A DNA stretch of 64,000 nt, taken from positions 1,922,001 through 1,986,000 of the forward strand of contig NZ_CP039734.2 in assembly GCF_011769985.2 (NCBI RefSeq). Reading direction: 5' to 3'. Origin of the DNA: Sulfurospirillum diekertiae. GTDB taxonomy: Bacteria > Campylobacterota > Campylobacteria > Campylobacterales > Sulfurospirillaceae. A program made the position numbers and the translations under genes. Below, one piece after another: positions 1-64,000 of this stretch (position 1 is its first letter; each line of letters opens with the position of its first letter). The notes under the pieces were generated by a model that ran no database searches, was not told the origin of the DNA, and saw nothing but the letters and a program-made list of their open reading frames with translations.

Positions 1-407
1 TTTTTCTATGCCAATCTCTCTTCTTCTGGTAGTTTCAATCCCCTTATAATCGGGTCAGTATGTAATTTATCAAGGAGAATAAATGATTGTTTCATTTATG
101 GTTTCAATCCCCTTATAATCGGGTCAGTATGTAATTGGATCAGCAGCAGAATAAAACAATCTTTTTAAGGTTTCAATCCCCTTATAATCGGGTCAGTATG
201 TAATCTGAAGCGGTAATGGAGAATTTGGAAGGTCTCTCGTTTCAATCCCCTTATAATCGGGTCAGTATGTAATCAAAAGACGCAAGATCTGCAGAAATTT
301 TAAAAAGTTTCAATCCCCTTATAATCGGGTCAGTATGTAATCAAAATGCTATCGTACAACGATCCAATTGAAGTTTCAATCCCCTTATAATCGGGTCAGT
401 ATGTAAT
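1..407 (-). CRISPR. CRISPR array 1 (partial, runs off left edge)
   Basis: Six copies of a perfect 35-bp repeat start at 32, 101, 170, 239, 307 and 373. The five complete spacers are 34, 34, 34, 33 and 31 bp; bases 1-31 look like the end of a further spacer. Read on the minus strand the repeat ends in GGGGATTGAAAC, the usual 3' end of type I/III repeats, so crRNA transcription should run leftward from the leader at 408-607. The spacer nearest the leader (342-372) should be the newest. No cas gene lies in the window; any would be to the left. Confidence 0.97.
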
Positions 408-607
408 AGCAGAGAATGCCGATACTATCGCACTTTCATTTCTTAGGTAAACCTTACATGATGAAAAATGGCACTTTTTTAAGGTTAAACGCCTTACAAA
501 CGCCCTTTTTTGCATCAATGATTTCTTAAACGAAACTTTCACGTTTTATCGATTTATGCTTGTACATACTCCATTTTATATTTTTCTATCTTAGAGTTCT
601 CTCAAAT
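408..607 (-). promoter_or_regulatory. CRISPR leader 1
   Basis: About 200 bp directly after the last repeat of array 1 are nearly identical to 7415-7614, which follows array 2 in the same position. The similarity stops at about 607, near the shared CTCTCAAA. Conserved AT-rich sequence flanking the ATTGAAAC end of the repeats is where a leader, with promoter and adaptation signals, is expected. I could not pick a convincing -10/-35 pair. Bases 608-834 hold nothing else I recognise. Confidence 0.85.
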
Positions 608-834
608 GGGAGATAACTGAAATATAGAGTTAGCGTTAAACTGTCAACTTTTAAGTCATGTAAAATACTATTTGTTGAAAATAAACACCTTTGCATGTAA
701 AGAAGGAATCAAAGAAAAACCATTGCCGCATAACCACAAAAAAAGATATAAAAGCCAAAAAGTTCTATTTTGGTAAAGAAAAAATGTTCTTTCAATTATA
801 GATAATAGCAAATAAGAGTGTCATAAGATTTATT

Positions 835-1210
835 TGTGGGAATAAAATGCCAATATTATATATAGTTCAGTAGAGGTGTTTTACTATTTGGGAATAAAAT
901 GCCCATATCCTCTAAAGAGGTAGCATCTAAAATCATTTTTGGGAATAAAACCCCTATATTATGAACGACAGTGAATAGTGCTGTATAAAGGCTTCAAAAT
1001 CCTCTCTTAAAAAATTAACTGCAATGCTTGAAATCTTCTATCCATTATTTTTGTCACGAAAAGGGCATATATATACTCTGTCACGATAAAAAAAGTTTTG
1101 TCACGAAAATAGCCTATACCTCTTATAGAGGTTAAAAAGACAACATGAAAAATTCTATTTTTTTGTCACGAAAATGGCTTATATATGAACGATAGTGAAT
1201 AGTGATGTAC
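835..1210. repeat. Two parallel series of three imperfect repeats
   Basis: Series A has GGGAATAAAA at 838, 890 and 941. Series B has TGTCACGAAAA at 1052, 1099 and 1164, plus a variant TGTCACGATAAA at 1079. Each core is followed by a GCC/GGC-like triplet and then ATAT-rich DNA. The tails match by order: A2 and B2 carry a small inverted repeat (CCTCTAAAGAGG at 909; CCTCTTATAGAGG at 1119), and A3 and B3 end in GAACGAYAGTGAATAGTG (963 and 1187). This looks like an array of protein-binding sites duplicated as a unit, with the core replaced. No convincing gene overlaps it. Confidence 0.75.
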
Positions 1211-1276
1211 GAAAATCTTTCACAGAGGCTTTTAGAAGAGGTTAAATGTATCTCTTCTGGAGTGTTTATTTTGAGA

Positions 1277-1399
1277 TTATCGATGCTCTTTGTATTGAGG
1301 GCTGTATTTAGAATAACCCAGTTCATAACGAAGTTTAGCAATCGCTAGAGCAGCTACAATAAAAGATAATGCGCCAAATATGATATTAAACCATGTCAT
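1277..1399 (-). CDS. 40-aa single-pass membrane protein
   Basis: An ATG at 1399 is preceded by GGAAGGATTAACG, a strong ribosome binding site, and opens a 40-codon frame. It starts MTWFNIIFGALSF and is hydrophobic over about residues 4-20 (FGALSFIVAALAIA). The tail is charged (KLRYELGYSKYSPQYKEHR). One transmembrane helix with a short polar, probably cytoplasmic, C-terminus is the simplest reading. It is the last and smallest gene on the minus strand after the lipoprotein at 1478-2410, 78 bp away, and may share its transcript. Function unknown. The start signal and amphipathic layout make it more likely than a chance frame. Confidence 0.6.
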   Translation of the reverse strand: MTWFNIIFGALSFIVAALAIAKLRYELGYSKYSPQYKEHR

Positions 1400-1477
1400 C
1401 GTTAATCCTTCCATGTTTTTGTTTTATGCTTTATAAATTATAGAACAAATTGTTCTAAAACACCAATGGGAAATGTC

Positions 1478-2410
1478 TTATTCCCCTTTTTTATACTCCA
1501 GTTGTTTATCGGTATGTATCAACGTAAAGCTCTGTGCAGGGTTAGCACTGTTTTTACATGTAAAGGTCTCTTGATTCATAAAAACATTGATCGTTGGTGG
1601 ATTCATAGTCTCTAAACGCATAAAAAGATATTCATCCATCGTAATAGGTTTAAATTGTGTTAAGGCATTCGAAACAAAGAGTTCACCGCCATGATAGGTG
1701 CAGTACTTCTGAGCTCCAGTAATACGTTCGTATCTCCAAGGAAAAACAGAGCTATTTTTCTCCAAGTCGAGTAAATCCTCGAACGAAGTGTACTTCGATG
1801 AAATTTGGGCATATTTTGTGCCTTTTAGCCATGTTTTTAAGCCAAGGCTTTGTGCTTTATCGTGTTGAATCAGATAAAAACGTGAATAGGTCTCTTTTAG
1901 ATCTCGTTTATTGCCAAGAATGGCACTTTGATGTAACTCAACGTTATCTTTCATGGAAACGATGGAAAAACCATCATTGGGTGAGAGGCATTGGTAAAAT
2001 CCTTCGTATTTTCCTAATCCTTGTTCTCGTATAGCGCTTTTATAACTCACATAATCAAGACTGAGCAGGGTTGGACGTGCATTTAAAGCTTGAATTGCTT
2101 TATCACCATAAACACTTTTTCCTTTGATGCTTTCACAATAGCCTTTAGCATCATCAAGGACTTCCATGATGTCACGAGCATCTGCCACATTCATTGCTTC
2201 ATCGTAGGTTCGATACTCAATAATTGATTGATGCTCTCTTTCGGCAATCACATTGTAGTTTATTGTCTCACCACCTCGTTTGAGGGCAATGTATTCTTTT
2301 AAAGAAGTTGCTTGCTGCAAAGAGGAAGGATTAGGTTGTGAGGGTGTTGTGGCACAACCGCCAAGAAAAAGTGCTGCTGCTATTAAGGGGAGAACTACTA
2401 TTGGTTTCAT
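1478..2410 (-). CDS. Putative lipoprotein, 310 aa
   Basis: The start at 2410 has GGAGGAATCTT just upstream and gives a clean lipoprotein signal peptide, MKPIVVLPLIAAALFLGGC, with lipobox LGGC and lipidated Cys19. A longer frame open to 2518 adds 36 non-secretory residues and is rejected. The mature part (about 290 residues) has five further cysteines and no family I recognise. Ten bases separate it from the upstream membrane gene, so it is probably translated from the same mRNA as 2421-2729 and 2742-2996. Near its C-terminus the palindrome TTTACATGTAAA (1553-1564) encodes Phe-Thr-Cys-Lys. Likely anchored to the inner or outer membrane; role unknown. Confidence 0.85.
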   Translation of the reverse strand: MKPIVVLPLIAAALFLGGCATTPSQPNPSSLQQATSLKEYIALKRGGETINYNVIAEREHQSIIEYRTYDEAMNVADARDIMEVLDDAKGYCESIKGKSVYGDKAIQALNARPTLLSLDYVSYKSAIREQGLGKYEGFYQCLSPNDGFSIVSMKDNVELHQSAILGNKRDLKETYSRFYLIQHDKAQSLGLKTWLKGTKYAQISSKYTSFEDLLDLEKNSSVFPWRYERITGAQKYCTYHGGELFVSNALTQFKPITMDEYLFMRLETMNPPTINVFMNQETFTCKNSANPAQSFTLIHTDKQLEYKKGE

Positions 2411-2420
2411 AAGATTCCTC

Positions 2421-2729
2421 CTACCATTTGATACCAGCCGTATCATACATTTCAAAATATTTCTCAGTTTTTTTATAAAACTTTTTAGCATTACCATTGT
2501 TATTCCCCGTTGACACATCTTGAAATAAACAGAGCAAAGAGATAAATCCTAAAACAACTTTTGTAAAATCATTAATCATGATTTCATGTATCTGCATCGT
2601 AGCCCTAGTATAATCACAGAAAACCCAATAAGCTATAAAAATACCCAACAGGCATAGTCCAAAAATCACGAAAGCAATCACTAGTTTCACCAAGACCATA
2701 ATGAGGTAATCACGAATCATGGAAAGCAT
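2421..2729 (-). CDS. Small membrane protein, 102 aa
   Basis: ATG at 2729 follows AAAGGAGAATAAAG. Two hydrophobic segments (about residues 10-36 and 58-70) flank a polar loop, and a hydrophilic lysine-rich tail follows. No signal peptidase site is evident, so it is probably an integral inner-membrane protein. It sits between a periplasmic-type small protein (2742-2996) and a lipoprotein (1478-2410) with gaps of 10-12 bp, which suggests one envelope-related operon. I recognise no family. Confidence 0.75.
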   Translation of the reverse strand: MLSMIRDYLIMVLVKLVIAFVIFGLCLLGIFIAYWVFCDYTRATMQIHEIMINDFTKVVLGFISLLCLFQDVSTGNNNGNAKKFYKKTEKYFEMYDTAGIKW

Positions 2730-2741
2730 CTTTATTCTCCT

Positions 2742-2996
2742 TTACAGATTTTTGTTTTTTTCAAACACAAGGTACACATTATTATTCTGGGTATAGGAGT
2801 TTATCAATCGCCATCCATCCCCGTAAAGCTCTTGTGTGGTTGATGATTTTTTAAAATCACCCGAACAGGTCATTGGACTATCTGCAAATGCACCTATCTG
2901 TCTTGCCTCAAAACGACAGGTTGTGACTGATTTTTGCCCTTCGCTTGCAAAGAGACAACCAACGACCATAATCAACGCTAAAAGAACCTTTTTCAT
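2742..2996 (-). CDS. Small exported protein, 84 aa
   Basis: The N-terminus MKKVLLALIMVVGCLFASEG is a Sec signal peptide, with cleavage probably after the FAS or just before EGQK. The mature part has two cysteines that could form a disulfide (TTCRFEA... MTCSGDF). ATG at 2996 follows AAGGAACATCG. This is the first gene of the minus-strand envelope operon and is divergent from the XRE regulator remnant at 3142. An 18-bp palindrome lies in the shared 145-bp promoter region, so regulation by that XRE protein is a reasonable inference. No known family is apparent. Confidence 0.78.
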   Translation of the reverse strand: MKKVLLALIMVVGCLFASEGQKSVTTCRFEARQIGAFADSPMTCSGDFKKSSTTQELYGDGWRLINSYTQNNNVYLVFEKNKNL

Positions 2997-3049
2997 CGAT
3001 GTTCCTTATGACTAATTTATGGATAAAGGATACCGTAAAAGAGCTTATT

Positions 3050-3116
3050 AAACACTTATAAGTGTTTGTTGTAAATCCCGTTAATCACTACTATTTCATC
3101 AACTTATAGGTGTTTA
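3050..3116. promoter_or_regulatory. Operator in divergent promoter region
   Basis: AAACACTTATAAGTGTTT at 3050-3067 is a perfect 18-bp palindrome. A second, imperfect site (AACTTATAGGTGTTTA, 3101-3116) lies about 50 bp downstream. The region separates the minus-strand envelope operon from the XRE regulator frame at 3142. Two related sites between a regulator and a divergent operon are typical of autoregulation by a Cro/C1-type repressor. Confidence 0.6.
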
Positions 3117-3141
3117 TTAAAGGTAATGTATTGTGGAAAAA

Positions 3142-3371
3142 ATGATTGAGCGTTTTATGGATCAAATTGTTGAAAATGTGAAAGCTGAAGAACTAAAAGA
3201 GGTATCAGCCAATTAGTATTAGCACAAATCCTTGGTCATAAATCACCCAATTATGTAGCTAAAATAGAAACACGTAAGCATGATGTCAGTTATAACCTTG
3301 AACACCTTTATAAAATTGCTTCTGAATTTGGTTTGGAAGTGATAGATTTAATCCCTCAGATAAAAAAATGA
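3142..3371 (+). pseudogene. Frameshifted XRE-family HTH regulator
   Basis: The 5' part (MIERFMDQIVENVKAEEL...) is open from ATG 3142 (or GTG 3133) to a stop at 3214. The 3' part continues in the -1 frame from about 3195 (KRGISQLVLAQILGHKSP, then NYVAKIETRKHDVSYNLEHL) to TGA at 3369-3371. Joined, the two give a short single-domain Cro/C1-type helix-turn-helix protein with the recognition-helix pattern SPNYVAKIETRK. One surplus base near the AAAA at 3195-3198 explains the shift. A much more decayed relative lies at 7615-7775. It may be inactive or need frameshifting; the operator in front of it still looks intact. Confidence 0.75.
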
Positions 3372-3593
3372 TGCAGTAACCCTATAGTAAATAGAGCCAA
3401 AAGTCCTCTTGTAGTGATAAGTCAAATATCTCTATATAATCTTAAAAATAATCAAAAAATGTTACTCTTTGGAACTCTACGTAATAAATTTATCCAAAAA
3501 TAGCTCAAAGTGTAAATTTCTCTGGCTCCAAAAAGAAATATATATATAGGGATTCTTTTTTATCAAAAATCTACTTTGCTCAAAAGGTCATTA

Positions 3594-4835
3594 ATGACAC
3601 TTACCATTCACAAAGGGACAAATGAAATAGGTGGAAGTTGTATAGAGCTTTCAACTCAAAGCACTACTATTTTATTCGATTATGGTACACCACTTAATTT
3701 AGAATCAACAAAACTTGATTTTAAAAATAAGAAGATTGATGCCATTGTTATTTCTCATCCACATCAAGATCATTTTGGTGAAATTACAATGGTTGAAACT
3801 ACTATTCCTATTTACTGTGGGAAGCTTTCAAAAGAGCTTATGAACGCAACAAAGCTTTTTACAGGACAAGGACTGCTTGCAAATAAATTTCATCATTTTG
3901 AAGCGTGGAAATCCTTTCAAATTGGAGATATAACCATTACTCCCTATTTGGTTGACCATAGTGCTGTAGATGCGTATGCTTTTTTAGTTGAGTATGATGG
4001 TAAAAAAGTGATTTACAGTGGTGATTTTAGAGCCAATGGCAGGAAATCAAAACTCTTTGAAAATATGCTGACACAAAAGAAGCTCAAAAATGCTGATGTT
4101 CTTTTGATGGAAGGAACAATGCTTCAACGCAACAACGAAGAGTTCCCCACTGAAATCAGTGTCGAAAACAAGATTGTTGAGACGCTAAAAAATACTGAAG
4201 TCATCACCTTTATGATTGGTTCATCTCAAAATATTGACTCTCTAGTTTCTGCTTACAGAGCATGTAAAAAAGCAGAAAAAATCTTTGTGATCGACATGTA
4301 CACCGCATGGATACTTGAAAAAATGTCAAGTGTTTCAGCCTCTATTCCAACAATGGATTGGAAAAACGTTTTTGTCCTGAAATCGTATGGCGGAAGCTAT
4401 TATGAGAAAATCAAGAAAAACCGTGACTATTTTGGTGATTTTCAATACAGACTTTTTAGCAATGTCATCTTGCTTGATGATATTCAAAAAGAGCCATCAC
4501 GTTATTATGTAAAAATCTCTCCTTGGCATATTGAAAAGCTTTTAAAAAAGCTTGATACCTCTAGCGCAAATATTATCTATTCTCAATGGCTTGGCTATTT
4601 GAAACCTGAATTTAGCGATAAAAAAACAGTGGATCTCTTTAAAAAATTACAAGAGAATCATAACTGGGTTTATGCGCATACTAGCGGACACGCTGACCTT
4701 GAAAGTTTAAAAAAGTTTTCAGAAGCATTAAGCCCAAAAGCTTTAGTTCCTATTCATACGGAACATAAAGATGCGTTTTGTAAACATTTTGAAAATACCG
4801 TTGTCCTTGAAGACGGTATGCCCTTTACCATTTAA
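3594..4835 (+). CDS. MBL-fold/beta-CASP RNase J-like hydrolase
   Basis: The 413-residue protein has the full metallo-beta-lactamase set: GGS near residue 14, SHPHQDH (His55, His57, Asp59, His60), DHSAVDAY (His122) and SGDFR (Asp144). Late motifs HTSGH (362-366) and PIHTEH (His388, His391) are those of beta-CASP RNA/DNA nucleases such as RNase J. Zinc-dependent cleavage of nucleic acid is the likely activity. ATG 3594 is preferred over the in-frame TTG at 3576 because AAAGGT sits about 7 bases ahead. It leads a plus-strand operon with the acidic protein (16-bp gap) and the PD-(D/E)XK-like protein. It is shorter than housekeeping RNase J (about 550-650 aa), consistent with an accessory role. 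Confidence 0.85.
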   Translation: MTLTIHKGTNEIGGSCIELSTQSTTILFDYGTPLNLESTKLDFKNKKIDAIVISHPHQDHFGEITMVETTIPIYCGKLSKELMNATKLFTGQGLLANKFHHFEAWKSFQIGDITITPYLVDHSAVDAYAFLVEYDGKKVIYSGDFRANGRKSKLFENMLTQKKLKNADVLLMEGTMLQRNNEEFPTEISVENKIVETLKNTEVITFMIGSSQNIDSLVSAYRACKKAEKIFVIDMYTAWILEKMSSVSASIPTMDWKNVFVLKSYGGSYYEKIKKNRDYFGDFQYRLFSNVILLDDIQKEPSRYYVKISPWHIEKLLKKLDTSSANIIYSQWLGYLKPEFSDKKTVDLFKKLQENHNWVYAHTSGHADLESLKKFSEALSPKALVPIHTEHKDAFCKHFENTVVLEDGMPFTI

Positions 4836-4851
4836 GACATAAGGGAAAACC

Positions 4852-5400
4852 ATGCAAGAAACGAATGAAAAACTCATTTTAACGTTTGAAAATGTTTACA
4901 AAGAAAATAGCTACAGAGGCTATCAGATTGATGATTTAACGGATTTTAAAAGTGAAAGCATTGATGTTGAGATGGAAGATATAAAAGAAGACATTATTGC
5001 TAATATCAAAGCCTATTTGAATATTGAAAACAACACAAGTTCCTTCATCTACAATGACATAGAGACTATTTTAGAAGGTGATTTTCTTTTGGACTATACG
5101 ATTGAGACGGTTGATGTGGTTTTTCACGATCACTACACGTATGATGATTATAAGCATGACAATTCCTTGTATATCGATATGTATGAAGATCATTGTTTAA
5201 AAATAGAAAATAAATATGAAGAATTAGATCATGATATAAGCCAAGAACAAATGGACGTTTTTGAGGATGCTCTTCATGAAGAAACACAAGAATTTATTGA
5301 TAATACAAGCAGCTATATTGCCAATGAAGGTGCGTATTTTATATCAAATTATTACTATACTGTTGATGTGGTTATAACGCTTACAAAGTCTATATTCTAA
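4852..5400 (+). CDS. Very acidic hypothetical protein, 182 aa
   Basis: I count about 44 Asp/Glu against roughly 10 Lys/Arg, so the net charge is near -34. There is no signal peptide or membrane segment. Acidic residues are spread along the whole chain with many Tyr, as in DNA-mimic proteins, but I recognise no family. ATG 4852 has AAGGGAAAACC ahead. It lies between two likely nucleases with gaps of 16 and 21 bp, so a role as inhibitor, antitoxin or nucleic-acid mimic for one of them is a fair hypothesis, not a demonstrated function. Confidence 0.75.
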   Translation: MQETNEKLILTFENVYKENSYRGYQIDDLTDFKSESIDVEMEDIKEDIIANIKAYLNIENNTSSFIYNDIETILEGDFLLDYTIETVDVVFHDHYTYDDYKHDNSLYIDMYEDHCLKIENKYEELDHDISQEQMDVFEDALHEETQEFIDNTSSYIANEGAYFISNYYYTVDVVITLTKSIF

Positions 5401-5421
5401 AATCAAAATTAAAGGAAAAAA

Positions 5422-6078
5422 ATGGAATTTCTAGAAAAATTGATGCAAGTCATTGTTGATGAAGGAATCCAAACGCCAAAAGCTCAAGTGGAGCGCTATC
5501 TAAGTCCTATATTAGGACTGTTTTTGGAAGAAATATTGAAAAAAACATTTCACAAAGAATATCAAATGATTGTTCCAGAGTTTCCAATAAGAAAAGGTAC
5601 GATTGCAAAATCTGTCGGAAGTGAACAATCGGAATCAAATCAATCAACTAATATAGATTATCTTATGTACAATCAAACTGAGAATAAATTTGTTTTCATT
5701 GAATTAAAAACGGATTCAAAATCATTCAAGCCTTCTCAACGTAAAATTTATGAAGACCTAAAATGTGTTGCTAAAGATAAAAACAATATATTTGGGCAAC
5801 TCCTTTACGATGATTTAGAAAAAATATTAAGCAAGAGTACATCAAAAGATAAATATAAATATCTTAAAACAAAATGGAATGATTCCATGAGTGCTATTAA
5901 TGATATGGAAATTATTTACATTGTACCAGCAAAAACTGGATTAAAAGAAGAGGTAGGGAGGGAAGATGAAAACAAGCTATGCGTCTTGTATTTTAATGAC
6001 CTTCCTGTGGAATTATCGCTTTTTTCTGAGGAATGGAAAATCATTTTAGAGTATTTAAAAAAACTTGATATGAATTAG
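5422..6078 (+). CDS. PD-(D/E)XK nuclease-like protein, 218 aa
   Basis: The core NIDYLMYN... FVFIELKTD carries Asp79, Glu94 and Lys96 on two predicted beta strands, the D...ExK pattern of PD-(D/E)XK nucleases. An upstream Glu in the N-terminal helical part could complete the site. The rest is mixed helix with no further domain I can name. ATG 5422 follows AAAGGAAAAAA. It is the third gene of the operon with the MBL-fold nuclease and the acidic protein. Ten bases after its stop lies a run of ten C (6089-6098). A catalytically active DNA or RNA nuclease is inferred from the motif only. Confidence 0.65.
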   Translation: MEFLEKLMQVIVDEGIQTPKAQVERYLSPILGLFLEEILKKTFHKEYQMIVPEFPIRKGTIAKSVGSEQSESNQSTNIDYLMYNQTENKFVFIELKTDSKSFKPSQRKIYEDLKCVAKDKNNIFGQLLYDDLEKILSKSTSKDKYKYLKTKWNDSMSAINDMEIIYIVPAKTGLKEEVGREDENKLCVLYFNDLPVELSLFSEEWKIILEYLKKLDMN

Positions 6079-6088
6079 TTTTAAAACT

Positions 6089-6098
6089 CCCCCCCCCC
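6089..6098. repeat. C10 homopolymer tract
   Basis: Ten consecutive C lie between the stop of the PD-(D/E)XK-like gene (6078) and the stop of the convergent lipoprotein gene (6126). Poly-C/G tracts of this length are the classic slippage sites of Campylobacterota, but this one lies outside both reading frames, so it would change only the transcript ends. Confidence 0.8.
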
Positions 6099-6125
6099 AA
6101 TATTTTTTTCTTATTATTCTTGATC

Positions 6126-6491
6126 CTATTGTGGCGGGGTACCATTCATAACGTCAACATGATTGACGTTATTTGTGTGAATAATCCCACTATCAAAATA
6201 TGATGTTTGACTTGTATTAGATTCGTTCATACTTTGATTGTTTTCAGTCAAAAAAATGGTTTCTTGTTGCTGTGGTTTTTGTTCTTCTTCTCTAGAACTG
6301 TCAACGAGCGCGCCTATGCCATAAATTGTTACACCTAGCGTGATCGTAACAGCAGTTGAAATCGGTTCTCCTGTTTGATTAACCAAAGCGAATTCTCCAC
6401 CAAATTTTTTCATATCTTTGCCAGCACACCCTGTAAAAACAAAAAAGACGGCTACTAAAACTAAGATGTTTGTAAAATGGTTTTTTTTCAA
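6126..6491 (-). CDS. Putative lipoprotein, 121 aa
   Basis: MKKNHFTNILVLVAVFFVFTGC is a lipoprotein signal peptide with lipobox FTGC. The mature protein has a short hydrophobic stretch (ITLGVTIYGIGALV) and a Gln/Asn/Ser-rich tail. Its start overlaps the stop of the upstream membrane gene (6488-6928) by four bases, indicating translational coupling. It converges with the nuclease operon. No family recognised. Confidence 0.75.
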   Translation of the reverse strand: MKKNHFTNILVLVAVFFVFTGCAGKDMKKFGGEFALVNQTGEPISTAVTITLGVTIYGIGALVDSSREEEQKPQQQETIFLTENNQSMNESNTSQTSYFDSGIIHTNNVNHVDVMNGTPPQ

Positions 6492-6928
6492 TTTTGGTCG
6501 TCCCTTCTGCTGCTTGCCATAGCTAAAATAAAAGCAATGGTGATCAGTATAATTGAGAACGTAACCATATAAATATACGAAAATGTTGCAAATAAAAGCG
6601 AAGTATTTCTATATATTCTGACATACAAAGCAATAAATCCAACCAAAATACCAAAAACAATTAATTTCATCACCTCTTCACCAGAAAGAAGCCCTGTACC
6701 TGAAGAGATTAATATTCCCAAAAATATTGCTACGCCAATACACGCAGCTAGAAATAAAATGTAATTCCAATTCTCAGAAACAACCGGGTACTGGTAATGT
6801 CTCTCTCCATAGCTATTGATAAACCATCCAATAGAAACATATAAAAATATGACAAGTGCTATAACAATTACTTTTGAATTCGATGCACCAAGAGCATTGT
6901 TAATGTGTACTATAAAGTCGTTAAACAT
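6488..6928 (-). CDS. Four-helix membrane protein, 146 aa
   Basis: The sequence alternates hydrophobic stretches at about residues 18-36, 50-72, 84-103 and 112-136, giving four predicted transmembrane helices with short loops. ATG 6928 follows AAAGGAAAAAA. It is coupled to the downstream lipoprotein gene by a four-base overlap. It sits just outside CRISPR array 2, within the segment bracketed by the two arrays. No catalytic motif or family is apparent. Confidence 0.72.
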   Translation of the reverse strand: MFNDFIVHINNALGASNSKVIVIALVIFLYVSIGWFINSYGERHYQYPVVSENWNYILFLAACIGVAIFLGILISSGTGLLSGEEVMKLIVFGILVGFIALYVRIYRNTSLLFATFSYIYMVTFSIILITIAFILAMASSRRDDQN

Positions 6929-7034
6929 TTTTTTCCTTTATTTGTTTTAATAAGGAATAATAGAGTATTGAAGTGACAAATATAGTCAATTTGTAAATAA
7001 AAACTGGGATATATTTATTGTGAAGACTTTTATG

Positions 7035-7414
7035 GCAAATCCATAAAAATTATTGGGTCAGTATGTAATTAAGATCTTCCACTGTTAGAAAAAACCATCG
7101 AAAAGTTTCAATCCCCTTATAATCGGGTCAGTATGTAATTTAAAAAAGACGGTAAGAGTAAAAGTTTAGCTTTTGTTTCAATCCCCTTATAATCGGGTCA
7201 GTATGTAATATATCTATCTAGAGAATTAATCAATTTCATCGAGTTTCAATCCCCTTATAATCGGGTCAGTATGTAATAAAAAACTAAAGAGGTTAAATTA
7301 GAGCGAAATAGGTTTCAATCCCCTTATAATCGGGTCAGTATGTAATCAAAGACAGGAAGGAAAATCGATATACACACAGGTTTCAATCCCCTTATAATCG
7401 GGTCAGTATGTAAT
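7035..7414 (-). CRISPR. CRISPR array 2 with degenerate end repeat
   Basis: Five perfect 35-bp repeats start at 7105, 7175, 7243, 7312 and 7380 and are identical to those of array 1. A degenerate terminal copy at 7035-7069 keeps only the half ending GGGTCAGTATGTAAT. The five spacers are 35, 35, 33, 34 and 33 bp and share nothing obvious with those of array 1. The leader adjoins the right end (7415), so transcription runs leftward and the degenerate copy is at the old end. No cas gene is adjacent. Confidence 0.97.
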
Positions 7415-7614
7415 AGCAGAGAATGCCGATACTATCGCACTTTCATTTCTTAGGTAAACCTTACATGATGAAAAATGGCACTTTTTTAAGGTTAAACGCC
7501 TTACAAACGCCCTTTTTTGCATCAATGATTTTTTAAACGAAACTTTCACGTTTTATCGATTTCTGCTTGTACATACATCATTTTATATTTTTCTATCTTA
7601 TAGTTCTCTCAAAG
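7415..7614 (-). promoter_or_regulatory. CRISPR leader 2
   Basis: This 200-bp stretch is almost identical to leader 1 (408-607), with scattered substitutions such as ATTTCTTAAA against ATTTTTTAAA near 7531. Its position next to the ATTGAAAC end of the repeats and its conservation between loci mark it as the leader. Divergence begins at about 7612, where the remnant of an XRE gene starts. Confidence 0.85.
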
Positions 7615-7775
7615 AGAAGTTAAAGAAAAAATCAGAAACAAAGAATTGTCTTATAACCTCTTAAGAAGTATCATCCAATATGGCTAAGATTGAAACTCGT
7701 AAGCGTGATGCCAAGTACCCTTATAGAGAATGGCTTACGAGTTTTATCGCAAAATAATGGATTTAATGCCGTAGG
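7615..7775 (+). pseudogene. Remnant of XRE-family HTH gene
   Basis: Broken frames encode VKEKIRNKELSYNLL, then in another frame NMAKIETRKRDAKYP, then IMDLMP before a stop. These match, in order, segments of the XRE protein at 3142-3371 (YVAKIETRKHD; EVIDLIP). Several indels are needed to restore one frame, so this is a relic. It directly follows CRISPR leader 2. Confidence 0.6.
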
Positions 7776-7819
7776 TAGAAATACAACTAAAAAACGATGT
7801 AATAGTTACTAAATTGCGT

Positions 7820-8737
7820 CTACTTTACTTGTGAAAAAATCGTCCCTAGTCCTCCAGTAGCTCCTTCAAGGCTATGTTTAAGATCTGTAGGAATAAACAC
7901 AACTTTGCTATTATTTGAGTTACCCAAATGCATAACACTGTCAATATAGCGCTGTGCTAAAAGGTAGCTTGCCGCATCTCCAACTTTAATTTGTGATGCA
8001 ATGACTACCATAGCTTCCTTATCACCATTAGCCAGAGCTACTTTTGCTTCAGCTTCTTTTTTAGACGCTTCATATTTTCCCTCTGCTTCAAGAATCAAAG
8101 ATTGTTTGAATCCCTCTGCTTTAGTGATAGCAGCTTGTTTTTCACCTTCAGCTTTCATAATAAGAGCTTTTTTCTCACGTTGCGCTGCGGCTTGTTTTTC
8201 CATTGCTTCTTGCAAAGTATCACTCGGTCTAATGTCTTGCACTTCAACGGCAGTAAGTGATAATCCCCATTGTTCAAGGTGGTCACTAATCTTTTCAGAC
8301 ACTGAAGATTTAATGATTTCCCGACCTGAAAGTGCTGTATCAAGCTCCATATTGCCAATGACAGAACGAAGCGTTGTTGCTGCCATATTGGCAACGGCAA
8401 GTTCAAAATTGTCAATAGAATAAACCGCTTTGGCAGGATCACTGATCTTATAAAACACAACGGCACTAATGATAACAACGGCATTATCTTTTGTGATAAC
8501 TTCTTGAGCTTTCATCTGTTGAATGAGCTCTTTTGTATTAAGCCTCATTTGTACTTTATCAAAAACAGGGATGAGAAAATTAAGACCCGGTTTTAGAACT
8601 GTATGAAACTTACCCAATCGCTCAATAATCCACTCTTCACCTTGTGGTACAATGCGTACCATTTGGTAGAGTAAATAACCACCTGCTAAAAGTAAAATGA
8701 TAAAAAATGATAAGCTTAACCCCGTACTACTGTCCAT
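7820..8737 (-). CDS. SPFH/Band 7 membrane protein, QmcA/stomatin-like
   Basis: The 305-aa protein has one N-terminal transmembrane helix (about residues 7-25) followed by a typical SPFH domain (VPQGEEWIIERLGKFHTVL, GLNFLIPVFDKV, NTKELIQQMKAQEVITKDN). A long Ala/Lys/Glu-rich coiled coil (residues ~175-245) follows. Such proteins form large cage-like oligomers in membrane microdomains and often associate with FtsH or NfeD. The neighbour nfeD, 9 bp upstream on the same strand, is the classic partner, so the pair is almost certainly one operon. Start ATG 8737. Confidence 0.92.
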   Translation of the reverse strand: MDSSTGLSLSFFIILLLAGGYLLYQMVRIVPQGEEWIIERLGKFHTVLKPGLNFLIPVFDKVQMRLNTKELIQQMKAQEVITKDNAVVIISAVVFYKISDPAKAVYSIDNFELAVANMAATTLRSVIGNMELDTALSGREIIKSSVSEKISDHLEQWGLSLTAVEVQDIRPSDTLQEAMEKQAAAQREKKALIMKAEGEKQAAITKAEGFKQSLILEAEGKYEASKKEAEAKVALANGDKEAMVVIASQIKVGDAASYLLAQRYIDSVMHLGNSNNSKVVFIPTDLKHSLEGATGGLGTIFSQVK

Positions 8738-8746
8738 AACAATCCT

Positions 8747-9187
8747 TTATATAATTTGTTTAACAACTAAATAAGTACCATGTGTTGCAACGATTTTAAC
8801 GGTTGCAGCATTTGGTATCTCAACACCATTTTCAGATACAGCTTTCCACTGAGTGCTTCCCAATACAGGACTTGACAACATAACACTGCCCTGTATTCCC
8901 TCTTTTAAATCACATTCAACTTTTCCACGGATACCTATAAATTCATCAGATTGCCCTAATTTGCTGGAAGTTGTATCACCCATTTTTTGACGTTTAAAAA
9001 TAAACGATCCTACAAACATCCCCACCAAAGCAATTAATATCTGCCAAATAAGTGAATTTGGCTGAAAATATGAAAGCACTGCCGAGCCAAAAAAGCCAAC
9101 ACCAATAAAACCTGCAAAAAAAGTAGGACTCGCTACTTCAAAAACAATAGCACAAATACCAAAAATACCCCAAATATACCATGGCAT
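8747..9187 (-). CDS. NfeD-family membrane protein (short form)
   Basis: ATG 9187 is chosen because GGAGG lies six bases ahead; an earlier ATG at 9205 has no ribosome site. The 146-aa product starts MPWYIWGIFGICAIVFEV, has three or four transmembrane helices in the first half and a C-terminal OB-fold domain (GKVECDLKEGIQGSVML). This is the short NfeD form without a ClpP-like protease. It pairs with the SPFH gene downstream; together they are thought to organise membrane domains and protein quality control. Confidence 0.88.
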   Translation of the reverse strand: MPWYIWGIFGICAIVFEVASPTFFAGFIGVGFFGSAVLSYFQPNSLIWQILIALVGMFVGSFIFKRQKMGDTTSSKLGQSDEFIGIRGKVECDLKEGIQGSVMLSSPVLGSTQWKAVSENGVEIPNAATVKIVATHGTYLVVKQII

Positions 9188-9213
9188 ACGCTGCCTCCAT
9201 TGCACAAGATTAT

Positions 9214-9612
9214 TTATAAAGCTATTGCACTTTCATCTACAATATTGTACCTATTATTTTCATCAACAGATTTATAACACATGTAAATAAAGAGAATAAG
9301 ACCGCCAATGTATGGTAAAAAACTATAAAGCTGATGCCAACCGCTCATATTTAGATCATGAAAACGACGTGTTGTAATACTGAGTGTTGGAAAAAGATAC
9401 AAAGGAATTAAAAGAATGGATGAAATTGCTTCGATCGTACTAAAAATACTTTTTGTATCACCTTTTGCTAGTGCATCTGATAAAAATATCAAACCTAATA
9501 CTGAGAGAAGTAAGATGGTGTGCATTACAGCAAATAACCAAAACGATTTTCTACTTGTTCGCCCTTTATAAACGAATGTTTTTTTTAATTCTGAAAAATA
9601 ATTTGAAAACAT
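9214..9612 (-). CDS. DUF805 membrane protein
   Basis: ATG 9612 has AAAGGAGCGTTAC upstream; the longer frame to 9663 lacks a site. The 132-aa product has the DUF805 signature: an N-terminal YF...FVYKGRTSRKSFW, four hydrophobic segments, and RRFHDLNMSGWHQL between helices. DUF805 proteins are small inner-membrane proteins of unknown function. It lies 26 bp from nfeD on the same strand and could share its transcript. Confidence 0.85.
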   Translation of the reverse strand: MFSNYFSELKKTFVYKGRTSRKSFWLFAVMHTILLLSVLGLIFLSDALAKGDTKSIFSTIEAISSILLIPLYLFPTLSITTRRFHDLNMSGWHQLYSFLPYIGGLILFIYMCYKSVDENNRYNIVDESAIAL

Positions 9613-9745
9613 GTAACGCTCCTTTAAAAATATAAAAGGAACTTTACATGTCATTAGTGACAAAAACTGTCTTTTAAGAGAAATTTATAGGGATATAAGT
9701 TCACTTTGACTAGATAGGAATACATATCTGAGAATGAACAATCTA

Positions 9746-10408
9746 TTAGACTTTTTTTAACATGTAATATTGATTCTTTTTATTTGAATCCTCTTTTTTG
9801 GAAAGGGCAAATTTCAGTATGTACTCAAATTCTTCTATATCATCTGCGTTTAGATTGAATTTACCTGATACTATGGCGTAACGATAGGCTTTATCTATGT
9901 TTAGTTTAGGGTATCGAGCCACGAGTTCGTTGAATTTATCGGAGTTTGTGATTCTATGTTGTCTATTCCTATATGTGTTGTATGTTTTATCAAATAGTTT
10001 TTTTGATGCAGCTTCTAACTGTTTTCTGTTTTCTTCACTCTTTGGTTCAAATATATTTTTTGTAAATTTTACAAAAAGACTTCTACTGATCTTATAGCCA
10101 TTTACAAAATATTCTCTGTAAGCTTTTTTTATCCAAGTATTAGCAATTTTTTCAAGCCGTGATTTACTACTTTCTGCTTTGATATTATCGATTTTATCCA
10201 TGCCTTCAATGATTTTTGTGACTTCATCATCTTCCTGAGTTATATCCCACAAAATACCTGTTACCGCATTAATGGGTCTATCTTTGGCAACATAGGCTCG
10301 TTTAAATCCTTTATCTGTTAGTTTGTCATATAGATATTGGAACGCATCTTTTGAGTATTTGTGCATATCTAAAAGTGAACAATCTATTATATTTTTTTTC
10401 TTTGACAT
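9746..10408 (-). CDS. Hypothetical protein next to integrase, 220 aa
   Basis: The start at 10408 (MSKKKNIIDCSLLDMHKYSK) has AGGAGAAATTAT ahead; an upstream ATG at 10435 overlaps the integrase gene and is less likely. The protein is soluble, basic and probably all-helical (many Lys, Asn, Tyr; no membrane segment). It shows no motif that I recognise. It follows the tyrosine recombinase by 10 bp on the same strand, so it may be co-expressed with it as part of the same mobile element, for example as a regulatory or accessory protein; that is inference from position only. Confidence 0.75.
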   Translation of the reverse strand: MSKKKNIIDCSLLDMHKYSKDAFQYLYDKLTDKGFKRAYVAKDRPINAVTGILWDITQEDDEVTKIIEGMDKIDNIKAESSKSRLEKIANTWIKKAYREYFVNGYKISRSLFVKFTKNIFEPKSEENRKQLEAASKKLFDKTYNTYRNRQHRITNSDKFNELVARYPKLNIDKAYRYAIVSGKFNLNADDIEEFEYILKFALSKKEDSNKKNQYYMLKKV

Positions 10409-10418
10409 ATAATTTCTC

Positions 10419-11534
10419 CTATAAAATGGCATCAATGTATTTTTTTGCTTCTTGATTCGTCACCTTAACATATCGATCCGTTGTATCGATTTTTGCATGA
10501 TTCATCAACTCTTTAATAACAAAAGCATTAGCACCACGTTTGGAAAGTAATGAACCAAAAGAGTGTCTAAGCGTGTATAATGTAACTTTATTGATTCTAT
10601 CGTTTACCTGTAAGCCTTGATTAAACAAAAGATCCATGGTGGGCTGTGTTTGCTTTTTAATGCCAATGTAAGACATATGTGAACTTTTATCTAACATTGG
10701 ATTTTCTCGATAAAAGAGGTACTCTTCAGGGTTTAAATATTCTACCCATTGTTGCAATGCTTCACGTAGTCTTGAATGAATGGCAACTGAATAAGATGGT
10801 CTATTTTTCATGGCAATAAACGTTATTTTATTGAAAGAAAAATCAATATTTTTACATTGCAAATTCAATATTGCTTTTGGTCTTGCTCCCGTAAAGATAG
10901 CAATTAGAACGAACAAATAGGCTTTTTGTTTATGCAATAACGATTTTAATAAAAGCTCAATCTCATTTTCAGACAAAATTCGTTTACGCTGATTATTCAA
11001 TGCTAGCAGCTTTACTTTAGAACATGGATTCACCATATTAATACGATCCGTGAAAACCGCATAATTAATAATCGCTTTAAGTTGCGCTAAGTAGTAATTA
11101 ACAGAAGCAGCACGATAGCCTTTTTCTATCAATTTTTGTTTGAATCTTTGTATCTTTTCTGCTCTTAATGTCAGTATATTATCTAATCCAAATACTGGTG
11201 AGATTTGATGCATATATTTCAAATAAGCATCTCTATGATTTTTCATATCAGATTTTTCGTTGAAATAATATGTAGCTAGCTGATTTAGCGTTATAATCTC
11301 TTGGAATTTATTCTTTTTGATGTAGAGAGGCTCCTCTAAATCTTCTAACTCAATCATTGTTTTACGTCTTTGTACGACGGCATCTCTTTCAGAATAACCG
11401 TTAGATTTAAGCCCTACTTTTACCCAACGTTTTTTACCATCAATATCCTTATATGTATAGTAAAATGATGTATCGCCGTTATCCAGCACCTCTTTATATA
11501 CGCCCACATTTGACTTCGATTTTACACGAGCCAT
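10419..11534 (-). CDS. Tyrosine recombinase / phage-type integrase
   Basis: The 371-aa protein has an N-terminal Arm-binding-like part (residues ~1-60), a SAM-like core-binding domain (~70-165) and a catalytic domain. The catalytic residues are visible: Arg in FTGARPKAIL, the TLRHSFGSLL HxxR box, and the terminal HAKIDTTDRYVKV with the His and nucleophile Tyr. Full length, no frameshift. It is the only recombinase in the window and lies at the right end of the accessory region, oriented away from the housekeeping genes, consistent with an integrated island. I could not identify flanking attachment repeats. Confidence 0.92.
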   Translation of the reverse strand: MARVKSKSNVGVYKEVLDNGDTSFYYTYKDIDGKKRWVKVGLKSNGYSERDAVVQRRKTMIELEDLEEPLYIKKNKFQEIITLNQLATYYFNEKSDMKNHRDAYLKYMHQISPVFGLDNILTLRAEKIQRFKQKLIEKGYRAASVNYYLAQLKAIINYAVFTDRINMVNPCSKVKLLALNNQRKRILSENEIELLLKSLLHKQKAYLFVLIAIFTGARPKAILNLQCKNIDFSFNKITFIAMKNRPSYSVAIHSRLREALQQWVEYLNPEEYLFYRENPMLDKSSHMSYIGIKKQTQPTMDLLFNQGLQVNDRINKVTLYTLRHSFGSLLSKRGANAFVIKELMNHAKIDTTDRYVKVTNQEAKKYIDAIL

Positions 11535-11901
11535 TTCTACCCCATTTCTACCCTAAAAAGAAGAGTACTGATGAATGTTGATAGAAACTGGTTATCTATC
11601 TGAGAAACAGTATAATGTGAATAAACGTCTATTTCAAGGGGTTTTTAGTGGTTATGAAGACTATTGAGGATTGCTGAGTTTTACTGATGAAAAGGCATGT
11701 TACAAATCGAAACGATACTTGTTTATTATCAATACCATGTTTCTTTTTTTTATCAAATACTCCGATTGTAAGGAGCTTTTCTGTGCACTACAAGTTTTCT
11801 ACCTTATTCCCATACAAAAGTGTCACTATTGACTATTGTATCAATTTTTGTGTTGTTTTAAAATTAAGATGCTAAAGAGTTAAAAGAAAAAATGTTAGAA
11901 G
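11535..11901. other. Gene-free stretch beyond the integrase
   Basis: AT-rich DNA between the integrase start and the lplT terminator. Only a 62-codon frame (11687) without a ribosome site is open, and I do not believe it is a gene. The region should contain the integrase promoter and, if the element is integrated here, the right attachment site, but I see no duplicate of it elsewhere in the window. Confidence 0.5.
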
Positions 11902-11934
11902 AAAAAAACGCTCGAACCGGGCAATTCGAGCGTT
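11902..11934 (-). terminator. Rho-independent terminator of the aas-lplT transcript
   Basis: AACGCTCGAA (11907-11916) pairs perfectly with TTCGAGCGTT (11925-11934) around an 8-base loop. Read on the minus strand the stem is followed by a T run (complement of A 11902-11908). It lies about 150 bp after the lplT stop, with the palindrome TTTACATGTAAA at 12067-12078 in between. Confidence 0.85.
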
Positions 11935-12080
11935 GATCTTAAAAATTGGTAGGTTCTACACAAAAAGGAGGTATGTGTCTTACAAGTGAAAGTATAGGCT
12001 TATACCTTAAACAAGATATGAACCATTCGTTAATAAAAACTAAACCTGTAAAAATCGTTCATATTCTTTACATGTAAACC

Positions 12081-13343
12081 CTAATCAATCCGTTTGTAAA
12101 CCACCCATGCGATCCATGTTGCGATGATGCCTGTTCCGATGGCTGCTGATAAAAAGACCTCAGGGATTCGCCATGAAGCGTCCAATAAAACCATCGTAAG
12201 CACCGCACCAACGACCATAAACAGGGCATTTAAGATGTTGTTGGCAGCGATGATGCGTGAGCGAAAGGATGGGTCACTTTGGCTTTGCATGATGGCGTAA
12301 AGCGGTACGCTAAAGAGTCCTCCAAAAAGAGCGATCAGTGTCAAATCAACTAAAATGTGCCAAAAGGTGATGCTTGAAAAGAGTCTTTCGATGGGCACAA
12401 AACTCGAAGAGGTTAACGCAAAGTCGATTCCAAAAAATGCCATGCCCAAAGCACCCAGTATGATCAAAGAAGGGCGAATCGTGTGGTGGCTTAGTTTTTC
12501 GCATAAGAACGAGCCCACACCGATGCCGACGGTAAAGAGACTGAGCAGAAGCGTTACGGTGGTTTCATCGCCTTCTAAAACGATTTTGACAAACGCTGGG
12601 AATTGTGAAAGTAACAGTGCGCCGTAAAGCCAAAACCATGAGATAGCGATGATGGAGAGAAATACGGTTTTGTTCGCATAAGAGAGTTTGAGCGTTTGTG
12701 CCGTTTGCGAAAAAATATTGTACGAAAGACTCATTTGTGCATTGAGCGAAGGTGCGGTAGGAATGGAGCGACTGCACACGTAACCGATCAGTGCGATTGC
12801 CATGCCCATAATACCTGCGATGATGCCACCATACGCGGAAGCTGCGATCAGCCCTCCTCCAAGCGTGCCTAACAAAATCGCTCCAAACGTTCCCGACTCG
12901 ACCAACGCGTTTGCCGTAACCAGCTCGTTTTCGCCCATATGTTGGGGAATGATGGCGTATTTGATCGGACCAAAAAGCGTTGAGTGCAAGCCCATACCAA
13001 AGACTACGACCAACAGCAGACTGAACCAATGCATGTAAAAGCCAAGCGTGGCGATGCTCATCAAACCAAACTCCAAAAGCTTGACCAAACGCGTCAATGC
13101 CGCCTTGTCGTATTTATCCGCCAGAGCTCCTGCCAGCCCCGAAAAGAGAAAAAAGGGCACAATAAAAATCGCCCCAATAAGCGGCGCTAAAACTTCTAAA
13201 GGTAAACTCGTCCAAGAACCTGCGTGAAACGTGACCAAAATAGCCAAGGTATTTTTAAAAATATTGTCGTTAAACGCACCTAAAAACTGTACCGTAAACA
13301 ACGGCGCAAACCGTTTGGTTTTTAAAAGGTAAAAAGCACTCAT
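12081..13343 (-). CDS. lplT: Lysophospholipid transporter LplT-like (MFS)
   Basis: The 420-aa protein has about 12 transmembrane helices and the MFS signature of the LplT group (RFAPLFTVQFLGAFNDNIFKN; GLAGALADKYDK). In E. coli LplT flips lysophosphatidylethanolamine to the cytoplasmic leaflet for re-acylation by Aas. Its ATG overlaps the stop of the aas-like gene by four bases (ATGA), so the two are translationally coupled in the canonical aas-lplT arrangement. A terminator follows at 11902-11934. Confidence 0.9.
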   Translation of the reverse strand: MSAFYLLKTKRFAPLFTVQFLGAFNDNIFKNTLAILVTFHAGSWTSLPLEVLAPLIGAIFIVPFFLFSGLAGALADKYDKAALTRLVKLLEFGLMSIATLGFYMHWFSLLLVVVFGMGLHSTLFGPIKYAIIPQHMGENELVTANALVESGTFGAILLGTLGGGLIAASAYGGIIAGIMGMAIALIGYVCSRSIPTAPSLNAQMSLSYNIFSQTAQTLKLSYANKTVFLSIIAISWFWLYGALLLSQFPAFVKIVLEGDETTVTLLLSLFTVGIGVGSFLCEKLSHHTIRPSLIILGALGMAFFGIDFALTSSSFVPIERLFSSITFWHILVDLTLIALFGGLFSVPLYAIMQSQSDPSFRSRIIAANNILNALFMVVGAVLTMVLLDASWRIPEVFLSAAIGTGIIATWIAWVVYKRID

Positions 13344-15475
13344 GCGATCTCGCTTGCCATAGATTTTAACGTAACATAATCGGTCTTGCCCGTACCCAAA
13401 AGTGGAAGCGTCTCCAGATGGACGATCTTTCTAGGAACTGCAATTTCGGGGTAACCGTTGCTTTGCGCACTTTTTTGCAATGCTTCACGATTGAGGTTTT
13501 TATCGGTCGTAAACAGCACGATCGCTTCGCCTCTAGCGACATCGGGAATGGAGGAGCTTGCATGCAAAAAGCCACTGGATGTGAGTGTCGCTAGTTTTTC
13601 GACGGACTCTAAAGAAATCATCTCGCCTGCGATTTTGGCAAAGCGTTTCACACGCCCTTTGATCTGCACAAACCCAGCCTCATCAATGCTCACGATATCG
13701 CCCGTGTTGTACCATCCCTCGCCTGCTTCGGAGGTCGGTTTTTCCAAAACGCCTGGATTTTCGGCGCGTAAATAGCCGCTCATGACATTCGCACCTTTTA
13801 CATGTAAAATGCCGCCATCCTCAATGCCAGCAACGGGAACAAGCTTACTCTCAATGCCTGGCAATATCTGCCCTACCGTGCCTTTTTTATACGCCATCGG
13901 TGTGTTAACCGCGATGACAGGCGCAGTTTCAGTCGCACCATACCCTTCAAAAATGCGTAAACCAAACTTCTCAAACCAAAGCTCACGTACGTTTTCAGAG
14001 AGTTTTTCCGCCCCAGCGATGACGTAGCGCACACGATAAAAGTCGTACGGATGCGCATGGCGTGCGTAATTGTGCAAAAATGTACTCGTACCTAGCAAAA
14101 TCGTGCAAGAACGATCGTACGCGATCTCTGGAATGACGCGGTAATGAAGCGGTGATGGATACATAAAAAGGTGCATACCTCTAAAGATAGGAAGCAACGA
14201 ACCCGCCGTCAAGCCAAACGAGTGAAAAATCGGCAAGGCGTTAAGCATTTTATCTTCCGTGGAAAAATCGACGATAGAACTGATTTGAGCGATATTCGCC
14301 AGCAGTGCTTCATGAGAGAGCACCACGCCTTTGGGTTTTCCCTCACTGCCTGAGGTAAATAAAATGACCGCGCTCTCTTTTTCATCTTGAGAGTTTGCAA
14401 CAAGGCGCGGAAAATGAATCGCATAGAGCATGAGCCACAGCTTATCCACTAAGCGCATCGACGTTTTTAACTCTTCGAGGTAGACGATGCGAACACCCTG
14501 CAATGCTTCTAATTTTGGAGCGAGTTTGGCTTGTTCTACGAACGCTCGTGATGTGACAATGGTTTTGATCTCAGCCGCAGTACACGCACTTTGCAAGCCG
14601 TCTACACCTGCGGTGAAATTGAGCATGGCAGGGACTCGTTTCATACCTGAAAGCCCTAAAACAAGTGCGAGTGAAGCAACCGCCGTTGGCATCAACACAC
14701 CCACCGCTTCGTCTTTTTGAGTGATAGGGCTTAAGAGTCGCCCCAAACCTAGTGCCATTTTAAGGAGCTGCGCGTAGGTGTATTCAACCTGTTTGATGTC
14801 TTCCACGATGGCTTTGTTTTTGCCATATGTCTCAATTGCATCCAAAAAGGTACCAAAAAGATCATTGGCAGGGCGCGCATCAAACGAACACTCTTGCATA
14901 AGATGGCGCATCGCTTCGCCTGAGAGTAGGCGTCTTTCATGCGATGTTCCCTCGTGTGAAACCGTAAGTTTGGTTGGCGTGCAGTAATGAAGCGTGATCT
15001 GCGGAAACAGTCTGTGGGGGAACGTCTTTGGCATGCGCGAAAGCCTACTAAATGTCGCACCTTGAATCATCACAGGAACCACCATCGCATTGGTTTTTAC
15101 CGCAACAAAGGCACTGCCTTCGTAAATCTTCATCAAACTGCCCGTTGTTGTAATGCGCCCTTCGGGGAAAATAACCACAGGACGTCCGCTCTCCACCAGA
15201 CGAATCACCGCCTTAATCGCCATCGGATTGGACGGATCGACGGTCAAATGATCGGCAAGCATAAGGAAAAATCGTACAAAAGGGTTTTTAGCGATTTGCG
15301 TGTTGATGATAAACACGGGCGAAACCGGCAACATCACGCCTAAAATCAATCCATCTAAAAACGACTGATGGTTGGCGATGATGAGCATTGGCTCATTTTT
15401 ATTGGCTGTAAAATGCCCCTGAACACGTAGTTTAAATAAAAAACGTAGGATGATGCGAAGTGCTATTTTGATCAT
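13340..15475 (-). CDS. aas: Bifunctional acyltransferase/acyl-ACP synthetase Aas
   Basis: The 711-aa protein matches the two-domain plan of Aas (719 aa in E. coli). Residues ~1-200 are a PlsC-type acyltransferase (NHQSFLDG = H-x4-D; FPEGRITTTG). Residues ~215-711 are an AMP-binding acyl-ACP synthetase (FTSGSEGKPKGVVLSH, GYGATETAP, YNTGDIV, and C-terminal GTGKTDY Lys). It would re-acylate lysophospholipids taken up by LplT. It lies one base after the ArsR gene stop, so all three form an operon. The palindrome TTTACATGTAAA (13797-13808) encodes Leu-His-Val-Lys here. Confidence 0.92.
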   Translation of the reverse strand: MIKIALRIILRFLFKLRVQGHFTANKNEPMLIIANHQSFLDGLILGVMLPVSPVFIINTQIAKNPFVRFFLMLADHLTVDPSNPMAIKAVIRLVESGRPVVIFPEGRITTTGSLMKIYEGSAFVAVKTNAMVVPVMIQGATFSRLSRMPKTFPHRLFPQITLHYCTPTKLTVSHEGTSHERRLLSGEAMRHLMQECSFDARPANDLFGTFLDAIETYGKNKAIVEDIKQVEYTYAQLLKMALGLGRLLSPITQKDEAVGVLMPTAVASLALVLGLSGMKRVPAMLNFTAGVDGLQSACTAAEIKTIVTSRAFVEQAKLAPKLEALQGVRIVYLEELKTSMRLVDKLWLMLYAIHFPRLVANSQDEKESAVILFTSGSEGKPKGVVLSHEALLANIAQISSIVDFSTEDKMLNALPIFHSFGLTAGSLLPIFRGMHLFMYPSPLHYRVIPEIAYDRSCTILLGTSTFLHNYARHAHPYDFYRVRYVIAGAEKLSENVRELWFEKFGLRIFEGYGATETAPVIAVNTPMAYKKGTVGQILPGIESKLVPVAGIEDGGILHVKGANVMSGYLRAENPGVLEKPTSEAGEGWYNTGDIVSIDEAGFVQIKGRVKRFAKIAGEMISLESVEKLATLTSSGFLHASSSIPDVARGEAIVLFTTDKNLNREALQKSAQSNGYPEIAVPRKIVHLETLPLLGTGKTDYVTLKSMASEIA

Positions 15476-15476
15476 G

Positions 15477-15785
15477 TTAGTTTCCGTGTAGATAATTTAA
15501 GACATTGCTAAAGGTCGCTTCTAAAAGCGGTTTATTGACCCAAAACCAGACCTCTTTGCCGATCTTCTCACTTAAAAGCACTTCGGCTTGATGGAGGATT
15601 TTAAGGTGATGCGAAACCGTGGTGCGCGCCAAAGGTGAGACTTCGGCGATTTGCCCTGCATTGAGACGCTCACCATCTTCAAAGAGTAAAAGAATTCTTT
15701 GACGGTGCGCGTCGCCTAAAGCCATAAAAATGGCAGACATCGGTTTCCATTCAAGTGGTAAATCTTTGGCGTATTGTGTTTGCAT
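15477..15785 (-). CDS. ArsR-family transcriptional regulator
   Basis: The 102-aa protein is a single winged-helix domain: ALGDAHRQRILLLF, then LNAGQIAEVSPLARTTVSHHLKIL as the recognition helix, then the wing (LSEKIGKEVWFWVN). It has no CxC metal motif, so it may respond to a non-metal ligand. ATG 15785 follows AGGAATATAAG. It is directly upstream of aas, so it probably regulates lysophospholipid acylation and itself. Target not shown by sequence. Confidence 0.88.
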   Translation of the reverse strand: MQTQYAKDLPLEWKPMSAIFMALGDAHRQRILLLFEDGERLNAGQIAEVSPLARTTVSHHLKILHQAEVLLSEKIGKEVWFWVNKPLLEATFSNVLNYLHGN

Positions 15786-15845
15786 CTTATATTCCTAAAT
15801 GTTTAAGTTTATCGACATAATAATCTTTTTTGTCTTAAGGATTTC

Positions 15846-16871
15846 TTAGAAAATATCGGTTTGACTCTTTACATGTAAAGTGTTTTCTTCCAAACACAAA
15901 ACCTTTCGATAATTGTTATAAATAGGATGATTCGCAGGAAAATAGACCAACATTGCTTTGACGTAGCGATCAAAGACATTTCTCTCTTGAGCGATGCAGA
16001 TTCGTTTTAAAAGCGCTATATCGTAACTGTTCCACACCGTCGTAAAGGGCACAGGGTAGTCGCTTCCAAAGAGCAGTTTGGGGTGAATGTCGCTTTGCGT
16101 GGAGAGATGGCGCAACACTTTGGCACGCACAGGTGTCAGAAGCGCTGACACATCAGCATAGAGGTTATCGTGTGTTTTGAGCATCTCAAGCAAGGTGAAA
16201 TAGTCTTCGTTAAAGCGTTTTGGATTGGACGAGAGTGCTTTGAAAATGTGACGAGGCTCGTAAGAAAGTGCCATATGCGCGCAAATGACTTTCACGCCGA
16301 CTTCCAAAGGTTGGCGTAACATCTCGATGCTTTCGCACGTTTTAACCGAATGCACACTGCTCTCGCTTCCTACATGAATAATCAACGGTAGATCAAGCGC
16401 TGCAAGCTTCTCAAAATAAGGTCGATACCGTGCTTCTCGCGTATCAACACCCCAATAATTTTGCAAAAATTTTGCCCCTTTAAAGCCTAAAGCGTGGTAC
16501 TTTTCGATGAGTTCTAACGCGTTGGGTCGTTTGGGATTGATGGAGAAAAAAGGGATAATGAGCTCTGGAAACTGTGCGTACAATGCCGCCACATCTTCAT
16601 TGCTCGCGCAAACGGTTTTATCTTTGTGGAGAACATTGCCCTCATCATCGACCTTTACATCCACACCAAAAAGCACGATTTTTTCGATGTGCTCTGAGTG
16701 TTTCACCGAGTTCATTAGCGCATCGGTATAAGCTTTGTACGGCTCTTGTGCAAGGGCATTAGCGTCGATGCCAAAGCGTTTGGCAAAAAAACGCACGGCA
16801 ACTTTGTCGTAAATTCGGTTGAAGGAGACTTCACTGCTTAACAAATGAACATGGGTGTCGATTGTTTTCAT
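15846..16871 (-). CDS. Amidohydrolase-family protein (PF04909-like)
   Basis: The 341-aa TIM-barrel protein has the metal-binding IDTHVHLL (His7, His9), a central IIHVGSESS, CAHMAL and the late Asp in LLFGSDYPVPF, the pattern of amidohydrolase_2 enzymes (decarboxylases and lactonases such as aminocarboxymuconate-semialdehyde decarboxylase). The substrate cannot be told. It lies 76 bp after citXG on the same strand and may belong to the citrate transcript. ATG 16871 has AGGAATATAGAA ahead. The C-terminus contains TTTACATGTAAA (15868-15879, Leu-His-Val-Lys). Confidence 0.85.
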   Translation of the reverse strand: MKTIDTHVHLLSSEVSFNRIYDKVAVRFFAKRFGIDANALAQEPYKAYTDALMNSVKHSEHIEKIVLFGVDVKVDDEGNVLHKDKTVCASNEDVAALYAQFPELIIPFFSINPKRPNALELIEKYHALGFKGAKFLQNYWGVDTREARYRPYFEKLAALDLPLIIHVGSESSVHSVKTCESIEMLRQPLEVGVKVICAHMALSYEPRHIFKALSSNPKRFNEDYFTLLEMLKTHDNLYADVSALLTPVRAKVLRHLSTQSDIHPKLLFGSDYPVPFTTVWNSYDIALLKRICIAQERNVFDRYVKAMLVYFPANHPIYNNYRKVLCLEENTLHVKSQTDIF

Positions 16872-16947
16872 TTCTATATTCCTAATATCTTAAACATATT
16901 GTAATATTAATATAGCCAAGCTGAAAAAATTCTGAGAAAAAGCTTTT

Positions 16948-18297
16948 TTAGAAATCTTTTACGATGTGCGCCATTAACCATGTCATCGCCAAAAGATCGG
17001 CACTGCCTCCTGGAGAGAGGTTTTTTGAGATCATATCTTCATCCAAAGCCTTCAAGTGAATGTCCAAATTTTGGGCATTAGGCTTTACATGTAAAAGCGC
17101 TTTCGCTTTTGTTTTCGCGTACTCAAGCCCTGCCATGCCACCTCGTGACCAGAGCGTGCTGTCCTCTAAAAGTGACATCAGGAACAACAGGGTTCTTTTC
17201 AGCGCAACCGCTTCACCCTCTTCTTCTTTACACGCTTGAAAAAAGGGTAGAGAGGTTTCAAAGATGATGGCAAAACCACTCTGCGCGATGCCGCGAATAC
17301 CACTGCTTCCCGTTTCATAAAAGAAGCGTGCCCCTGCGCTGTTAGGCTTTACATGTAAAAGATCGTCTTCAACCAAATTCGCGCATAAGGCTTGCATTTG
17401 GGCTTGTAAGTTTTTACATGTAAAGCGTTGATCGCATCCTTTGAGTCGCCCCATAGCTCCGCAAAAAACGGCTAAACAGAAGATCATGCCTTTGTGGGTA
17501 TTGACATTTGACGTTGCTTCAAACATCGCTTTTTCACAGGCAATGCCAATCTCTCGAAGCCTTACAAAGCTCTGTTTGGCATCTTCATGAGCGTCAATTT
17601 GCGCAGTTTCAATCCACTGTGTCACAAACGGTTTGATGGCACGAATGCTGGCGTAAAAGGTGTGAATGTCCATATCGTGATGTGCGCCACTGTTGGCTTG
17701 GTCGACCAAACCCGGCTTTGGAGTGAGCTCCACTTCAGTTTGCATGGCGCGTTCGCACCACAAAGCAATCGAGTGAGCAAACGCATGTTTTTCAACTAAA
17801 TGTTTGATATGTGCGTTCAATTCCATGTATGTGTGTTTTTGAGCGCGCGCACACAGTTTTGCCTCTTCTTCACAGATAAAACAGCGTCGTTTAGAAAGTC
17901 CAAGCGTGCTTCGTGAGAGAATGTTACCTGTTAAATCCAGCACATCAATATCCATCAAACGTCCCAGAGGATGGCTGTTTTCCAGTTTACATGTCAAGGC
18001 TTTGAGTGTCTTTGCATCTGCTTTACATGTAAAAAAAGATTCCGCTCCCGTAGAGGGTTGTTTACTCTCGCACGCCAGTAGTTCGATGCCTTCGTTTTCA
18101 ATCATTTCAAGCAGTGCTTGATGCGCAATTTCATGCACAACCACCGCTTCATGTGAGAGTTTAATAAGGCTAGGAATGTTAATCGTAAGGGAGATAAGCG
18201 ATGCCAAAGGGTGGCGGCTCAAAAGCTCTTTTTGCTTCCAAGCACGCTCCTCTTTGGCGCGTAAAATAGCGTCTAACGATGTCGGTTGGTCTATCAT
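16948..18297 (-). CDS. citXG: CitX-CitG fusion for citrate lyase prosthetic group
   Basis: The 449-aa protein fuses CitX (residues ~1-165; HPLGRLMDIDVLD, RCFICEEEAK) to CitG (~170-449; ELTPKPGLVDQANSGAHHDMD, SNVNTHKGMIF, SPGGSADLLAMTW). CitG makes 2'-(5''-triphosphoribosyl)-3'-dephospho-CoA from ATP and dephospho-CoA, and CitX attaches it to the acyl carrier CitD. The same fusion occurs in other bacteria. It abuts citF with no gap. The gene holds four perfect TTTACATGTAAA palindromes (17084, 17348, 17413, 18022), coding Leu-His-Val-Lys or Phe-Thr-Cys-Lys, and one near-copy at about 17984. Confidence 0.93.
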   Translation of the reverse strand: MIDQPTSLDAILRAKEERAWKQKELLSRHPLASLISLTINIPSLIKLSHEAVVVHEIAHQALLEMIENEGIELLACESKQPSTGAESFFTCKADAKTLKALTCKLENSHPLGRLMDIDVLDLTGNILSRSTLGLSKRRCFICEEEAKLCARAQKHTYMELNAHIKHLVEKHAFAHSIALWCERAMQTEVELTPKPGLVDQANSGAHHDMDIHTFYASIRAIKPFVTQWIETAQIDAHEDAKQSFVRLREIGIACEKAMFEATSNVNTHKGMIFCLAVFCGAMGRLKGCDQRFTCKNLQAQMQALCANLVEDDLLHVKPNSAGARFFYETGSSGIRGIAQSGFAIIFETSLPFFQACKEEEGEAVALKRTLLFLMSLLEDSTLWSRGGMAGLEYAKTKAKALLHVKPNAQNLDIHLKALDEDMISKNLSPGGSADLLAMTWLMAHIVKDF

Positions 18298-19737
18298 TTA
18301 TGCCAATTGGCGCACGACGTCGATGATGGAACCATCACGGTATCGAATGACCGCAACGACTTTGTCGGTGTATTGAATCTCAGCAGGGACACCACATAGT
18401 GCAATGGCTCGCTCATACAGCTCTTCGATCTCGACGATATGAAGCCCTGCTTTTTTAAGGCGTGCTTTGAGTTCCACATTTTTCGGATTGACCGCAATAC
18501 CTTGATCGGTGACGAGCACATCAACGCTGCTACCAGGGGTTACGATGGTATTGACTCGTTTCGTCACGGTTGGAATACGTCCACGCGTCAGGGGCGCTAC
18601 GATAATGGAAAGTTTCGCATCGGCCGCTGTGTCACTGTGTCCACCCGAAGCGCCACGTAACAAGCCTTTTGAGCCCGTGATGACATTGACGTTAAAGTCA
18701 ACATCGACCTCAAGCGCACTGAGGACAACGATGTCAAGCTGTTTGGTTGCGGCACCTTTAGAGCTTGGATTAGCGTATTCATTCGCGCTGATTTCAATAT
18801 GGTTTTTATTTTCACCCAATGATTTTGCGGCAAATTCATCAAAACTTTGGACGTCCAAAAGCGTTTTAATAAGACCGCGTTTGAGCATGTAAACCATTGT
18901 ACCCGTGATGCCACCGAGTCCAAAACTGGCATGAATGCCTTGTTCTTCCATCTTTTCACTCAAAAAGACCGTTGTTGCCAAAGAGGCGCCACCCGTTCCG
19001 GTTTGAATGCTAAATCCCTCTGTAAAAAGCCCCGAATGTTCAATCACTTTTGCCGTATGCCCTGCGAGTAAAAGCTCTTTAGGATTGGTCGTCATACGTG
19101 TTTCACCTGCACCAATTTTGGAAGGATCACCCACCTCATCAACCACGACCACCGCATCCACTTGATCTTGAGAAAGACTCGCGGGTACATTGGGATACTC
19201 TTCTAACGATTCGCTCAGAGCGATTACATAGTTTGCATACTGTGCATCAATCATGGCATAACCCAGTGAGCCACATTTGGAACGACCTGAGTAACCATTG
19301 GCATTACCAAAAACATCGCATACGGGAACACCTAAAAACGCTACATCAATTTTAAGTTCACCCGTTTGAAGCAGATGCACACGTCCACCGTGAGAGTGAA
19401 TTTGCACCGGTTTTTCCATCAACCCTTTGGAAATAGCTTCACCGAGTTTGCTTCTAAGTCCTGAAGTATAAATCTCTGTCACCACACCATTTTTAATGTG
19501 CTCAATCACAGGATCATGCACGGAAGCGAGTGAACTTGAAGCTAAGGTCAGGTTTTTAAAGCCCATTTTAGCGATGACATTCATCACGTTGTTAAGCAAA
19601 AGATCGCCGCCACGAAACGCATGGTGAAAAGAGATAGTCATACCATCTTTTAACCCTGAGCGATGAATCGCCTCTTCAATACTCAAACAGAGCTTAGCAC
19701 GCCTGTCTTCACCTTTCGTATGATCTTTACATGTAAA
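17084..19737. repeat. Dense cluster of the 12-bp palindrome TTTACATGTAAA
   Basis: Five perfect copies lie here (17084, 17348, 17413, 18022, 19726), plus a near-copy at about 17984. The other perfect copies in the window start at 1553, 12067, 13797, 15868, 23211, 26838, 31869, 38913, 39132 and 42706; one-mismatch copies lie at 30648, 33134 and 61018. They fall both inside genes, in the two non-stop frames, and in short intergenic spaces. Counted by eye, so the total is a minimum. Confidence 0.85.
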
Positions 19738-19797
19738 AAGGGGTGCACCCACCGTTGTGAGTTTGTCTACTTTAAATTGTTTTTCAAAATCTTTCAT
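18298..19797 (-). CDS. citF: Citrate lyase alpha subunit (citrate:acetyl-ACP transferase)
   Basis: The 499-aa subunit exchanges the acetyl group on the CitD carrier for citrate, giving citryl-ACP. Family features include GMTISFHHAFRGGD, GRVHLLQTGEL and GAGETRMTTNPKELL. The start at 19797 (MKDFEKQF) is chosen because it overlaps the citE stop by four bases (ATGA); the longer frame to 19845 lies inside citE. TTTACATGTAAA occurs at 19726-19737 (Phe-Thr-Cys-Lys near residue 21). Cytoplasmic; part of the alpha/beta/gamma citrate lyase complex. Confidence 0.94.
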   Translation of the reverse strand: MKDFEKQFKVDKLTTVGAPLFTCKDHTKGEDRRAKLCLSIEEAIHRSGLKDGMTISFHHAFRGGDLLLNNVMNVIAKMGFKNLTLASSSLASVHDPVIEHIKNGVVTEIYTSGLRSKLGEAISKGLMEKPVQIHSHGGRVHLLQTGELKIDVAFLGVPVCDVFGNANGYSGRSKCGSLGYAMIDAQYANYVIALSESLEEYPNVPASLSQDQVDAVVVVDEVGDPSKIGAGETRMTTNPKELLLAGHTAKVIEHSGLFTEGFSIQTGTGGASLATTVFLSEKMEEQGIHASFGLGGITGTMVYMLKRGLIKTLLDVQSFDEFAAKSLGENKNHIEISANEYANPSSKGAATKQLDIVVLSALEVDVDFNVNVITGSKGLLRGASGGHSDTAADAKLSIIVAPLTRGRIPTVTKRVNTIVTPGSSVDVLVTDQGIAVNPKNVELKARLKKAGLHIVEIEELYERAIALCGVPAEIQYTDKVVAVIRYRDGSIIDVVRQLA

Positions 19798-20681
19798 TGA
19801 TCGTCTCCTAAAACACCTGACGCACGGGCTAAATCCATAATCCATTCGGCTCTTAAAATAACAGGAGCATCGACCATCTTACCATCGAGTGAAATAACAC
19901 CAAGACCACGTGCTTTCGCATCTTTTGCGGCTTCTAACACTTCAATTGCCCAGTTAATATTCTTTTTAGATGGCGCAAAAGCGCTATGAAGCCATGGAAT
20001 TTGGTTTGGATTAATCAATGATTTGCCATCAAATCCAAGTCCTTTAATATAATCCACTTCGTGCATAAAGCCTTCTTTGTCTTTGACATCGGAAAAGACG
20101 GAGTCAAACGCACCGATTTTTGCGGCACGAGCTGCGAGTAAGATTTGGTTACGCGCTGCCATAAGCTCATGCCCCTCTTTGGTGCGTTGCGTATGAAGAT
20201 CACGCACAAAATCTTCTGCCCCTAAAGCAATACCCATCAAACGTTTAGAACATCTGGCAATATCTACGGCATTGACCACACCCAGCGCACTTTCAATGGC
20301 GGCTAAAAGCATCGTCTTCTTCCCTTTGCCTATGCGATTTTCAATGTGTGAAATCTCTTGTTCCATCTCTAAAACATCATCTACTGTATCGGTTTTTGGA
20401 AGACGAATAATATCTACCCCTCCTCTAATCGCCGCTTCTAAGTCCAAAAGACCAAACGGGGAGTTAAGAGGATTGACACGAACGGCGGTTTCAATATCTT
20501 TATAAGTAAAATGTTGCAACGCATGGTAAACCATCATACGTGCAGAATCTTTTTCACTGAGTGCCACTGAGTCTTCAAGGTCAAACATCACCGTATCTGG
20601 TTTATAAATAAATGCGTTACAGACCATTCCTGTGTTAGAACCTGGCACAAACAACATACTTCTTCGTAATTTCTGTTTCAT
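19794..20681 (-). CDS. citE: Citrate lyase beta subunit (citryl-ACP lyase)
   Basis: The 295-aa TIM-barrel enzyme splits citryl-ACP into oxaloacetate and acetyl-ACP. RRSMLFVPGSN at the N-terminus, DLEDSVA (metal-binding), AVRVNPLNSPFG and ALGAEDFV are family hallmarks. Start ATG 20681 has GGAG nine bases upstream and overlaps the citD stop (ATGA); the earlier ATG at 20696 sits on the ribosome site itself. Tightly coupled to citD and citF. Confidence 0.94.
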   Translation of the reverse strand: MKQKLRRSMLFVPGSNTGMVCNAFIYKPDTVMFDLEDSVALSEKDSARMMVYHALQHFTYKDIETAVRVNPLNSPFGLLDLEAAIRGGVDIIRLPKTDTVDDVLEMEQEISHIENRIGKGKKTMLLAAIESALGVVNAVDIARCSKRLMGIALGAEDFVRDLHTQRTKEGHELMAARNQILLAARAAKIGAFDSVFSDVKDKEGFMHEVDYIKGLGFDGKSLINPNQIPWLHSAFAPSKKNINWAIEVLEAAKDAKARGLGVISLDGKMVDAPVILRAEWIMDLARASGVLGDDQ

Positions 20682-20977
20682 GATAACATACTCCAATCGG
20701 GCTCAGCTTGTGATAAAGCTCTTAAAATAGCAGTTTGAACACGCGCTTTAATCACATAATCAAGTGCACCTTTGTCTTGAACAATGAGTTTAATGCTATC
20801 CACTTTCATTGCCTTGACCGTCTCCAAGATAAGTGATCGTATAGCATCGCCATAGATCTCTTCGACACTACTTTCCAACTCGATTACGATTTCTTTCTCT
20901 TCGATGGGCATTACGCGAACAAAAGCATCGCTCGATTCCAGTGTTCCCGCATGCGCAGTCTCTAGTTTTTTGCTCAT
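20678..20977 (-). CDS. citD: Citrate lyase acyl carrier (gamma) subunit
   Basis: The 99-aa carrier has the conserved AGTLESSD motif, and Ser15 corresponds to the serine that carries the phosphoribosyl-dephospho-CoA arm in characterised CitD. Length is normal for the family. Its ATG overlaps the citC stop by four bases and its stop overlaps the citE start, so all three are translationally coupled. The prosthetic group is made and attached by CitXG, encoded two genes downstream. Confidence 0.94.
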   Translation of the reverse strand: MSKKLETAHAGTLESSDAFVRVMPIEEKEIVIELESSVEEIYGDAIRSLILETVKAMKVDSIKLIVQDKGALDYVIKARVQTAILRALSQAEPDWSMLS

Positions 20978-21993
20978 TTTACTTCCTCTTTAGACATCAT
21001 TTTCGCAATCAACGCATACGTTGTCGGAGGAACCAAAGGGAGGATCTCTTCCAAACGATTTTCATGCATTAATTTTCTGACTCTCGAAGCCGAAATTGGC
21101 TCACCACCGTACTCAATGCGTCCTAACTCTACCACCTCAATGGGTGGAAATTCACTTGGGCGGACGAGTAGCTTTTTCATCTGCTGATTGTACTCATTTG
21201 TCACGGCACATAAAGGTTCAACACCGACATATCGGTGCGTAATGCCCAATTGCGGGGCAAGATGATTTCTAAAGATATTGAGATCCAACTCCGTATAAAG
21301 CGAATCAATCTGACGTTTGTCCTTAATAAAATAAGTCGGAAACGTCGCTTTAGAAATAATATAGTCTGAACCCTCATGTATCGTGAGGTTTTCAAGATCT
21401 TCCAATCCATCACAAATTAAACGGTAACGATCTTTAAAGGTAAAAAAGGAAGCATCTTCCTTCACCACAAACAGATGTACCCACTCGGAACGTTCACACG
21501 CTTGTTCCACCAAATAACGATGCCCTAAGGTAAACGGGTTTGCATTCATCACAATGCTACCGACCACATCACCGGTATGTTTATACTTACGCAATCTTTT
21601 TTTATACAGATCGATATTATAGCTGTTCTCCATCAAAATAACGTGATGATTTGCTTGTTCGATATACTTAAATCCACACGACTCAAATACCTCCTGATAA
21701 TCTGGCTTTGTAAATAAAAATAGATCATGCCTTCCTTCACGAAATGCCACCTTTAAAAGTTCACTCATGAGACTCAGCGCTAAGCCCTCTCCACGCATAC
21801 TTTCATCCAGTGCAATGTTCTTGAGCACTCGACCACTCAGTCCTCCGCACGCTACAATGCGGTCATCTTCTTTGGCAATGACAAAAATTTCAACATCTTC
21901 TGACATCTCTAAATCAACACTTTGCAAGAAGTCATTAATCTTTTGTCTTCTTACGGTGCTGGTTTGAGGGACTTCAGAAAAGATAAAACTCAT
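20974..21993 (-). CDS. citC: [Citrate (pro-3S)-lyase] ligase
   Basis: The 339-aa enzyme acetylates the thiol of the CitD prosthetic group using ATP and acetate, activating citrate lyase. Residues ~1-115 are a GNAT-like domain (IVACGGLSGRVLKNIALDE). The rest is a nucleotidyltransferase domain with the HxGH-like NPFTLGHRYL motif and ISASRVRKLM. The start overlaps the stop of the AbrB-type membrane gene by four bases, and the stop overlaps citD. Confidence 0.93.
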   Translation of the reverse strand: MSFIFSEVPQTSTVRRQKINDFLQSVDLEMSEDVEIFVIAKEDDRIVACGGLSGRVLKNIALDESMRGEGLALSLMSELLKVAFREGRHDLFLFTKPDYQEVFESCGFKYIEQANHHVILMENSYNIDLYKKRLRKYKHTGDVVGSIVMNANPFTLGHRYLVEQACERSEWVHLFVVKEDASFFTFKDRYRLICDGLEDLENLTIHEGSDYIISKATFPTYFIKDKRQIDSLYTELDLNIFRNHLAPQLGITHRYVGVEPLCAVTNEYNQQMKKLLVRPSEFPPIEVVELGRIEYGGEPISASRVRKLMHENRLEEILPLVPPTTYALIAKMMSKEEVK

Positions 21994-23045
21994 CGACCCT
22001 CTTTCTTATGCAACACCTTGACAAACATAGGGGCAACACTCATCACCAACAACATCCTCACGATATGATGAAGGGCAACATACGGCAAATTAGCCCCTAC
22101 AATGATGGCGATGACATTCATCTCTGACTGACCACCGGGAGAAAAGGCTAACATAATCGAGAGCAGTGGAAATTCTGTCATCCACGAAACGATCGCAATA
22201 AAGAGAGATGAGACGAGGAGCAAAACAAAAAAATAGCCTAACGTTTGTGCTAAAACTTTGACAATCTCTTTAAGCGTAACCCCTACAAAAACAAAACCAA
22301 CCGTAGTACCTAAAATGAGTTGAATGACTTTAATCACTTCATTAGGAGGACGTGAATAGACAAGCCCTGAGCCATAAATCAGAGCACCCAAAAACATCGG
22401 ACCAATCATCGTGCCACCTGGAATTTTAAGCTTCAAAGCGCCCCACCAACCCAAGAGGGCACAGAAGGTTAGAATGATCATATCGTGAGGATCACTGTTT
22501 AAAAAAGGTTGTGTGATGCTTGCTCTGCCATCTAACGAGACATGAGAAAGGGCTTGAATGATAAAGGGAAGTGTAAAAACGATAAATAGCAGTCGTGATG
22601 ATTGGGTCAGTGTGACTTTATACACATTAGCGCCCATTGATTCTGCTAACATCACCATTTCAAGAAGGCCTCCTGGCATGGCACTAAAATAGGCTGTCAT
22701 CTTATCAAACTTCAGCCACTTCCAATAATAGAGCATACCACAAAATGTGACGACAATGACAAAAGGAAGGATTAAAACGAGGCTGGAGATAAAATCACCC
22801 AAATACTTCAAAATATCAGGATGAAAAGCGCTCCCAATGGTAATGCCCAAAACGGCACGTGCAGGAGCGGAAAACATTTTAGGAGAACGAAGAGGAAGAG
22901 CCTCAAAACGACTGGCAATAGCAATAGCAACAATCGCACCTAAAAGCCACGGCAAAGGCGTTCTTAAATACGAAAAGATTATGGCGCCTATTAGCCCTAT
23001 TAACAATGATATTAGAACGGGAAGAAAGCGTTTAGGCCATAGCAT
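21990..23045 (-). CDS. AbrB-family membrane protein heading the citrate operon
   Basis: The protein has about ten transmembrane helices and the internal duplication of the AbrB family (COG3180): TPLPWLLGAI with AMPGGLLEMVMLAES in the first half and GGTMIGPMFLGA with SPGGQSEMNVIA in the second. The family was once labelled ammonia monooxygenase and is probably a transporter of unknown substrate. I chose ATG 23045 (351 aa, family length, GGA seven bases ahead); the frame is open to 23198. Coupling to citC by a 4-bp overlap suggests a role in citrate use, possibly organic-acid transport. No CitS/CitT-type carrier is nearby. Confidence 0.8.
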   Translation of the reverse strand: MLWPKRFLPVLISLLIGLIGAIIFSYLRTPLPWLLGAIVAIAIASRFEALPLRSPKMFSAPARAVLGITIGSAFHPDILKYLGDFISSLVLILPFVIVVTFCGMLYYWKWLKFDKMTAYFSAMPGGLLEMVMLAESMGANVYKVTLTQSSRLLFIVFTLPFIIQALSHVSLDGRASITQPFLNSDPHDMIILTFCALLGWWGALKLKIPGGTMIGPMFLGALIYGSGLVYSRPPNEVIKVIQLILGTTVGFVFVGVTLKEIVKVLAQTLGYFFVLLLVSSLFIAIVSWMTEFPLLSIMLAFSPGGQSEMNVIAIIVGANLPYVALHHIVRMLLVMSVAPMFVKVLHKKEGR

Positions 23046-23226
23046 TGAATCATCCAAAAATAGTTTAGGTAAACCCAAAAATAGTATCTTCTTTTTCATT
23101 AAGAAGAGATAATGGAAAAGAGTAGAAAAAGGGCTAAAAATGGTCTTTTTGATGCATATAAACGCGATTGAAGAGAGCATAACACTACGCCAAGACAACC
23201 CTTTTCATTCTTTACATGTAAAGAGA

Positions 23227-24420
23227 TTAAGGGCAAAGTATTCGTTGTAATTTTAAGCCAAAATAAAACGTAGATACAACAATTAACGACAAAAGAATTA
23301 AGAAAGCATCCCAGCCTAAATATTGATAAAAAACACCCGGAGCAAATGTTCCTACGGTTCCACCTGCATAGTAAAAAGAGAGATACAATCCATTGGAAAT
23401 AGCACGATTTTCAAGCGCTAGTTTGCTAATAAGTCCTGAAGCTACAGAGTGAATAATAAAAAAGCCCGCACAAAAGACAAACATACCACCAAACATCACC
23501 ATGTAGTTATTCACATGAAATACTTGTAATCCCACAAGGTAAGTAAAAATGCCGATGATAATTGTCTTGGTCTCATTTCCAAAAAGACGGATCATCCATA
23601 AAACACGAATGGAAATAATAAAACCGATGATGTAGCCCGCATACATCATGCCTACTTTTCCATATCCCATCGTTGAACTGAGATTTTTAAGTTGAAAAGG
23701 CAAAAAGTTAAGCAGTGCTTGAAAAACAAAGAAGATAAAAAACATCATGGCATAGATATTAAAAAACGTTTTGTTTTTCACTATATCCAAAATTTGGGAA
23801 CGTTTTGGTTTCACAAAATCGACTTTAAGCTCTTCGCTAAGAAAACTCAGCGCTCCAAACATCACAATTAACGAGACCCCTAAAAAAACAAAAAAGAGCC
23901 TCCAACCAAACAGATCACTGAGTATGCCTGAAAGCAATCGCCCCAAAAATCCACCCAAAATCGTCGCACCGATGTAGTAGCCAATAGACTGTTGCACCTT
24001 CTCTTTGGGCGTAATAAAGCCAATATAACTCATTAAAGAGGTCAACACGGCAGGAATTAAAATACCCTGTAAAGCACGAATCGCCAGCAATACAGAATAC
24101 GTACTGCTCCACGAGAAGCAAAGCTCTAAAATTCCTAGCATTAAAACAGCATTTCTTAAAAAGAGTTTGGATGAAAACGTCTCTAAAATATAACCATAAA
24201 AGATCGGTGCAAACCCAAGTGGTAGCATAATCACGGTGGTAAAGATGACCGCCTCAAAACGGCTTAAGTCAAACTCTTTTTCAAAAAGCGGTTGGATGGG
24301 TTGAACAGCATAAAGCGTACACAGGGTAAAGATCGTACAAAGATAAATGATGAGGAGTTGGTGGTGAATGAGAAAATAAGAAAGGGAGCCTTTGCCCCCT
24401 TCTCTATTTATAATTGTCAA
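23227..24420 (-). CDS. MFS transporter, YnfM-like
   Basis: About 12 transmembrane helices and the MFS loop between helices 2 and 3 are visible; the start of the conserved part (LCTLYAVQPIQPLFEKEF) resembles YnfM/arabinose-efflux-type carriers. No ATG or GTG lies in the right place, so I take TTG 24420, with GGGA eight bases ahead, giving 397 aa; the frame is open further into the upstream phosphoribosyltransferase gene. A terminator-like hairpin (24382-24401) falls inside this N-terminal stretch, so the start is uncertain. Substrate unknown. TTTACATGTAAA lies just past the stop (23211-23222). Confidence 0.75.
   Translation of the reverse strand: MTIINREGGKGSLSYFLIHHQLLIIYLCTIFTLCTLYAVQPIQPLFEKEFDLSRFEAVIFTTVIMLPLGFAPIFYGYILETFSSKLFLRNAVLMLGILELCFSWSSTYSVLLAIRALQGILIPAVLTSLMSYIGFITPKEKVQQSIGYYIGATILGGFLGRLLSGILSDLFGWRLFFVFLGVSLIVMFGALSFLSEELKVDFVKPKRSQILDIVKNKTFFNIYAMMFFIFFVFQALLNFLPFQLKNLSSTMGYGKVGMMYAGYIIGFIISIRVLWMIRLFGNETKTIIIGIFTYLVGLQVFHVNNYMVMFGGMFVFCAGFFIIHSVASGLISKLALENRAISNGLYLSFYYAGGTVGTFAPGVFYQYLGWDAFLILLSLIVVSTFYFGLKLQRILCP
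24382..24401 (-). terminator. Probable terminator after the phosphoribosyltransferase
   Basis: On the minus strand AAGGGGGC pairs with GCTCCCTT (one G-U pair) around a 4-base loop, followed by a T-rich stretch TTATTTT. It begins three bases after the phosphoribosyltransferase stop. It may end that transcript or attenuate read-through into the MFS gene. Confidence 0.6.
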
Positions 24421-24853
24421 TTTGAAAATCCCAGAAAAACTCAATCCACTCGGTTGTTTCGCGAGCAGCAAAATCTGGGCGGAGCAGTGCTTTTTCTTTG
24501 TAAAATACCGAAGCAATTTTAAAATCAACTTCAGGGTATTTTGCTCTTAGAACACGCTCTATTTCGATCATTGTCTCGCCACTATCAATGATATCATCGA
24601 CAATAACGACACGTTTGGCTCTGCTTAAATCAGGAACATTAAAGATGTTGATGGTATCAAGCTTATGTGTCTCTTCATAATGCACCGAATTGATCGAGTA
24701 AAGATCACGCATTTCTAATGCTTCCGCTAAAAAATGACCTAAGGTCATACCACCACGAGCCACCGCTAAAATAACATCAGGCTTATAGGGCTTGATCTCT
24801 TTGGCAAGGGTGTTCACATCTATTTTAAACTCTTCATAACTATAAAAACGCAA
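24404..24853 (-). CDS. Purine phosphoribosyltransferase (Gpt/Hpt-like)
   Basis: The 149-aa type I phosphoribosyltransferase has the PRPP-binding motif VVIVDDIIDSGETM and an early AVARGGMTLG loop. It would convert a purine base and PRPP to the nucleotide. The length is close to xanthine-guanine phosphoribosyltransferase (152 aa in E. coli). It starts one base after the NCS2 permease stop, so uptake and salvage are co-expressed. Which base (guanine, xanthine or hypoxanthine) is not decided by what I can see. Confidence 0.88.
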   Translation of the reverse strand: MRFYSYEEFKIDVNTLAKEIKPYKPDVILAVARGGMTLGHFLAEALEMRDLYSINSVHYEETHKLDTINIFNVPDLSRAKRVVIVDDIIDSGETMIEIERVLRAKYPEVDFKIASVFYKEKALLRPDFAARETTEWIEFFWDFQIDNYK

Positions 24854-24854
24854 A

Positions 24855-26147
24855 TTAATGTCCTTCCTGTACGATAAATACGGTTAAACTGACAAACGTC
24901 AGAAACAAAATACCAAAGTTAATATCTTTAAACTCTTTTTTGATCACTTTAATGAGTACATACGAAATCAAACCAAATGCCAAACCGTTGGTAATGGAGA
25001 AGGTTAAAGGCATCATTATGACAATCAAAAACGTTGAAACGGCAATAGCGGTATCTTTAAAGTTAATGTGGGAAAGTTCCCCAAACATCAAAACACCGAC
25101 CATGACCAAAACAGGATAGATTGCATTTTCAGGAATCGCCTTAAACAGAGGCATCATAAACAGCGTCAATACAAAACAAAGTCCTGTCACAATAGCCGTT
25201 AACCCTGTTCGTCCACCCTCTTCTACACCTGCGGCACTTTCGACAAATGCCGTGGTAGTAGAAACACCCACTACCGCACACACAGTACTGGCAAGTGCAT
25301 CCACTTCTAATGTTTTTTGAAGCTCTTTACCATCATCTTTAAACAAACCTGCACGAAAACCAACGCCTGCAAGCGTTCCAAGTGAGTCAAACAAATCGGT
25401 AATCAAGAAGGTAATAATCACAGGAAAAAGTGAAAAGGTCAAGGCACTTTTAATATCAAGCTCAAAAGCAATGGGACTGACTGAAGCAGGAAGCGAAAAA
25501 AATTCTGTTGGGTAAGGAGCGATGCCTACAACCCACGCTACAATCGCCGTTGTGACAACAGCTAAGATAAATGAGCCTTTGAGTTTCCATGAGTAAAACG
25601 CAAACACTAAAACAAGGCCTAAAACACCCAGCAAGACATTAGGATTTTTAAAATTACCCACGCCGACCAAAACAGCAGGATTGGCAATCACCATTCCCAT
25701 ACTTTTAAGTCCAATAAAGGCGATAAAAGAGCCAATACCCGCACTAATCGCACGTCTAAGATCGTGTGGCACACTCTTCATAATCCACACCCGAAGCGGT
25801 GTTAAAGAAAGAACGAGGAACAAAAGCCCTGAGAGGAACACAACCCCAAGAGCGGTTTGCCAAGGCACTTTCATACCCAAAACCAAACCAAACGTAAAGT
25901 AAGCATTAAGTCCCATACCCACGCTCATAGCAATCGGTGTGTTCGCCCAAAGTCCATTAAGAATGGACGAAAAAATTGTAATCAAAGCCGTCGCGGTGAT
26001 CAATGCTTCCATTGGCATACCCGTTTTGCTCATGATAATAGCATTGACAGGCACGATGTACATCATGGTCAAAAACGTCGTAAACCCAGCTGTAAACTCG
26101 GTTTTGACCGTTGTACCATTTTTTTCCAGTTTGAAAAAGTCCACCAA
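24855..26147 (-). CDS. NCS2-family purine permease (AzgA/PbuG-like)
   Basis: The 430-aa protein has about 12-14 transmembrane segments and AzgA-branch signatures: TEFTAGFTTFLTMMYI, MSVGMGLNAYFTF, STTTAFVESAAGVEEGGRTG. This branch imports hypoxanthine, guanine or adenine by proton symport. The first codon is TTG (26147), with GTG two codons... directly next; AAGGA lies six bases before the TTG. It is paired with a purine phosphoribosyltransferase, consistent with base salvage. Confidence 0.9.
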   Translation of the reverse strand: MVDFFKLEKNGTTVKTEFTAGFTTFLTMMYIVPVNAIIMSKTGMPMEALITATALITIFSSILNGLWANTPIAMSVGMGLNAYFTFGLVLGMKVPWQTALGVVFLSGLLFLVLSLTPLRVWIMKSVPHDLRRAISAGIGSFIAFIGLKSMGMVIANPAVLVGVGNFKNPNVLLGVLGLVLVFAFYSWKLKGSFILAVVTTAIVAWVVGIAPYPTEFFSLPASVSPIAFELDIKSALTFSLFPVIITFLITDLFDSLGTLAGVGFRAGLFKDDGKELQKTLEVDALASTVCAVVGVSTTTAFVESAAGVEEGGRTGLTAIVTGLCFVLTLFMMPLFKAIPENAIYPVLVMVGVLMFGELSHINFKDTAIAVSTFLIVIMMPLTFSITNGLAFGLISYVLIKVIKKEFKDINFGILFLTFVSLTVFIVQEGH

Positions 26148-26170
26148 AGTAGATCCTTTAAATTAAGATA

Positions 26171-27235
26171 TTAATATGTCTTGAGTTCATTGTAGAGGCT
26201 ATCACGCTCAACGGCAGTAAAACCACTCGTTTCAATCAGCTCTAAAATACTTTGCATTCCAAGCCCTTTGGCGCTGTTCGCACCTGCGGCAGATTGGATG
26301 GATTCCACTTCAATCGTACCATCTAGATCATCCGCACCGTACTCCATCGCCACAAGCGCTAAGTTGATCGTTGATGTTGCCCAGTAGGCTTTGATGTGGT
26401 TGATGTTGTCAAGCATCAGACGACTGATCGCAAAGGTTTTGAGAATCTCAGTTGAGCTTAAAAAATCGTCTACTTTTAAATAGTTATTGTCGCGTTGATA
26501 GACAAGGGGAATAAATGCATTAAAGCCATGTGTCCGATCTTGCAAGTCACGAAGGCGAAGCATATGATCAATGCGATGTTCACGTTTTTCCACATGTCCA
26601 AAGAGCATCGTGGCATTGGACTCATGCCCTTTTTTATGCCAGAGTTCATGAATGTGCAACCACTCCGTTGAACTGACTTTACCTTTACAAATGTACTCAC
26701 GCACACCCTCATCAAAAATTTCAGCGCCACCACCGGGCATTGAATCCACACCATGCGCAATCATCTTATCAATGACTTCTTCAAAACTGAGATGGTATTC
26801 TGTTGCCAAAAAGTTGATCTCAGCTGCGGTTAAAGCCTTTACATGTAAATGCGGAAAACGTGCTTTGATTTTAGAAAAAATCTCCAAATACCACTCAAGT
26901 CCCGTTGCAGGATTGTGAGCAGAGACCACATGCACTTCAGTAATATGGTTGTCATTTACCGAATGATCTAAAATCTTTAAGATCTCTTCGTGGGTCATCG
27001 TATAAGGATTTGGATTTTTACGGTTGGCAGAGAAAGCGCAAAACTTGCAGATGTCTTTGCAGATATTCGTAGGGTTAATATGTCGGTTGACATTGAAAAA
27101 AACTTTGTTACCATGAAGATTTTTGCGTCTTTGGTTAGCATATTTACCTAACGTAAAGAGGTCAAGATCGTAGAGCGCTATACCATCGTCAAGGCTTAAG
27201 CGTTCGTTATTTTCGAGTTTTTCGATAAGCGTCAT
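26171..27235 (-). CDS. mqnE: Aminofutalosine synthase MqnE (radical SAM)
   Basis: The 354-aa enzyme has the radical SAM cluster CKDICKFCAFS (CX3CX2C), HVVSAHNPATGLEWYLE, LHVKALTAAEINFLA and MPGGGAEIFDEGVR, matching MqnE more closely than MqnC. It joins SAM-derived radical chemistry to 3-(1-carboxyvinyloxy)benzoate to give aminofutalosine in the futalosine route to menaquinone, the route used by Campylobacterota. The ALTA region is encoded across TTTACATGTAAA (26838-26849). The rest of the mqn pathway is not in the window. Confidence 0.93.
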   Translation of the reverse strand: MTLIEKLENNERLSLDDGIALYDLDLFTLGKYANQRRKNLHGNKVFFNVNRHINPTNICKDICKFCAFSANRKNPNPYTMTHEEILKILDHSVNDNHITEVHVVSAHNPATGLEWYLEIFSKIKARFPHLHVKALTAAEINFLATEYHLSFEEVIDKMIAHGVDSMPGGGAEIFDEGVREYICKGKVSSTEWLHIHELWHKKGHESNATMLFGHVEKREHRIDHMLRLRDLQDRTHGFNAFIPLVYQRDNNYLKVDDFLSSTEILKTFAISRLMLDNINHIKAYWATSTINLALVAMEYGADDLDGTIEVESIQSAAGANSAKGLGMQSILELIETSGFTAVERDSLYNELKTY

Positions 27236-27380
27236 AGGTTACTTTCATCATTTGAAATAAAGATGGATTTTAGCAACTTTTTTTGTAAAGAGAGGTTAAA
27301 TGAGATTCTACTAAATAATGTCATAATTTTTTGATTCATTTCATTTAAGGATAAATTATCCAAAGTACCATAAAACAAAA

Positions 27381-28280
27381 TTAGTCATATTTTTTTGTTT
27401 TTAAATGTTTTCCAATGTATCCTATATAAATTTTGTCATCTTTTTCAAAGTAGTGTATTCTATATCCATTCGGCTTCTTAATATGGTTTTGAAAATACGC
27501 TTTTGTCCCTTCTATTGTAAATTCCCTCAGTTTTTTCAAATCAGAATCTTGTTCTACACTTAAACTTTCACCACTAGTAACAAAATCAGACAAAGCTTTT
27601 TCACCAGTTTCAATGCTTCTTAAAATAGCTACTGCTTGCGAAAAAATAACTGTATCAATATTTATAATTTGCTTTTTTACTTCCTCACAAAAGATGATTT
27701 TTTCTTTGAAAAGCTCATCTTTTTTTGACCAAAAATTCAAAGGTGTAATATCTAACTGCAACCACTCCTCGAATGCATTAAAAAAATCTTGGTGTATTGA
27801 TATGTGGGCTTCATCCGATATATGTTTAATGTCAATTGATGTGCTATCTTTGTCTAATGCAATTAAAGGGTTTTTCCATTTTTCAGCTGAAGCAAAACTA
27901 ACAGCAATCGTTCCCCAAATATCTGCACATGCTAATCCGCCCAGGGTGGAGTGCCCTTCAAAAAGATAGCAAGGTCCTATCTTCTCTCCTAGGCTATCTA
28001 TTTCTTCATCATTTGCAAAAAGAGGAGATTCAAGAACACATATTCCATTACTGATGAAACTTCGCAATCTTGTTTTTTTATCAGGATCTTGAAGTTGACC
28101 AAAAAACTGTTGAAATGTTGTATGGGGCAATATTTCAGGGTACTGTGTAAACTCCAGATCCATTCGAATCTTGTCTAATCCAACTATTTTAAGGTGTTCT
28201 AAAACTTGAAAAAAAGAGCCAAATAGACTTTCATGAGGAATTGGCAATGAAAGTTCATTAAAAACAGAAAACTTTACCAT
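27381..28280 (-). CDS. Unknown protein, third gene of DUF262/AAA operon
   Basis: The 299-aa soluble protein has no family I can name. Visible elements are an N-terminal mixed part, a conserved-looking GLACADIWGTIAVSFASAEKW near the middle, and a C-terminal YRIHYFEKDDKIYIGYIGKHL, a short beta-rich stretch somewhat like RelE/ParE-type RNase folds. That resemblance is weak. Its start overlaps the ATPase stop by seven bases, so it is translated with it. Position last in the operon would suit an effector or a cognate partner of the ATPase. Confidence 0.7.
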   Translation of the reverse strand: MVKFSVFNELSLPIPHESLFGSFFQVLEHLKIVGLDKIRMDLEFTQYPEILPHTTFQQFFGQLQDPDKKTRLRSFISNGICVLESPLFANDEEIDSLGEKIGPCYLFEGHSTLGGLACADIWGTIAVSFASAEKWKNPLIALDKDSTSIDIKHISDEAHISIHQDFFNAFEEWLQLDITPLNFWSKKDELFKEKIIFCEEVKKQIINIDTVIFSQAVAILRSIETGEKALSDFVTSGESLSVEQDSDLKKLREFTIEGTKAYFQNHIKKPNGYRIHYFEKDDKIYIGYIGKHLKTKKYD

Positions 28281-29458
28281 GTAATCAATTGATCCAATTG
28301 TTTATCGTACTCATCAAAAAATCCTTTTGGCCAACTTTTGTTAATTTTACCGTTCTCATCAATCAAAAGTTGCTCTACTTTTGTCTCCATTAAATCACTT
28401 CTCTTACTAAAATAATAAATAACAGAATCTTCAGGTTTTAGAATATTTTGCTTTGTAGCGACTCGAATTGCATTGAGAAAATGGTCACTGTGAGACTCCA
28501 CAATAATTTGAACGCCATTGGATACTGCAATGGCACATAATTTTGCAATTTTTGCTTGCCCAGCAGGGTGAAGATGAGATTCTGGATTTTCGATGATAAG
28601 CAAATCACCCGGTTTTGATTTTAATATTGCCACGATAATTGGTAATACATAGGTAATTCCAAAGCCTACATTTAAAGGGCTATACTCATTAGTCGTATTT
28701 TCTCCATAAGTATATTGATACGATAAACTTGCTTGATGTGTATCTAAATGTTTTTTAGGGAGTACCTCTATGCCATTACTTATTTCGCTAAGCCAAAATG
28801 ATACATTGTCTAAAAGCCTATCAGTTTTTGCGTCGTTATGTTTTAATGCTTTAATATTCAAAGGCTTATGTCTATTTTCATCCAAGTAATGAGCTGTATA
28901 TTCACCTTTAGTGCCTAGCAAATTTTTTCTAACATGACGTTCGGATAATTCGTACGTCCTACTAGGTTGAATTCTGTCCGTATTAAGGTATTGAAAATCA
29001 TCAGAGAACAAATTAATTACATTTGATATAGGAATTGGGGATGTAGTACTCAATGACAAATTATTATAGTTTATAGTAAAACTTATTTCCTTCAATGGCA
29101 AAGTACTTATCAATATACTTATATCTTCCTCATAGACTTCTTGATTAAATATATCTTTTTTATCGCCAAGATGAATATATTCGCCCTCCAAAGACAATGG
29201 TTGATTTTTGGTATCTTCGACAAGCTTTATAATATGTGTTCTTAAAGGCTCTGAATGTTCTTTCATGGAAGACATCATCATACTGTTAGTAACTATTTGA
29301 TTAATTAACTCTCGGTTTTCTTTTAATAACAATAGTGATTGGATAAATGTTGATTTACCACTACTATTGATCCCCGTAATGAGTGTCAACCCTTTTAATG
29401 TTATTTCAATATCTCTAAGCGATTTAAAATTCTTAATTTGTATGTTTTCAATTTTCAT
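28274..29458 (-). CDS. AAA ATPase, SMC/OLD-like (DUF3696 type)
   Basis: The 394-aa protein begins MKIENIQIKNFKSLRDIEI and carries Walker A GINSSGKST (about residues 29-37). Walker B follows near residue 285 (LLIIENPESHLHP), then a VESHSDHFLN switch, the ABC-type AAA_15/21 arrangement. There is no TOPRIM after the ATPase core, so it is not a complete OLD nuclease; the C-terminus resembles DUF3696. It overlaps the DUF262 gene by 11 bp and the unknown gene by 7 bp. In defence systems such ATPases are sensors that switch on a partner effector. Confidence 0.85.
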   Translation of the reverse strand: MKIENIQIKNFKSLRDIEITLKGLTLITGINSSGKSTFIQSLLLLKENRELINQIVTNSMMMSSMKEHSEPLRTHIIKLVEDTKNQPLSLEGEYIHLGDKKDIFNQEVYEEDISILISTLPLKEISFTINYNNLSLSTTSPIPISNVINLFSDDFQYLNTDRIQPSRTYELSERHVRKNLLGTKGEYTAHYLDENRHKPLNIKALKHNDAKTDRLLDNVSFWLSEISNGIEVLPKKHLDTHQASLSYQYTYGENTTNEYSPLNVGFGITYVLPIIVAILKSKPGDLLIIENPESHLHPAGQAKIAKLCAIAVSNGVQIIVESHSDHFLNAIRVATKQNILKPEDSVIYYFSKRSDLMETKVEQLLIDENGKINKSWPKGFFDEYDKQLDQLITW

Positions 29459-30581
29459 CTATGACCTCTTTAATTAACCCATTCATAATTTTAAACCGTG
29501 TTTCTACTGCCCCTTTACCGCTAGTACCTTTAGTAATGGCATTAGTAAAATCACTTTGTTCATCCTTTAAAAGTTTTAGAAATTTTTCAACAAATAAATC
29601 TTTCCTTTCTAAAAATTTTTCTTTATTTTGAATATTGCTAAAGCAAACAGTAACCACATCAAATAATGAACGATTTAAAGATTTTGTTTTATCATCATTG
29701 GCAATAGATCTACTAAAACGATGCCCTGCTCCCAAAATATTTTCTGTAAATTCAAGCGTTTCTAAAAAATCTTTTTTTAAGTTTTCAAGAAGAACCTCAT
29801 CTTTTATTTTGTCCAATTTATCCATGCTATCGTCCAAAAATTCACCCATATTATTGAATGTAAACTCTTGATAAGTTGGCAATTTAAAAGCAACAAATCT
29901 TAATACTAATTCTCTATCAGACATACGATTTGACTTGAGACCTACAATAGTTTTAAAAACTTCATTTTCGGCAATATCTTTGAGGAATTTCACACCTTGC
30001 CCTCCTTGATTAAGAGCCTGTCGTATCTCTTGTGCATTAAGAACAAGTCCACCCGTATTAATACGGTGAAAGATAGAGTAACGAACTTTTTTGGGAGTTT
30101 GTGCTTCGATCTGATAAGTTATAAGTTGTGTATCTTCAATAACTCGTTTAAGATTTCTATCTAAATCATCATAACTTTTGCCATTAAGTTCAGTTAAAAA
30201 TTCCAAGTTTTGAAGTTTTAATTTTTTATCGACCATAAATTTCTTAATACTAGAAAGCCTTTGAAGCCCATCAACAACAATCCATTTTTCAGGAGTGCTC
30301 ACATCGAAATAAAATACGGGTAGTGGAAGCTTTAGTAAGATAGACTCGATAAGTCTGCTCATTTTTTTTCTATCCCATAAATCTTCATTTCTTTGAAACT
30401 CAGGATTTAAATCAATTTCATCATGTGTTAGTTTAGTTACAAGACTGGGGAGAACTACAATTCTATTATTGATTGCAATATCTTTAGTTGAAAATGGATT
30501 CGTAATAACATTGTTGCCACTCTCGTATTCATTTTCTTCACTATCTTCTATTTCAATATTATTTTTTTCTAATATAAGCAT
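29448..30581 (-). CDS. DUF262 (ParB/Srx-like) protein
   Basis: ATG 30581 (377 aa) has GGAG eight bases ahead; the frame is open to 30602. DUF262 landmarks: NPEFQRNEDLWDRKKMSRLI, LPVFYFD, WIVVDGLQRLSSI (the DGxQR box) and HRINTGG. In GmrSD-type enzymes this fold binds and hydrolyses NTPs next to a DUF1524 nuclease domain, but no DUF1524 HNH domain is visible here. It is the first gene of the three-gene operon. Low GC and absence of the TTTACATGTAAA palindrome suggest acquisition. Confidence 0.88.
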   Translation of the reverse strand: MLILEKNNIEIEDSEENEYESGNNVITNPFSTKDIAINNRIVVLPSLVTKLTHDEIDLNPEFQRNEDLWDRKKMSRLIESILLKLPLPVFYFDVSTPEKWIVVDGLQRLSSIKKFMVDKKLKLQNLEFLTELNGKSYDDLDRNLKRVIEDTQLITYQIEAQTPKKVRYSIFHRINTGGLVLNAQEIRQALNQGGQGVKFLKDIAENEVFKTIVGLKSNRMSDRELVLRFVAFKLPTYQEFTFNNMGEFLDDSMDKLDKIKDEVLLENLKKDFLETLEFTENILGAGHRFSRSIANDDKTKSLNRSLFDVVTVCFSNIQNKEKFLERKDLFVEKFLKLLKDEQSDFTNAITKGTSGKGAVETRFKIMNGLIKEVIDEN

Positions 30582-30648
30582 TTTGTATTCTCCATTTTTC
30601 AAAAGTTAATTCTAGCTTTATCAATCTATAATTATCCTTTGTAACTTT

Positions 30649-31857
30649 TTACATGTAATCCTCAGGCTTATAATTTTCCACCACAAAATCAATATCTTTA
30701 TCGCCTCGTCCACTCAAATTAACCAAGATAGACTCATACGGCTTTTCTTTCGCCAATTTCATCGCAAAGGCGACTGCATGGGCACTCTCAAGCGCTGGGA
30801 TAATGCCTTCGTAATGGCTTAGATCGTAAAAGGCTTGAATGGTTTCCGCGTCATTGGCAATGCCAACTTTGGTGCGAGAAATAGAGTTAAGATACGCATG
30901 TTCAGGTCCAACGGAAGGGTAATCTAAACCACTTGCTACCGAATGAACGGCAGCAGGTTCACCCTCTTCATTTTTCAGCATAATGGAGTTAAAACCATGC
31001 AGTATGCCTTCGCTTCCATAGGTGAGACTCGCGGCATGTTCGCCGAGTTTTGTGCCTTTGCCTCCTGGTTCAACGCCATACATTTCACATGGATCTTCAA
31101 TGAACGCGGAGAAAAGTCCCATCGCATTACTGCCACCACCGACGCACGCAACTAGGTTATCGGGAAGATTGCCTGTCATCTCTAAAAATTGCTCACGTGC
31201 TTCGATGCCGACCACACTTTGAAAGTCACGTACCATCATCGGAAACGGATGAGGGCCTACGACTGAGCCGATGCAGTAGATGCTATTTTCTGGGTCTTGC
31301 AAGTACGCTACAAAAGCAGAATCCACTGCTTCTTTGAGCGTCCTAGCGCCAAAACTCACCGGTACAACTTTTGCGCCAAGAACACGCATACGTACGACAT
31401 TAGGATGTTCTTTAGCGATGTCCACTTCACCCATATGTATCTCACACTCAAGTCCAAAGTATGCTGCCGCCGTGGCAAGTGCGACACCGTGTTGCCCCGC
31501 TCCCGTTTCTGCGATCAGTTTTTTCTTGCCTAAGTATTTCGCCAAAAGTGCTTCACCCATGCAGTGATTGAGTTTGTGCGCACCCGTGTGGTTTAAATCT
31601 TCACGTTTGAGGTAAATACGTGCGCCTCCAACATATTCACTAAGACGTTTGGCATAATATACTGGTGTGGGACGACCTTGATAATGTTTGCGAATATCGC
31701 GAAGTTCGCGGATAAAATCATGCGAATTACCGATGGTTAAGTACGCCTCTTCAATCTTTTTAAATTGCGCTTCGAGTTCAGGTGGTAAATAAGCTCCACC
31801 AAATTTTCCAAAATAGCCTTTTGCATCAGGGAAAGCTCTTAAATACGGCTTTTGCAT
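30649..31857 (-). CDS. trpB: Tryptophan synthase beta subunit
   Basis: The 402-aa PLP enzyme has [14 protein letters not shown] (PLP lysine), [17 protein letters not shown] (phosphate-binding) and NLSGRGDKD. It condenses indole with serine to make tryptophan. Start ATG 31857 follows AAGGATATATTTG; the codon before (TTG) is also in frame. The gene stands alone with no trpA or other trp genes in the window. TTTACATGTAAA lies at 31869-31880 in its leader, and a one-mismatch copy overlaps the stop (30648-30659). Confidence 0.95.
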
Positions 31858-31947
31858 CAAATATATCCTTTACATGTAAAGTTTGAGAGTCTTTAATTTG
31901 GAAGTATTATAGCTTAGATTTCATAAGGTTAAATGGGGGAAATAAAA

Positions 31948-32023
31948 TGGTGGTCCGTGTAGGCTTCGAACCTACGACCCCATCATTAAGAGTGATATGC
32001 TCTACCAACTGAGCTAACGGACC
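31948..32023 (-). tRNA. tRNA-Lys (anticodon CTT)
   Basis: On the minus strand the 76-nt gene folds into a complete cloverleaf. The acceptor stem GGTCCGT pairs with ACGGACC, the D arm contains TAGCTCAGTTGGTAGAGC, and the T arm contains GGTTCGAAGCC. The discriminator is A and the CCA is encoded (31948-31950). The anticodon loop CTCTTAA gives CTT, reading lysine codon AAG. It lies between trpB and glnD. Confidence 0.95.
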
Positions 32024-32182
32024 ATGTTGCAAGATTGAAATTCTACTCCTCGCTTGATAAAACGAATGTTAATGTGTAAATTTTATTTTTTAGCACACTT
32101 TTGTCACGATTTTATAACATATTTTGCGAGAAGTAAGCTCTTTTTTTGTATGATATCCCATACGTTTTTTGAGGAATGCTGC

Positions 32183-34708
32183 ATGGAAATCGAAGAGATT
32201 ATTGAAGACCTAATTGACAAAAATGCCGATGATTTTGAAATATCAAAGCTCATTAAAGAACATATTAAAAATTATCTTGGTTCATTGAATGAAATTTTTG
32301 TCGAAAACCAAGGTAAAGATTTTTTAGTCAAACATGCTAAGCAGATTGATCAATTTATCATTCTCATTTACAAATACACCTTACGCAAATATTTTGGCAA
32401 TTATATGCCTTTTGTCAACTCTATCCCTGTCGTGCTGGTTGGTATGGGAAGTTATGGAAGAGAAGAGCTCTGTGTCTACTCAGATACGGATCTGATGGTT
32501 GTGTATAAAGCACTTCCAGGCTATAACATCGAGCCTATGATCCAGTCAATGCTGTATCTTGCATGGGATGCAGGCATAAAACTCGGACATCGCACGCATA
32601 AACTTGAAGAGTTAGTACCTGCTAGCAACCAAGATCTCACCATCAAAACAGCGATGCTAGAATCTCGCTTTTTATGCGGTTCAAAACTTTTATGGATGGA
32701 AACCGAACGTGAACTCTTAAAAATTCAACGTTGGCAAAAAAAAGAGGTGATTCAACAGATCGTTGAAGCCAATGAAGAAAGACGTGCCAAACATCCGATG
32801 AGCATGGAACCTAACATCAAAGAAGGGGTGGGAGGGCTCAGAGATGCCAATACACTTTCATGGATTTGCAAAATTCTCTTTGGAAATATGCGCATACGTG
32901 ACCGTGTGCCTGAGATTATTGATGAAGAAGAGTACCGAGAGTTTCGAAGTTCATTAGAATTCTTATTTCGTGTACGTTCAGCCCTACACCTCAGTGCTAA
33001 GAAAAAACAAGATGTACTCAACCTTGAATTTATCCCCGATGTGGCTGAAAAACTAGGCTTTGAAAATAAAATCTTAAAAAATGCCCAAATGCAACTTGCC
33101 TCCAAAACGATGTCGGCAATGCACACGATTGACGTTACATGTAAAATCTTTATGCGTAAGCTTACCTCCTCTATCCTCTCGCAACCAACACGTTTGAGTG
33201 CTCTCAAACGTGGTCGTGTCGAAAAAGGACTTTATGTGGTCGATCATTGTGTTTTTGCCTCTTTTAAAAAACCGAGTCCAAGCTTGAGTGTCGTTTTAGC
33301 ACAACTGCAACAGTTTGACGACCCAAAACTTAGCTTCGACATTAGTTATGTGCATTACATCAAAAACGCTCATTTTGCACCCCATAACTCCAAAAAAATT
33401 TACAAACAGTTCAGAGCACTTTTATTTCAACAAAATCTTTACACTCTTTTTAGCCTTCTGTATGAAGCTTCGCTTTTGCAACAACTCATCAAGCCTGTAC
33501 GCCAAATTCTCAACCTTGCGCAGTTTGATGGTTATCATAAACTGCCTGTGGATATTCACTCTTTGCACACACTCTATCACTTAGAAAACATCAAAGAGCC
33601 TTTCATCAAATCACTCTTTGACGATCTCTGTCCTGAAGGAAAAGCGCTCATAAAACTGGTCGCATTTCTACATGACATAGGCAAAGGAAGAAAAGGCGAT
33701 CACAGTGAACTGGGTGCAAAAATCTTCAGAGCCTACGCGATGAAATTAGAGTTTTCAGAACAAGCGATTGAGACGGGCATTACGCTTATTAAAAACCATA
33801 CACTAATGAGCAATACGGCAAACCGCGAAGATATTTACGATGAAAGAGTTGTCCTTGCCTTTATTTCAAAGCTTCAAAACCCCCAAATTTTAAAGCTACT
33901 GTATATTCTCACCTATGCGGACACCAACGCGGTCAATGACAATATTTACACCGGTTTTGTTGCCAAATTACTGCGTGAATTTTACAATTACAGCCTTGAT
34001 ATGTTCGATAAAGAAGAGCTCATCGATGAGACGACTAAACGTTTGCGCAAAGAAAATAGTCTTAAAAAAAGTCCTGAATTTTTAGCCCTTTCCAAAGCAT
34101 TACAGAAAAAAACACTCTCGGTACAATCCAATTTCTTTTTCCTTAAGCTGAAACCAAATGCTATTGTCCAAATTGTCAAAGAAGCAGACGAGACACCTAT
34201 TGACTCTTACTGTTATAAAATTAACAACGATTCGCACCTCAGCATCACGGTGATCCGAGGTAAAAGCTTTAACATCGGTTACCTCTTAGGAAAACTCTCC
34301 TATCTTGATCTGGTTCAGATGGATATTTACAAGCTCTTTGATGGCAAAAAATACTTCCAAATCGACTTTAATGAGAAAGTCACAGAGAATGATATTGAGC
34401 TGATTTGTGAGCTTATCGACAACTCATTTGATATGAGCAAAAAAGTTACATTGAAAAAACCAATTATTCTTAAAAATGAGATTAATATTGACTGTGAACA
34501 CTCCAAATCGTATGCATTGATGCACGTCAATACCAAAAATCAACACGGTCTTATGGCATATTTGATGAGTGTGTTTGATGAGCACGGAATTGATATTGCA
34601 ATGGCAAAGATTCAGACTATTAAGAATAGGACGCGGAACCTACTTTTAATCGAAAAGACAGCGCGCTTATGCAACAATGGACAAAATATACTAGATTATT
34701 TTTATTAA
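32183..34708 (+). CDS. glnD: PII uridylyltransferase/uridylyl-removing enzyme GlnD
   Basis: ATG 32183 has GAGGA eight bases ahead and starts MEIEEIIEDL; the open frame to 32054 is not coding-like. The 841-aa protein has an N-terminal nucleotidyltransferase domain (GMGSYGREELCVYSDTDLM: GS-x-D-x-D), a central HD domain (LHDIGKGRKGDHS) and a C-terminal ACT-type region (about residues 780-841). It senses glutamine and controls PII modification. No PII gene is nearby. glmS follows by 13 bp. Confidence 0.92.
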   Translation: MEIEEIIEDLIDKNADDFEISKLIKEHIKNYLGSLNEIFVENQGKDFLVKHAKQIDQFIILIYKYTLRKYFGNYMPFVNSIPVVLVGMGSYGREELCVYSDTDLMVVYKALPGYNIEPMIQSMLYLAWDAGIKLGHRTHKLEELVPASNQDLTIKTAMLESRFLCGSKLLWMETERELLKIQRWQKKEVIQQIVEANEERRAKHPMSMEPNIKEGVGGLRDANTLSWICKILFGNMRIRDRVPEIIDEEEYREFRSSLEFLFRVRSALHLSAKKKQDVLNLEFIPDVAEKLGFENKILKNAQMQLASKTMSAMHTIDVTCKIFMRKLTSSILSQPTRLSALKRGRVEKGLYVVDHCVFASFKKPSPSLSVVLAQLQQFDDPKLSFDISYVHYIKNAHFAPHNSKKIYKQFRALLFQQNLYTLFSLLYEASLLQQLIKPVRQILNLAQFDGYHKLPVDIHSLHTLYHLENIKEPFIKSLFDDLCPEGKALIKLVAFLHDIGKGRKGDHSELGAKIFRAYAMKLEFSEQAIETGITLIKNHTLMSNTANREDIYDERVVLAFISKLQNPQILKLLYILTYADTNAVNDNIYTGFVAKLLREFYNYSLDMFDKEELIDETTKRLRKENSLKKSPEFLALSKALQKKTLSVQSNFFFLKLKPNAIVQIVKEADETPIDSYCYKINNDSHLSITVIRGKSFNIGYLLGKLSYLDLVQMDIYKLFDGKKYFQIDFNEKVTENDIELICELIDNSFDMSKKVTLKKPIILKNEINIDCEHSKSYALMHVNTKNQHGLMAYLMSVFDEHGIDIAMAKIQTIKNRTRNLLLIEKTARLCNNGQNILDYFY

Positions 34709-34721
34709 AAGGGTACCGTTT

Positions 34722-36533
34722 ATGTGTGGAATTGTTGGCTATATTGGAACAAAAGAAAAACGCAATTTTTTGCTAGGTGGTCTCAAAGAACTTGAATACA
34801 GAGGGTATGATTCAGCAGGAATTGCCGTCCTTAAAGAGGGCGAAATTACCGCGTTTAAAGCCACAGGAAAACTCACGAATCTTGCTCGCAAAGTGGAAAA
34901 CTTTCACTCAGAAGGATTTGGTGTCAGCATCGGACATACGAGGTGGGCAACACATGGTAAGCCAACCGAAGCCAATGCACACCCTCACTGGGGAGAATTT
35001 TCGTACATCATTCATAACGGTATCATCGAAAACTACAAAGAGATCAAAGACGAGCTTTTAAAAGATGGTGTAAAATTTTTAAGTCAAACCGATACAGAAG
35101 TGGCGGTTCACCTATTTGAAAAGAACGTCAGAGAACTAAAAGATTGTTTTAAAGCATTTGAAAAAACGGTTGCTTCATTGCAGGGCGCTTACGCTATCTT
35201 GCTAATCAGTAAAAAAGCGCCCGATGTTATCTTCTTCGCCAAAAATGCCGTTCCTTTATTGCTCGGTAAAAGTACGAGTGGTGAAGTTTATTTTAGCTCT
35301 TCAGATGCACCCCTTATCGGACTTGTTCAAGAAGTTGTTTACCTTGAAGATGGCGAATATGGTTGGGCAAAAAATCAAGAAATCACCCTTTTGAACAATC
35401 ATGTACCACAACATCTTGACTTTAAAACACTAACGCACGATAAACTCTCAGCCCAAAAAGATGGTTACCGCTACTTTATGGAAAAAGAGATTTACGAACA
35501 ATCTTTAGTGGTGGGTGAAACATTAATGGGTCGAATCAAAGACAATTCGATTATCTTGGATGAACTCTCTAGTCTTGATCTTACCCATATTGATGCCATT
35601 AAAATCTGCGCCTGTGGTACCAGTTATCACGCGGCTCTAAGTGCGTGTTATATGTTTGAACGCTTGGCAAAAATTCGCTGTAATGTGGAAATTGCCAGTG
35701 AATTTCGCTATAAAGAACCACTTTTAGATACACGAACGCTTTTTATTGTTATTTCACAAAGCGGTGAAACGGCAGACACACTAGAAGCACTCAAGATGGC
35801 AAAACAGAGTGGTATGCGAACCCTCGCCATCTGTAATGTCGATAACTCTTCAATTGTGCGAACCGCCGATATGACTATTCTCACTCGCGCCGGTATCGAA
35901 AAGGGTGTTGCAAGCACAAAAGCATTTGCAACGCAGGTCATTACACTTTGGCTTTTGACTCTTTATGTGGGTGAGCACAAAAAAAGTATGGATGCTCTAA
36001 CGTTGCAAAGCGAAATTGCAGCCTTACTTCGTGTCCCGCTCATTCTCAAAGTCAGTGAAACAACCCATGAAAAAATTCGCCGCCTCTCCAAACGTTATTT
36101 ACACGGGCATGGCTTTTTCTTCATTGGTCGCGATATTTTCTATCCACTTGCACTTGAGGGCGCACTGAAACTCAAAGAGATCAGTTACCTTCATGCAGAA
36201 GGTTACCCCGCAGGAGAGATGAAACACGGTCCTATCGCACTTGCCGATAGTGAGCTTTTCACCATTGCGCTAATGCCCAAAAATCTCTTATACGATAAAA
36301 TGAAAAGTAACGTTGAAGAGTTGAGCGCACGTGATTCTACCCTCTTGGTGATCAGTCCAGAGCCATTTGAATTAGCCGATGATTTTATTAAAACGAAACC
36401 TCATACACATATGATGGGAGAATTTTTTGAGATGATGCTCATTACCCAACTCCTTGCTTTAGAGATTTCGATTCGCCTTGGAAACGATGTGGATATGCCT
36501 CGCAATCTTGCAAAAAGTGTGACCGTAGAATAA
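34722..36533 (+). CDS. glmS: Glutamine:fructose-6-phosphate aminotransferase
   Basis: The 603-aa enzyme starts MCGIVGYIG with the Cys2 nucleophile of a class II amidotransferase. HTRWATHGKP and the two SIS domains follow (SQSGETADT at about residue 345; GALKLKEISYLHAEGYPAGE). It makes glucosamine-6-phosphate for peptidoglycan and lipopolysaccharide. It follows glnD by 13 bp, so two glutamine-linked genes share an operon. Length is normal. Confidence 0.96.
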   Translation: MCGIVGYIGTKEKRNFLLGGLKELEYRGYDSAGIAVLKEGEITAFKATGKLTNLARKVENFHSEGFGVSIGHTRWATHGKPTEANAHPHWGEFSYIIHNGIIENYKEIKDELLKDGVKFLSQTDTEVAVHLFEKNVRELKDCFKAFEKTVASLQGAYAILLISKKAPDVIFFAKNAVPLLLGKSTSGEVYFSSSDAPLIGLVQEVVYLEDGEYGWAKNQEITLLNNHVPQHLDFKTLTHDKLSAQKDGYRYFMEKEIYEQSLVVGETLMGRIKDNSIILDELSSLDLTHIDAIKICACGTSYHAALSACYMFERLAKIRCNVEIASEFRYKEPLLDTRTLFIVISQSGETADTLEALKMAKQSGMRTLAICNVDNSSIVRTADMTILTRAGIEKGVASTKAFATQVITLWLLTLYVGEHKKSMDALTLQSEIAALLRVPLILKVSETTHEKIRRLSKRYLHGHGFFFIGRDIFYPLALEGALKLKEISYLHAEGYPAGEMKHGPIALADSELFTIALMPKNLLYDKMKSNVEELSARDSTLLVISPEPFELADDFIKTKPHTHMMGEFFEMMLITQLLALEISIRLGNDVDMPRNLAKSVTVE

Positions 36534-36556
36534 TGAATGACATGTAAGGAAGGGTG

Positions 36557-38386
36557 ATGCAAAAAAAGCTTTCTTTGATTATTGTTGGAACGATTTTTAT
36601 CTCATTTATGCTATTAATGGTTATATCAGCACTTTCTATCCGCAATTTAGGAATCAAGAATGCTGAAGAAAAAGCACAAATTATTGCCAATTTAGTGCAA
36701 GATGGACTGAGTGCTCATATGCTTAGCGGCACAATGGCTCAAAGAGAATTTTTTCTCAAAAAAATCAGTACGGCAAAAGGTGTCGATGCTCTCTGGGTCG
36801 TACGCAGTAACTCGGTCATCAATCAATTTGGCAAAGGATTTAGCAACGAAGTAGCACGCGACAGTATTGATGAAGAAGCTTTAAACAGTGCTACCGTGCA
36901 TAAACAAATTATCGAAGACTCCGGCAATGTCAAATTACGCGTCACAACGCCTTATATCGCAACCGAGCATGGTACGCCCAACTGTATGCAATGCCACCAA
37001 ACCAAAGAAGGGGAAGTGCTAGGCTCTATTAGTATCGTCTTTGATATTACCGAAGCACGTACGAATGGCATTTTGAATGCTTTGATGATTTTAGGCTTTT
37101 CAATTGTGATCATGCTGTTGGTCTTTTTGATCATCAATAGGTCTATGCGCCCTTTAATGGAAATTTTCCATTCCATTACGTTTGTTATGAACAAAGCACA
37201 AGAGGGTGAATACGTCAGGCGTGTACGCTGTTCAAGTCAAGAAAAAGAGTACCAAAATGTAAAATTTGGTATCAACTCTTTATTGGATAAACTGGAAGGG
37301 ACACTTACGGATATTGAGATGACCGTCAAGAAATTTTTGGCACTCTCACCTAATCACCAACCTGATCTTTTGTTAGAAACTCAAAGCATTGTCCATGAAC
37401 TCTCAGACATCTATCAATTTAAACGTACGATCGAATTTGACGAAGATAAAGAACAAGTCTATCATCGTATCGGTTCTATTTTGCAACACGATATTGGACT
37501 GAAAGATTTTGTACTCATCGAATCAGGGAAAAATGACATTCACCCCAATATTGTCTTTGATGCTTCCTCTCAAAAGCGTTCGATTAATTTAAATTGTCGC
37601 GCATTACGCACCAAACAGACCGTTACATCCGATCAATTTCGTGATATCTGTGGATTGTGCAACACCTCTGCATCCCACTTGTGTATTCCTTATTTGATTA
37701 GCAGTGATTTAGAATTGCTTTTAAGTATCTGGGAACGAACGCCTGAAGAGCTGACCCACACCAAAACTCTGCTTCCAAAAATACAAAATTACATTGATGC
37801 CGCACGTCCAGAATTGGTCAGTAAAAACTTGACGGAAATTTTAAAAGTCTCTTCTACTACCGATGCTTTGACAGAGCTTTATAACCGCAAATACCTTGAT
37901 GAATACATCGAAAAAGCGCTTTCCCAAGCGAAACGCAATGGCATTATCTATGGTATTCTCATGATTGACATTGACTGGTTTAAGATGGTCAATGATACTT
38001 ATGGACATGATATTGGAGATCGCGCGATAAAAGCCCTTTCACAAGCACTCAAAGCCAATATTCGTGAATCCGATACAGCTTTTCGCTTTGGTGGTGAAGA
38101 ATTTTTGGTTTTACTGTATGAATGCGAAGATGCGATGGTCATGCAAATTGCAGAAAAGATACGCCTTGCCTTTGAGAAAATGCCTATTCAGTCCAATACG
38201 AGTGCTACATTTTACAAAACACTGAGTGTAGGGGCATCTATCTTTCCTAAAGATTCTGATTCACTCTGGAAGTGTATTAAATTTGCAGATATTGCGCTTT
38301 ACAATGCAAAAGATAGTGGTCGCAATTGTTGTAAACGTTTTGATCCAAGTATGATTGAAACCAAAGAACTTAGAAACGACTTTTAA
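36557..38386 (+). CDS. Diguanylate cyclase with periplasmic c-type heme sensor
   Basis: The 609-aa protein has an N-terminal transmembrane helix (~8-28), a periplasmic domain with one heme-c motif C143-M-Q-C146-H147, a second helix (~175-197), a HAMP-like region, a middle GAF-like part with Cys-rich ICGLCNTSASHLC, and a C-terminal GGDEF domain with an intact active site (GGEEF, 515-519). The periplasmic part resembles Tll0287-like heme domains. It would make c-di-GMP in response to redox or gas. ATG 36557 is preferred (AAGGA six bases ahead); GTG 36554 is also possible. Confidence 0.88.
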   Translation: MQKKLSLIIVGTIFISFMLLMVISALSIRNLGIKNAEEKAQIIANLVQDGLSAHMLSGTMAQREFFLKKISTAKGVDALWVVRSNSVINQFGKGFSNEVARDSIDEEALNSATVHKQIIEDSGNVKLRVTTPYIATEHGTPNCMQCHQTKEGEVLGSISIVFDITEARTNGILNALMILGFSIVIMLLVFLIINRSMRPLMEIFHSITFVMNKAQEGEYVRRVRCSSQEKEYQNVKFGINSLLDKLEGTLTDIEMTVKKFLALSPNHQPDLLLETQSIVHELSDIYQFKRTIEFDEDKEQVYHRIGSILQHDIGLKDFVLIESGKNDIHPNIVFDASSQKRSINLNCRALRTKQTVTSDQFRDICGLCNTSASHLCIPYLISSDLELLLSIWERTPEELTHTKTLLPKIQNYIDAARPELVSKNLTEILKVSSTTDALTELYNRKYLDEYIEKALSQAKRNGIIYGILMIDIDWFKMVNDTYGHDIGDRAIKALSQALKANIRESDTAFRFGGEEFLVLLYECEDAMVMQIAEKIRLAFEKMPIQSNTSATFYKTLSVGASIFPKDSDSLWKCIKFADIALYNAKDSGRNCCKRFDPSMIETKELRNDF

Positions 38387-38394
38387 AGGTACGT

Positions 38395-39267
38395 ATGAAA
38401 TTTTACCGCGTCTATGTCGAGCTCACCAATATCTGTGGGCTCGCATGCAGTTTTTGCCCTCCTAAAACACTTCCAACACACAGCATGTCACTTCTTTTTT
38501 TTGAACACGTGCTGGATGAATTAAAGCCTTACACCAAAGAGATAGCCTACCATATGGGCGGTGATGCACTCACACTTTCCAATTTAGAAGCCTATTTGGA
38601 TATGACATGTAAAAAGAATTTTAAGGTCATGCTGACAACCAGCGGCTATTATTTGAGTAAGCATAATCTTCAAACACTTTTACATCCTGCCATCAAACAG
38701 ATCAATATCTCGCTCAATAGTTACAATAAAAACAGTATGCCACTCTCTTTTGAAGCCTATATGGAACCTATTATCAAACTCTGTGCGCTTAAATTAGAGC
38801 ATAGCCCAAACCTTTTCATCAATCTGCGTTTATGGAATAGGAACGAAACTCATAGTGAAGAAACATTTAATGAAAAGATCTTTACCTACCTCGAAAAAGT
38901 CTTTCACACACCTTTACATGTAAAGACACTTTATGAGCAAAAACCTCGCTCCATCCGCTTAAGTGAAAAAATACGCCTTCACTTTGACGACTATTTTGAA
39001 TGGCCTAGCCTTCAGTCCAGCCACCAGAGTGATGGAACCTGCCAAGGGCTTCGTTCCCATTTTGGCATTCTCAGCAATGGGAAAGTCGTGCCGTGCTGTC
39101 TTGATAAGGATGGCGTCATGGAACTGGGAGATTTACATGTAAACGCACTGAGTGAGATTCTCAATACTCCACGCACCAAAGCGATTATTGAAGGGTTTAA
39201 ACACGACAAAGCCGTAGAAAGTTTATGCCAAAAATGCACCTATAAAAACCGTTTTAAGGAAAACTAA
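38395..39267 (+). CDS. Radical SAM protein with SPASM-like C-terminus
   Basis: The 290-aa protein has the radical SAM motif C14-GLA-C18-SF-C21. Extra cysteines near the end (VPCCLDKD; LCQKCTY) could bind an auxiliary cluster, as in SPASM/twitch proteins. MGGDALTLSN and LNSYNKN are typical of the fold. Substrate unknown. It follows the cyclase by 8 bp and its stop overlaps the HIT gene start (TAATG). Two perfect TTTACATGTAAA palindromes lie in the gene (38913, 39132; Leu-His-Val-Lys/Asn). Confidence 0.85.
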   Translation: MKFYRVYVELTNICGLACSFCPPKTLPTHSMSLLFFEHVLDELKPYTKEIAYHMGGDALTLSNLEAYLDMTCKKNFKVMLTTSGYYLSKHNLQTLLHPAIKQINISLNSYNKNSMPLSFEAYMEPIIKLCALKLEHSPNLFINLRLWNRNETHSEETFNEKIFTYLEKVFHTPLHVKTLYEQKPRSIRLSEKIRLHFDDYFEWPSLQSSHQSDGTCQGLRSHFGILSNGKVVPCCLDKDGVMELGDLHVNALSEILNTPRTKAIIEGFKHDKAVESLCQKCTYKNRFKEN

Positions 39268-39638
39268 TGTCACAAAAACTTTACGAAAATGACTATTTTT
39301 ATATCGAAAAAGAGAATGCCCTTATCCCTTGGGTTAAAATCTTTACCCAAAAACCCTACAAAGAGCTAAGCGATTGTGATCCAATGACTCAAGAAGTTCT
39401 CTTAAAAGCAATGCTCGTTGTGGAAGAGACCATGCGTTTTTATTACAATCCCAAAAAAATAAATATTGCGATGTTTGGTAACTATGTTCCACATCTGCAC
39501 ATACACGTTATGGCACGTTTTGAGGAAGATTCACACTTTCCTGAATCCATGTGGGGCATCAAACAACGTGAATCCAATCTTCATCTACCAAGTTTTGATA
39601 ATTTTGTTACTATTTTGCACGATAAATTACGTAGTTGA
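39267..39638 (+). CDS. HIT-family nucleotide-binding protein
   Basis: The 123-aa protein carries the histidine triad HLHIHVMARF at about residue 72. HIT proteins hydrolyse nucleotide phosphoramidates or dinucleoside polyphosphates. Its ATG overlaps the stop of the radical SAM gene, so it is translated with it. Nothing else in the sequence points to a specific substrate. Confidence 0.88.
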   Translation: MSQKLYENDYFYIEKENALIPWVKIFTQKPYKELSDCDPMTQEVLLKAMLVVEETMRFYYNPKKINIAMFGNYVPHLHIHVMARFEEDSHFPESMWGIKQRESNLHLPSFDNFVTILHDKLRS

Positions 39639-39717
39639 CCCCATTTTTGGGCATAGTTTAATCTCTCTTTTGGTAATCTTTAGGATAAATTTAGAAAATA
39701 ATCATTAAAGATAACGA

Positions 39718-41034
39718 ATGAAAAAAGTGGTTCTTAGTCTCTGTTTTGTACTCTCAACGTATGCGCTTAGCGCTAATTTACACTACTCCCTCATCAAAAA
39801 GGAGAGTGGCAAAGAAGGAAGCACCCTTCTCATTGTAGGTGGAATTCATGGCGATGAACCTGGAGGCTACTTTGCACCGATGCTTCTGTCCAGATATTAT
39901 AAAATAGAAAGCGGCACTCTTTGGATCGTTCCAAACCTTAACTTTGATAGTATTGTCAAAAACTCTCGTGGTATCAACGGCGATATGAACCGTAAATTTG
40001 CCAAAATTGAAACCAAAGACAAAGATTTTGACACGGTTACAGAGATCAAAAAGCTTATTTTAAACCCTAAAGTAGATTTGACCTTAAACCTACACGATGG
40101 ACAAGGTTTTTACCGCGAACATCAAATTGATAAGAACTTTAACCCAAAAGCATGGGGACAAGCAACCATTATTGATCAACAACAAATCCCCAATGCAAAG
40201 TATGGCAATCTTGCCGATATCGCAACCAAAGTGAACCAAGAGACAAATGTTGGACTCATCGAAGATGTGCATGAATTTAATGTCAAAAACACCAATACCA
40301 AAACGCAAGACAAGGCGATGCAACAAAGCCTAACGTATTTTTCTATCACCAATAACAAGCCAGCTTTTGCGATTGAAACCAGTAAAAATATTACGAACCT
40401 TTCACAAAAAGTTTTTTATCAACTCAAAACGATTGAAAAATTTATGAATGTCATGAACATCAAATATTCACGCTCGTTTGATCTGACAGAAGAAAACATC
40501 AAGAAACTTCTTCATGATGAGGGAATTATAGAGATTCCTCCAACCAAAATCATGTTAGATCTCTCCACACTTAAACCTTATATCAAATTTTTTCCTATGA
40601 ATAAAGACAAACTTGTCTATACAAGCAATAACCCACTAATAGCGGTTATCAAAGAAAAAGATGAATACAAGATCATGAATGGCAATATGCTGGTTTCAAC
40701 ACTTAAACCTGATTTTATTGAATTTGAACACTCTTTAAATGACGTTAGTTTGATTATTGATGGCAAAAAAACAACAGCTAAAATTGGCTCTTTGATTAGC
40801 GCTAAAAACAGTTTCCAAGTCGACCCTATTAACGGATATCGTATTAACATCATCGGTTTTTCAAAACCGGGCGTTGTAAGTGAAGGTGGTATCAAGGTTG
40901 AACCAAAAGATTTTATCAAAACGTATGCGATTGATAAAGATGAAACCACTTACATGGTACACTATTACAAAGATAAAAAGTTTTGCGGTATGGTGAATAT
41001 CAAATTCGAAGATGAGAAAAAAAGTAAGAAATAA
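39718..41034 (+). CDS. pgp1: Csd4/Pgp1-like peptidoglycan carboxypeptidase (M14/M99)
   Basis: A signal peptide (MKKVVLSLCFVLSTYALS) precedes a zinc carboxypeptidase domain: GGIHGDEPGGYFA (HxxE ligands), GINGDMNRKF and LNLHDGQGFY, then a C-terminal beta-rich extension typical of M99. The length of 438 aa equals that of H. pylori Csd4. These DL-carboxypeptidases trim tripeptide stems to dipeptides and are needed for helical cell shape, as expected for a spiral organism. Periplasmic. It is a single gene with its own upstream region. Confidence 0.88.
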   Translation: MKKVVLSLCFVLSTYALSANLHYSLIKKESGKEGSTLLIVGGIHGDEPGGYFAPMLLSRYYKIESGTLWIVPNLNFDSIVKNSRGINGDMNRKFAKIETKDKDFDTVTEIKKLILNPKVDLTLNLHDGQGFYREHQIDKNFNPKAWGQATIIDQQQIPNAKYGNLADIATKVNQETNVGLIEDVHEFNVKNTNTKTQDKAMQQSLTYFSITNNKPAFAIETSKNITNLSQKVFYQLKTIEKFMNVMNIKYSRSFDLTEENIKKLLHDEGIIEIPPTKIMLDLSTLKPYIKFFPMNKDKLVYTSNNPLIAVIKEKDEYKIMNGNMLVSTLKPDFIEFEHSLNDVSLIIDGKKTTAKIGSLISAKNSFQVDPINGYRINIIGFSKPGVVSEGGIKVEPKDFIKTYAIDKDETTYMVHYYKDKKFCGMVNIKFEDEKKSKK

Positions 41035-41106
41035 CGTTTCCCCTCAATGAGAAAAATTTCCCAGCTCAAATGAGCAAGCCTTGTGACACTCTCGTGGGAA
41101 AGTAAA

Positions 41107-41128
41107 CCACCATTGTGCACAATGGTGG
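41107..41128. promoter_or_regulatory. Perfect 22-bp palindrome upstream of EAL-HDOD gene
   Basis: CCACCATTGTG and CACAATGGTGG form an uninterrupted inverted repeat centred on GTGCAC. No T run follows, so an operator is more likely than a terminator. It sits about 15 bp before the -35 of the predicted promoter. Confidence 0.6.
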
Positions 41129-41137
41129 TAGATGCAA

Positions 41138-41170
41138 ACACATTGACACTGTCATGTGTTATTCTAAAAT
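41138..41170 (+). promoter_or_regulatory. Sigma-70 promoter with overlapping inverted repeat
   Basis: TTGACA (41143-41148) and TAAAAT (41165-41170) are spaced 16 bp. The -35 lies inside a second imperfect palindrome, ACACATTGACACTGTCATGTGT (41138-41159; read as two half-sites), so a repressor could block it. It would drive the EAL-HDOD gene at 41212. Confidence 0.55.
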
Positions 41171-41211
41171 GAGTTCATCAAAGAACTTTCTTAAAGATTA
41201 AGGAGCATTGT

Positions 41212-42441
41212 GTGAGCACTTACGTGGGTAGACAACCTATTTTTGATAAAGAAGGTGTGTGCTTTGGGTATGAGCTCTTGTACCGTTCATGTGATCAGAA
41301 TAATATAGCGACGTTTCAAGATAGCGCTAAAGCAACAGCACGTGTAATGGTCAACATGGTTCACAATATTGGTCTTGCGCCTATTATTGGACAAAAAGTA
41401 GGTTATATCAATGTTGATGAGACGATGCTCTTTAGTGATGCTATTTTACTTCTCCCTAAAGAACATTTTGGCTTTGAGATTCTAGAACATACACAAGTCT
41501 CCCCAGCCTTATTTGAACGTGTGAAGCATTTAAATAGCCTTGGGTATCGTTTTTCGCTAGATGATTTTGATTGCAGCGATGCCATGATCAACGCTTATAC
41601 GCCACTTTTCCCTTATATTGAAATCATCAAAGTCGATATCCAAGCGATTGGTCTTCCCAATCTTAAAGCCTCTATTGATAAACTTAAAACACACATTCCT
41701 CTCCTTGCAGAAAAAATAGAAACGCATGAAGAGTATGAAGCCTGCCGTAAACTTAACTTTCATTTGTTTCAAGGGTATTTTTTTGAGAAACCTGTTATTT
41801 TAAGCGGCAAACAAATTGAGCCGCTAACCGCCAATGCCTTAAGATTGATGAACTGTATTCAAGGGAATAATGATGTTGCTTACATCACAGAAAAGTTTGA
41901 AACATGTCCTGATCTTGTGTATAACCTTTTACGTCATGTCAATTCGGGTGCTTATCATTTCAAAAATAAAATTACATCCATTAAACAGATGATCTTACTT
42001 TTAGGACCTCAAAAAATTCTTTCATGGTTAGGACTTTTTTTATACGGTGCACCCCAAAATCACCCCTTTGGAATAGAAATTTTCAACAATGCAAAATTTA
42101 GAGCTAAAGCGATGGAAGAACTTGCCCTTACCTGTAAAAAAGCCGAACTTGCAAACAAAGCTTTTTTAACGGGGAGTCTTTCATTAATAGATACGTATTT
42201 GAATATTTCCATGCTAGAATTTCTCAATCATGTCAATCTCGATGATGAAATTAAAACAGCCCTTCTCTTTCATGAGGGATTTTTAGGTGAACTACTGTTT
42301 ATCGCAACAGAAATGAACCATTCAAGTGATACGGATGCGACTATTTCTGCACTTAAACATTACCCTTGTTTTAAGACAGATCAATTGTATAATGCTTGCA
42401 CCAATGCAACTCTTTTTGTCGAAAATACAGAACACGAATAA
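41212..42441 (+). CDS. EAL-HDOD signalling protein
   Basis: The 409-aa protein starts at GTG 41212 with AGGAG six bases ahead. Residues ~1-200 are an EAL-like domain (VGRQPIFDKEGVCFGYELLYR). The catalytic signature is altered (YELLYR in place of EAL plus cofactors), so it may bind rather than cleave c-di-GMP. An HDOD domain follows (~200-405; NLLRHVNSGAYHF). Such YuxH-type proteins regulate motility and adaptation. A palindrome-flanked promoter precedes it. Confidence 0.88.
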   Translation: MSTYVGRQPIFDKEGVCFGYELLYRSCDQNNIATFQDSAKATARVMVNMVHNIGLAPIIGQKVGYINVDETMLFSDAILLLPKEHFGFEILEHTQVSPALFERVKHLNSLGYRFSLDDFDCSDAMINAYTPLFPYIEIIKVDIQAIGLPNLKASIDKLKTHIPLLAEKIETHEEYEACRKLNFHLFQGYFFEKPVILSGKQIEPLTANALRLMNCIQGNNDVAYITEKFETCPDLVYNLLRHVNSGAYHFKNKITSIKQMILLLGPQKILSWLGLFLYGAPQNHPFGIEIFNNAKFRAKAMEELALTCKKAELANKAFLTGSLSLIDTYLNISMLEFLNHVNLDDEIKTALLFHEGFLGELLFIATEMNHSSDTDATISALKHYPCFKTDQLYNACTNATLFVENTEHE

Positions 42442-42457
42442 AACATAAGGAATGAAT

Positions 42458-42703
42458 ATGAATATTGTCATCTACTACTGTACACGCTGAGGATATATGC
42501 CAAGAGCTTTCCGTGTGAAAGATGAAATTTTAAGTGCCTATCCAAATGCCAAAACAACCCTTTCACCAAAAATAGGCGGATTTTTCGATGTTGTCGTTGA
42601 CGACATTGTTATTTTTTCCAAAACGGAAAAAATTGGTACACCCATAGAGCGCTTTCCTGAAGTGGGAGAGATAGTTTCACTGCTTCAAAAAGCAGGTTAT
42701 TAG
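42458..42703 (+). CDS. Rdx-family (SelW-like) selenoprotein with CxxU
   Basis: From ATG 42458 (AAGGA six bases ahead) the frame reads MNIVIYYCTR then TGA (42488-42490), then GYMPRAFRVKDEILSAYP and on to TAG 42703. With TGA read as selenocysteine, the 81-aa protein has a Cys8-x-x-Sec11 motif at the start of a thioredoxin-like fold, exactly where Rdx/SelW proteins carry CxxU or CxxC. A hairpin suited to a SECIS follows. Likely a small thiol oxidoreductase. Annotation pipelines would call only residues 14-81 from ATG 42497. Confidence 0.85.
42488..42521 (+). promoter_or_regulatory. UGA Sec codon and bacterial SECIS hairpin
   Basis: CTTTC (42507-42511) pairs perfectly with GAAAG (42517-42521) around the loop CGTGT. 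The loop lies about 22 nt after the TGA and has a G-U pair of bases, as in the SelB-binding loop of bacterial SECIS elements. The stem is short (5 bp), as seen by eye; a longer lower stem is possible but not obvious. Confidence 0.65.
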
Positions 42704-42746
42704 CCTTTACATGTAAAGGCATTGATACTTTTTTTAAAGGTTTTAA

Positions 42747-44306
42747 ATGGGCTATATTACGACCCTTTTTGTTCGATTTGCCTATTTTTTAGATGCATCC
42801 ATACGCTACCATCGTGCAAAAGAATTTTGCAGGACACTTTTGGAGTCACAACACTCTAAACTCAAATTTTACTTTGATATTTTCATGGTTTTACTGGTTG
42901 TTTTCAGTGTTCTTTTCCTTCTGTATGAGGTAAAACATCCTGATGGACTACCCTATTTAGATGCTTTTGTACAATTTTCTTTAATTGTTTTTGTCATCGA
43001 ATATCTTCTACGCTTTTGGATTTATTCAGATAGTCATAAGCTCTTTTTAGAGGCATATGATCATGCAACAAACAATGACATCCCTTTCTCTCTAAGACGT
43101 GCACTTTTTATCATCATTAAGAAAAAACTAGACTATATTTTTTCACCTCTTGCGATTATTGATCTTTTAGCGATTTTACCAAGCTATCGCCCTCTTCGTT
43201 TTTTAAGAATTTTTCTTCTTTTTAGAATTTTTAAGCTCTTTCGTTATGCCAGAAGTATGAAAACCTTTACGGAGATCATTACGGAAAAAAAGTTTGAACT
43301 CTTTACCTTAGCGATCTTTGCAAGCTTTGTTATCTTTACGGGAAGCTCTGCTATTTATATTTTTGAGACACATCAAAATCCAAAAATAAACACCCTTTTT
43401 GATGCTATTTATTGGGCAATCGTAACCATGGGTACGGTTGGATATGGTGACATTGTTCCCGTCACGACAGAAGGTATGGTTGTTTCCATGCTTCTTATTA
43501 TCTTTGGTGTTGCGATTATTGCGTTTTTGACGTCTATTATCGTTTCATCGTTTCAAAGTAAGCTTATTGAGCTGAAAGAGAGCCGTACCTTTGCCGATGT
43601 CGATAAATTGGAAAACTACATTGTTATCTGCGGATACGGACGTGTGGGAGAAGTGGTCGCCAAAATGCTCCACGAAGATGGCTACAATCTAGTCATTATC
43701 GATAATGATCCATCCAAAATTAAATTGGCACAACAAAGAGGACTTATTGGCATTGTTGCAGATGCCTCTAAAAGTAAAATACTCGGTGCTCTAGGTGTTG
43801 GTAAGCGGGCAGCACAAATCATTTGCGCAACCAATAGCGATGAACTGAATGTCTTTATCACCCTCACCGCGCGAAGCCTCAGTAAACAGATTATTATCAT
43901 CGCACGCGTCATTAAAAATACCCATAAGAAGAAATACTTTTTAGCAGGTGCCAATTACGCTTTTGGTGCCGATGAAACCATAGGATTAATGGGGGCGCAA
44001 TATATTGATCAACCGATCTCTTATGCAGCCCTTGAAGAGATGCTCACAGAGAATACTGGCGTTATTTTTGATATCATCTCCATTCATGAACATTCCTGCT
44101 TTACCAATAAAACGATTGAAGTACTCTCACTTCATGAAAAAAGGCTACTTCTTTTTGGTATTTTACGTAAAGACGAGAGCGTCCCTTTTCATTTTAATCC
44201 ATCGAACGATTTTGTACTTAAAGATCATGACATGCTCATCATCATGGGGAGAAAACACCACATCAATATCCTACGCAAACTCAATGATAAAAGGAGTGTT
44301 CTATGA
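42747..44306 (+). CDS. Voltage-sensor-type K+ channel with RCK domain
   Basis: The 519-aa protein has six predicted transmembrane helices. An S4-like helix carries regularly spaced arginines (RPLRFLRIFLLFRIFKLFR), and the pore has the K+ filter TMGTVGYGDIVPVT with G232-Y-G-D235. A cytoplasmic TrkA-N/RCK domain (VICGYGRVGEVVAKML) and a TrkA-C region follow. It would be a ligand-gated potassium channel. AAAGG precedes ATG 42747. Its stop overlaps the start of the soluble TrkA-like gene by four bases. Confidence 0.9.
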   Translation: MGYITTLFVRFAYFLDASIRYHRAKEFCRTLLESQHSKLKFYFDIFMVLLVVFSVLFLLYEVKHPDGLPYLDAFVQFSLIVFVIEYLLRFWIYSDSHKLFLEAYDHATNNDIPFSLRRALFIIIKKKLDYIFSPLAIIDLLAILPSYRPLRFLRIFLLFRIFKLFRYARSMKTFTEIITEKKFELFTLAIFASFVIFTGSSAIYIFETHQNPKINTLFDAIYWAIVTMGTVGYGDIVPVTTEGMVVSMLLIIFGVAIIAFLTSIIVSSFQSKLIELKESRTFADVDKLENYIVICGYGRVGEVVAKMLHEDGYNLVIIDNDPSKIKLAQQRGLIGIVADASKSKILGALGVGKRAAQIICATNSDELNVFITLTARSLSKQIIIIARVIKNTHKKKYFLAGANYAFGADETIGLMGAQYIDQPISYAALEEMLTENTGVIFDIISIHEHSCFTNKTIEVLSLHEKRLLLFGILRKDESVPFHFNPSNDFVLKDHDMLIIMGRKHHINILRKLNDKRSVL

Positions 44307-44998
44307 ATGATAGTAAAATTCTCCTTTTTGGTTTTACACGTTCCGCTATCGAGATAGGAACAAGGCTTAAAGCACAAGGTTATACTTTTACCTATATTGA
44401 CAACGATCCAACATTGTTACCAAGGGCAAAAAAACTTGGATGCAATCTTTTAATACTCGACTACAGCGATGATGAAACACTTGTGACTCTGGGGATTGGA
44501 GAAGATGTCAAATTCGTCTTTACCCTTTTTGAAGAAGACGTTCAAAATGTTTTTTTAACACTTTCAATTCGCTCCCTTGATCCAAAAGTTGAAATTATTG
44601 CAACAACTCACACTAAAGATGCCATTCATAAACTTGAAATTGCAGGAGCAAGTACCGTTTTAGATCCCTATCAAATGTGCGGTAAAAGAATCTATAAACT
44701 GATTACCCAACCTGAAGTCATGCAGGTGCTTGATGAAACTATTTTTGGAACAGAAGACATTAATATGGAGCAGATTACTATTACGGCTCACTCTACTTTA
44801 AACGGTATCATGCTCAAAGAGTGCTATCCAACACAGAAGTACAACATGCTTTTAGTGGGAATTCATGATAAAGAGCTCAAAAAAGAGTTTATTTTTATCA
44901 CGGAAGGACACGACCATAAACTTGATTCTGGTGATATTTTAGTTGTTATCGGGCAGAGTGCTGAGATTGAGCGCTTTAAGATGGATTATCAGCTATAA
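44303..44998 (+). CDS. TrkA-like NAD-binding regulatory protein
   Basis: The 231-aa soluble protein has an N-terminal Rossmann RCK domain (LLFGFTRSAIEIGTRL; TYIDNDPTLL) and a C-terminal TrkA-C domain (LKECYPTQKYNMLLVG). It lacks membrane helices. Its 4-bp overlap with the channel gene argues that it is a regulatory partner of that channel. It converges with the AEC transporter gene with a 6-bp overlap of stops. Confidence 0.88.
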   Translation: MNDSKILLFGFTRSAIEIGTRLKAQGYTFTYIDNDPTLLPRAKKLGCNLLILDYSDDETLVTLGIGEDVKFVFTLFEEDVQNVFLTLSIRSLDPKVEIIATTHTKDAIHKLEIAGASTVLDPYQMCGKRIYKLITQPEVMQVLDETIFGTEDINMEQITITAHSTLNGIMLKECYPTQKYNMLLVGIHDKELKKEFIFITEGHDHKLDSGDILVVIGQSAEIERFKMDYQL

Positions 44999-45904
44999 GA
45001 GCGGAACGATTAAAAACAGTGTTCCAACACACGCTAGTGTTTCAAGTGTGGTGATAGACGCCATCAATGAAACATCTCCGCCAAGCTCTCGTGCTAATAT
45101 ATGTGCTGAAGTCGCTGTTGGCATCGAAGCAAAGATAACAGTGATACATAAACTCATGCCTACCAGTCCCATTAATTGGGCTAGCCCATAGGCGATCATG
45201 GGGAAAATGACCAATTTGGCAACACTTGAAACCACTAACTCTTTTTTAGCATGTTTCAAATATTTAAGTTCTAACCCTACACCAACGGACAACAATCCCA
45301 TGGGTAAGGCTGCATGACTGACAATAGCAATACTTTTTAAAATAAAAACAGGGAGAGAAATACCAAAAGCATTAATGGCACCACCAATAACACAAGCACC
45401 AATTAAAGGATTTTTAACGATTGTTTTAAAAAATGAGCTTAGAGAAAATTTGCCATCGCGCGTATAAATTGCAAAAACAGAGATACATAAGATATTGAGA
45501 AATGGAATGGCAAAGGCAATTACAATTGCGGCTAAAACCAATCCTTCTCCACCATAAACAGCATTGACCAAAGCTAAAAAAACATAAGTATTAAAACGAA
45601 TGCCCCCTTGAACAATGGACGTAAATGCCCTATTTTCAAAATGTAAAATCAAATTCAGCAAAATTAAAATGATTAAAATAATAAAAATCCCAAAGAGGGA
45701 AGCTAAGACAAGATTGACGGTATAGGTTAAATCAATTTTAGCAACAGCCAACTCGTATACCAACAAGCAAGGCATGAGAACATAATAAGTAAATTTATCC
45801 ATCTTTGGCCAAAAATCCGTTGATGGAAATTTTGCATGCTTAAATGCATACCCAATAAAAATAATTAAACAAATAGGGAGAAGTGCATTCAGTACATAGT
45901 TCAT
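44993..45904 (-). CDS. AEC-family transporter
   Basis: The 303-aa protein has about ten transmembrane helices in the two-fold repeat of the auxin-efflux-carrier family (LPICLIIFIGYAFKHAKFP; LASLFGIFIILIIL; PTATSAHILARELGGD). Substrates of bacterial members include malate and other carboxylates; this one is not determined. It follows the SUI1 gene by 2 bp. Confidence 0.88.
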   Translation of the reverse strand: MNYVLNALLPICLIIFIGYAFKHAKFPSTDFWPKMDKFTYYVLMPCLLVYELAVAKIDLTYTVNLVLASLFGIFIILIILILLNLILHFENRAFTSIVQGGIRFNTYVFLALVNAVYGGEGLVLAAIVIAFAIPFLNILCISVFAIYTRDGKFSLSSFFKTIVKNPLIGACVIGGAINAFGISLPVFILKSIAIVSHAALPMGLLSVGVGLELKYLKHAKKELVVSSVAKLVIFPMIAYGLAQLMGLVGMSLCITVIFASMPTATSAHILARELGGDVSLMASITTLETLACVGTLFLIVPLL

Positions 45905-45906
45905 TA

Positions 45907-46245
45907 TTATCCCTTAAATCGAAATCCTTCATTCACTAAAAAGCCTTTGAGTTTTTCACGACATTCGCCTTGAAATTCCATCCATTCTTCTTTACATGTA
46001 CCGCCACTGCCCAGCTTTTTTTTAAGCAAAGAGCAGAGTTTGGTCAAATCTTCTTTTTCAAGAAAAAAGGGACCAACCATCGAAACAGGCTTACCTTGAC
46101 GCTTTTCCATCTTTAACACTAAAAAATGTTTCGAAGGAAGTTTGATTTCTGTTGACTTTGAGGAAGTTTTTTCTTCCTCAAAATGCCATCCATCCTCTTT
46201 ATCGAGCGCAGAGCCAATGCTAAAAAGTAACTTTTTATCTGCCAT
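45907..46245 (-). CDS. SUI1/eIF1-like translation factor (YciH-like)
   Basis: The 112-aa protein from ATG 46245 (GAGAGACAT ahead; the longer frame to 46284 is not coding-like) has the SUI1 core, ending with the typical GSGGTCKEEWMEFQGECREKLKGFLV pattern, split here as GSGGTCKEEWMEF and QGECREKLKGFLV. YciH monitors the start codon on the bacterial 30S subunit. It overlaps the ABC-F gene by 11 bp, so two translation-related proteins are made together. Confidence 0.88.
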   Translation of the reverse strand: MADKKLLFSIGSALDKEDGWHFEEEKTSSKSTEIKLPSKHFLVLKMEKRQGKPVSMVGPFFLEKEDLTKLCSLLKKKLGSGGTCKEEWMEFQGECREKLKGFLVNEGFRFKG

Positions 46246-47830
46246 ATGTCTCTCTAAAGGCTTCATAATCACCTTTAAAATCAATCACTGTTCCATCCGG
46301 ATGCAGTTCAATAATACGTGTTGCAAACGCATCAATGAGCTCTCTATCGTGAGTAACACAGATAACATTTCCAGGGAATTTAAAGAGCCCTTCTCCTAAC
46401 GCAATAATAGCCTCGAGATCAAGGTGATTATCGGGTTCATCAAGGACTAAGAAATTGCCTTTTTGAAGCATCATTTTAGAGAGCATCATGCGATGTTTTT
46501 CACCACCACTCAGCTGTGAAACACTTTTCTTTTGCTCTTCACCAGAGAAAAGCATACGTCCTAGGCATTTTCTAATCTCATCAAGATCTTTTTTCTCATC
46601 ATACTGTTGTAGCCACTCAAAGAGTTGAAAATCACCCGTAATAATATCGGTTGTATTTTGAGGAAAGTAGCTTGGAATAATCGTTGCGCCCCATTTAATT
46701 GTGCCAGCATCTGATTCTAATTGTTCCATAATGATGTTACAAAGTGTTGTTTTACCCACACCATTGTGTCCAATCAATGCTATTTTTTCGCCTTTCTCAA
46801 CTTTGAAACTCATGTTATGAATGACTTTTTGATCGCCATAGCTTTTTTCAATCCCTTCAACTTCAAGGACTTCGTTACCGATGTCGCGTCCCATACGGAA
46901 AACAATACTTGGATCACGGCGTGAAGATGTTTGAATGTCAGCGATATCAAGTTTTTCAAGTCTTTTTTGACGGGAAGTAGCTTGTTTTGCTTTAGAAGCA
47001 TTGGCTGAAAAGCGTCTAACAAATGCCTCAAGTTCCTCTTTCTCTTTCAGTTTTTTATCTCTATCCACTTCTTGTTGTTTGGCAATTAAGTTTGCTGCCA
47101 TATACCATTCATCATAATTACCCGTAAATTCGCGGATTTTTTTAAAATCAACATCTAAAATATTGGTAACAACAGAATTAAGGAAGTGTCTATCATGTGA
47201 GATAACCACCATCGTACCCTCATGGCGTAGTAATTGCTCTTCCAACCACGAAATCGCTTCAAGGTCTAGGTTGTTGGTAGGCTCATCCAAGAAGAGAACG
47301 TCAGGTTTTGGATAAAGTACTTGGGCGAGCAAAATCTTAAATTTATCACCACCGGTAAGTTCACTCATTAATGTCTCTTGAGCATCAACAGGAAAGCCAA
47401 GAGAGCCTAAAATTTTCTCAATATTCACTTCTACTTCATAGGTTGGGTCTTCTTCTGCACAGATAATCTCAAGCTCGGCTAAACGGTCATTCACTTTATC
47501 ATCTGCAAAATCACCGGTAGCATACAAGTGCTCTTTTTCTTTAATCGCATCAAACAAACGTTTGTTGCCATACATAACCGCATCTTTAAGGGTAAACTCT
47601 TCGAAAGCATATTGATTTTGATTTAAAACACCGACTCTTAGGCCATTTTCAATTGAAATATTGCCACTGGTTGCTTCGATTTGTCTTGACAAAATTTTTA
47701 AAAAGGTTGTTTTTCCAGCGCCATTGGCACCAATAAGACCGTAGCGTTTACCTTTGTCGAGTTTTAAATTGATATTTTCAAATAAAAGCTGATGCGCAAA
47801 ACGCATCGTTAAATTGTTCACTTCTACCAT
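46235..47830 (-). CDS. ABC-F ATPase, YbiT-like
   Basis: The 531-aa protein has two ABC domains: Walker A GANGAGKTTF and GHNGVGKTTL, signatures LTGGDKF and LSGGEKH, and an intervening charged linker (about residues 245-310). There are no membrane helices. Length and layout fit the YbiT branch of ABC-F ribosome-associated ATPases. It probably acts on stalled or starved ribosomes. It leads a three-gene transcript with SUI1 and the AEC transporter. Confidence 0.92.
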   Translation of the reverse strand: MVEVNNLTMRFAHQLLFENINLKLDKGKRYGLIGANGAGKTTFLKILSRQIEATSGNISIENGLRVGVLNQNQYAFEEFTLKDAVMYGNKRLFDAIKEKEHLYATGDFADDKVNDRLAELEIICAEEDPTYEVEVNIEKILGSLGFPVDAQETLMSELTGGDKFKILLAQVLYPKPDVLFLDEPTNNLDLEAISWLEEQLLRHEGTMVVISHDRHFLNSVVTNILDVDFKKIREFTGNYDEWYMAANLIAKQQEVDRDKKLKEKEELEAFVRRFSANASKAKQATSRQKRLEKLDIADIQTSSRRDPSIVFRMGRDIGNEVLEVEGIEKSYGDQKVIHNMSFKVEKGEKIALIGHNGVGKTTLCNIIMEQLESDAGTIKWGATIIPSYFPQNTTDIITGDFQLFEWLQQYDEKKDLDEIRKCLGRMLFSGEEQKKSVSQLSGGEKHRMMLSKMMLQKGNFLVLDEPDNHLDLEAIIALGEGLFKFPGNVICVTHDRELIDAFATRIIELHPDGTVIDFKGDYEAFRETYGR

Positions 47831-48131
47831 AGATGACTCTTTCTTTTTTTCGCGGATTATAACACCCTATAGCTTGTTTCCACATTTATCTCTTAGTATG
47901 ATGCAAATATGTAAATTATCTTCATAAAATTGTAATTATCTCAGTAAACCTAGTATCCCCATTTAAAGCTGAATTCAGAACTTTAGAAAAATTCAAACTA
48001 AGTAGATGTATTATTGAAGCGGTTATTAAGATTTTATTCTAAATATTATATCCTTAATCTTGATATAGTATTTTCAAAGTTAACCTAGCGATTTAATTGT
48101 TCACGATAGTTGAAATTGGATTGGAGCACAA
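47831..48131. other. Intergenic region between divergent ABC-F and response regulator genes
   Basis: About 300 bp of AT-rich DNA with no convincing frame. It must carry promoters for both divergent transcripts. I do not see a clear inverted repeat or a strong -35/-10 pair. Confidence 0.5.
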
Positions 48132-48870
48132 GTGATGATAGATTTTCATACGGTGTATTTACTGACACATACTATGTCACTTTTGTATATTGAAGATGAT
48201 TCTTCGTTTTTAGAGGAAAGTAGTGAAGTTTTTAAAGAGCTTTTTGAAGAGGTTGTTACAGCGACAGATGGCGAAATAGGTTATATAGAATACGATCAAT
48301 TCTTTCAAAAAAACTGGCTCATTCTTTGATATAGTTGTCACAGATATTAATATGCCAAACATGAATGGCATTGAGCTTATTCAAAAAATTTATGAACATA
48401 ATCCTATGCAAACCATTATTGTGATTTCTGCACACAATGAACCCCAATATCTCTTAGAACTTGTCAATTTAGGTATAGAGCAATTTCTGCTCAAACCGAA
48501 TAACTATGACACTATTTTAAATGTCTTTCACAAAAGTGCTTCTAAGGTGTTACGCTCATATAGCAAGGAAATAGAAACATCTCACGTACATTTAGGTACT
48601 ACGCTTTTATGGAATAAACAAACAAGTGTATTGTACGAAAAGGATATGGCGATAAAACTCACTAAAAATGAAACGCTTTTAATGCAAATTTTTATTAAAA
48701 ATCACACAAAGATCTCAACTCTACAAGAAATTTTTGATACATTATGGGGTGATGAACCTCACTTAGCATGTATAGAAACCCTTAAATCAATTATCTCAAG
48801 GCTACGTAAAAAATTACCAACGTCTATTATTGAAAATGTATATGGGTTGGGATACAGATTAGTGTATTAG
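48132..48870 (+). pseudogene. OmpR-type response regulator, frameshifted at A7 tract
   Basis: Two frames together make one response regulator. Frame 1 gives SLLYIEDDSSFLEES (acidic pocket) up to the A7 run at 48307-48313, then a stop near 48329. Frame 2 gives FDIVVTDINMPNMNGIEL (phospho-Asp), IIVISAHN, FLLKPNN and a C-terminal winged helix ending NVYGLGYRLVY. Removing one A restores YDQFFQKTGSFFDIVVTD as a continuous domain. GGAG lies five bases before GTG 48132. It is followed by its kinase (24 bp). Could be reversible slippage, loss of function or an assembly error. Confidence 0.8.
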
Positions 48871-48894
48871 TCAATCCAAGACAAAGGTAAAAGA

Positions 48895-50826
48895 ATGATA
48901 AAATCTAAAATACTTCAAAAAACAATGCTTCTCATGGCTATTTTAATTTCAAGCTATATCGGTGCCGTTTTATTTCATTCTTTCCCTAAAATTAACAACA
49001 AAATAATTCAACTTGAGAAAATCAATATAGAAGAAGTACTCAATAAAATTATTTCTATCAGTGAACTTGCCTATCAATATTTAGAGGAATTTGAAAATGA
49101 AGCAATTACCTCACGTCAGAGAATGTTGCAAAATGCATCCTTGTTCCCTTTATATATTTTTGAAGATTATCATGCGAAAAAGAGCGCACAGAAGATAGAT
49201 GAAAACAAAGCCAAAAAACGCGCATATAGTCAAATAAATGGTTTTGAATACCCAAATAATGGTTATTTTTTTATTATTAATCAAGATACAAATCTGCTTG
49301 CTCTTTCATTAAATAAAACACAAAAATCTCCATCTTTTTTACGCGATAAAGTTTTCCTAACACAGCTTTCCAAAGATGCTAAAGAAAAAAAAGAGGTATT
49401 TGGGCGCCATATTGGTAATTCAGAAACATTAGTCTACCTAAAATGGTTCCAACCATGGAACCTCTATATTGGGGTGGCTGAACCTATTGATGAAATTTCC
49501 CATGTTATTGATCAGAAAAAGCATGAACTCTTTGAAAAGCTCAACACCATCATTAAATCGCCTAATAGGGTCAATGTTGGACAATCTTTTATTTTTGATA
49601 GGCAAGGTCACGTGATTGTTGCTCAAGACACTCAGATGTTAAATAATAATCTTAAAAGCATTTACAATCCAAATACGCACAAGAATTTATACGATAGCTT
49701 TACCCAAACGGCACACGACTCAAAAATACTTTATTTTGACTGGAACAAATCAGAAGATCAAGAACATTACATCTATAAAAAAGTCCTCTGGATTGATTAT
49801 ATACCAAAACTACAGTGGTATGTTGCTACAACAGCGTACGTTGAAGAACTTGAGATTATGTCTCATAAATTACAAAGAATTGTCGCCTCTTTAGGAATTA
49901 TTGTTCTTATCATTGCTCTGATTATTAGTTATATCTTTTTTAAAAAACTTTTACACCCCATCTCAATACTCTCTGAGATGGCAAACAGTGCAACAAAGGG
50001 AGATTACAGCGTACGTTCTTCTATCAAATCAAACGATGAGATAGGAGAGCTTTCAAAAAATTTCAACACTATGATTGAAACGATTGAAAGTAATATTAAA
50101 AAAGAAAAACAAATGATGGAACAATCTCGTTTGGCGCAAATGGGAGAAATGATGAGTATGATTGCACACCAATGGAGGCAACCATTAGGAGCTATCGGCA
50201 GTGCTACAACTTTTATTAAAATTCAAAGTGAAAAATACAATCTTGAAAAAAACAATGAAAAGTTTCTTTTTTTGAGTGCTTTGAATAGAAAACTCGCTAG
50301 TATTGAAGAGTATGTCTATTTTCTTTCCACAACCATAGATGATTTTAGAACCTTTTTTAAACAAAATACCGAAAAAGAGTTAGTTCTTCTAACAACACCC
50401 ATCGAAAAAGCTTTACAAATGATTGAAGCTTCATTAGTAAGTAAAAATATTAAAATTATCAAATACTACGAATGCAACAACCCCATAAAAGTCTATCAAA
50501 ATGAGCTTGTTCAAGTCATTTTAAACATCCTTAAAAATAGTGAAGACAATTTTATAGAAAAAAAGACTTCACAGCCGTGTATTATCATTTCGACCCAAAA
50601 AAATGACTCTACTTATAGTATTAAAATTGAAGATAACGGTGGAGGTATTTTAGATGAATTTCTTCCTAAAATTTTTGAACCTTATTTTTCAACTAAACTT
50701 GAAAAAAATGGGACAGGACTAGGACTTTATATGTCAAAAGTCATTATAGAAGAACATCATCAAGGAGAACTTAGAGCTACTAATGTGCAAGATGGTATTC
50801 TTTTTGAAATAATTTTACACATCTAA
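48895..50826 (+). CDS. Sensor histidine kinase with Cache domain
   Basis: The 643-aa kinase has transmembrane helices at ~10-26 and ~322-345 around a large periplasmic Cache-like region (NGYFFIINQDTNLLAL; GHVIVAQD). A HAMP domain and H-box MSMIAHQWRQPLGAI with His425 follow, then HATPase motifs NILKNSEDN, EDNGGGI and GTGLGLYMSKVI. The partner regulator lies just upstream. Its position beside coo/hyf suggests it senses a small ligand relevant to that pathway; the ligand is unknown. Confidence 0.9.
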   Translation: MIKSKILQKTMLLMAILISSYIGAVLFHSFPKINNKIIQLEKINIEEVLNKIISISELAYQYLEEFENEAITSRQRMLQNASLFPLYIFEDYHAKKSAQKIDENKAKKRAYSQINGFEYPNNGYFFIINQDTNLLALSLNKTQKSPSFLRDKVFLTQLSKDAKEKKEVFGRHIGNSETLVYLKWFQPWNLYIGVAEPIDEISHVIDQKKHELFEKLNTIIKSPNRVNVGQSFIFDRQGHVIVAQDTQMLNNNLKSIYNPNTHKNLYDSFTQTAHDSKILYFDWNKSEDQEHYIYKKVLWIDYIPKLQWYVATTAYVEELEIMSHKLQRIVASLGIIVLIIALIISYIFFKKLLHPISILSEMANSATKGDYSVRSSIKSNDEIGELSKNFNTMIETIESNIKKEKQMMEQSRLAQMGEMMSMIAHQWRQPLGAIGSATTFIKIQSEKYNLEKNNEKFLFLSALNRKLASIEEYVYFLSTTIDDFRTFFKQNTEKELVLLTTPIEKALQMIEASLVSKNIKIIKYYECNNPIKVYQNELVQVILNILKNSEDNFIEKKTSQPCIIISTQKNDSTYSIKIEDNGGGILDEFLPKIFEPYFSTKLEKNGTGLGLYMSKVIIEEHHQGELRATNVQDGILFEIILHI

Positions 50827-50841
50827 TCCAAAAAATTTTTA

Positions 50842-50859
50842 CTGCAACCTTTCTGCAAC
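50842..50859 (+). promoter_or_regulatory. 7-4-7 direct repeat upstream of cooF
   Basis: CTGCAAC CTTT CTGCAAC gives two identical 7-mers with 11-bp phasing, as in OmpR/PhoB-family binding sites. It lies about 70 bp before the cooF start, just downstream of the kinase gene. The adjacent response regulator is the obvious candidate to bind it. Confidence 0.55.
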
Positions 50860-50887
50860 TCTCATGAAGTAATCTTTTCACATGTCA

Positions 50888-50903
50888 GCCAAACTATTTT
50901 GGC
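50888..50903. promoter_or_regulatory. Inverted repeat before cooF
   Basis: GCCAAA CTAT TTTGGC is a perfect 6-bp inverted repeat 24 bp before the cooF GTG and 7 bp ahead of its ribosome site. TATTTT within it could be a -10. It may be an operator or a 5'-UTR hairpin; there is no T run to make it a terminator. Confidence 0.45.
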
Positions 50904-50927
50904 AAATCTTATGAAAAAGGAGTTCTC

Positions 50928-51467
50928 GTGAGTGATGTTGTTGATAATATATTTATCTACACAGACCCAGAGCGCTGCATGGGATGTCATAGTTGTGAGC
51001 TAGCCTGTGCTATGTCTCATTCATCGTATGATTTTAACAGTGCTGTGCTTGCAGGTGTTGTGCTTATCCCCCGCAATAAAGTAATCGCCATCAAAAATCA
51101 AACCACTACAGCTCAATGCGTACAATGTGAAGCACCTTGTTTGGATGCGTGTAAAAGTAATTGCATGACGCGTGAGGCTGTTGGGGTTATTAAAATTGAT
51201 GAAGAAAAATGTATTGGATGCAAATTGTGTTTTAAAGCATGCACTTATGATTCCATTACTATGGTTGAAATCCCCCAAGAAGAACCAACAGATGGTAAAA
51301 AGAAACGCAAAAAGCTCAAAGCATTCAAATGTGATCTTTGTTTTGATCGAATAGATGTAGATGGTTCTCTACACTCAGCGTGTGTTGAAGCATGCCCCAC
51401 AGATGCCATTATAATCACTCGTGATAACAGTTACAGAATAAAATCCCTTAGTTTACGTGGCTATTAA
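50928..51467 (+). CDS. cooF: CO dehydrogenase electron-transfer ferredoxin CooF
   Basis: The 179-aa iron-sulfur protein starts at GTG 50928 (AAGGAG five bases ahead). Four cysteine groups (CMGCHSCELAC, CVQCEAPCLDAC, CIGCKLCFKAC, CDLCFDR... CVEACP) indicate four [4Fe-4S] clusters. CooF takes electrons from CooS. cooS follows by 19 bp. In this setting the acceptor is probably the Hyf complex. Confidence 0.93.
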   Translation: MSDVVDNIFIYTDPERCMGCHSCELACAMSHSSYDFNSAVLAGVVLIPRNKVIAIKNQTTTAQCVQCEAPCLDACKSNCMTREAVGVIKIDEEKCIGCKLCFKACTYDSITMVEIPQEEPTDGKKKRKKLKAFKCDLCFDRIDVDGSLHSACVEACPTDAIIITRDNSYRIKSLSLRGY

Positions 51468-51486
51468 TACTTAAAAAGGAGTATGC

Positions 51487-53397
51487 ATGTTGGAAACACC
51501 TCGAATTAAAACCGTTGATATATCCGCACAAAAAATGATTTTTAAAGCAGAACTGGATAAAGTTGAAACCGCATGGGATCGCTATGATGCAATGCAACCT
51601 CAATGCGGATTTGGAGAGACAGGTTTATGCTGTCGTGTCTGTTGGAAAGGTCCTTGTCGAATAGATCCTCTAGGAAATGGGCCTAAAAAAGGTATTTGTG
51701 GTGCAGATGCAGATACCATAGTCGCACGCAATCTTTTACGCAGTCTTTGCGTTGGTGCAAGTGCCCATACTGAGCATGCACGACATATTGCACATACGCT
51801 TTATGCACTTTCAGAAAATGAGGCACCTGCTTATGCGATTAAAGATGAACATAAACTCTTAGATGTTGCAAAACGTTTAAAAATCGACACGGAAGGTCGA
51901 TCTATCACAGAAATAGCCAAAGAAGTTGCTTCTGTCTCTTTAGAAGATTTCGCACGATTCCATGGTGAGTTTAGATGGCTCAATGCTGTTATCAATCCAC
52001 TGCGTAAAGCAAAATTTGAAGCATTAGGCATCATGCCTCAAAATTTAGATAGTGTTGTTGTTAATGGCCTTGCAAGAACCCACGTTGGATCTGAATCTGA
52101 TCCACTCAATCTTCTGTTAGCAGGAGCAAGGGTTGCAATAGCCGATGTTTCTACAATGGCCATGGGAACCGAACTTTCCGATATTTTATTTGGTACACCG
52201 CAACCTACCATGACAACAGCCAATTTAAGTGTACTTAAAAAGGATGCCATCAATATAGCACTTCATGGGCACAATCCACTTTTATGTGAGATCGTTTGTG
52301 ATGTTGCCGCTACTATGAATGATGAGGCAAAACGACTAGGCGCTTCTGAGGGAATTAATATCGTAGGAGTATGCTGTACAGGAAATGAGCTTATGATGCG
52401 CCATGGTATTCCATTGGCAGCAAATTATCTTTCTCAAGAGCTTACGATTATTACTGGTGCAGTTGAAGCAATGATTGTAGATACCCAATGCATCATGCCA
52501 GCAGTCGTTGAGACAGCCAATAACTACCATACCGTTGTCATTAGTACTTTGGATGATAACAAAATGGCAGGAGCAACACATATTTCTTTTCACCCAGAAA
52601 CAGCGATAGAAGGTGCTCGTAAAATTGTACAGCTTGCTCTTGATGCCTACAGTAGGCGTGATCCTAATAAAGTCGATATCCCAACCAATACGCAAAAAGC
52701 CATTGGTGGATTTAGTTATGAAGCTATTATTGCAGCATTACAGATGGTTGATAAAGAAAATCCCATCAAGCCATTAATTGATAACATTGTCAATGGAAAT
52801 ATTCAAGGGGTGGTTCTTTTTGGTGGCTGTAACAACACGAGAGTCGTTCATGATTACAACTACATTACGATGACCAAAGAGTTGGCAAAGAGAAATGTTT
52901 TAGTGCTTGCCACAGGATGTGCAGCAGGGGCATTGGCAAAATTTGGCTTTATGACACAACAAGCGACAGAAGATTATGCAGGTGATGGACTTAAAACAGT
53001 TTTAACTGCCATCGGTCAAGCTGCGGGAATTGGCGGTCCACTACCGCTAGTACTTAATATGGGTTCATGTGTTGATAACACACGAGCAGTGAGACTTGCA
53101 AATGAAATAGCCAATACACTGGGTGTTGATTTAGATTCACTTCCGGTATGTGTTTCTGCGCCAGAGCTTATGTCTGAGAAAGCACAAATCATCGGCACTT
53201 GGGCGACTGTTTTAGGATTGCCTGTTCATATTGGTATTGTACCTCAGATTATTGGCTCACCTTTTGTGACCAGCTTTTTAACACAAGGAATAGAAGAAAC
53301 TCTTGGTGGAAAATTTATTGTCGAAGTCGATCCTATTGAAGCTGCCAATAAACTTTATACAGAGATTCAAAAAAGGCGCCAAAAACTAGGCATATAA
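51487..53397 (+). CDS. cooS: Carbon monoxide dehydrogenase catalytic subunit CooS
   Basis: The 636-aa protein is a monofunctional Ni-CODH of normal length. N-terminal CGFGETGLCCRVCWKGPCR holds the B/D-cluster cysteines. C-cluster ligands appear in GHNPLLCEIV (with the His), GVCCTGNELMM, FGGCNNTRVVHDY, ATGCAAGALAKFG and NMGSCVDNTRAV. It interconverts CO + H2O with CO2 + 2H+ + 2e- in the cytoplasm. There is no acetyl-CoA synthase gene, so the role is energy conservation or CO removal, not carbon fixation by itself. Confidence 0.96.
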   Translation: MLETPRIKTVDISAQKMIFKAELDKVETAWDRYDAMQPQCGFGETGLCCRVCWKGPCRIDPLGNGPKKGICGADADTIVARNLLRSLCVGASAHTEHARHIAHTLYALSENEAPAYAIKDEHKLLDVAKRLKIDTEGRSITEIAKEVASVSLEDFARFHGEFRWLNAVINPLRKAKFEALGIMPQNLDSVVVNGLARTHVGSESDPLNLLLAGARVAIADVSTMAMGTELSDILFGTPQPTMTTANLSVLKKDAINIALHGHNPLLCEIVCDVAATMNDEAKRLGASEGINIVGVCCTGNELMMRHGIPLAANYLSQELTIITGAVEAMIVDTQCIMPAVVETANNYHTVVISTLDDNKMAGATHISFHPETAIEGARKIVQLALDAYSRRDPNKVDIPTNTQKAIGGFSYEAIIAALQMVDKENPIKPLIDNIVNGNIQGVVLFGGCNNTRVVHDYNYITMTKELAKRNVLVLATGCAAGALAKFGFMTQQATEDYAGDGLKTVLTAIGQAAGIGGPLPLVLNMGSCVDNTRAVRLANEIANTLGVDLDSLPVCVSAPELMSEKAQIIGTWATVLGLPVHIGIVPQIIGSPFVTSFLTQGIEETLGGKFIVEVDPIEAANKLYTEIQKRRQKLGI

Positions 53398-53400
53398 ATC

Positions 53401-53418
53401 GTGGGGGGAAGCCCCCAC
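53401..53418 (+). terminator. Strong hairpin between cooS and cooC
   Basis: GTGGGGG pairs perfectly with CCCCCAC around a 4-base loop, three bases after the cooS stop, followed by an imperfect T stretch (ATAATTTTT). Partial termination or 3'-end protection of the cooFS message, giving less CooC than CooS, is a likely effect. Confidence 0.65.
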
Positions 53419-53444
53419 ACATAATTTTTAATAAGGAGATGCAT

Positions 53445-54227
53445 ATGAAAATAGCAATCACAGGTAAAGGTGGCGTTGGTAAAACAACATTAGCAGGTAC
53501 GTTGGCACGATTATTTGCAAAAGATGGCAAGAAGGTCTTCGCAGTTGATGCTGATCCAGATGCAAATCTTGCTTCTGCCATTGGTATACCTTTGGAAAAA
53601 TCTAAAAAACTTATTCCCTTTTCAAAAATGAAATCATTAGCACGTGAACGAACGGGTGCTGAAGATGGATATGGTTCTTTTTTCATCCTTAATCCTAAAG
53701 TAGATGACTTACCAGAAGCATATTGTTTAGAACATTTAGGGGTTAAACTTTTAACTATGGGAACCATTGAATTAGGTGGAGGGGGATGTGTTTGTGCAGA
53801 AAATGCTTTAATTAAACGCCTCATGCAACATCTTTTAATCCAAAACGATGAAGTCGTTATTATGGATATGGAAGCAGGAATTGAACATCTTGGAAGAGGT
53901 ACAGCAGAATCTGTTGACGCACTGATTGTTGTTGTTGAACCAGGACAAAGAAGTATTCAAACGGCTCATCAAATTAATGCTTTGGCTCAAGATATTGGTA
54001 TCAAAAGAGTTTTTATTGTTGCTAGTAAAATTAAAGATGCACAAGACCTAAACTTTATTCAAACACAACTTAAAGAATTTACCCATCTAGGATTTATTAC
54101 CTTTAGTGATGCCGTTAGAGAAGCGGACATGAATGGATCGTCACCAGCAGATACGATATCCCCTGTGATAGAAGAAATCAATGTTATAAAAAATGAATTG
54201 ATAAAAATTTTCACTTACAGGGTATGA
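53445..54227 (+). CDS. cooC: CODH nickel-insertion ATPase CooC
   Basis: The 260-aa MinD/ParA-type ATPase begins MKIAITGKGGVGKTTLAGTL (deviant Walker A). CVCAENALI with its CxC metal site and IMDMEAGIEHLGRG (Walker B and switch) follow. It loads nickel into CooS. ATG 53445 is chosen because AAGGAG lies six bases ahead; the ATG at 53439 touches the ribosome site. CooT or CooJ genes are not seen. Confidence 0.94.
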   Translation: MKIAITGKGGVGKTTLAGTLARLFAKDGKKVFAVDADPDANLASAIGIPLEKSKKLIPFSKMKSLARERTGAEDGYGSFFILNPKVDDLPEAYCLEHLGVKLLTMGTIELGGGGCVCAENALIKRLMQHLLIQNDEVVIMDMEAGIEHLGRGTAESVDALIVVVEPGQRSIQTAHQINALAQDIGIKRVFIVASKIKDAQDLNFIQTQLKEFTHLGFITFSDAVREADMNGSSPADTISPVIEEINVIKNELIKIFTYRV

Positions 54228-54790
54228 AATGCAGAGTCAAATTAAACATAATTATTTTAACATGAATAAACCCTTGAAAATTAGAAATTCAGAACTAAAA
54301 TTGATTATTTCTATGAATAACTTTATGCCTAAACAATTTTCAATAAAATATAGCATTTCTCCTCTTTATTTGCATATGACAACATTAAACTTTTTTCACA
54401 GCCCTTGAAAAAATTAATAGTTATATGCTATGCGCGATACTCTTTTTCAATAGTCGAAAAAAGTCACTTTAAGTAGCTTGCTCCAAAATTTATTTCTCAT
54501 GAATAATTCAAAATGACTGGGTACTTTTTGCTGCAATTAAAATTTCAAGTATTCAAAACATACTTAATTTAAAGAGAGTAACCCATACCAATAAAATAAA
54601 ACTTTTACAAGGATAAGAGCATCATTAGTAGAGGGTGAAAGTTGAAATATAAAGCAAAATATAAATTTTTATATTAAGCTATATTCATGCTATAAAGTTT
54701 ATATATAATTTTGGCATGAAAAGAGTCGATGTTGCAAATAAGTCTATACTAGTCTATTAATTCTACTAAACAAACCATAGAGGATAGTCT
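54228..54790. other. 560-bp gene-free region before the hyf operon
   Basis: Very AT-rich. A 48-codon frame from 54263 has no ribosome site and no recognisable product, so I do not call it. No CooA- or FHL-activator-like gene or fragment is visible. The right end holds a probable promoter (54678-54709). The region separates cooFSC from hyf, so two transcripts are likely. Confidence 0.5.
54678..54709 (+). promoter_or_regulatory. Promoter region of hyf operon
   Basis: TATAAT at 54704-54709 is a perfect -10, about 80 bp before hyfA. A good -35 is missing; in its place a direct repeat GCTATAT TCAT GCTATAA (54678-54695) has the 7-4-7 form of OmpR-family sites, ending 8 bp before the -10. This suggests an activator-dependent promoter. 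Confidence 0.45.
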
Positions 54791-55441
54791 ATGTCTAAAG
54801 TTCATAAATTCGTTATTACAAACTCTGACCTCTGCATTGCTTGTAACGCCTGCATGAAAACATGCGTTAAAAATGCCTATGCACGTGGGAAACTCTCCAA
54901 GAAAAGACTTGATGTTCTCTCGTTAGAGAGCGGTAAAATGCCCAACCAATGTCGCCAATGCGATGATGCCCCATGTGCTAATGTTTGTCCAACGGGTGCC
55001 CTTCGTATTGCTAATTCATGTGTTGAGCTTTGTGAGGAAATCTGTATCGGCTGTAAGCTCTGCACGATTGCCTGCCCTTATGGAGCAATCAACATTGACG
55101 CAGAATTTCCTCCTTCTATTATAGAGGAAGTAGAGCGACACTTGGAAGCTGGTTGTATCAGTGGGCTTAAAAGCATTGCTATCAAATGTGATATGTGTGA
55201 TGGCATAGAAAGTGGCCCAGCATGTGTTAGTGCCTGTCCGACAGGTGCATTAGTCATGGTAGATCCAGTTTTGGGTGAGTGTAAATTTGGCAAAAAAGTC
55301 AAAGGCGATATGACGCCTTTTCTAAAAGCTATCGTGCCTGATGTTACATTTACAAATATTCCGGCTCCGGAAATTAAAAAACCCAAAGAACCCAAACCCG
55401 CTCCCGCTGAAACTTTAGAAACCAACAAAGAGGAAGCATAA
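54791..55441 (+). CDS. hyfA: Hyf/Hyc-type electron-transfer protein HyfA
   Basis: The 216-aa protein has four [4Fe-4S] motif groups: CIACNACMKTC, CRQCDDAPCANVCP, CIGCKLCTIACP and CDMCDG...CVSACP. This is the HyfA/HycB class that feeds electrons to group 4 hydrogenases. A proline-rich, acidic C-terminal tail follows. Its stop overlaps the hyfB start (TAATG). It could receive electrons from CooF or take its place. Confidence 0.9.
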   Translation: MSKVHKFVITNSDLCIACNACMKTCVKNAYARGKLSKKRLDVLSLESGKMPNQCRQCDDAPCANVCPTGALRIANSCVELCEEICIGCKLCTIACPYGAINIDAEFPPSIIEEVERHLEAGCISGLKSIAIKCDMCDGIESGPACVSACPTGALVMVDPVLGECKFGKKVKGDMTPFLKAIVPDVTFTNIPAPEIKKPKEPKPAPAETLETNKEEA

Positions 55442-57383
55442 TGCAAACCATATACACGCTCTTTTTTTTAACATCCCTTCTTTCCATTCTACTCTATAAA
55501 AAACCACTTCTTGCCCAAAAAATAGGCTTTGGTTTGGCGAGTGTCGTTTCGCTTTATGCAGCGATATTTTTCTTTTCCAGTCTCAATGAAACATTGATCT
55601 GGAAATTGCCGGGGAATTTTATTAGTATGCCTGTTTTTAGGCTTGACTCATTAGGCATGCTCTTTAGCTTTTTGATTAGTTTAATTGCATTTGCCGTTTC
55701 ACTTTTTAGCTTTGACTATGTGAAATTCTATGAGAAAAAGGCGAATTTAGCCGTTTTTGCTTCACTCTTTAATGCTTTTATTCTCTCCATGCTTCTTGTT
55801 GTTGCCAGTGATGGCGTTTTCTCTTTTATGCTTTTATGGGAACTAATGACACTCATCTCTGCACTTTTAATTTTAGTTAACGATGGGAAGGGTGCCTCTA
55901 AAAACGTGATGATTTATTTGGGAATTGCTCAAATTGGAGCATTCTGTTTAATGGTTGCCCTTATCATCATGGCAAGTTTTGCAGGTAGTTTTGAATTTAG
56001 TAAATTTGATGAACTAAACATTGGTTTTGGTATGAGTCTTACCCTCTTTATCTTACTACTTATTGGTTTTGGCTCTAAAGCAGGTATGTTTCCTTTCCAT
56101 GTCTGGTTACCGCTAGCATATTGCCAATCTCCCTCTAATGCCTCTCTGCATTGATGAGTGGCGTTATGATCAAAGTAGCACTTTTTGCCTTTATCAAATT
56201 TTCACTTCTTCTTCCACAGCTTGTTCAATTTGGCTATATTTTACTGCTTTTTGGTGCACTTAGTTGCGTCTTTGGTGTACTGTATGCTGCAATTTCCAAT
56301 GACTATAAAGCATCTATTGCATATAGTTCTTGTGAAAATGTTGGCATCATCTTTTTAGGACTTGGAGGAGCCTTTTACGGCCTTGGAGCACATATACCTT
56401 CGATTGCCTTACTTGGTTTTGTTGCAGCGCTCTTTCATATCTTAAATCACGCAGTTTTTAAATCATTACTCTTTATGTTGAGTGGTAATATTTATACCGC
56501 AACTCTTACAAGAGATATGGACGAACTTGGTGGTCTTCACAAAAAGATGCCTATTACTTCGATTATCTTTTTCGTGGCAGCACTTGCCATTTGTGCACTT
56601 CCTCCACTTAATGGCTTTGCTAGTGAATGGATTACCTATAAAACGATGCTTTTAGGTGGTATGGAACAAGGCGTTATGGCGCGATTTCTCTTTGTTATTG
56701 CCATAATCGCACTCGGTGTTGGCGGTGCACTTGCTGTCATGGCGTTTGCTAAAGTATATGGAGCTGTCTTTTTGGGACTCCCGCGCGATGCCAAAAGCTT
56801 TGAAGGCGCCAAAGAAGTTTCCGGTGTTATGCTACTACCCTTGTGCCTCTTAGCAAGTTTTTGTGTGGGACTTGGTGTCTTTATGAGTGACGTCATTAAT
56901 GTTTTATCTAAAATTGTTCTAACCTTTATACCTGTCTCAAACGTCAATCAAAATGAATTTATCTCAATGCCTACCATTGTCCTTGTGATGTTACTCTGTG
57001 CTATTGTCCCATTTGTTTTACTCTATCTTTTAAAATCAAACAATACGACAACACGTATTACAGATCCTTGGGCATGTGGTTTTATCTACAACAAAAATAT
57101 GCAAATTGGGGCAAACTCGTTTACAGGAGACATTCGTAAAGCGCTTAGTTTTATTTTAAGATACGAGAGTGAAATGAAGATGGATGGGTATTTTTCAAAA
57201 GTCGTCTATACGAAAAAAGTACACGATTTCTTTTGGGACAAACTCTATGAGCCAGTTATTCGATTGATTATGTTAATTGCCGAGAAAATAGGCATTTTTC
57301 AAAATGGTCGAACGAATTTTTATGCGGGATATATCTTGGTTTATCTCTGTTTAGTGTTGATTTTTGCATCTTACTATCTGTGA
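55441..57383 (+). pseudogene. hyfB: hyfB antiporter-like subunit, split by a 2-bp insertion
   Basis: Two overlapping frames (237 and 410 aa) together are one NuoL/N-type antiporter-like subunit of normal length. Frame 1 ends ...FPFHVWLPLAYCQSPSNAS then stops; frame 2 resumes as ALMSGVMIKVALF, which in HyfB/HycC directly follows SPSN/APSN. The (CT)3 at 56142-56147 in place of (CT)2 causes the shift. The break falls in a conserved proton-channel helix region, so neither half should work alone. The H expected in LPLAH is also Y. Possible slippage, decay or sequencing error. Confidence 0.85.
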
Positions 57384-57390
57384 GGACACA

Positions 57391-58314
57391 ATGAGCTTTT
57401 TTTACCTACTTTTACAACTTATAGCAGCTATACTGGTCGCTCCACTCTTTGATGGCATGGCTAGAAAGCTAAGGGCGAAATTTCAATCTAGGATAGGACC
57501 GAGCATTTTTCAAACCTATCGTGATCTTTTGAAACTTATCAAGCGTGGACGAACAAAGTCACACAGTGCAAGTTTTATCTATCAAATTGCACCTTATCTG
57601 ATGTTTGCAACAACAGCAGCAATGTTCTGTGCCTTACCAATTACCTACGGAAGTGACGCTGTTTTTGCTCAGTTTTCGGATATTTTTGTTCTTATCTATC
57701 TTGGAGCACTGTATCGATTTATGTTTATTATTGCCGGCTTTGATACTGCAAACCCTTTTGCGGGTGTGGGTTCAAGCAGAGAGGCAACCATCGGTTTTTA
57801 CAGCGAAGCAGTATCGATTATCTGCCTTATTGTTGTCATGTTAGGGGCAGGTAGTTCGAGTTTACCACATATCGCTTCTATCGTAAGTCTCAGTGAGGGT
57901 AACTACGGTTATCTAGTTCCTTCCTATGCCATCGCTTCAACCGCTTTCCTTTGGGTCATGTATGTTGAAACAGGCAGAAAACCTTATGACTTAGCTGAAG
58001 CCGAACAAGAGCTTCAAGAAGGTGTTTTGGGCGAATACTGTGGTAAAGATCTTGCTATTATCGATGTGGCTTTAATGTTGAAGCAATTTTCAATGTTAGG
58101 ATTTTTCCTAATGCTCTTTGAGCCTTGGAGTTTTGAGAATCCTCTATTGTCTTTACTCCTTTTCCTCGCTGAGATTGGTGTGCTTTATGTTTTTGCTGTT
58201 TTTATCGACAACTTTGGACCACGATTTACAATGAACAAAGGAATGAAGCGAACCATGCTTTTTCCATTCAGTATTGCTTGTATAGCACTAATGCTTTATA
58301 TTATTGGGGTATGA
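57391..58314 (+). CDS. hyfC: Hydrogenase membrane subunit HyfC (NuoH-like)
   Basis: ATG 57391 with GAGGA four bases ahead gives a 307-aa protein with about eight transmembrane helices. ARKLRAKFQSRIGPSIFQTYRD and ETGRKPYDLAEAEQELQEG are the NuoH/HyfC/HycD quinone-site-like loops. It anchors the peripheral hydrogenase arm to the membrane. Its stop overlaps the next gene's ribosome site region. Confidence 0.92.
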   Translation: MSFFYLLLQLIAAILVAPLFDGMARKLRAKFQSRIGPSIFQTYRDLLKLIKRGRTKSHSASFIYQIAPYLMFATTAAMFCALPITYGSDAVFAQFSDIFVLIYLGALYRFMFIIAGFDTANPFAGVGSSREATIGFYSEAVSIICLIVVMLGAGSSSLPHIASIVSLSEGNYGYLVPSYAIASTAFLWVMYVETGRKPYDLAEAEQELQEGVLGEYCGKDLAIIDVALMLKQFSMLGFFLMLFEPWSFENPLLSLLLFLAEIGVLYVFAVFIDNFGPRFTMNKGMKRTMLFPFSIACIALMLYIIGV

Positions 58315-58315
58315 A

Positions 58316-58963
58316 ATGATAAATTTTATTGATGTCATCACCGTTTTGATGATGGGAACAAGTTTAATGGTATTTGGTCTGCGAAAATACAAACTTAGTA
58401 TTTATGCGTATGCACTGCAAACATTGCTTTTAGTGATTGTATTTTTGCTTTTACACTTCAAATATGGCGCTCATGAGTTACTCCTTTGGGCATTTACAGC
58501 CTTTTTGATGAAAGTCGTTTTTGTACCACTTTTTTTACTTAAGCTTGTGAATAAGCTTAGTATTATCAATGAAGATGAACCCGTAGGTGGCTTTTTTATA
58601 TCGCCTGTTATAGCGCTTAGCTTTTCACTGGCTGTTTCAATGATGTTTTACAAGGTTTTTGTTCATTTCTCAATTTTCAAAGATGCGTTGCCACTCTTTG
58701 CCGCTTCATTTATCTTTATGATAGGTATTTTTGGCTTTATTTTGAGAAATTCATTTTTAAAACAGATTCTTGCCTATTGCCTTTTTGAAAATGGTATCCA
58801 TCTAAGCCTAGCGCTTATGGCATATAACTCACATGAGCTTGTCGAGATTGGTATCTTAACCGATGCTATTTTTGCTGTTGTGATTATGAGTATTTTGGCG
58901 AAACGATTTTACGCCTCATATGATAGTCTCGACACATCTAAAGCTGTAAATTTAAGGGGATAA
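58316..58963 (+). CDS. hyfE: Hydrogenase membrane subunit HyfE
   Basis: The 215-aa protein from ATG 58316 has about seven transmembrane helices, a NuoK-like middle part (ENGIHLSLALMAYNSHELVEIG) and normal HyfE length. HyfE is found in Hyf-type but not in minimal Hyc-type complexes. The next gene, hyfF, starts 1 bp after its stop. No hyfD gene is present between hyfC and hyfE. Confidence 0.9.
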   Translation: MINFIDVITVLMMGTSLMVFGLRKYKLSIYAYALQTLLLVIVFLLLHFKYGAHELLLWAFTAFLMKVVFVPLFLLKLVNKLSIINEDEPVGGFFISPVIALSFSLAVSMMFYKVFVHFSIFKDALPLFAASFIFMIGIFGFILRNSFLKQILAYCLFENGIHLSLALMAYNSHELVEIGILTDAIFAVVIMSILAKRFYASYDSLDTSKAVNLRG

Positions 58964-58964
58964 A

Positions 58965-60434
58965 ATGGATATTCTTTTGTTGATACTAATCATACCTTTT
59001 GTGTGTGGTGTCGTAATGTTTGTTATGCCACTTCATTTCAAGCTCTTACAAAGCTTCCATATCCTTTTGAGCTTGATTGTCTCATCACTGTTACTCAGTG
59101 CTGTAAGCAAAGTCGTTCATGGAGCTGAACTTTCAGCCTTTGATAACTTTATTTTCTTGGACTCTCTTGGAGCCATCTTTTTATCGTTGATTGCTATTAC
59201 TGGCTTATTGGTCAATATCTATGCCACCACCTATATGAAGTGGGAATTAGAAGATGGGCACGTCAGTTTAAAAGAGGTCAAAAACTACTTTGCGCTTAGT
59301 TTCATTTTTACATGGACAATGAGTTTAAGCGTTGTGTGCAACAACATCGCCTTTATGTGGGCAGCCATTGAGGCAACCACCCTCGCTTCAGTTTTTCTTG
59401 TATCTGTTAAAAAAGATCAAAAATCTACCGAGAGTGGTTATAAATACATCGTTTTATGCAGCATCGGTCTAGCATTTGCCCTTTATGCAACCATTTTACT
59501 TTACTCTGCAGCAAACGGTAAAATTGATGGTGATGCAATGCTCTACACCAATCTTATAGCCAATGCAGGCAATTTAGACAGCATGGCTTTGAAACTTGTC
59601 TTTATCTTTGCATTGATTGGCTTTGGAACGAAAGCAGGGCTTGCACCTACGCATACATGGCTACCCGATGTCCACGCCGAAGGACCCGCACCTACATCTG
59701 CCCTCCTCTCAGGCGTACTGCTTAAATGTGCTATGCTAGGGCTTATTCGCTACTATGCCATTGTCGCCAATGGTGTGGGTTTTGATTTTGTACAGTCTGT
59801 CATGATCATCAGCGGAACATTGACTCTTTTTATATCATCTTTTTTCCTTATTCGACAACACAACGTCAAAAGAATGTTTGCCTATCACTCCATCGCTCAC
59901 ATGGGTGTCATTGCCTTCGGCCTTGGTGTTGGTGGTGCTATTGGGCTTTTTGCTGCACTATTTCACTGTGCCGCACACTCCTTTACAAAAGCATTAGCCT
60001 TTTGTTCAACAGGAAATATTGCTAAGATCTACGGTACCAAAGATATGACCAAAATGGGTGGCATGATCCATATTGCCCCTTTAACGGCTGTATTATTCGG
60101 CATTGCTATCTGTTCACTAGTTGGTGTGCCTGGATTTGCAATTTTTGTGAGTGAATTTTTAATCTTTAAAGCTGCAGCAATCAATGGTTCGTATCTCTTA
60201 ATGGGTATTTTTGCTGTCGCTTTAGCTATCATCTTTATCGCTGACTTTTCACACTTTTTCCTTGCATCATTTGGCAAGGTCGAAGGCAAAGTAGTCCATA
60301 ACAGCGAGATGAAGTTCAGCGAAAACATTCCACTGATTGCCTTGGCTATTTTGATTGTAGCATTCGGCATATGGCAGTTTGATTCGTTCACGGTTCTCCT
60401 TGATGAGAGCGTTAAAACTATAATGAAAAAATAG
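58965..60434 (+). CDS. hyfF: Hydrogenase antiporter-like subunit HyfF
   Basis: The 489-aa protein has about 14 transmembrane helices and NuoL/M/N-type motifs: FGTKAGLAPTHTWLPDVHAE, PTSALLSGVLLK and AHSFTKALAFC, with the channel lysines and His intact. It is the second ion-pumping subunit of the operon and is not frameshifted. GGGGATAAA precedes the ATG. Confidence 0.93.
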   Translation: MDILLLILIIPFVCGVVMFVMPLHFKLLQSFHILLSLIVSSLLLSAVSKVVHGAELSAFDNFIFLDSLGAIFLSLIAITGLLVNIYATTYMKWELEDGHVSLKEVKNYFALSFIFTWTMSLSVVCNNIAFMWAAIEATTLASVFLVSVKKDQKSTESGYKYIVLCSIGLAFALYATILLYSAANGKIDGDAMLYTNLIANAGNLDSMALKLVFIFALIGFGTKAGLAPTHTWLPDVHAEGPAPTSALLSGVLLKCAMLGLIRYYAIVANGVGFDFVQSVMIISGTLTLFISSFFLIRQHNVKRMFAYHSIAHMGVIAFGLGVGGAIGLFAALFHCAAHSFTKALAFCSTGNIAKIYGTKDMTKMGGMIHIAPLTAVLFGIAICSLVGVPGFAIFVSEFLIFKAAAINGSYLLMGIFAVALAIIFIADFSHFFLASFGKVEGKVVHNSEMKFSENIPLIALAILIVAFGIWQFDSFTVLLDESVKTIMKK

Positions 60435-60442
60435 GACTCACC

Positions 60443-62182
60443 ATGAAATGCGATAAATTTATAGAAGCTCTGGCTACAAAAATTAAAATTTTAGAAGTTA
60501 CAAGACAATGTGAAGATCAAGTCACCGCTTTGGTTGAGCTCAATGATCTTCCAGAGGCAGTTCGCTTTCTTTATTACGATATGGGTGGATACCTTTCAAC
60601 GATGATTGCCAATGATGAGCGCAGTATCAATAAACATTATGCTCTCTACTATGCTCTCTCCATGGAGGGTGGCAAAATGTTTGAAGGTGATGAAATAGCA
60701 CAAGATGAAAAATGTTTTGTCACCGTTAAAGTGCTTATCTCTCCAGATAATCTCACCTACCCATCGGTTACACCTTTTGTACCTGCCTGTGTTTGGTATG
60801 AAAGAGAAGCTTACGATATGTTTGGGCTTGTTGCAGAAGGGTTACCTGATAAAAGACGCTTGGTGCTCAGCGATGATTGGCCTGATGATCTCTTTCCCCT
60901 TCGTAAAGATGCGATGGACTATCGTTACCGTCCCGATATGAAAGAGCACTACAATGAACCTGAATATGAGTTCTTAAGACCTGAAGGTACAGGCATTATC
61001 GATGTGCCTCTTGGACCTTTACATGTAACGGCAGATGAGCCTGGACATTTTAGACTTTTTTGTGATGGTGATACCATTGTTGATGCCGATTATCGACTTT
61101 TTTACCAACACAGAGGTATGGAAAAGCTTGCAGAAAATCGTATGAACTACGATCAAATGGGCTATTTAGCAGAGAGGGTTTGTGGTATTTGTGGCTATGC
61201 TCATGCAATTGCATGTATCGAAGCGGCAGAAAAAGCGATTAATTTAGAAATTCCTGCACGTGCGCAAGCTATTCGTATCATCTGTTCTGAAATTGAGAGA
61301 CTCCACAGTCATCTTTTAAATATTGGACTTGCGTGCGAAGTCACCGGTAACTACACCGCATTTATGCACATCTTTAGAATTCGTGAATACTCTATGAAAC
61401 TTGCAGAACTTGTTACAGGTGGACGAAAAACCTATGGTAACGTTGTTATGGGAGGTCTCAGACGTGATATGACGGGTATTGAGATCAAAGAGAGTTTACG
61501 CATCTTACAAATCATCGATACGCAAGTGGATGAAGTATGGGATGCCGTGATGGAAGACAAACGCCAAATCAAACGATGGCAAGGCGTGGGCGTGCTTGAT
61601 AAACAAGTCGCTCGTGATTTCTCTGCTGTTGGGCCTAACATCAGAGGCAGTGGTATTAAACGCGATACACGTTATGATCACCCCTACGACTTTTTCAAAC
61701 AGATTGAATTTGATGTTGCCGTTGTTGAAGGTGGTGATGTTTTCGCAAGAGAAATGGTTCGTTATATGGAACTTAAAAGCTCTGTCTCTATCATCCGCCA
61801 ATGTTTTGAGCTGATGCCTCAAACGGCAATTATCGTTGATCCAAAATTCCACGTTAAACCTGAAGACTTCGCTTTAGCCTATGTGGAAGCTCCAAGAGGT
61901 GAAAATGTCCACTGGATCATGCAAGGAAGTGCTCAAAAAGTCTTTAGATGGAGATGCCGTGCAGCTACTTACAACAACTGGCCAAGCCTTCGTTTTCAGT
62001 TCCGTGGAAACACAATTGCTGATGCTGCACTGATTGTTTGTAGCCTTGATCCTTGCTATTCATGTACAGAGCGTGTCACGGTTGTAGACATTAAGAGTAA
62101 AAAGAGCAAAATTTTAACAAACAAAGATTTAAAAGAATTTTCGAGGACACTTAAAAATAGTCCGATGAAGGATTTAAGATGA
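60443..62182 (+). CDS. hyfG: [NiFe]-hydrogenase large subunit HyfG (NuoC-NuoD fusion)
   Basis: The 579-aa protein has an N-terminal NuoC-like domain (YEREAYDMFGLVAEG; RRLVLSDDWP) and a NuoD/large-subunit domain. Nickel ligands are C247-GI-C250 (RVCGICGYAHA) and D536-P-C538-YS-C541. The tail after DPCYSC is long, so a maturation protease should cut it, in line with hycI at the end of the operon. HycE/HyfG family, group 4a. It makes or uses H2. Confidence 0.94.
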   Translation: MKCDKFIEALATKIKILEVTRQCEDQVTALVELNDLPEAVRFLYYDMGGYLSTMIANDERSINKHYALYYALSMEGGKMFEGDEIAQDEKCFVTVKVLISPDNLTYPSVTPFVPACVWYEREAYDMFGLVAEGLPDKRRLVLSDDWPDDLFPLRKDAMDYRYRPDMKEHYNEPEYEFLRPEGTGIIDVPLGPLHVTADEPGHFRLFCDGDTIVDADYRLFYQHRGMEKLAENRMNYDQMGYLAERVCGICGYAHAIACIEAAEKAINLEIPARAQAIRIICSEIERLHSHLLNIGLACEVTGNYTAFMHIFRIREYSMKLAELVTGGRKTYGNVVMGGLRRDMTGIEIKESLRILQIIDTQVDEVWDAVMEDKRQIKRWQGVGVLDKQVARDFSAVGPNIRGSGIKRDTRYDHPYDFFKQIEFDVAVVEGGDVFAREMVRYMELKSSVSIIRQCFELMPQTAIIVDPKFHVKPEDFALAYVEAPRGENVHWIMQGSAQKVFRWRCRAATYNNWPSLRFQFRGNTIADAALIVCSLDPCYSCTERVTVVDIKSKKSKILTNKDLKEFSRTLKNSPMKDLR

Positions 62183-62718
62183 TGAAACTTCTTGATATTA
62201 CCGAAAAATACGGTAATACCACCCATAAATATCCATTTGAACCCTATAAAGTTGCGGCAAATTTTCGTGGAAAACCCGCTTATGTCTTTGATCTTTGCAT
62301 TGGTTGTGCGGCATGCGGTATAGCGTGTCCCTCTAATGCCATTACAGTTCAGTTTAACAAAGATCAAACAAAATTAGTATGGGAGTTTGATTGCGGACGA
62401 TGTATCTTTTGCGGTAGATGCGATGAAGTCTGCCCAACTGGCGCCATTAGACTCAGCGAAGAGTTTGAACTTGCCGTCAAATTTGACAAATCCGCTCTTA
62501 TCCAAAGAGGGGAGCTTGATACGCAGTATTGCACCGAGTGTCATAAACCCTTTGCGGCAAAAAGGCTGATTAAATATGGTTACGAGTGTTTAAGCAAAGC
62601 CAATTTAGGCGAAAAGAGGCTTGAAGAGTCTAAAAATTATCTAAGTATTTGCCCTACATGTAAAAAAAACGCCACTGTATCAAACTTTACGAGTGGTAAA
62701 GAGATGGTGATAGAATGA
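62179..62718 (+). CDS. hyfH: Ferredoxin-like subunit HyfH (NuoI-like)
   Basis: The 179-aa protein has two [4Fe-4S] motifs (CIGCAACGIACP; CGRCIFCGRCDEVCP) and later CxxC pairs (YCTECHKPF; CPTCKKN) as in HycF/HyfH. It connects electron input to the small subunit. Its start overlaps the large-subunit stop by four bases and its stop overlaps hyfI. Confidence 0.92.
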   Translation: MMKLLDITEKYGNTTHKYPFEPYKVAANFRGKPAYVFDLCIGCAACGIACPSNAITVQFNKDQTKLVWEFDCGRCIFCGRCDEVCPTGAIRLSEEFELAVKFDKSALIQRGELDTQYCTECHKPFAAKRLIKYGYECLSKANLGEKRLEESKNYLSICPTCKKNATVSNFTSGKEMVIE

Positions 62719-63536
62719 AAACATATGTTGTACCACAAGAAATTACGGATGCCAACTCATTGGAGCAAAAGCTCGAACTCCTCAAACATATTGGACGCAG
62801 TTTTAGCGTTTATCGCATAGACTGCGGAAGTTGTAATGGTTGTGAAATTGAAATTTTTGCGGCTATTACACCAATGTGGGATCCAGAACGATTTGGTTTC
62901 AAACTCGTTGCCAATCCTCGCCATGCTGATATTTTACTCTGTACAGGTCCCGTGACACGTCAGATGTACTATCCGTTACTACGCGCTTATGAAGCAGCCC
63001 CTGATCCTAAAATTGTTGTGGCTCTTGGTGCTTGTGGCGCAACGGGTGGTATCTTTTATGATGCTTACAGTGTACTCAGTGGCATCGATAAAATTATTCC
63101 TGTTGATGTTTATATTCCAGGGTGCCCTCCTCATCCTGCAAGCATCATCTATGGACTTACAACCGCTCTTGGCGTGATGGAACAAAGACTCCAAAAAGTG
63201 AGTTTTGAGCACGATAGCGAAATGCCGCCATTGGTGAAAGATTCTGTCATTGGCAATACACTTTTTGAAAGAGATTTGCTCGTACATGCCAAAAGACTCA
63301 TGAGCTATGTATTTGGACGAAAACTCTATGATAAATACCTTACAGCTCTTGTTAAAAGTGGTAATGTTAAAGACACAAAAGCCACTAAAATAGCTATTAC
63401 TGAAGCTATGAGTACAGAAGCTGATCCACGCTATGCGGAGTGTCTAGGCATTTTACATAACGAGGTTTATACCCAATATATTCCCTGTGATGAGGAAGAT
63501 AAAATCAGCCTCCACAGAGTCGAATGGGGGCAATAA
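62715..63536 (+). CDS. hyfI: [NiFe]-hydrogenase small subunit HyfI (NuoB-like)
   Basis: The 273-aa protein has the proximal cluster ligands DCGSCNGCEIEI, LGACGATGGIF and PGCPPHPASI. The C-terminal extension is typical of HyfI/HycG. It passes electrons to the NiFe site in HyfG. It overlaps hyfH by four bases; the hyfJ ATG overlaps its stop (TAATG). Confidence 0.93.
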   Translation: MKTYVVPQEITDANSLEQKLELLKHIGRSFSVYRIDCGSCNGCEIEIFAAITPMWDPERFGFKLVANPRHADILLCTGPVTRQMYYPLLRAYEAAPDPKIVVALGACGATGGIFYDAYSVLSGIDKIIPVDVYIPGCPPHPASIIYGLTTALGVMEQRLQKVSFEHDSEMPPLVKDSVIGNTLFERDLLVHAKRLMSYVFGRKLYDKYLTALVKSGNVKDTKATKIAITEAMSTEADPRYAECLGILHNEVYTQYIPCDEEDKISLHRVEWGQ

Positions 63537-63889
63537 TGGTAGAAGTTTACAAACTCGTTCAAAAACATCTTGATGGGGCAAAGTCTGGTAATGTCACACT
63601 TGATCAGATCAAAATTTTCTCTACCTGTATAGGTCATGGTGTTGGCACAATTGACTTTAGTGAGAAAGTCTTAGAAATCAACGAATGCGAGTTTGAACAG
63701 ATGCTCAGCACGGGAAATGAATATCTCAAACGCAAACTTGGGAACTTAAGTAAGTATTTTGAAATAGAAATCTTTCCAGAACATGCTGTACAGCTTTTAC
63801 CTGAAATGATAGAATGCCCTTTTAAAAAGATACTCTCAGACTTAAAAGCAGGGTATTTGGTCCTTAGAAAAGATTTCCAAAACACTTAA
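63536..63889 (+). CDS. hyfJ: HycH/HyfJ-family hydrogenase assembly protein
   Basis: The 117-aa protein fits the HycH family (CIGHGVGTIDFSEKVLEI; PEMIECPFKKIL), accessory proteins for group 4 hydrogenase large-subunit maturation. ATG 63536 is preferred because GGGGG lies five bases ahead; an earlier ATG at 63524 is possible. It is followed by the protease gene after 17 bp. Confidence 0.85.
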   Translation: MVEVYKLVQKHLDGAKSGNVTLDQIKIFSTCIGHGVGTIDFSEKVLEINECEFEQMLSTGNEYLKRKLGNLSKYFEIEIFPEHAVQLLPEMIECPFKKILSDLKAGYLVLRKDFQNT

Positions 63890-63906
63890 GGGTAAGGAGA
63901 AAACGG

Positions 63907-64000
63907 TTGAAAAAAGCACTACTCTGTGTTGGAAATGAACTAAGAGGTGATGATGGCGTTGCTATCGCTGTTGGGCAATTGGTAGAAGAACAATTGCCCC
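63907..64000 (+). CDS. hycI: Hydrogenase maturation protease HycI-like (partial)
   Basis: TTG 63907 with AAGGAG seven bases ahead opens a frame reading KKALLCVGNELRGDDGVAIAV, split as LLCVGNELRGDDG and VAIAVGQLVEE. GNELRGDDGVA is the N-terminal nickel-sensing motif of M52 hydrogenase proteases. The gene runs off the right edge after 31 codons. It would cleave the C-terminal peptide of HyfG. Confidence 0.85.
   Translation, partial: MKKALLCVGNELRGDDGVAIAVGQLVEEQLP

Follow-up and report, generated by a model that had tools for sequence, protein, structure and literature searches.

An in-frame TGA almost certainly read as selenocysteine in a SelW-like gene of Sulfurospirillum diekertiae

The locus at 42458-42703 of the window (the whole 64,000-nucleotide stretch of S. 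diekertiae DNA analysed here) raises the question of whether a TGA triplet within an otherwise open frame acts as a stop codon or is read as selenocysteine (Sec). If the TGA is read as Sec, translation from the ATG to the TAG yields MNIVIYYCTRUGYMPRAFRVKDEILSAYPNAKTTLSPKIGGFFDVVVDDIVIFSKTEKIGTPIERFPEVGEIVSLLQKAGY. A preliminary description had claimed that the TGA follows MNIVIYYCTR and completes a CxxU motif, that a ribosome-binding site precedes the ATG, and that the usual gene call starts at 42497 and loses the active site. All three statements are borne out by the translation, by the AAGGA motif upstream of the ATG, and by the list of open reading frames (ORFs) in the standard code, which contains only the 68-residue frame for this region (Table 1). 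Most relatives carry AAGGA or AGGA at a similar spacing from the start; a second in-frame ATG at 42452, which directly abuts the AAGGA, is the less likely start. The gene is present as a single copy in the genome. The best explanation of the locus, with a probability of about 0.97, is a functional gene that encodes an Rdx-family selenoprotein of the SelW-like kind, with UGA 42488 read as Sec.

Table 1. Coordinates of the features at the SelW-like locus, given as positions of the window
Feature	Position	Strand	Remarks
Upstream neighbour, EAL/HDOD-type protein	41212-42441		name read from sequence
Ribosome-binding site AAGGA	42447-42451	+	6 nt 5' of ATG 42458
SelW-like (Rdx) selenoprotein gene	42458-42703	+	81 residues, Sec is residue 11, TAG stop
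CxxU redox motif Cys8-Thr-Arg-Sec11	42479-42490	+	Sec codon TGA 42488-42490
68-residue ORF of the standard gene call	42497-42703	+	without active site; rejected as a separate gene
SECIS hairpin	42507-42521	+	stem CTTTC (42507-42511)/GAAAG (42517-42521), loop CGTGT (42512-42516), invariant G 42513
Palindromic hairpin CCTTTACATGTAAAGG	42703-42719	+	from folding; immediately 3' of the stop codon, T-rich DNA follows
Downstream neighbour, voltage-gated-type potassium channel with TrkA domain	42747-44306		name read from sequence

The proposal that the frame encodes a full Rdx/SelW-like protein is supported by profile searches and by structure prediction. The Pfam family Rdx (PF10262) matches the product over its full length and across the TGA (65.1 bits, cut-off 22.6, E = 6.9e-18), and the score for TIGR02174, which covers SelT, SelW and SelH, lies above the cut-off as well (47.8 bits, cut-off 34.2). 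The equivalog NF041051 (SelTWH_Campy) is matched with 81.8 bits, which is below its cut-off of 88; the protein is therefore placed in the broader subfamily TIGR02174 and counts as no more than a relative of the equivalog. Cys8 and Sec11 are invariant in 27 aligned proteins. An AlphaFold2 model, which was built with 27 natural sequences as input and reached a pLDDT of 94, places the CxxU motif after the strand formed by residues 2 to 8, and the best 21 Foldseek matches in the PDB are all SelW-related chains (TM 0.78-0.83). The product is thus predicted to have a thioredoxin-like fold of the SelW type, with the Cys8-Sec11 pair at the active loop. The predicted fold fits the solved members of the Rdx family, the closest of which are SelW-like and carry Cys where the S. 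diekertiae protein has Sec; the motif of these bacterial proteins is CxxC instead of CxxU. The protein most likely functions as a small thiol/selenol oxidoreductase.

A match to the family was found in 34 of the 249 genomes of the order, and each of these 34 has a single in-frame TGA as its only internal stop. The TGA is found at each of the 40 motif-containing loci, and the translated loci have CxxU throughout. Homologues had been expected to carry either Sec or Cys at this site: the 34 genomes all have the TGA, with not a single Cys codon among them, and Cys occupies the position in the solved members. The closest named record is that of S. diekertiae JPD-1 (98% identical), and members belonging to the order's other families are only 33-45% identical. 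The gene co-occurs with selB, which was found in 33 of the 34 genomes with the SelW gene vs. 67 of the 215 genomes without it (Fisher p = 5e-14, with relatedness ignored). The Sulfurospirillum MAG UBA2217 (G172; locus L048, the same gene as L016) has an intact SelW gene including TGA and SECIS; in this 99% complete assembly, no selA was found, no selB, selD or tRNA-Sec scored above the cut-off, and no TGA-containing formate dehydrogenase was detected. This is likely due to a missing stretch of the assembly spanning the Sec island, the alternative being a recent loss. Two further genomes of the genus (G052 and G194) encode the full Sec machinery, and no SelW-like gene was detected in either of them; the gene has been lost patchily within the genus.

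Synonymous and amino-acid changes were measured against ten relatives of the Sulfurospirillum group. Across the nine codons that precede the TGA, pS ranges from 0.69 to 1.25, which is near saturation, and pN from 0.05 to 0.38. Few amino acids change either upstream or downstream of the TGA, and downstream of it pN is also well below pS; the frame is therefore protein-coding on either side. Over the hairpin, synonymous change drops to 0-0.44 (mostly about 0.15), with the reduced stretch covering 42491-42523. Downstream of the hairpin it is back at 0.44-0.83, except in the closest of the ten relatives, for which it is 0.18. Low synonymous change over the hairpin with high values around it indicates that an RNA structure constrains these codons.

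The hairpin itself, which had been described as a 5-bp stem with a CGTGT loop at the right distance from the TGA, is indeed present, and its loop starts 24 nt from the T of the TGA. It has a G within the first two loop positions downstream of the UGA. Taken singly, the hairpin lies within chance expectation and is not significant: of the 1326 TGA trinucleotides that the + strand of the window contains, 303 (23%) have a comparable 5-bp hairpin, the stretch 42485-42540 has a fold energy no better than that of shuffled sequences (z = +1.37), and single-sequence folding gives the SECIS hairpin as the centroid and a different structure as the minimum-energy one. A scan of the locus against Rfam returned sub-threshold chance matches only. 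The significance of the hairpin derives from covariation in the relatives rather than from lone-sequence statistics. All 33 distinct sequences keep five of five pairs, with the spacing from the TGA unchanged, and have G at loop position two without exception. In the alignment of 26 distinct rows, 100% of the cells are paired and 29 cells are changed on both sides, giving a covariation score of 0.659 compared with 0.191 ± 0.036 for shuffled alignments (none of 500 shuffles reached the observed score); when the register is slid, pairing drops to 46-66%. A second strong, terminator-like hairpin with 10 pairs and a T-run was observed within the SelW coding region at 42586-42608. It is absent from most relatives and was dismissed as a functional feature of the family.

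The machinery for Sec insertion, the absence of which had been named as one of two findings that would refute a selenoprotein, is encoded in the genome (2.78 Mb, 100% complete). A genome search identified selA (520 bits), selB (304 bits) and selD (360 bits), each above its curated cut-off, and a tRNA-Sec with the anticodon TCA (51.7 bits, also above the cut-off). Two formate dehydrogenase alpha genes (L060 at C1:2415822 and L062 at C1:2443784) have an in-frame TGA within the motif VARIUHS, each followed by its own SECIS-like hairpin. These two genes, selA, selB, selD and tRNA-Sec all lie within about 66 kb (2,388-2,454 kb), and the SelW gene is found at a distance from this region, at 1,964 kb. 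The fdhA and SelW hairpins both have a short stem and a small loop with G in the first two positions, and both are located about 21-24 nt after the UGA. The fdhA stems are TCGCC/GGCGA and TCGCA/TGCGA compared with CTTTC/GAAAG in the SelW gene, and the fdhA loops start at +21 (or +22) compared with +24.

Three other readings of the TGA have to be weighed against Sec insertion. It might simply terminate an upstream frame that has nothing to do with the gene, and the real gene would be the ORF starting at ATG 42497, which is the sole ORF of the region in the standard code. However, this ATG is absent outside Sulfurospirillum, where Leu, Arg, Lys or Tyr codons are found instead, the codons ahead of the TGA evolve as an in-frame protein, and the shorter product would be left without the opening strand of the fold and without its CxxU site, which makes this reading exceedingly improbable. 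A pseudogene that arose from a CxxC Rdx gene by a nonsense mutation would account for the Cys of the solved members and for a TGA that is only one base away from TGC or TGT; it is nevertheless next to impossible in view of the unbroken retention of the TGA as the only stop, the constraint on the codons after it, the covarying SECIS and a conservation that spans several families.

The UGA could also be decoded as another amino acid or serve as a selenium-responsive regulatory stop, and the identity of the inserted residue is beyond comparative data. This reading is very improbable given a covarying SECIS with an invariant loop G, the co-occurrence with selB and the Cys of the non-Sec members. 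Thus, codon 11 is almost certainly read as Sec. According to the proposed mechanism, ribosomes would start at 42458, and the SECIS at its fixed distance from UGA 42488 would recruit SelB with Sec-tRNA-Sec; Sec would be inserted at the UGA, translation would continue to 42703, and the product would most likely cycle through a selenenylsulfide. Comparison or prediction shows a frame that codes for protein up to the TGA and beyond it, the covarying SECIS, the Sec machinery and the fold.

Most relatives within the genus preserve the order upstream neighbour, SelW gene and channel gene. A shared neighbourhood is no evidence of shared function, and a dedicated role of the Sulfurospirillum SelW tied to its conserved neighbours, such as the control of potassium flux in response to redox state or selenium, is very unlikely. 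The 60 nt from the stop codon fold with -10.7 kcal/mol, and most Sulfurospirillum relatives have hairpins of other sequences at the same place after the stop; the hairpin at 42703-42719 may be the transcript end or a terminator.

SelW selenoproteins of Epsilonproteobacteria have been described, including genes that were wholly missed by annotation, as has their SECIS of 5 or 6 bp with an invariant G (PMC4607533). Using Ribo-seq and proteomics, it has been shown that C. jejuni SelW (CJnc60) is translated in full length past the UGA (PMC11955535), and a 2026 review gives the family as CxxU, PF10262 (PMC13188914). The S. diekertiae gene shares with the epsilonproteobacterial SelW genes, SelTWH_Campy and C. 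jejuni SelW the position of CxxU, a length of about 80 residues, a SECIS with 5-6 pairs a short distance downstream of the UGA and the annotation miss; its divergence from members of other families and its score below the Campylobacter cut-off set it apart from them. A search of the literature on Sulfurospirillum and selenoproteins found no title or abstract about the S. diekertiae gene. The preliminary description had called the gene overlooked, which holds for the standard list with its short ORF only, but the novelty is weaker, since the family and the annotation miss have been published (PMC4607533, PMC11955535). The S. diekertiae gene is real, an ordinary member of the known SelW family and of low surprise. 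Its gene model is corrected to 81 residues with Sec, compared with 68 without the active site, and a clean Sulfurospirillum set is added to the epsilonproteobacterial SelW family, the RNA covariation of which is strong enough to train SECIS models.
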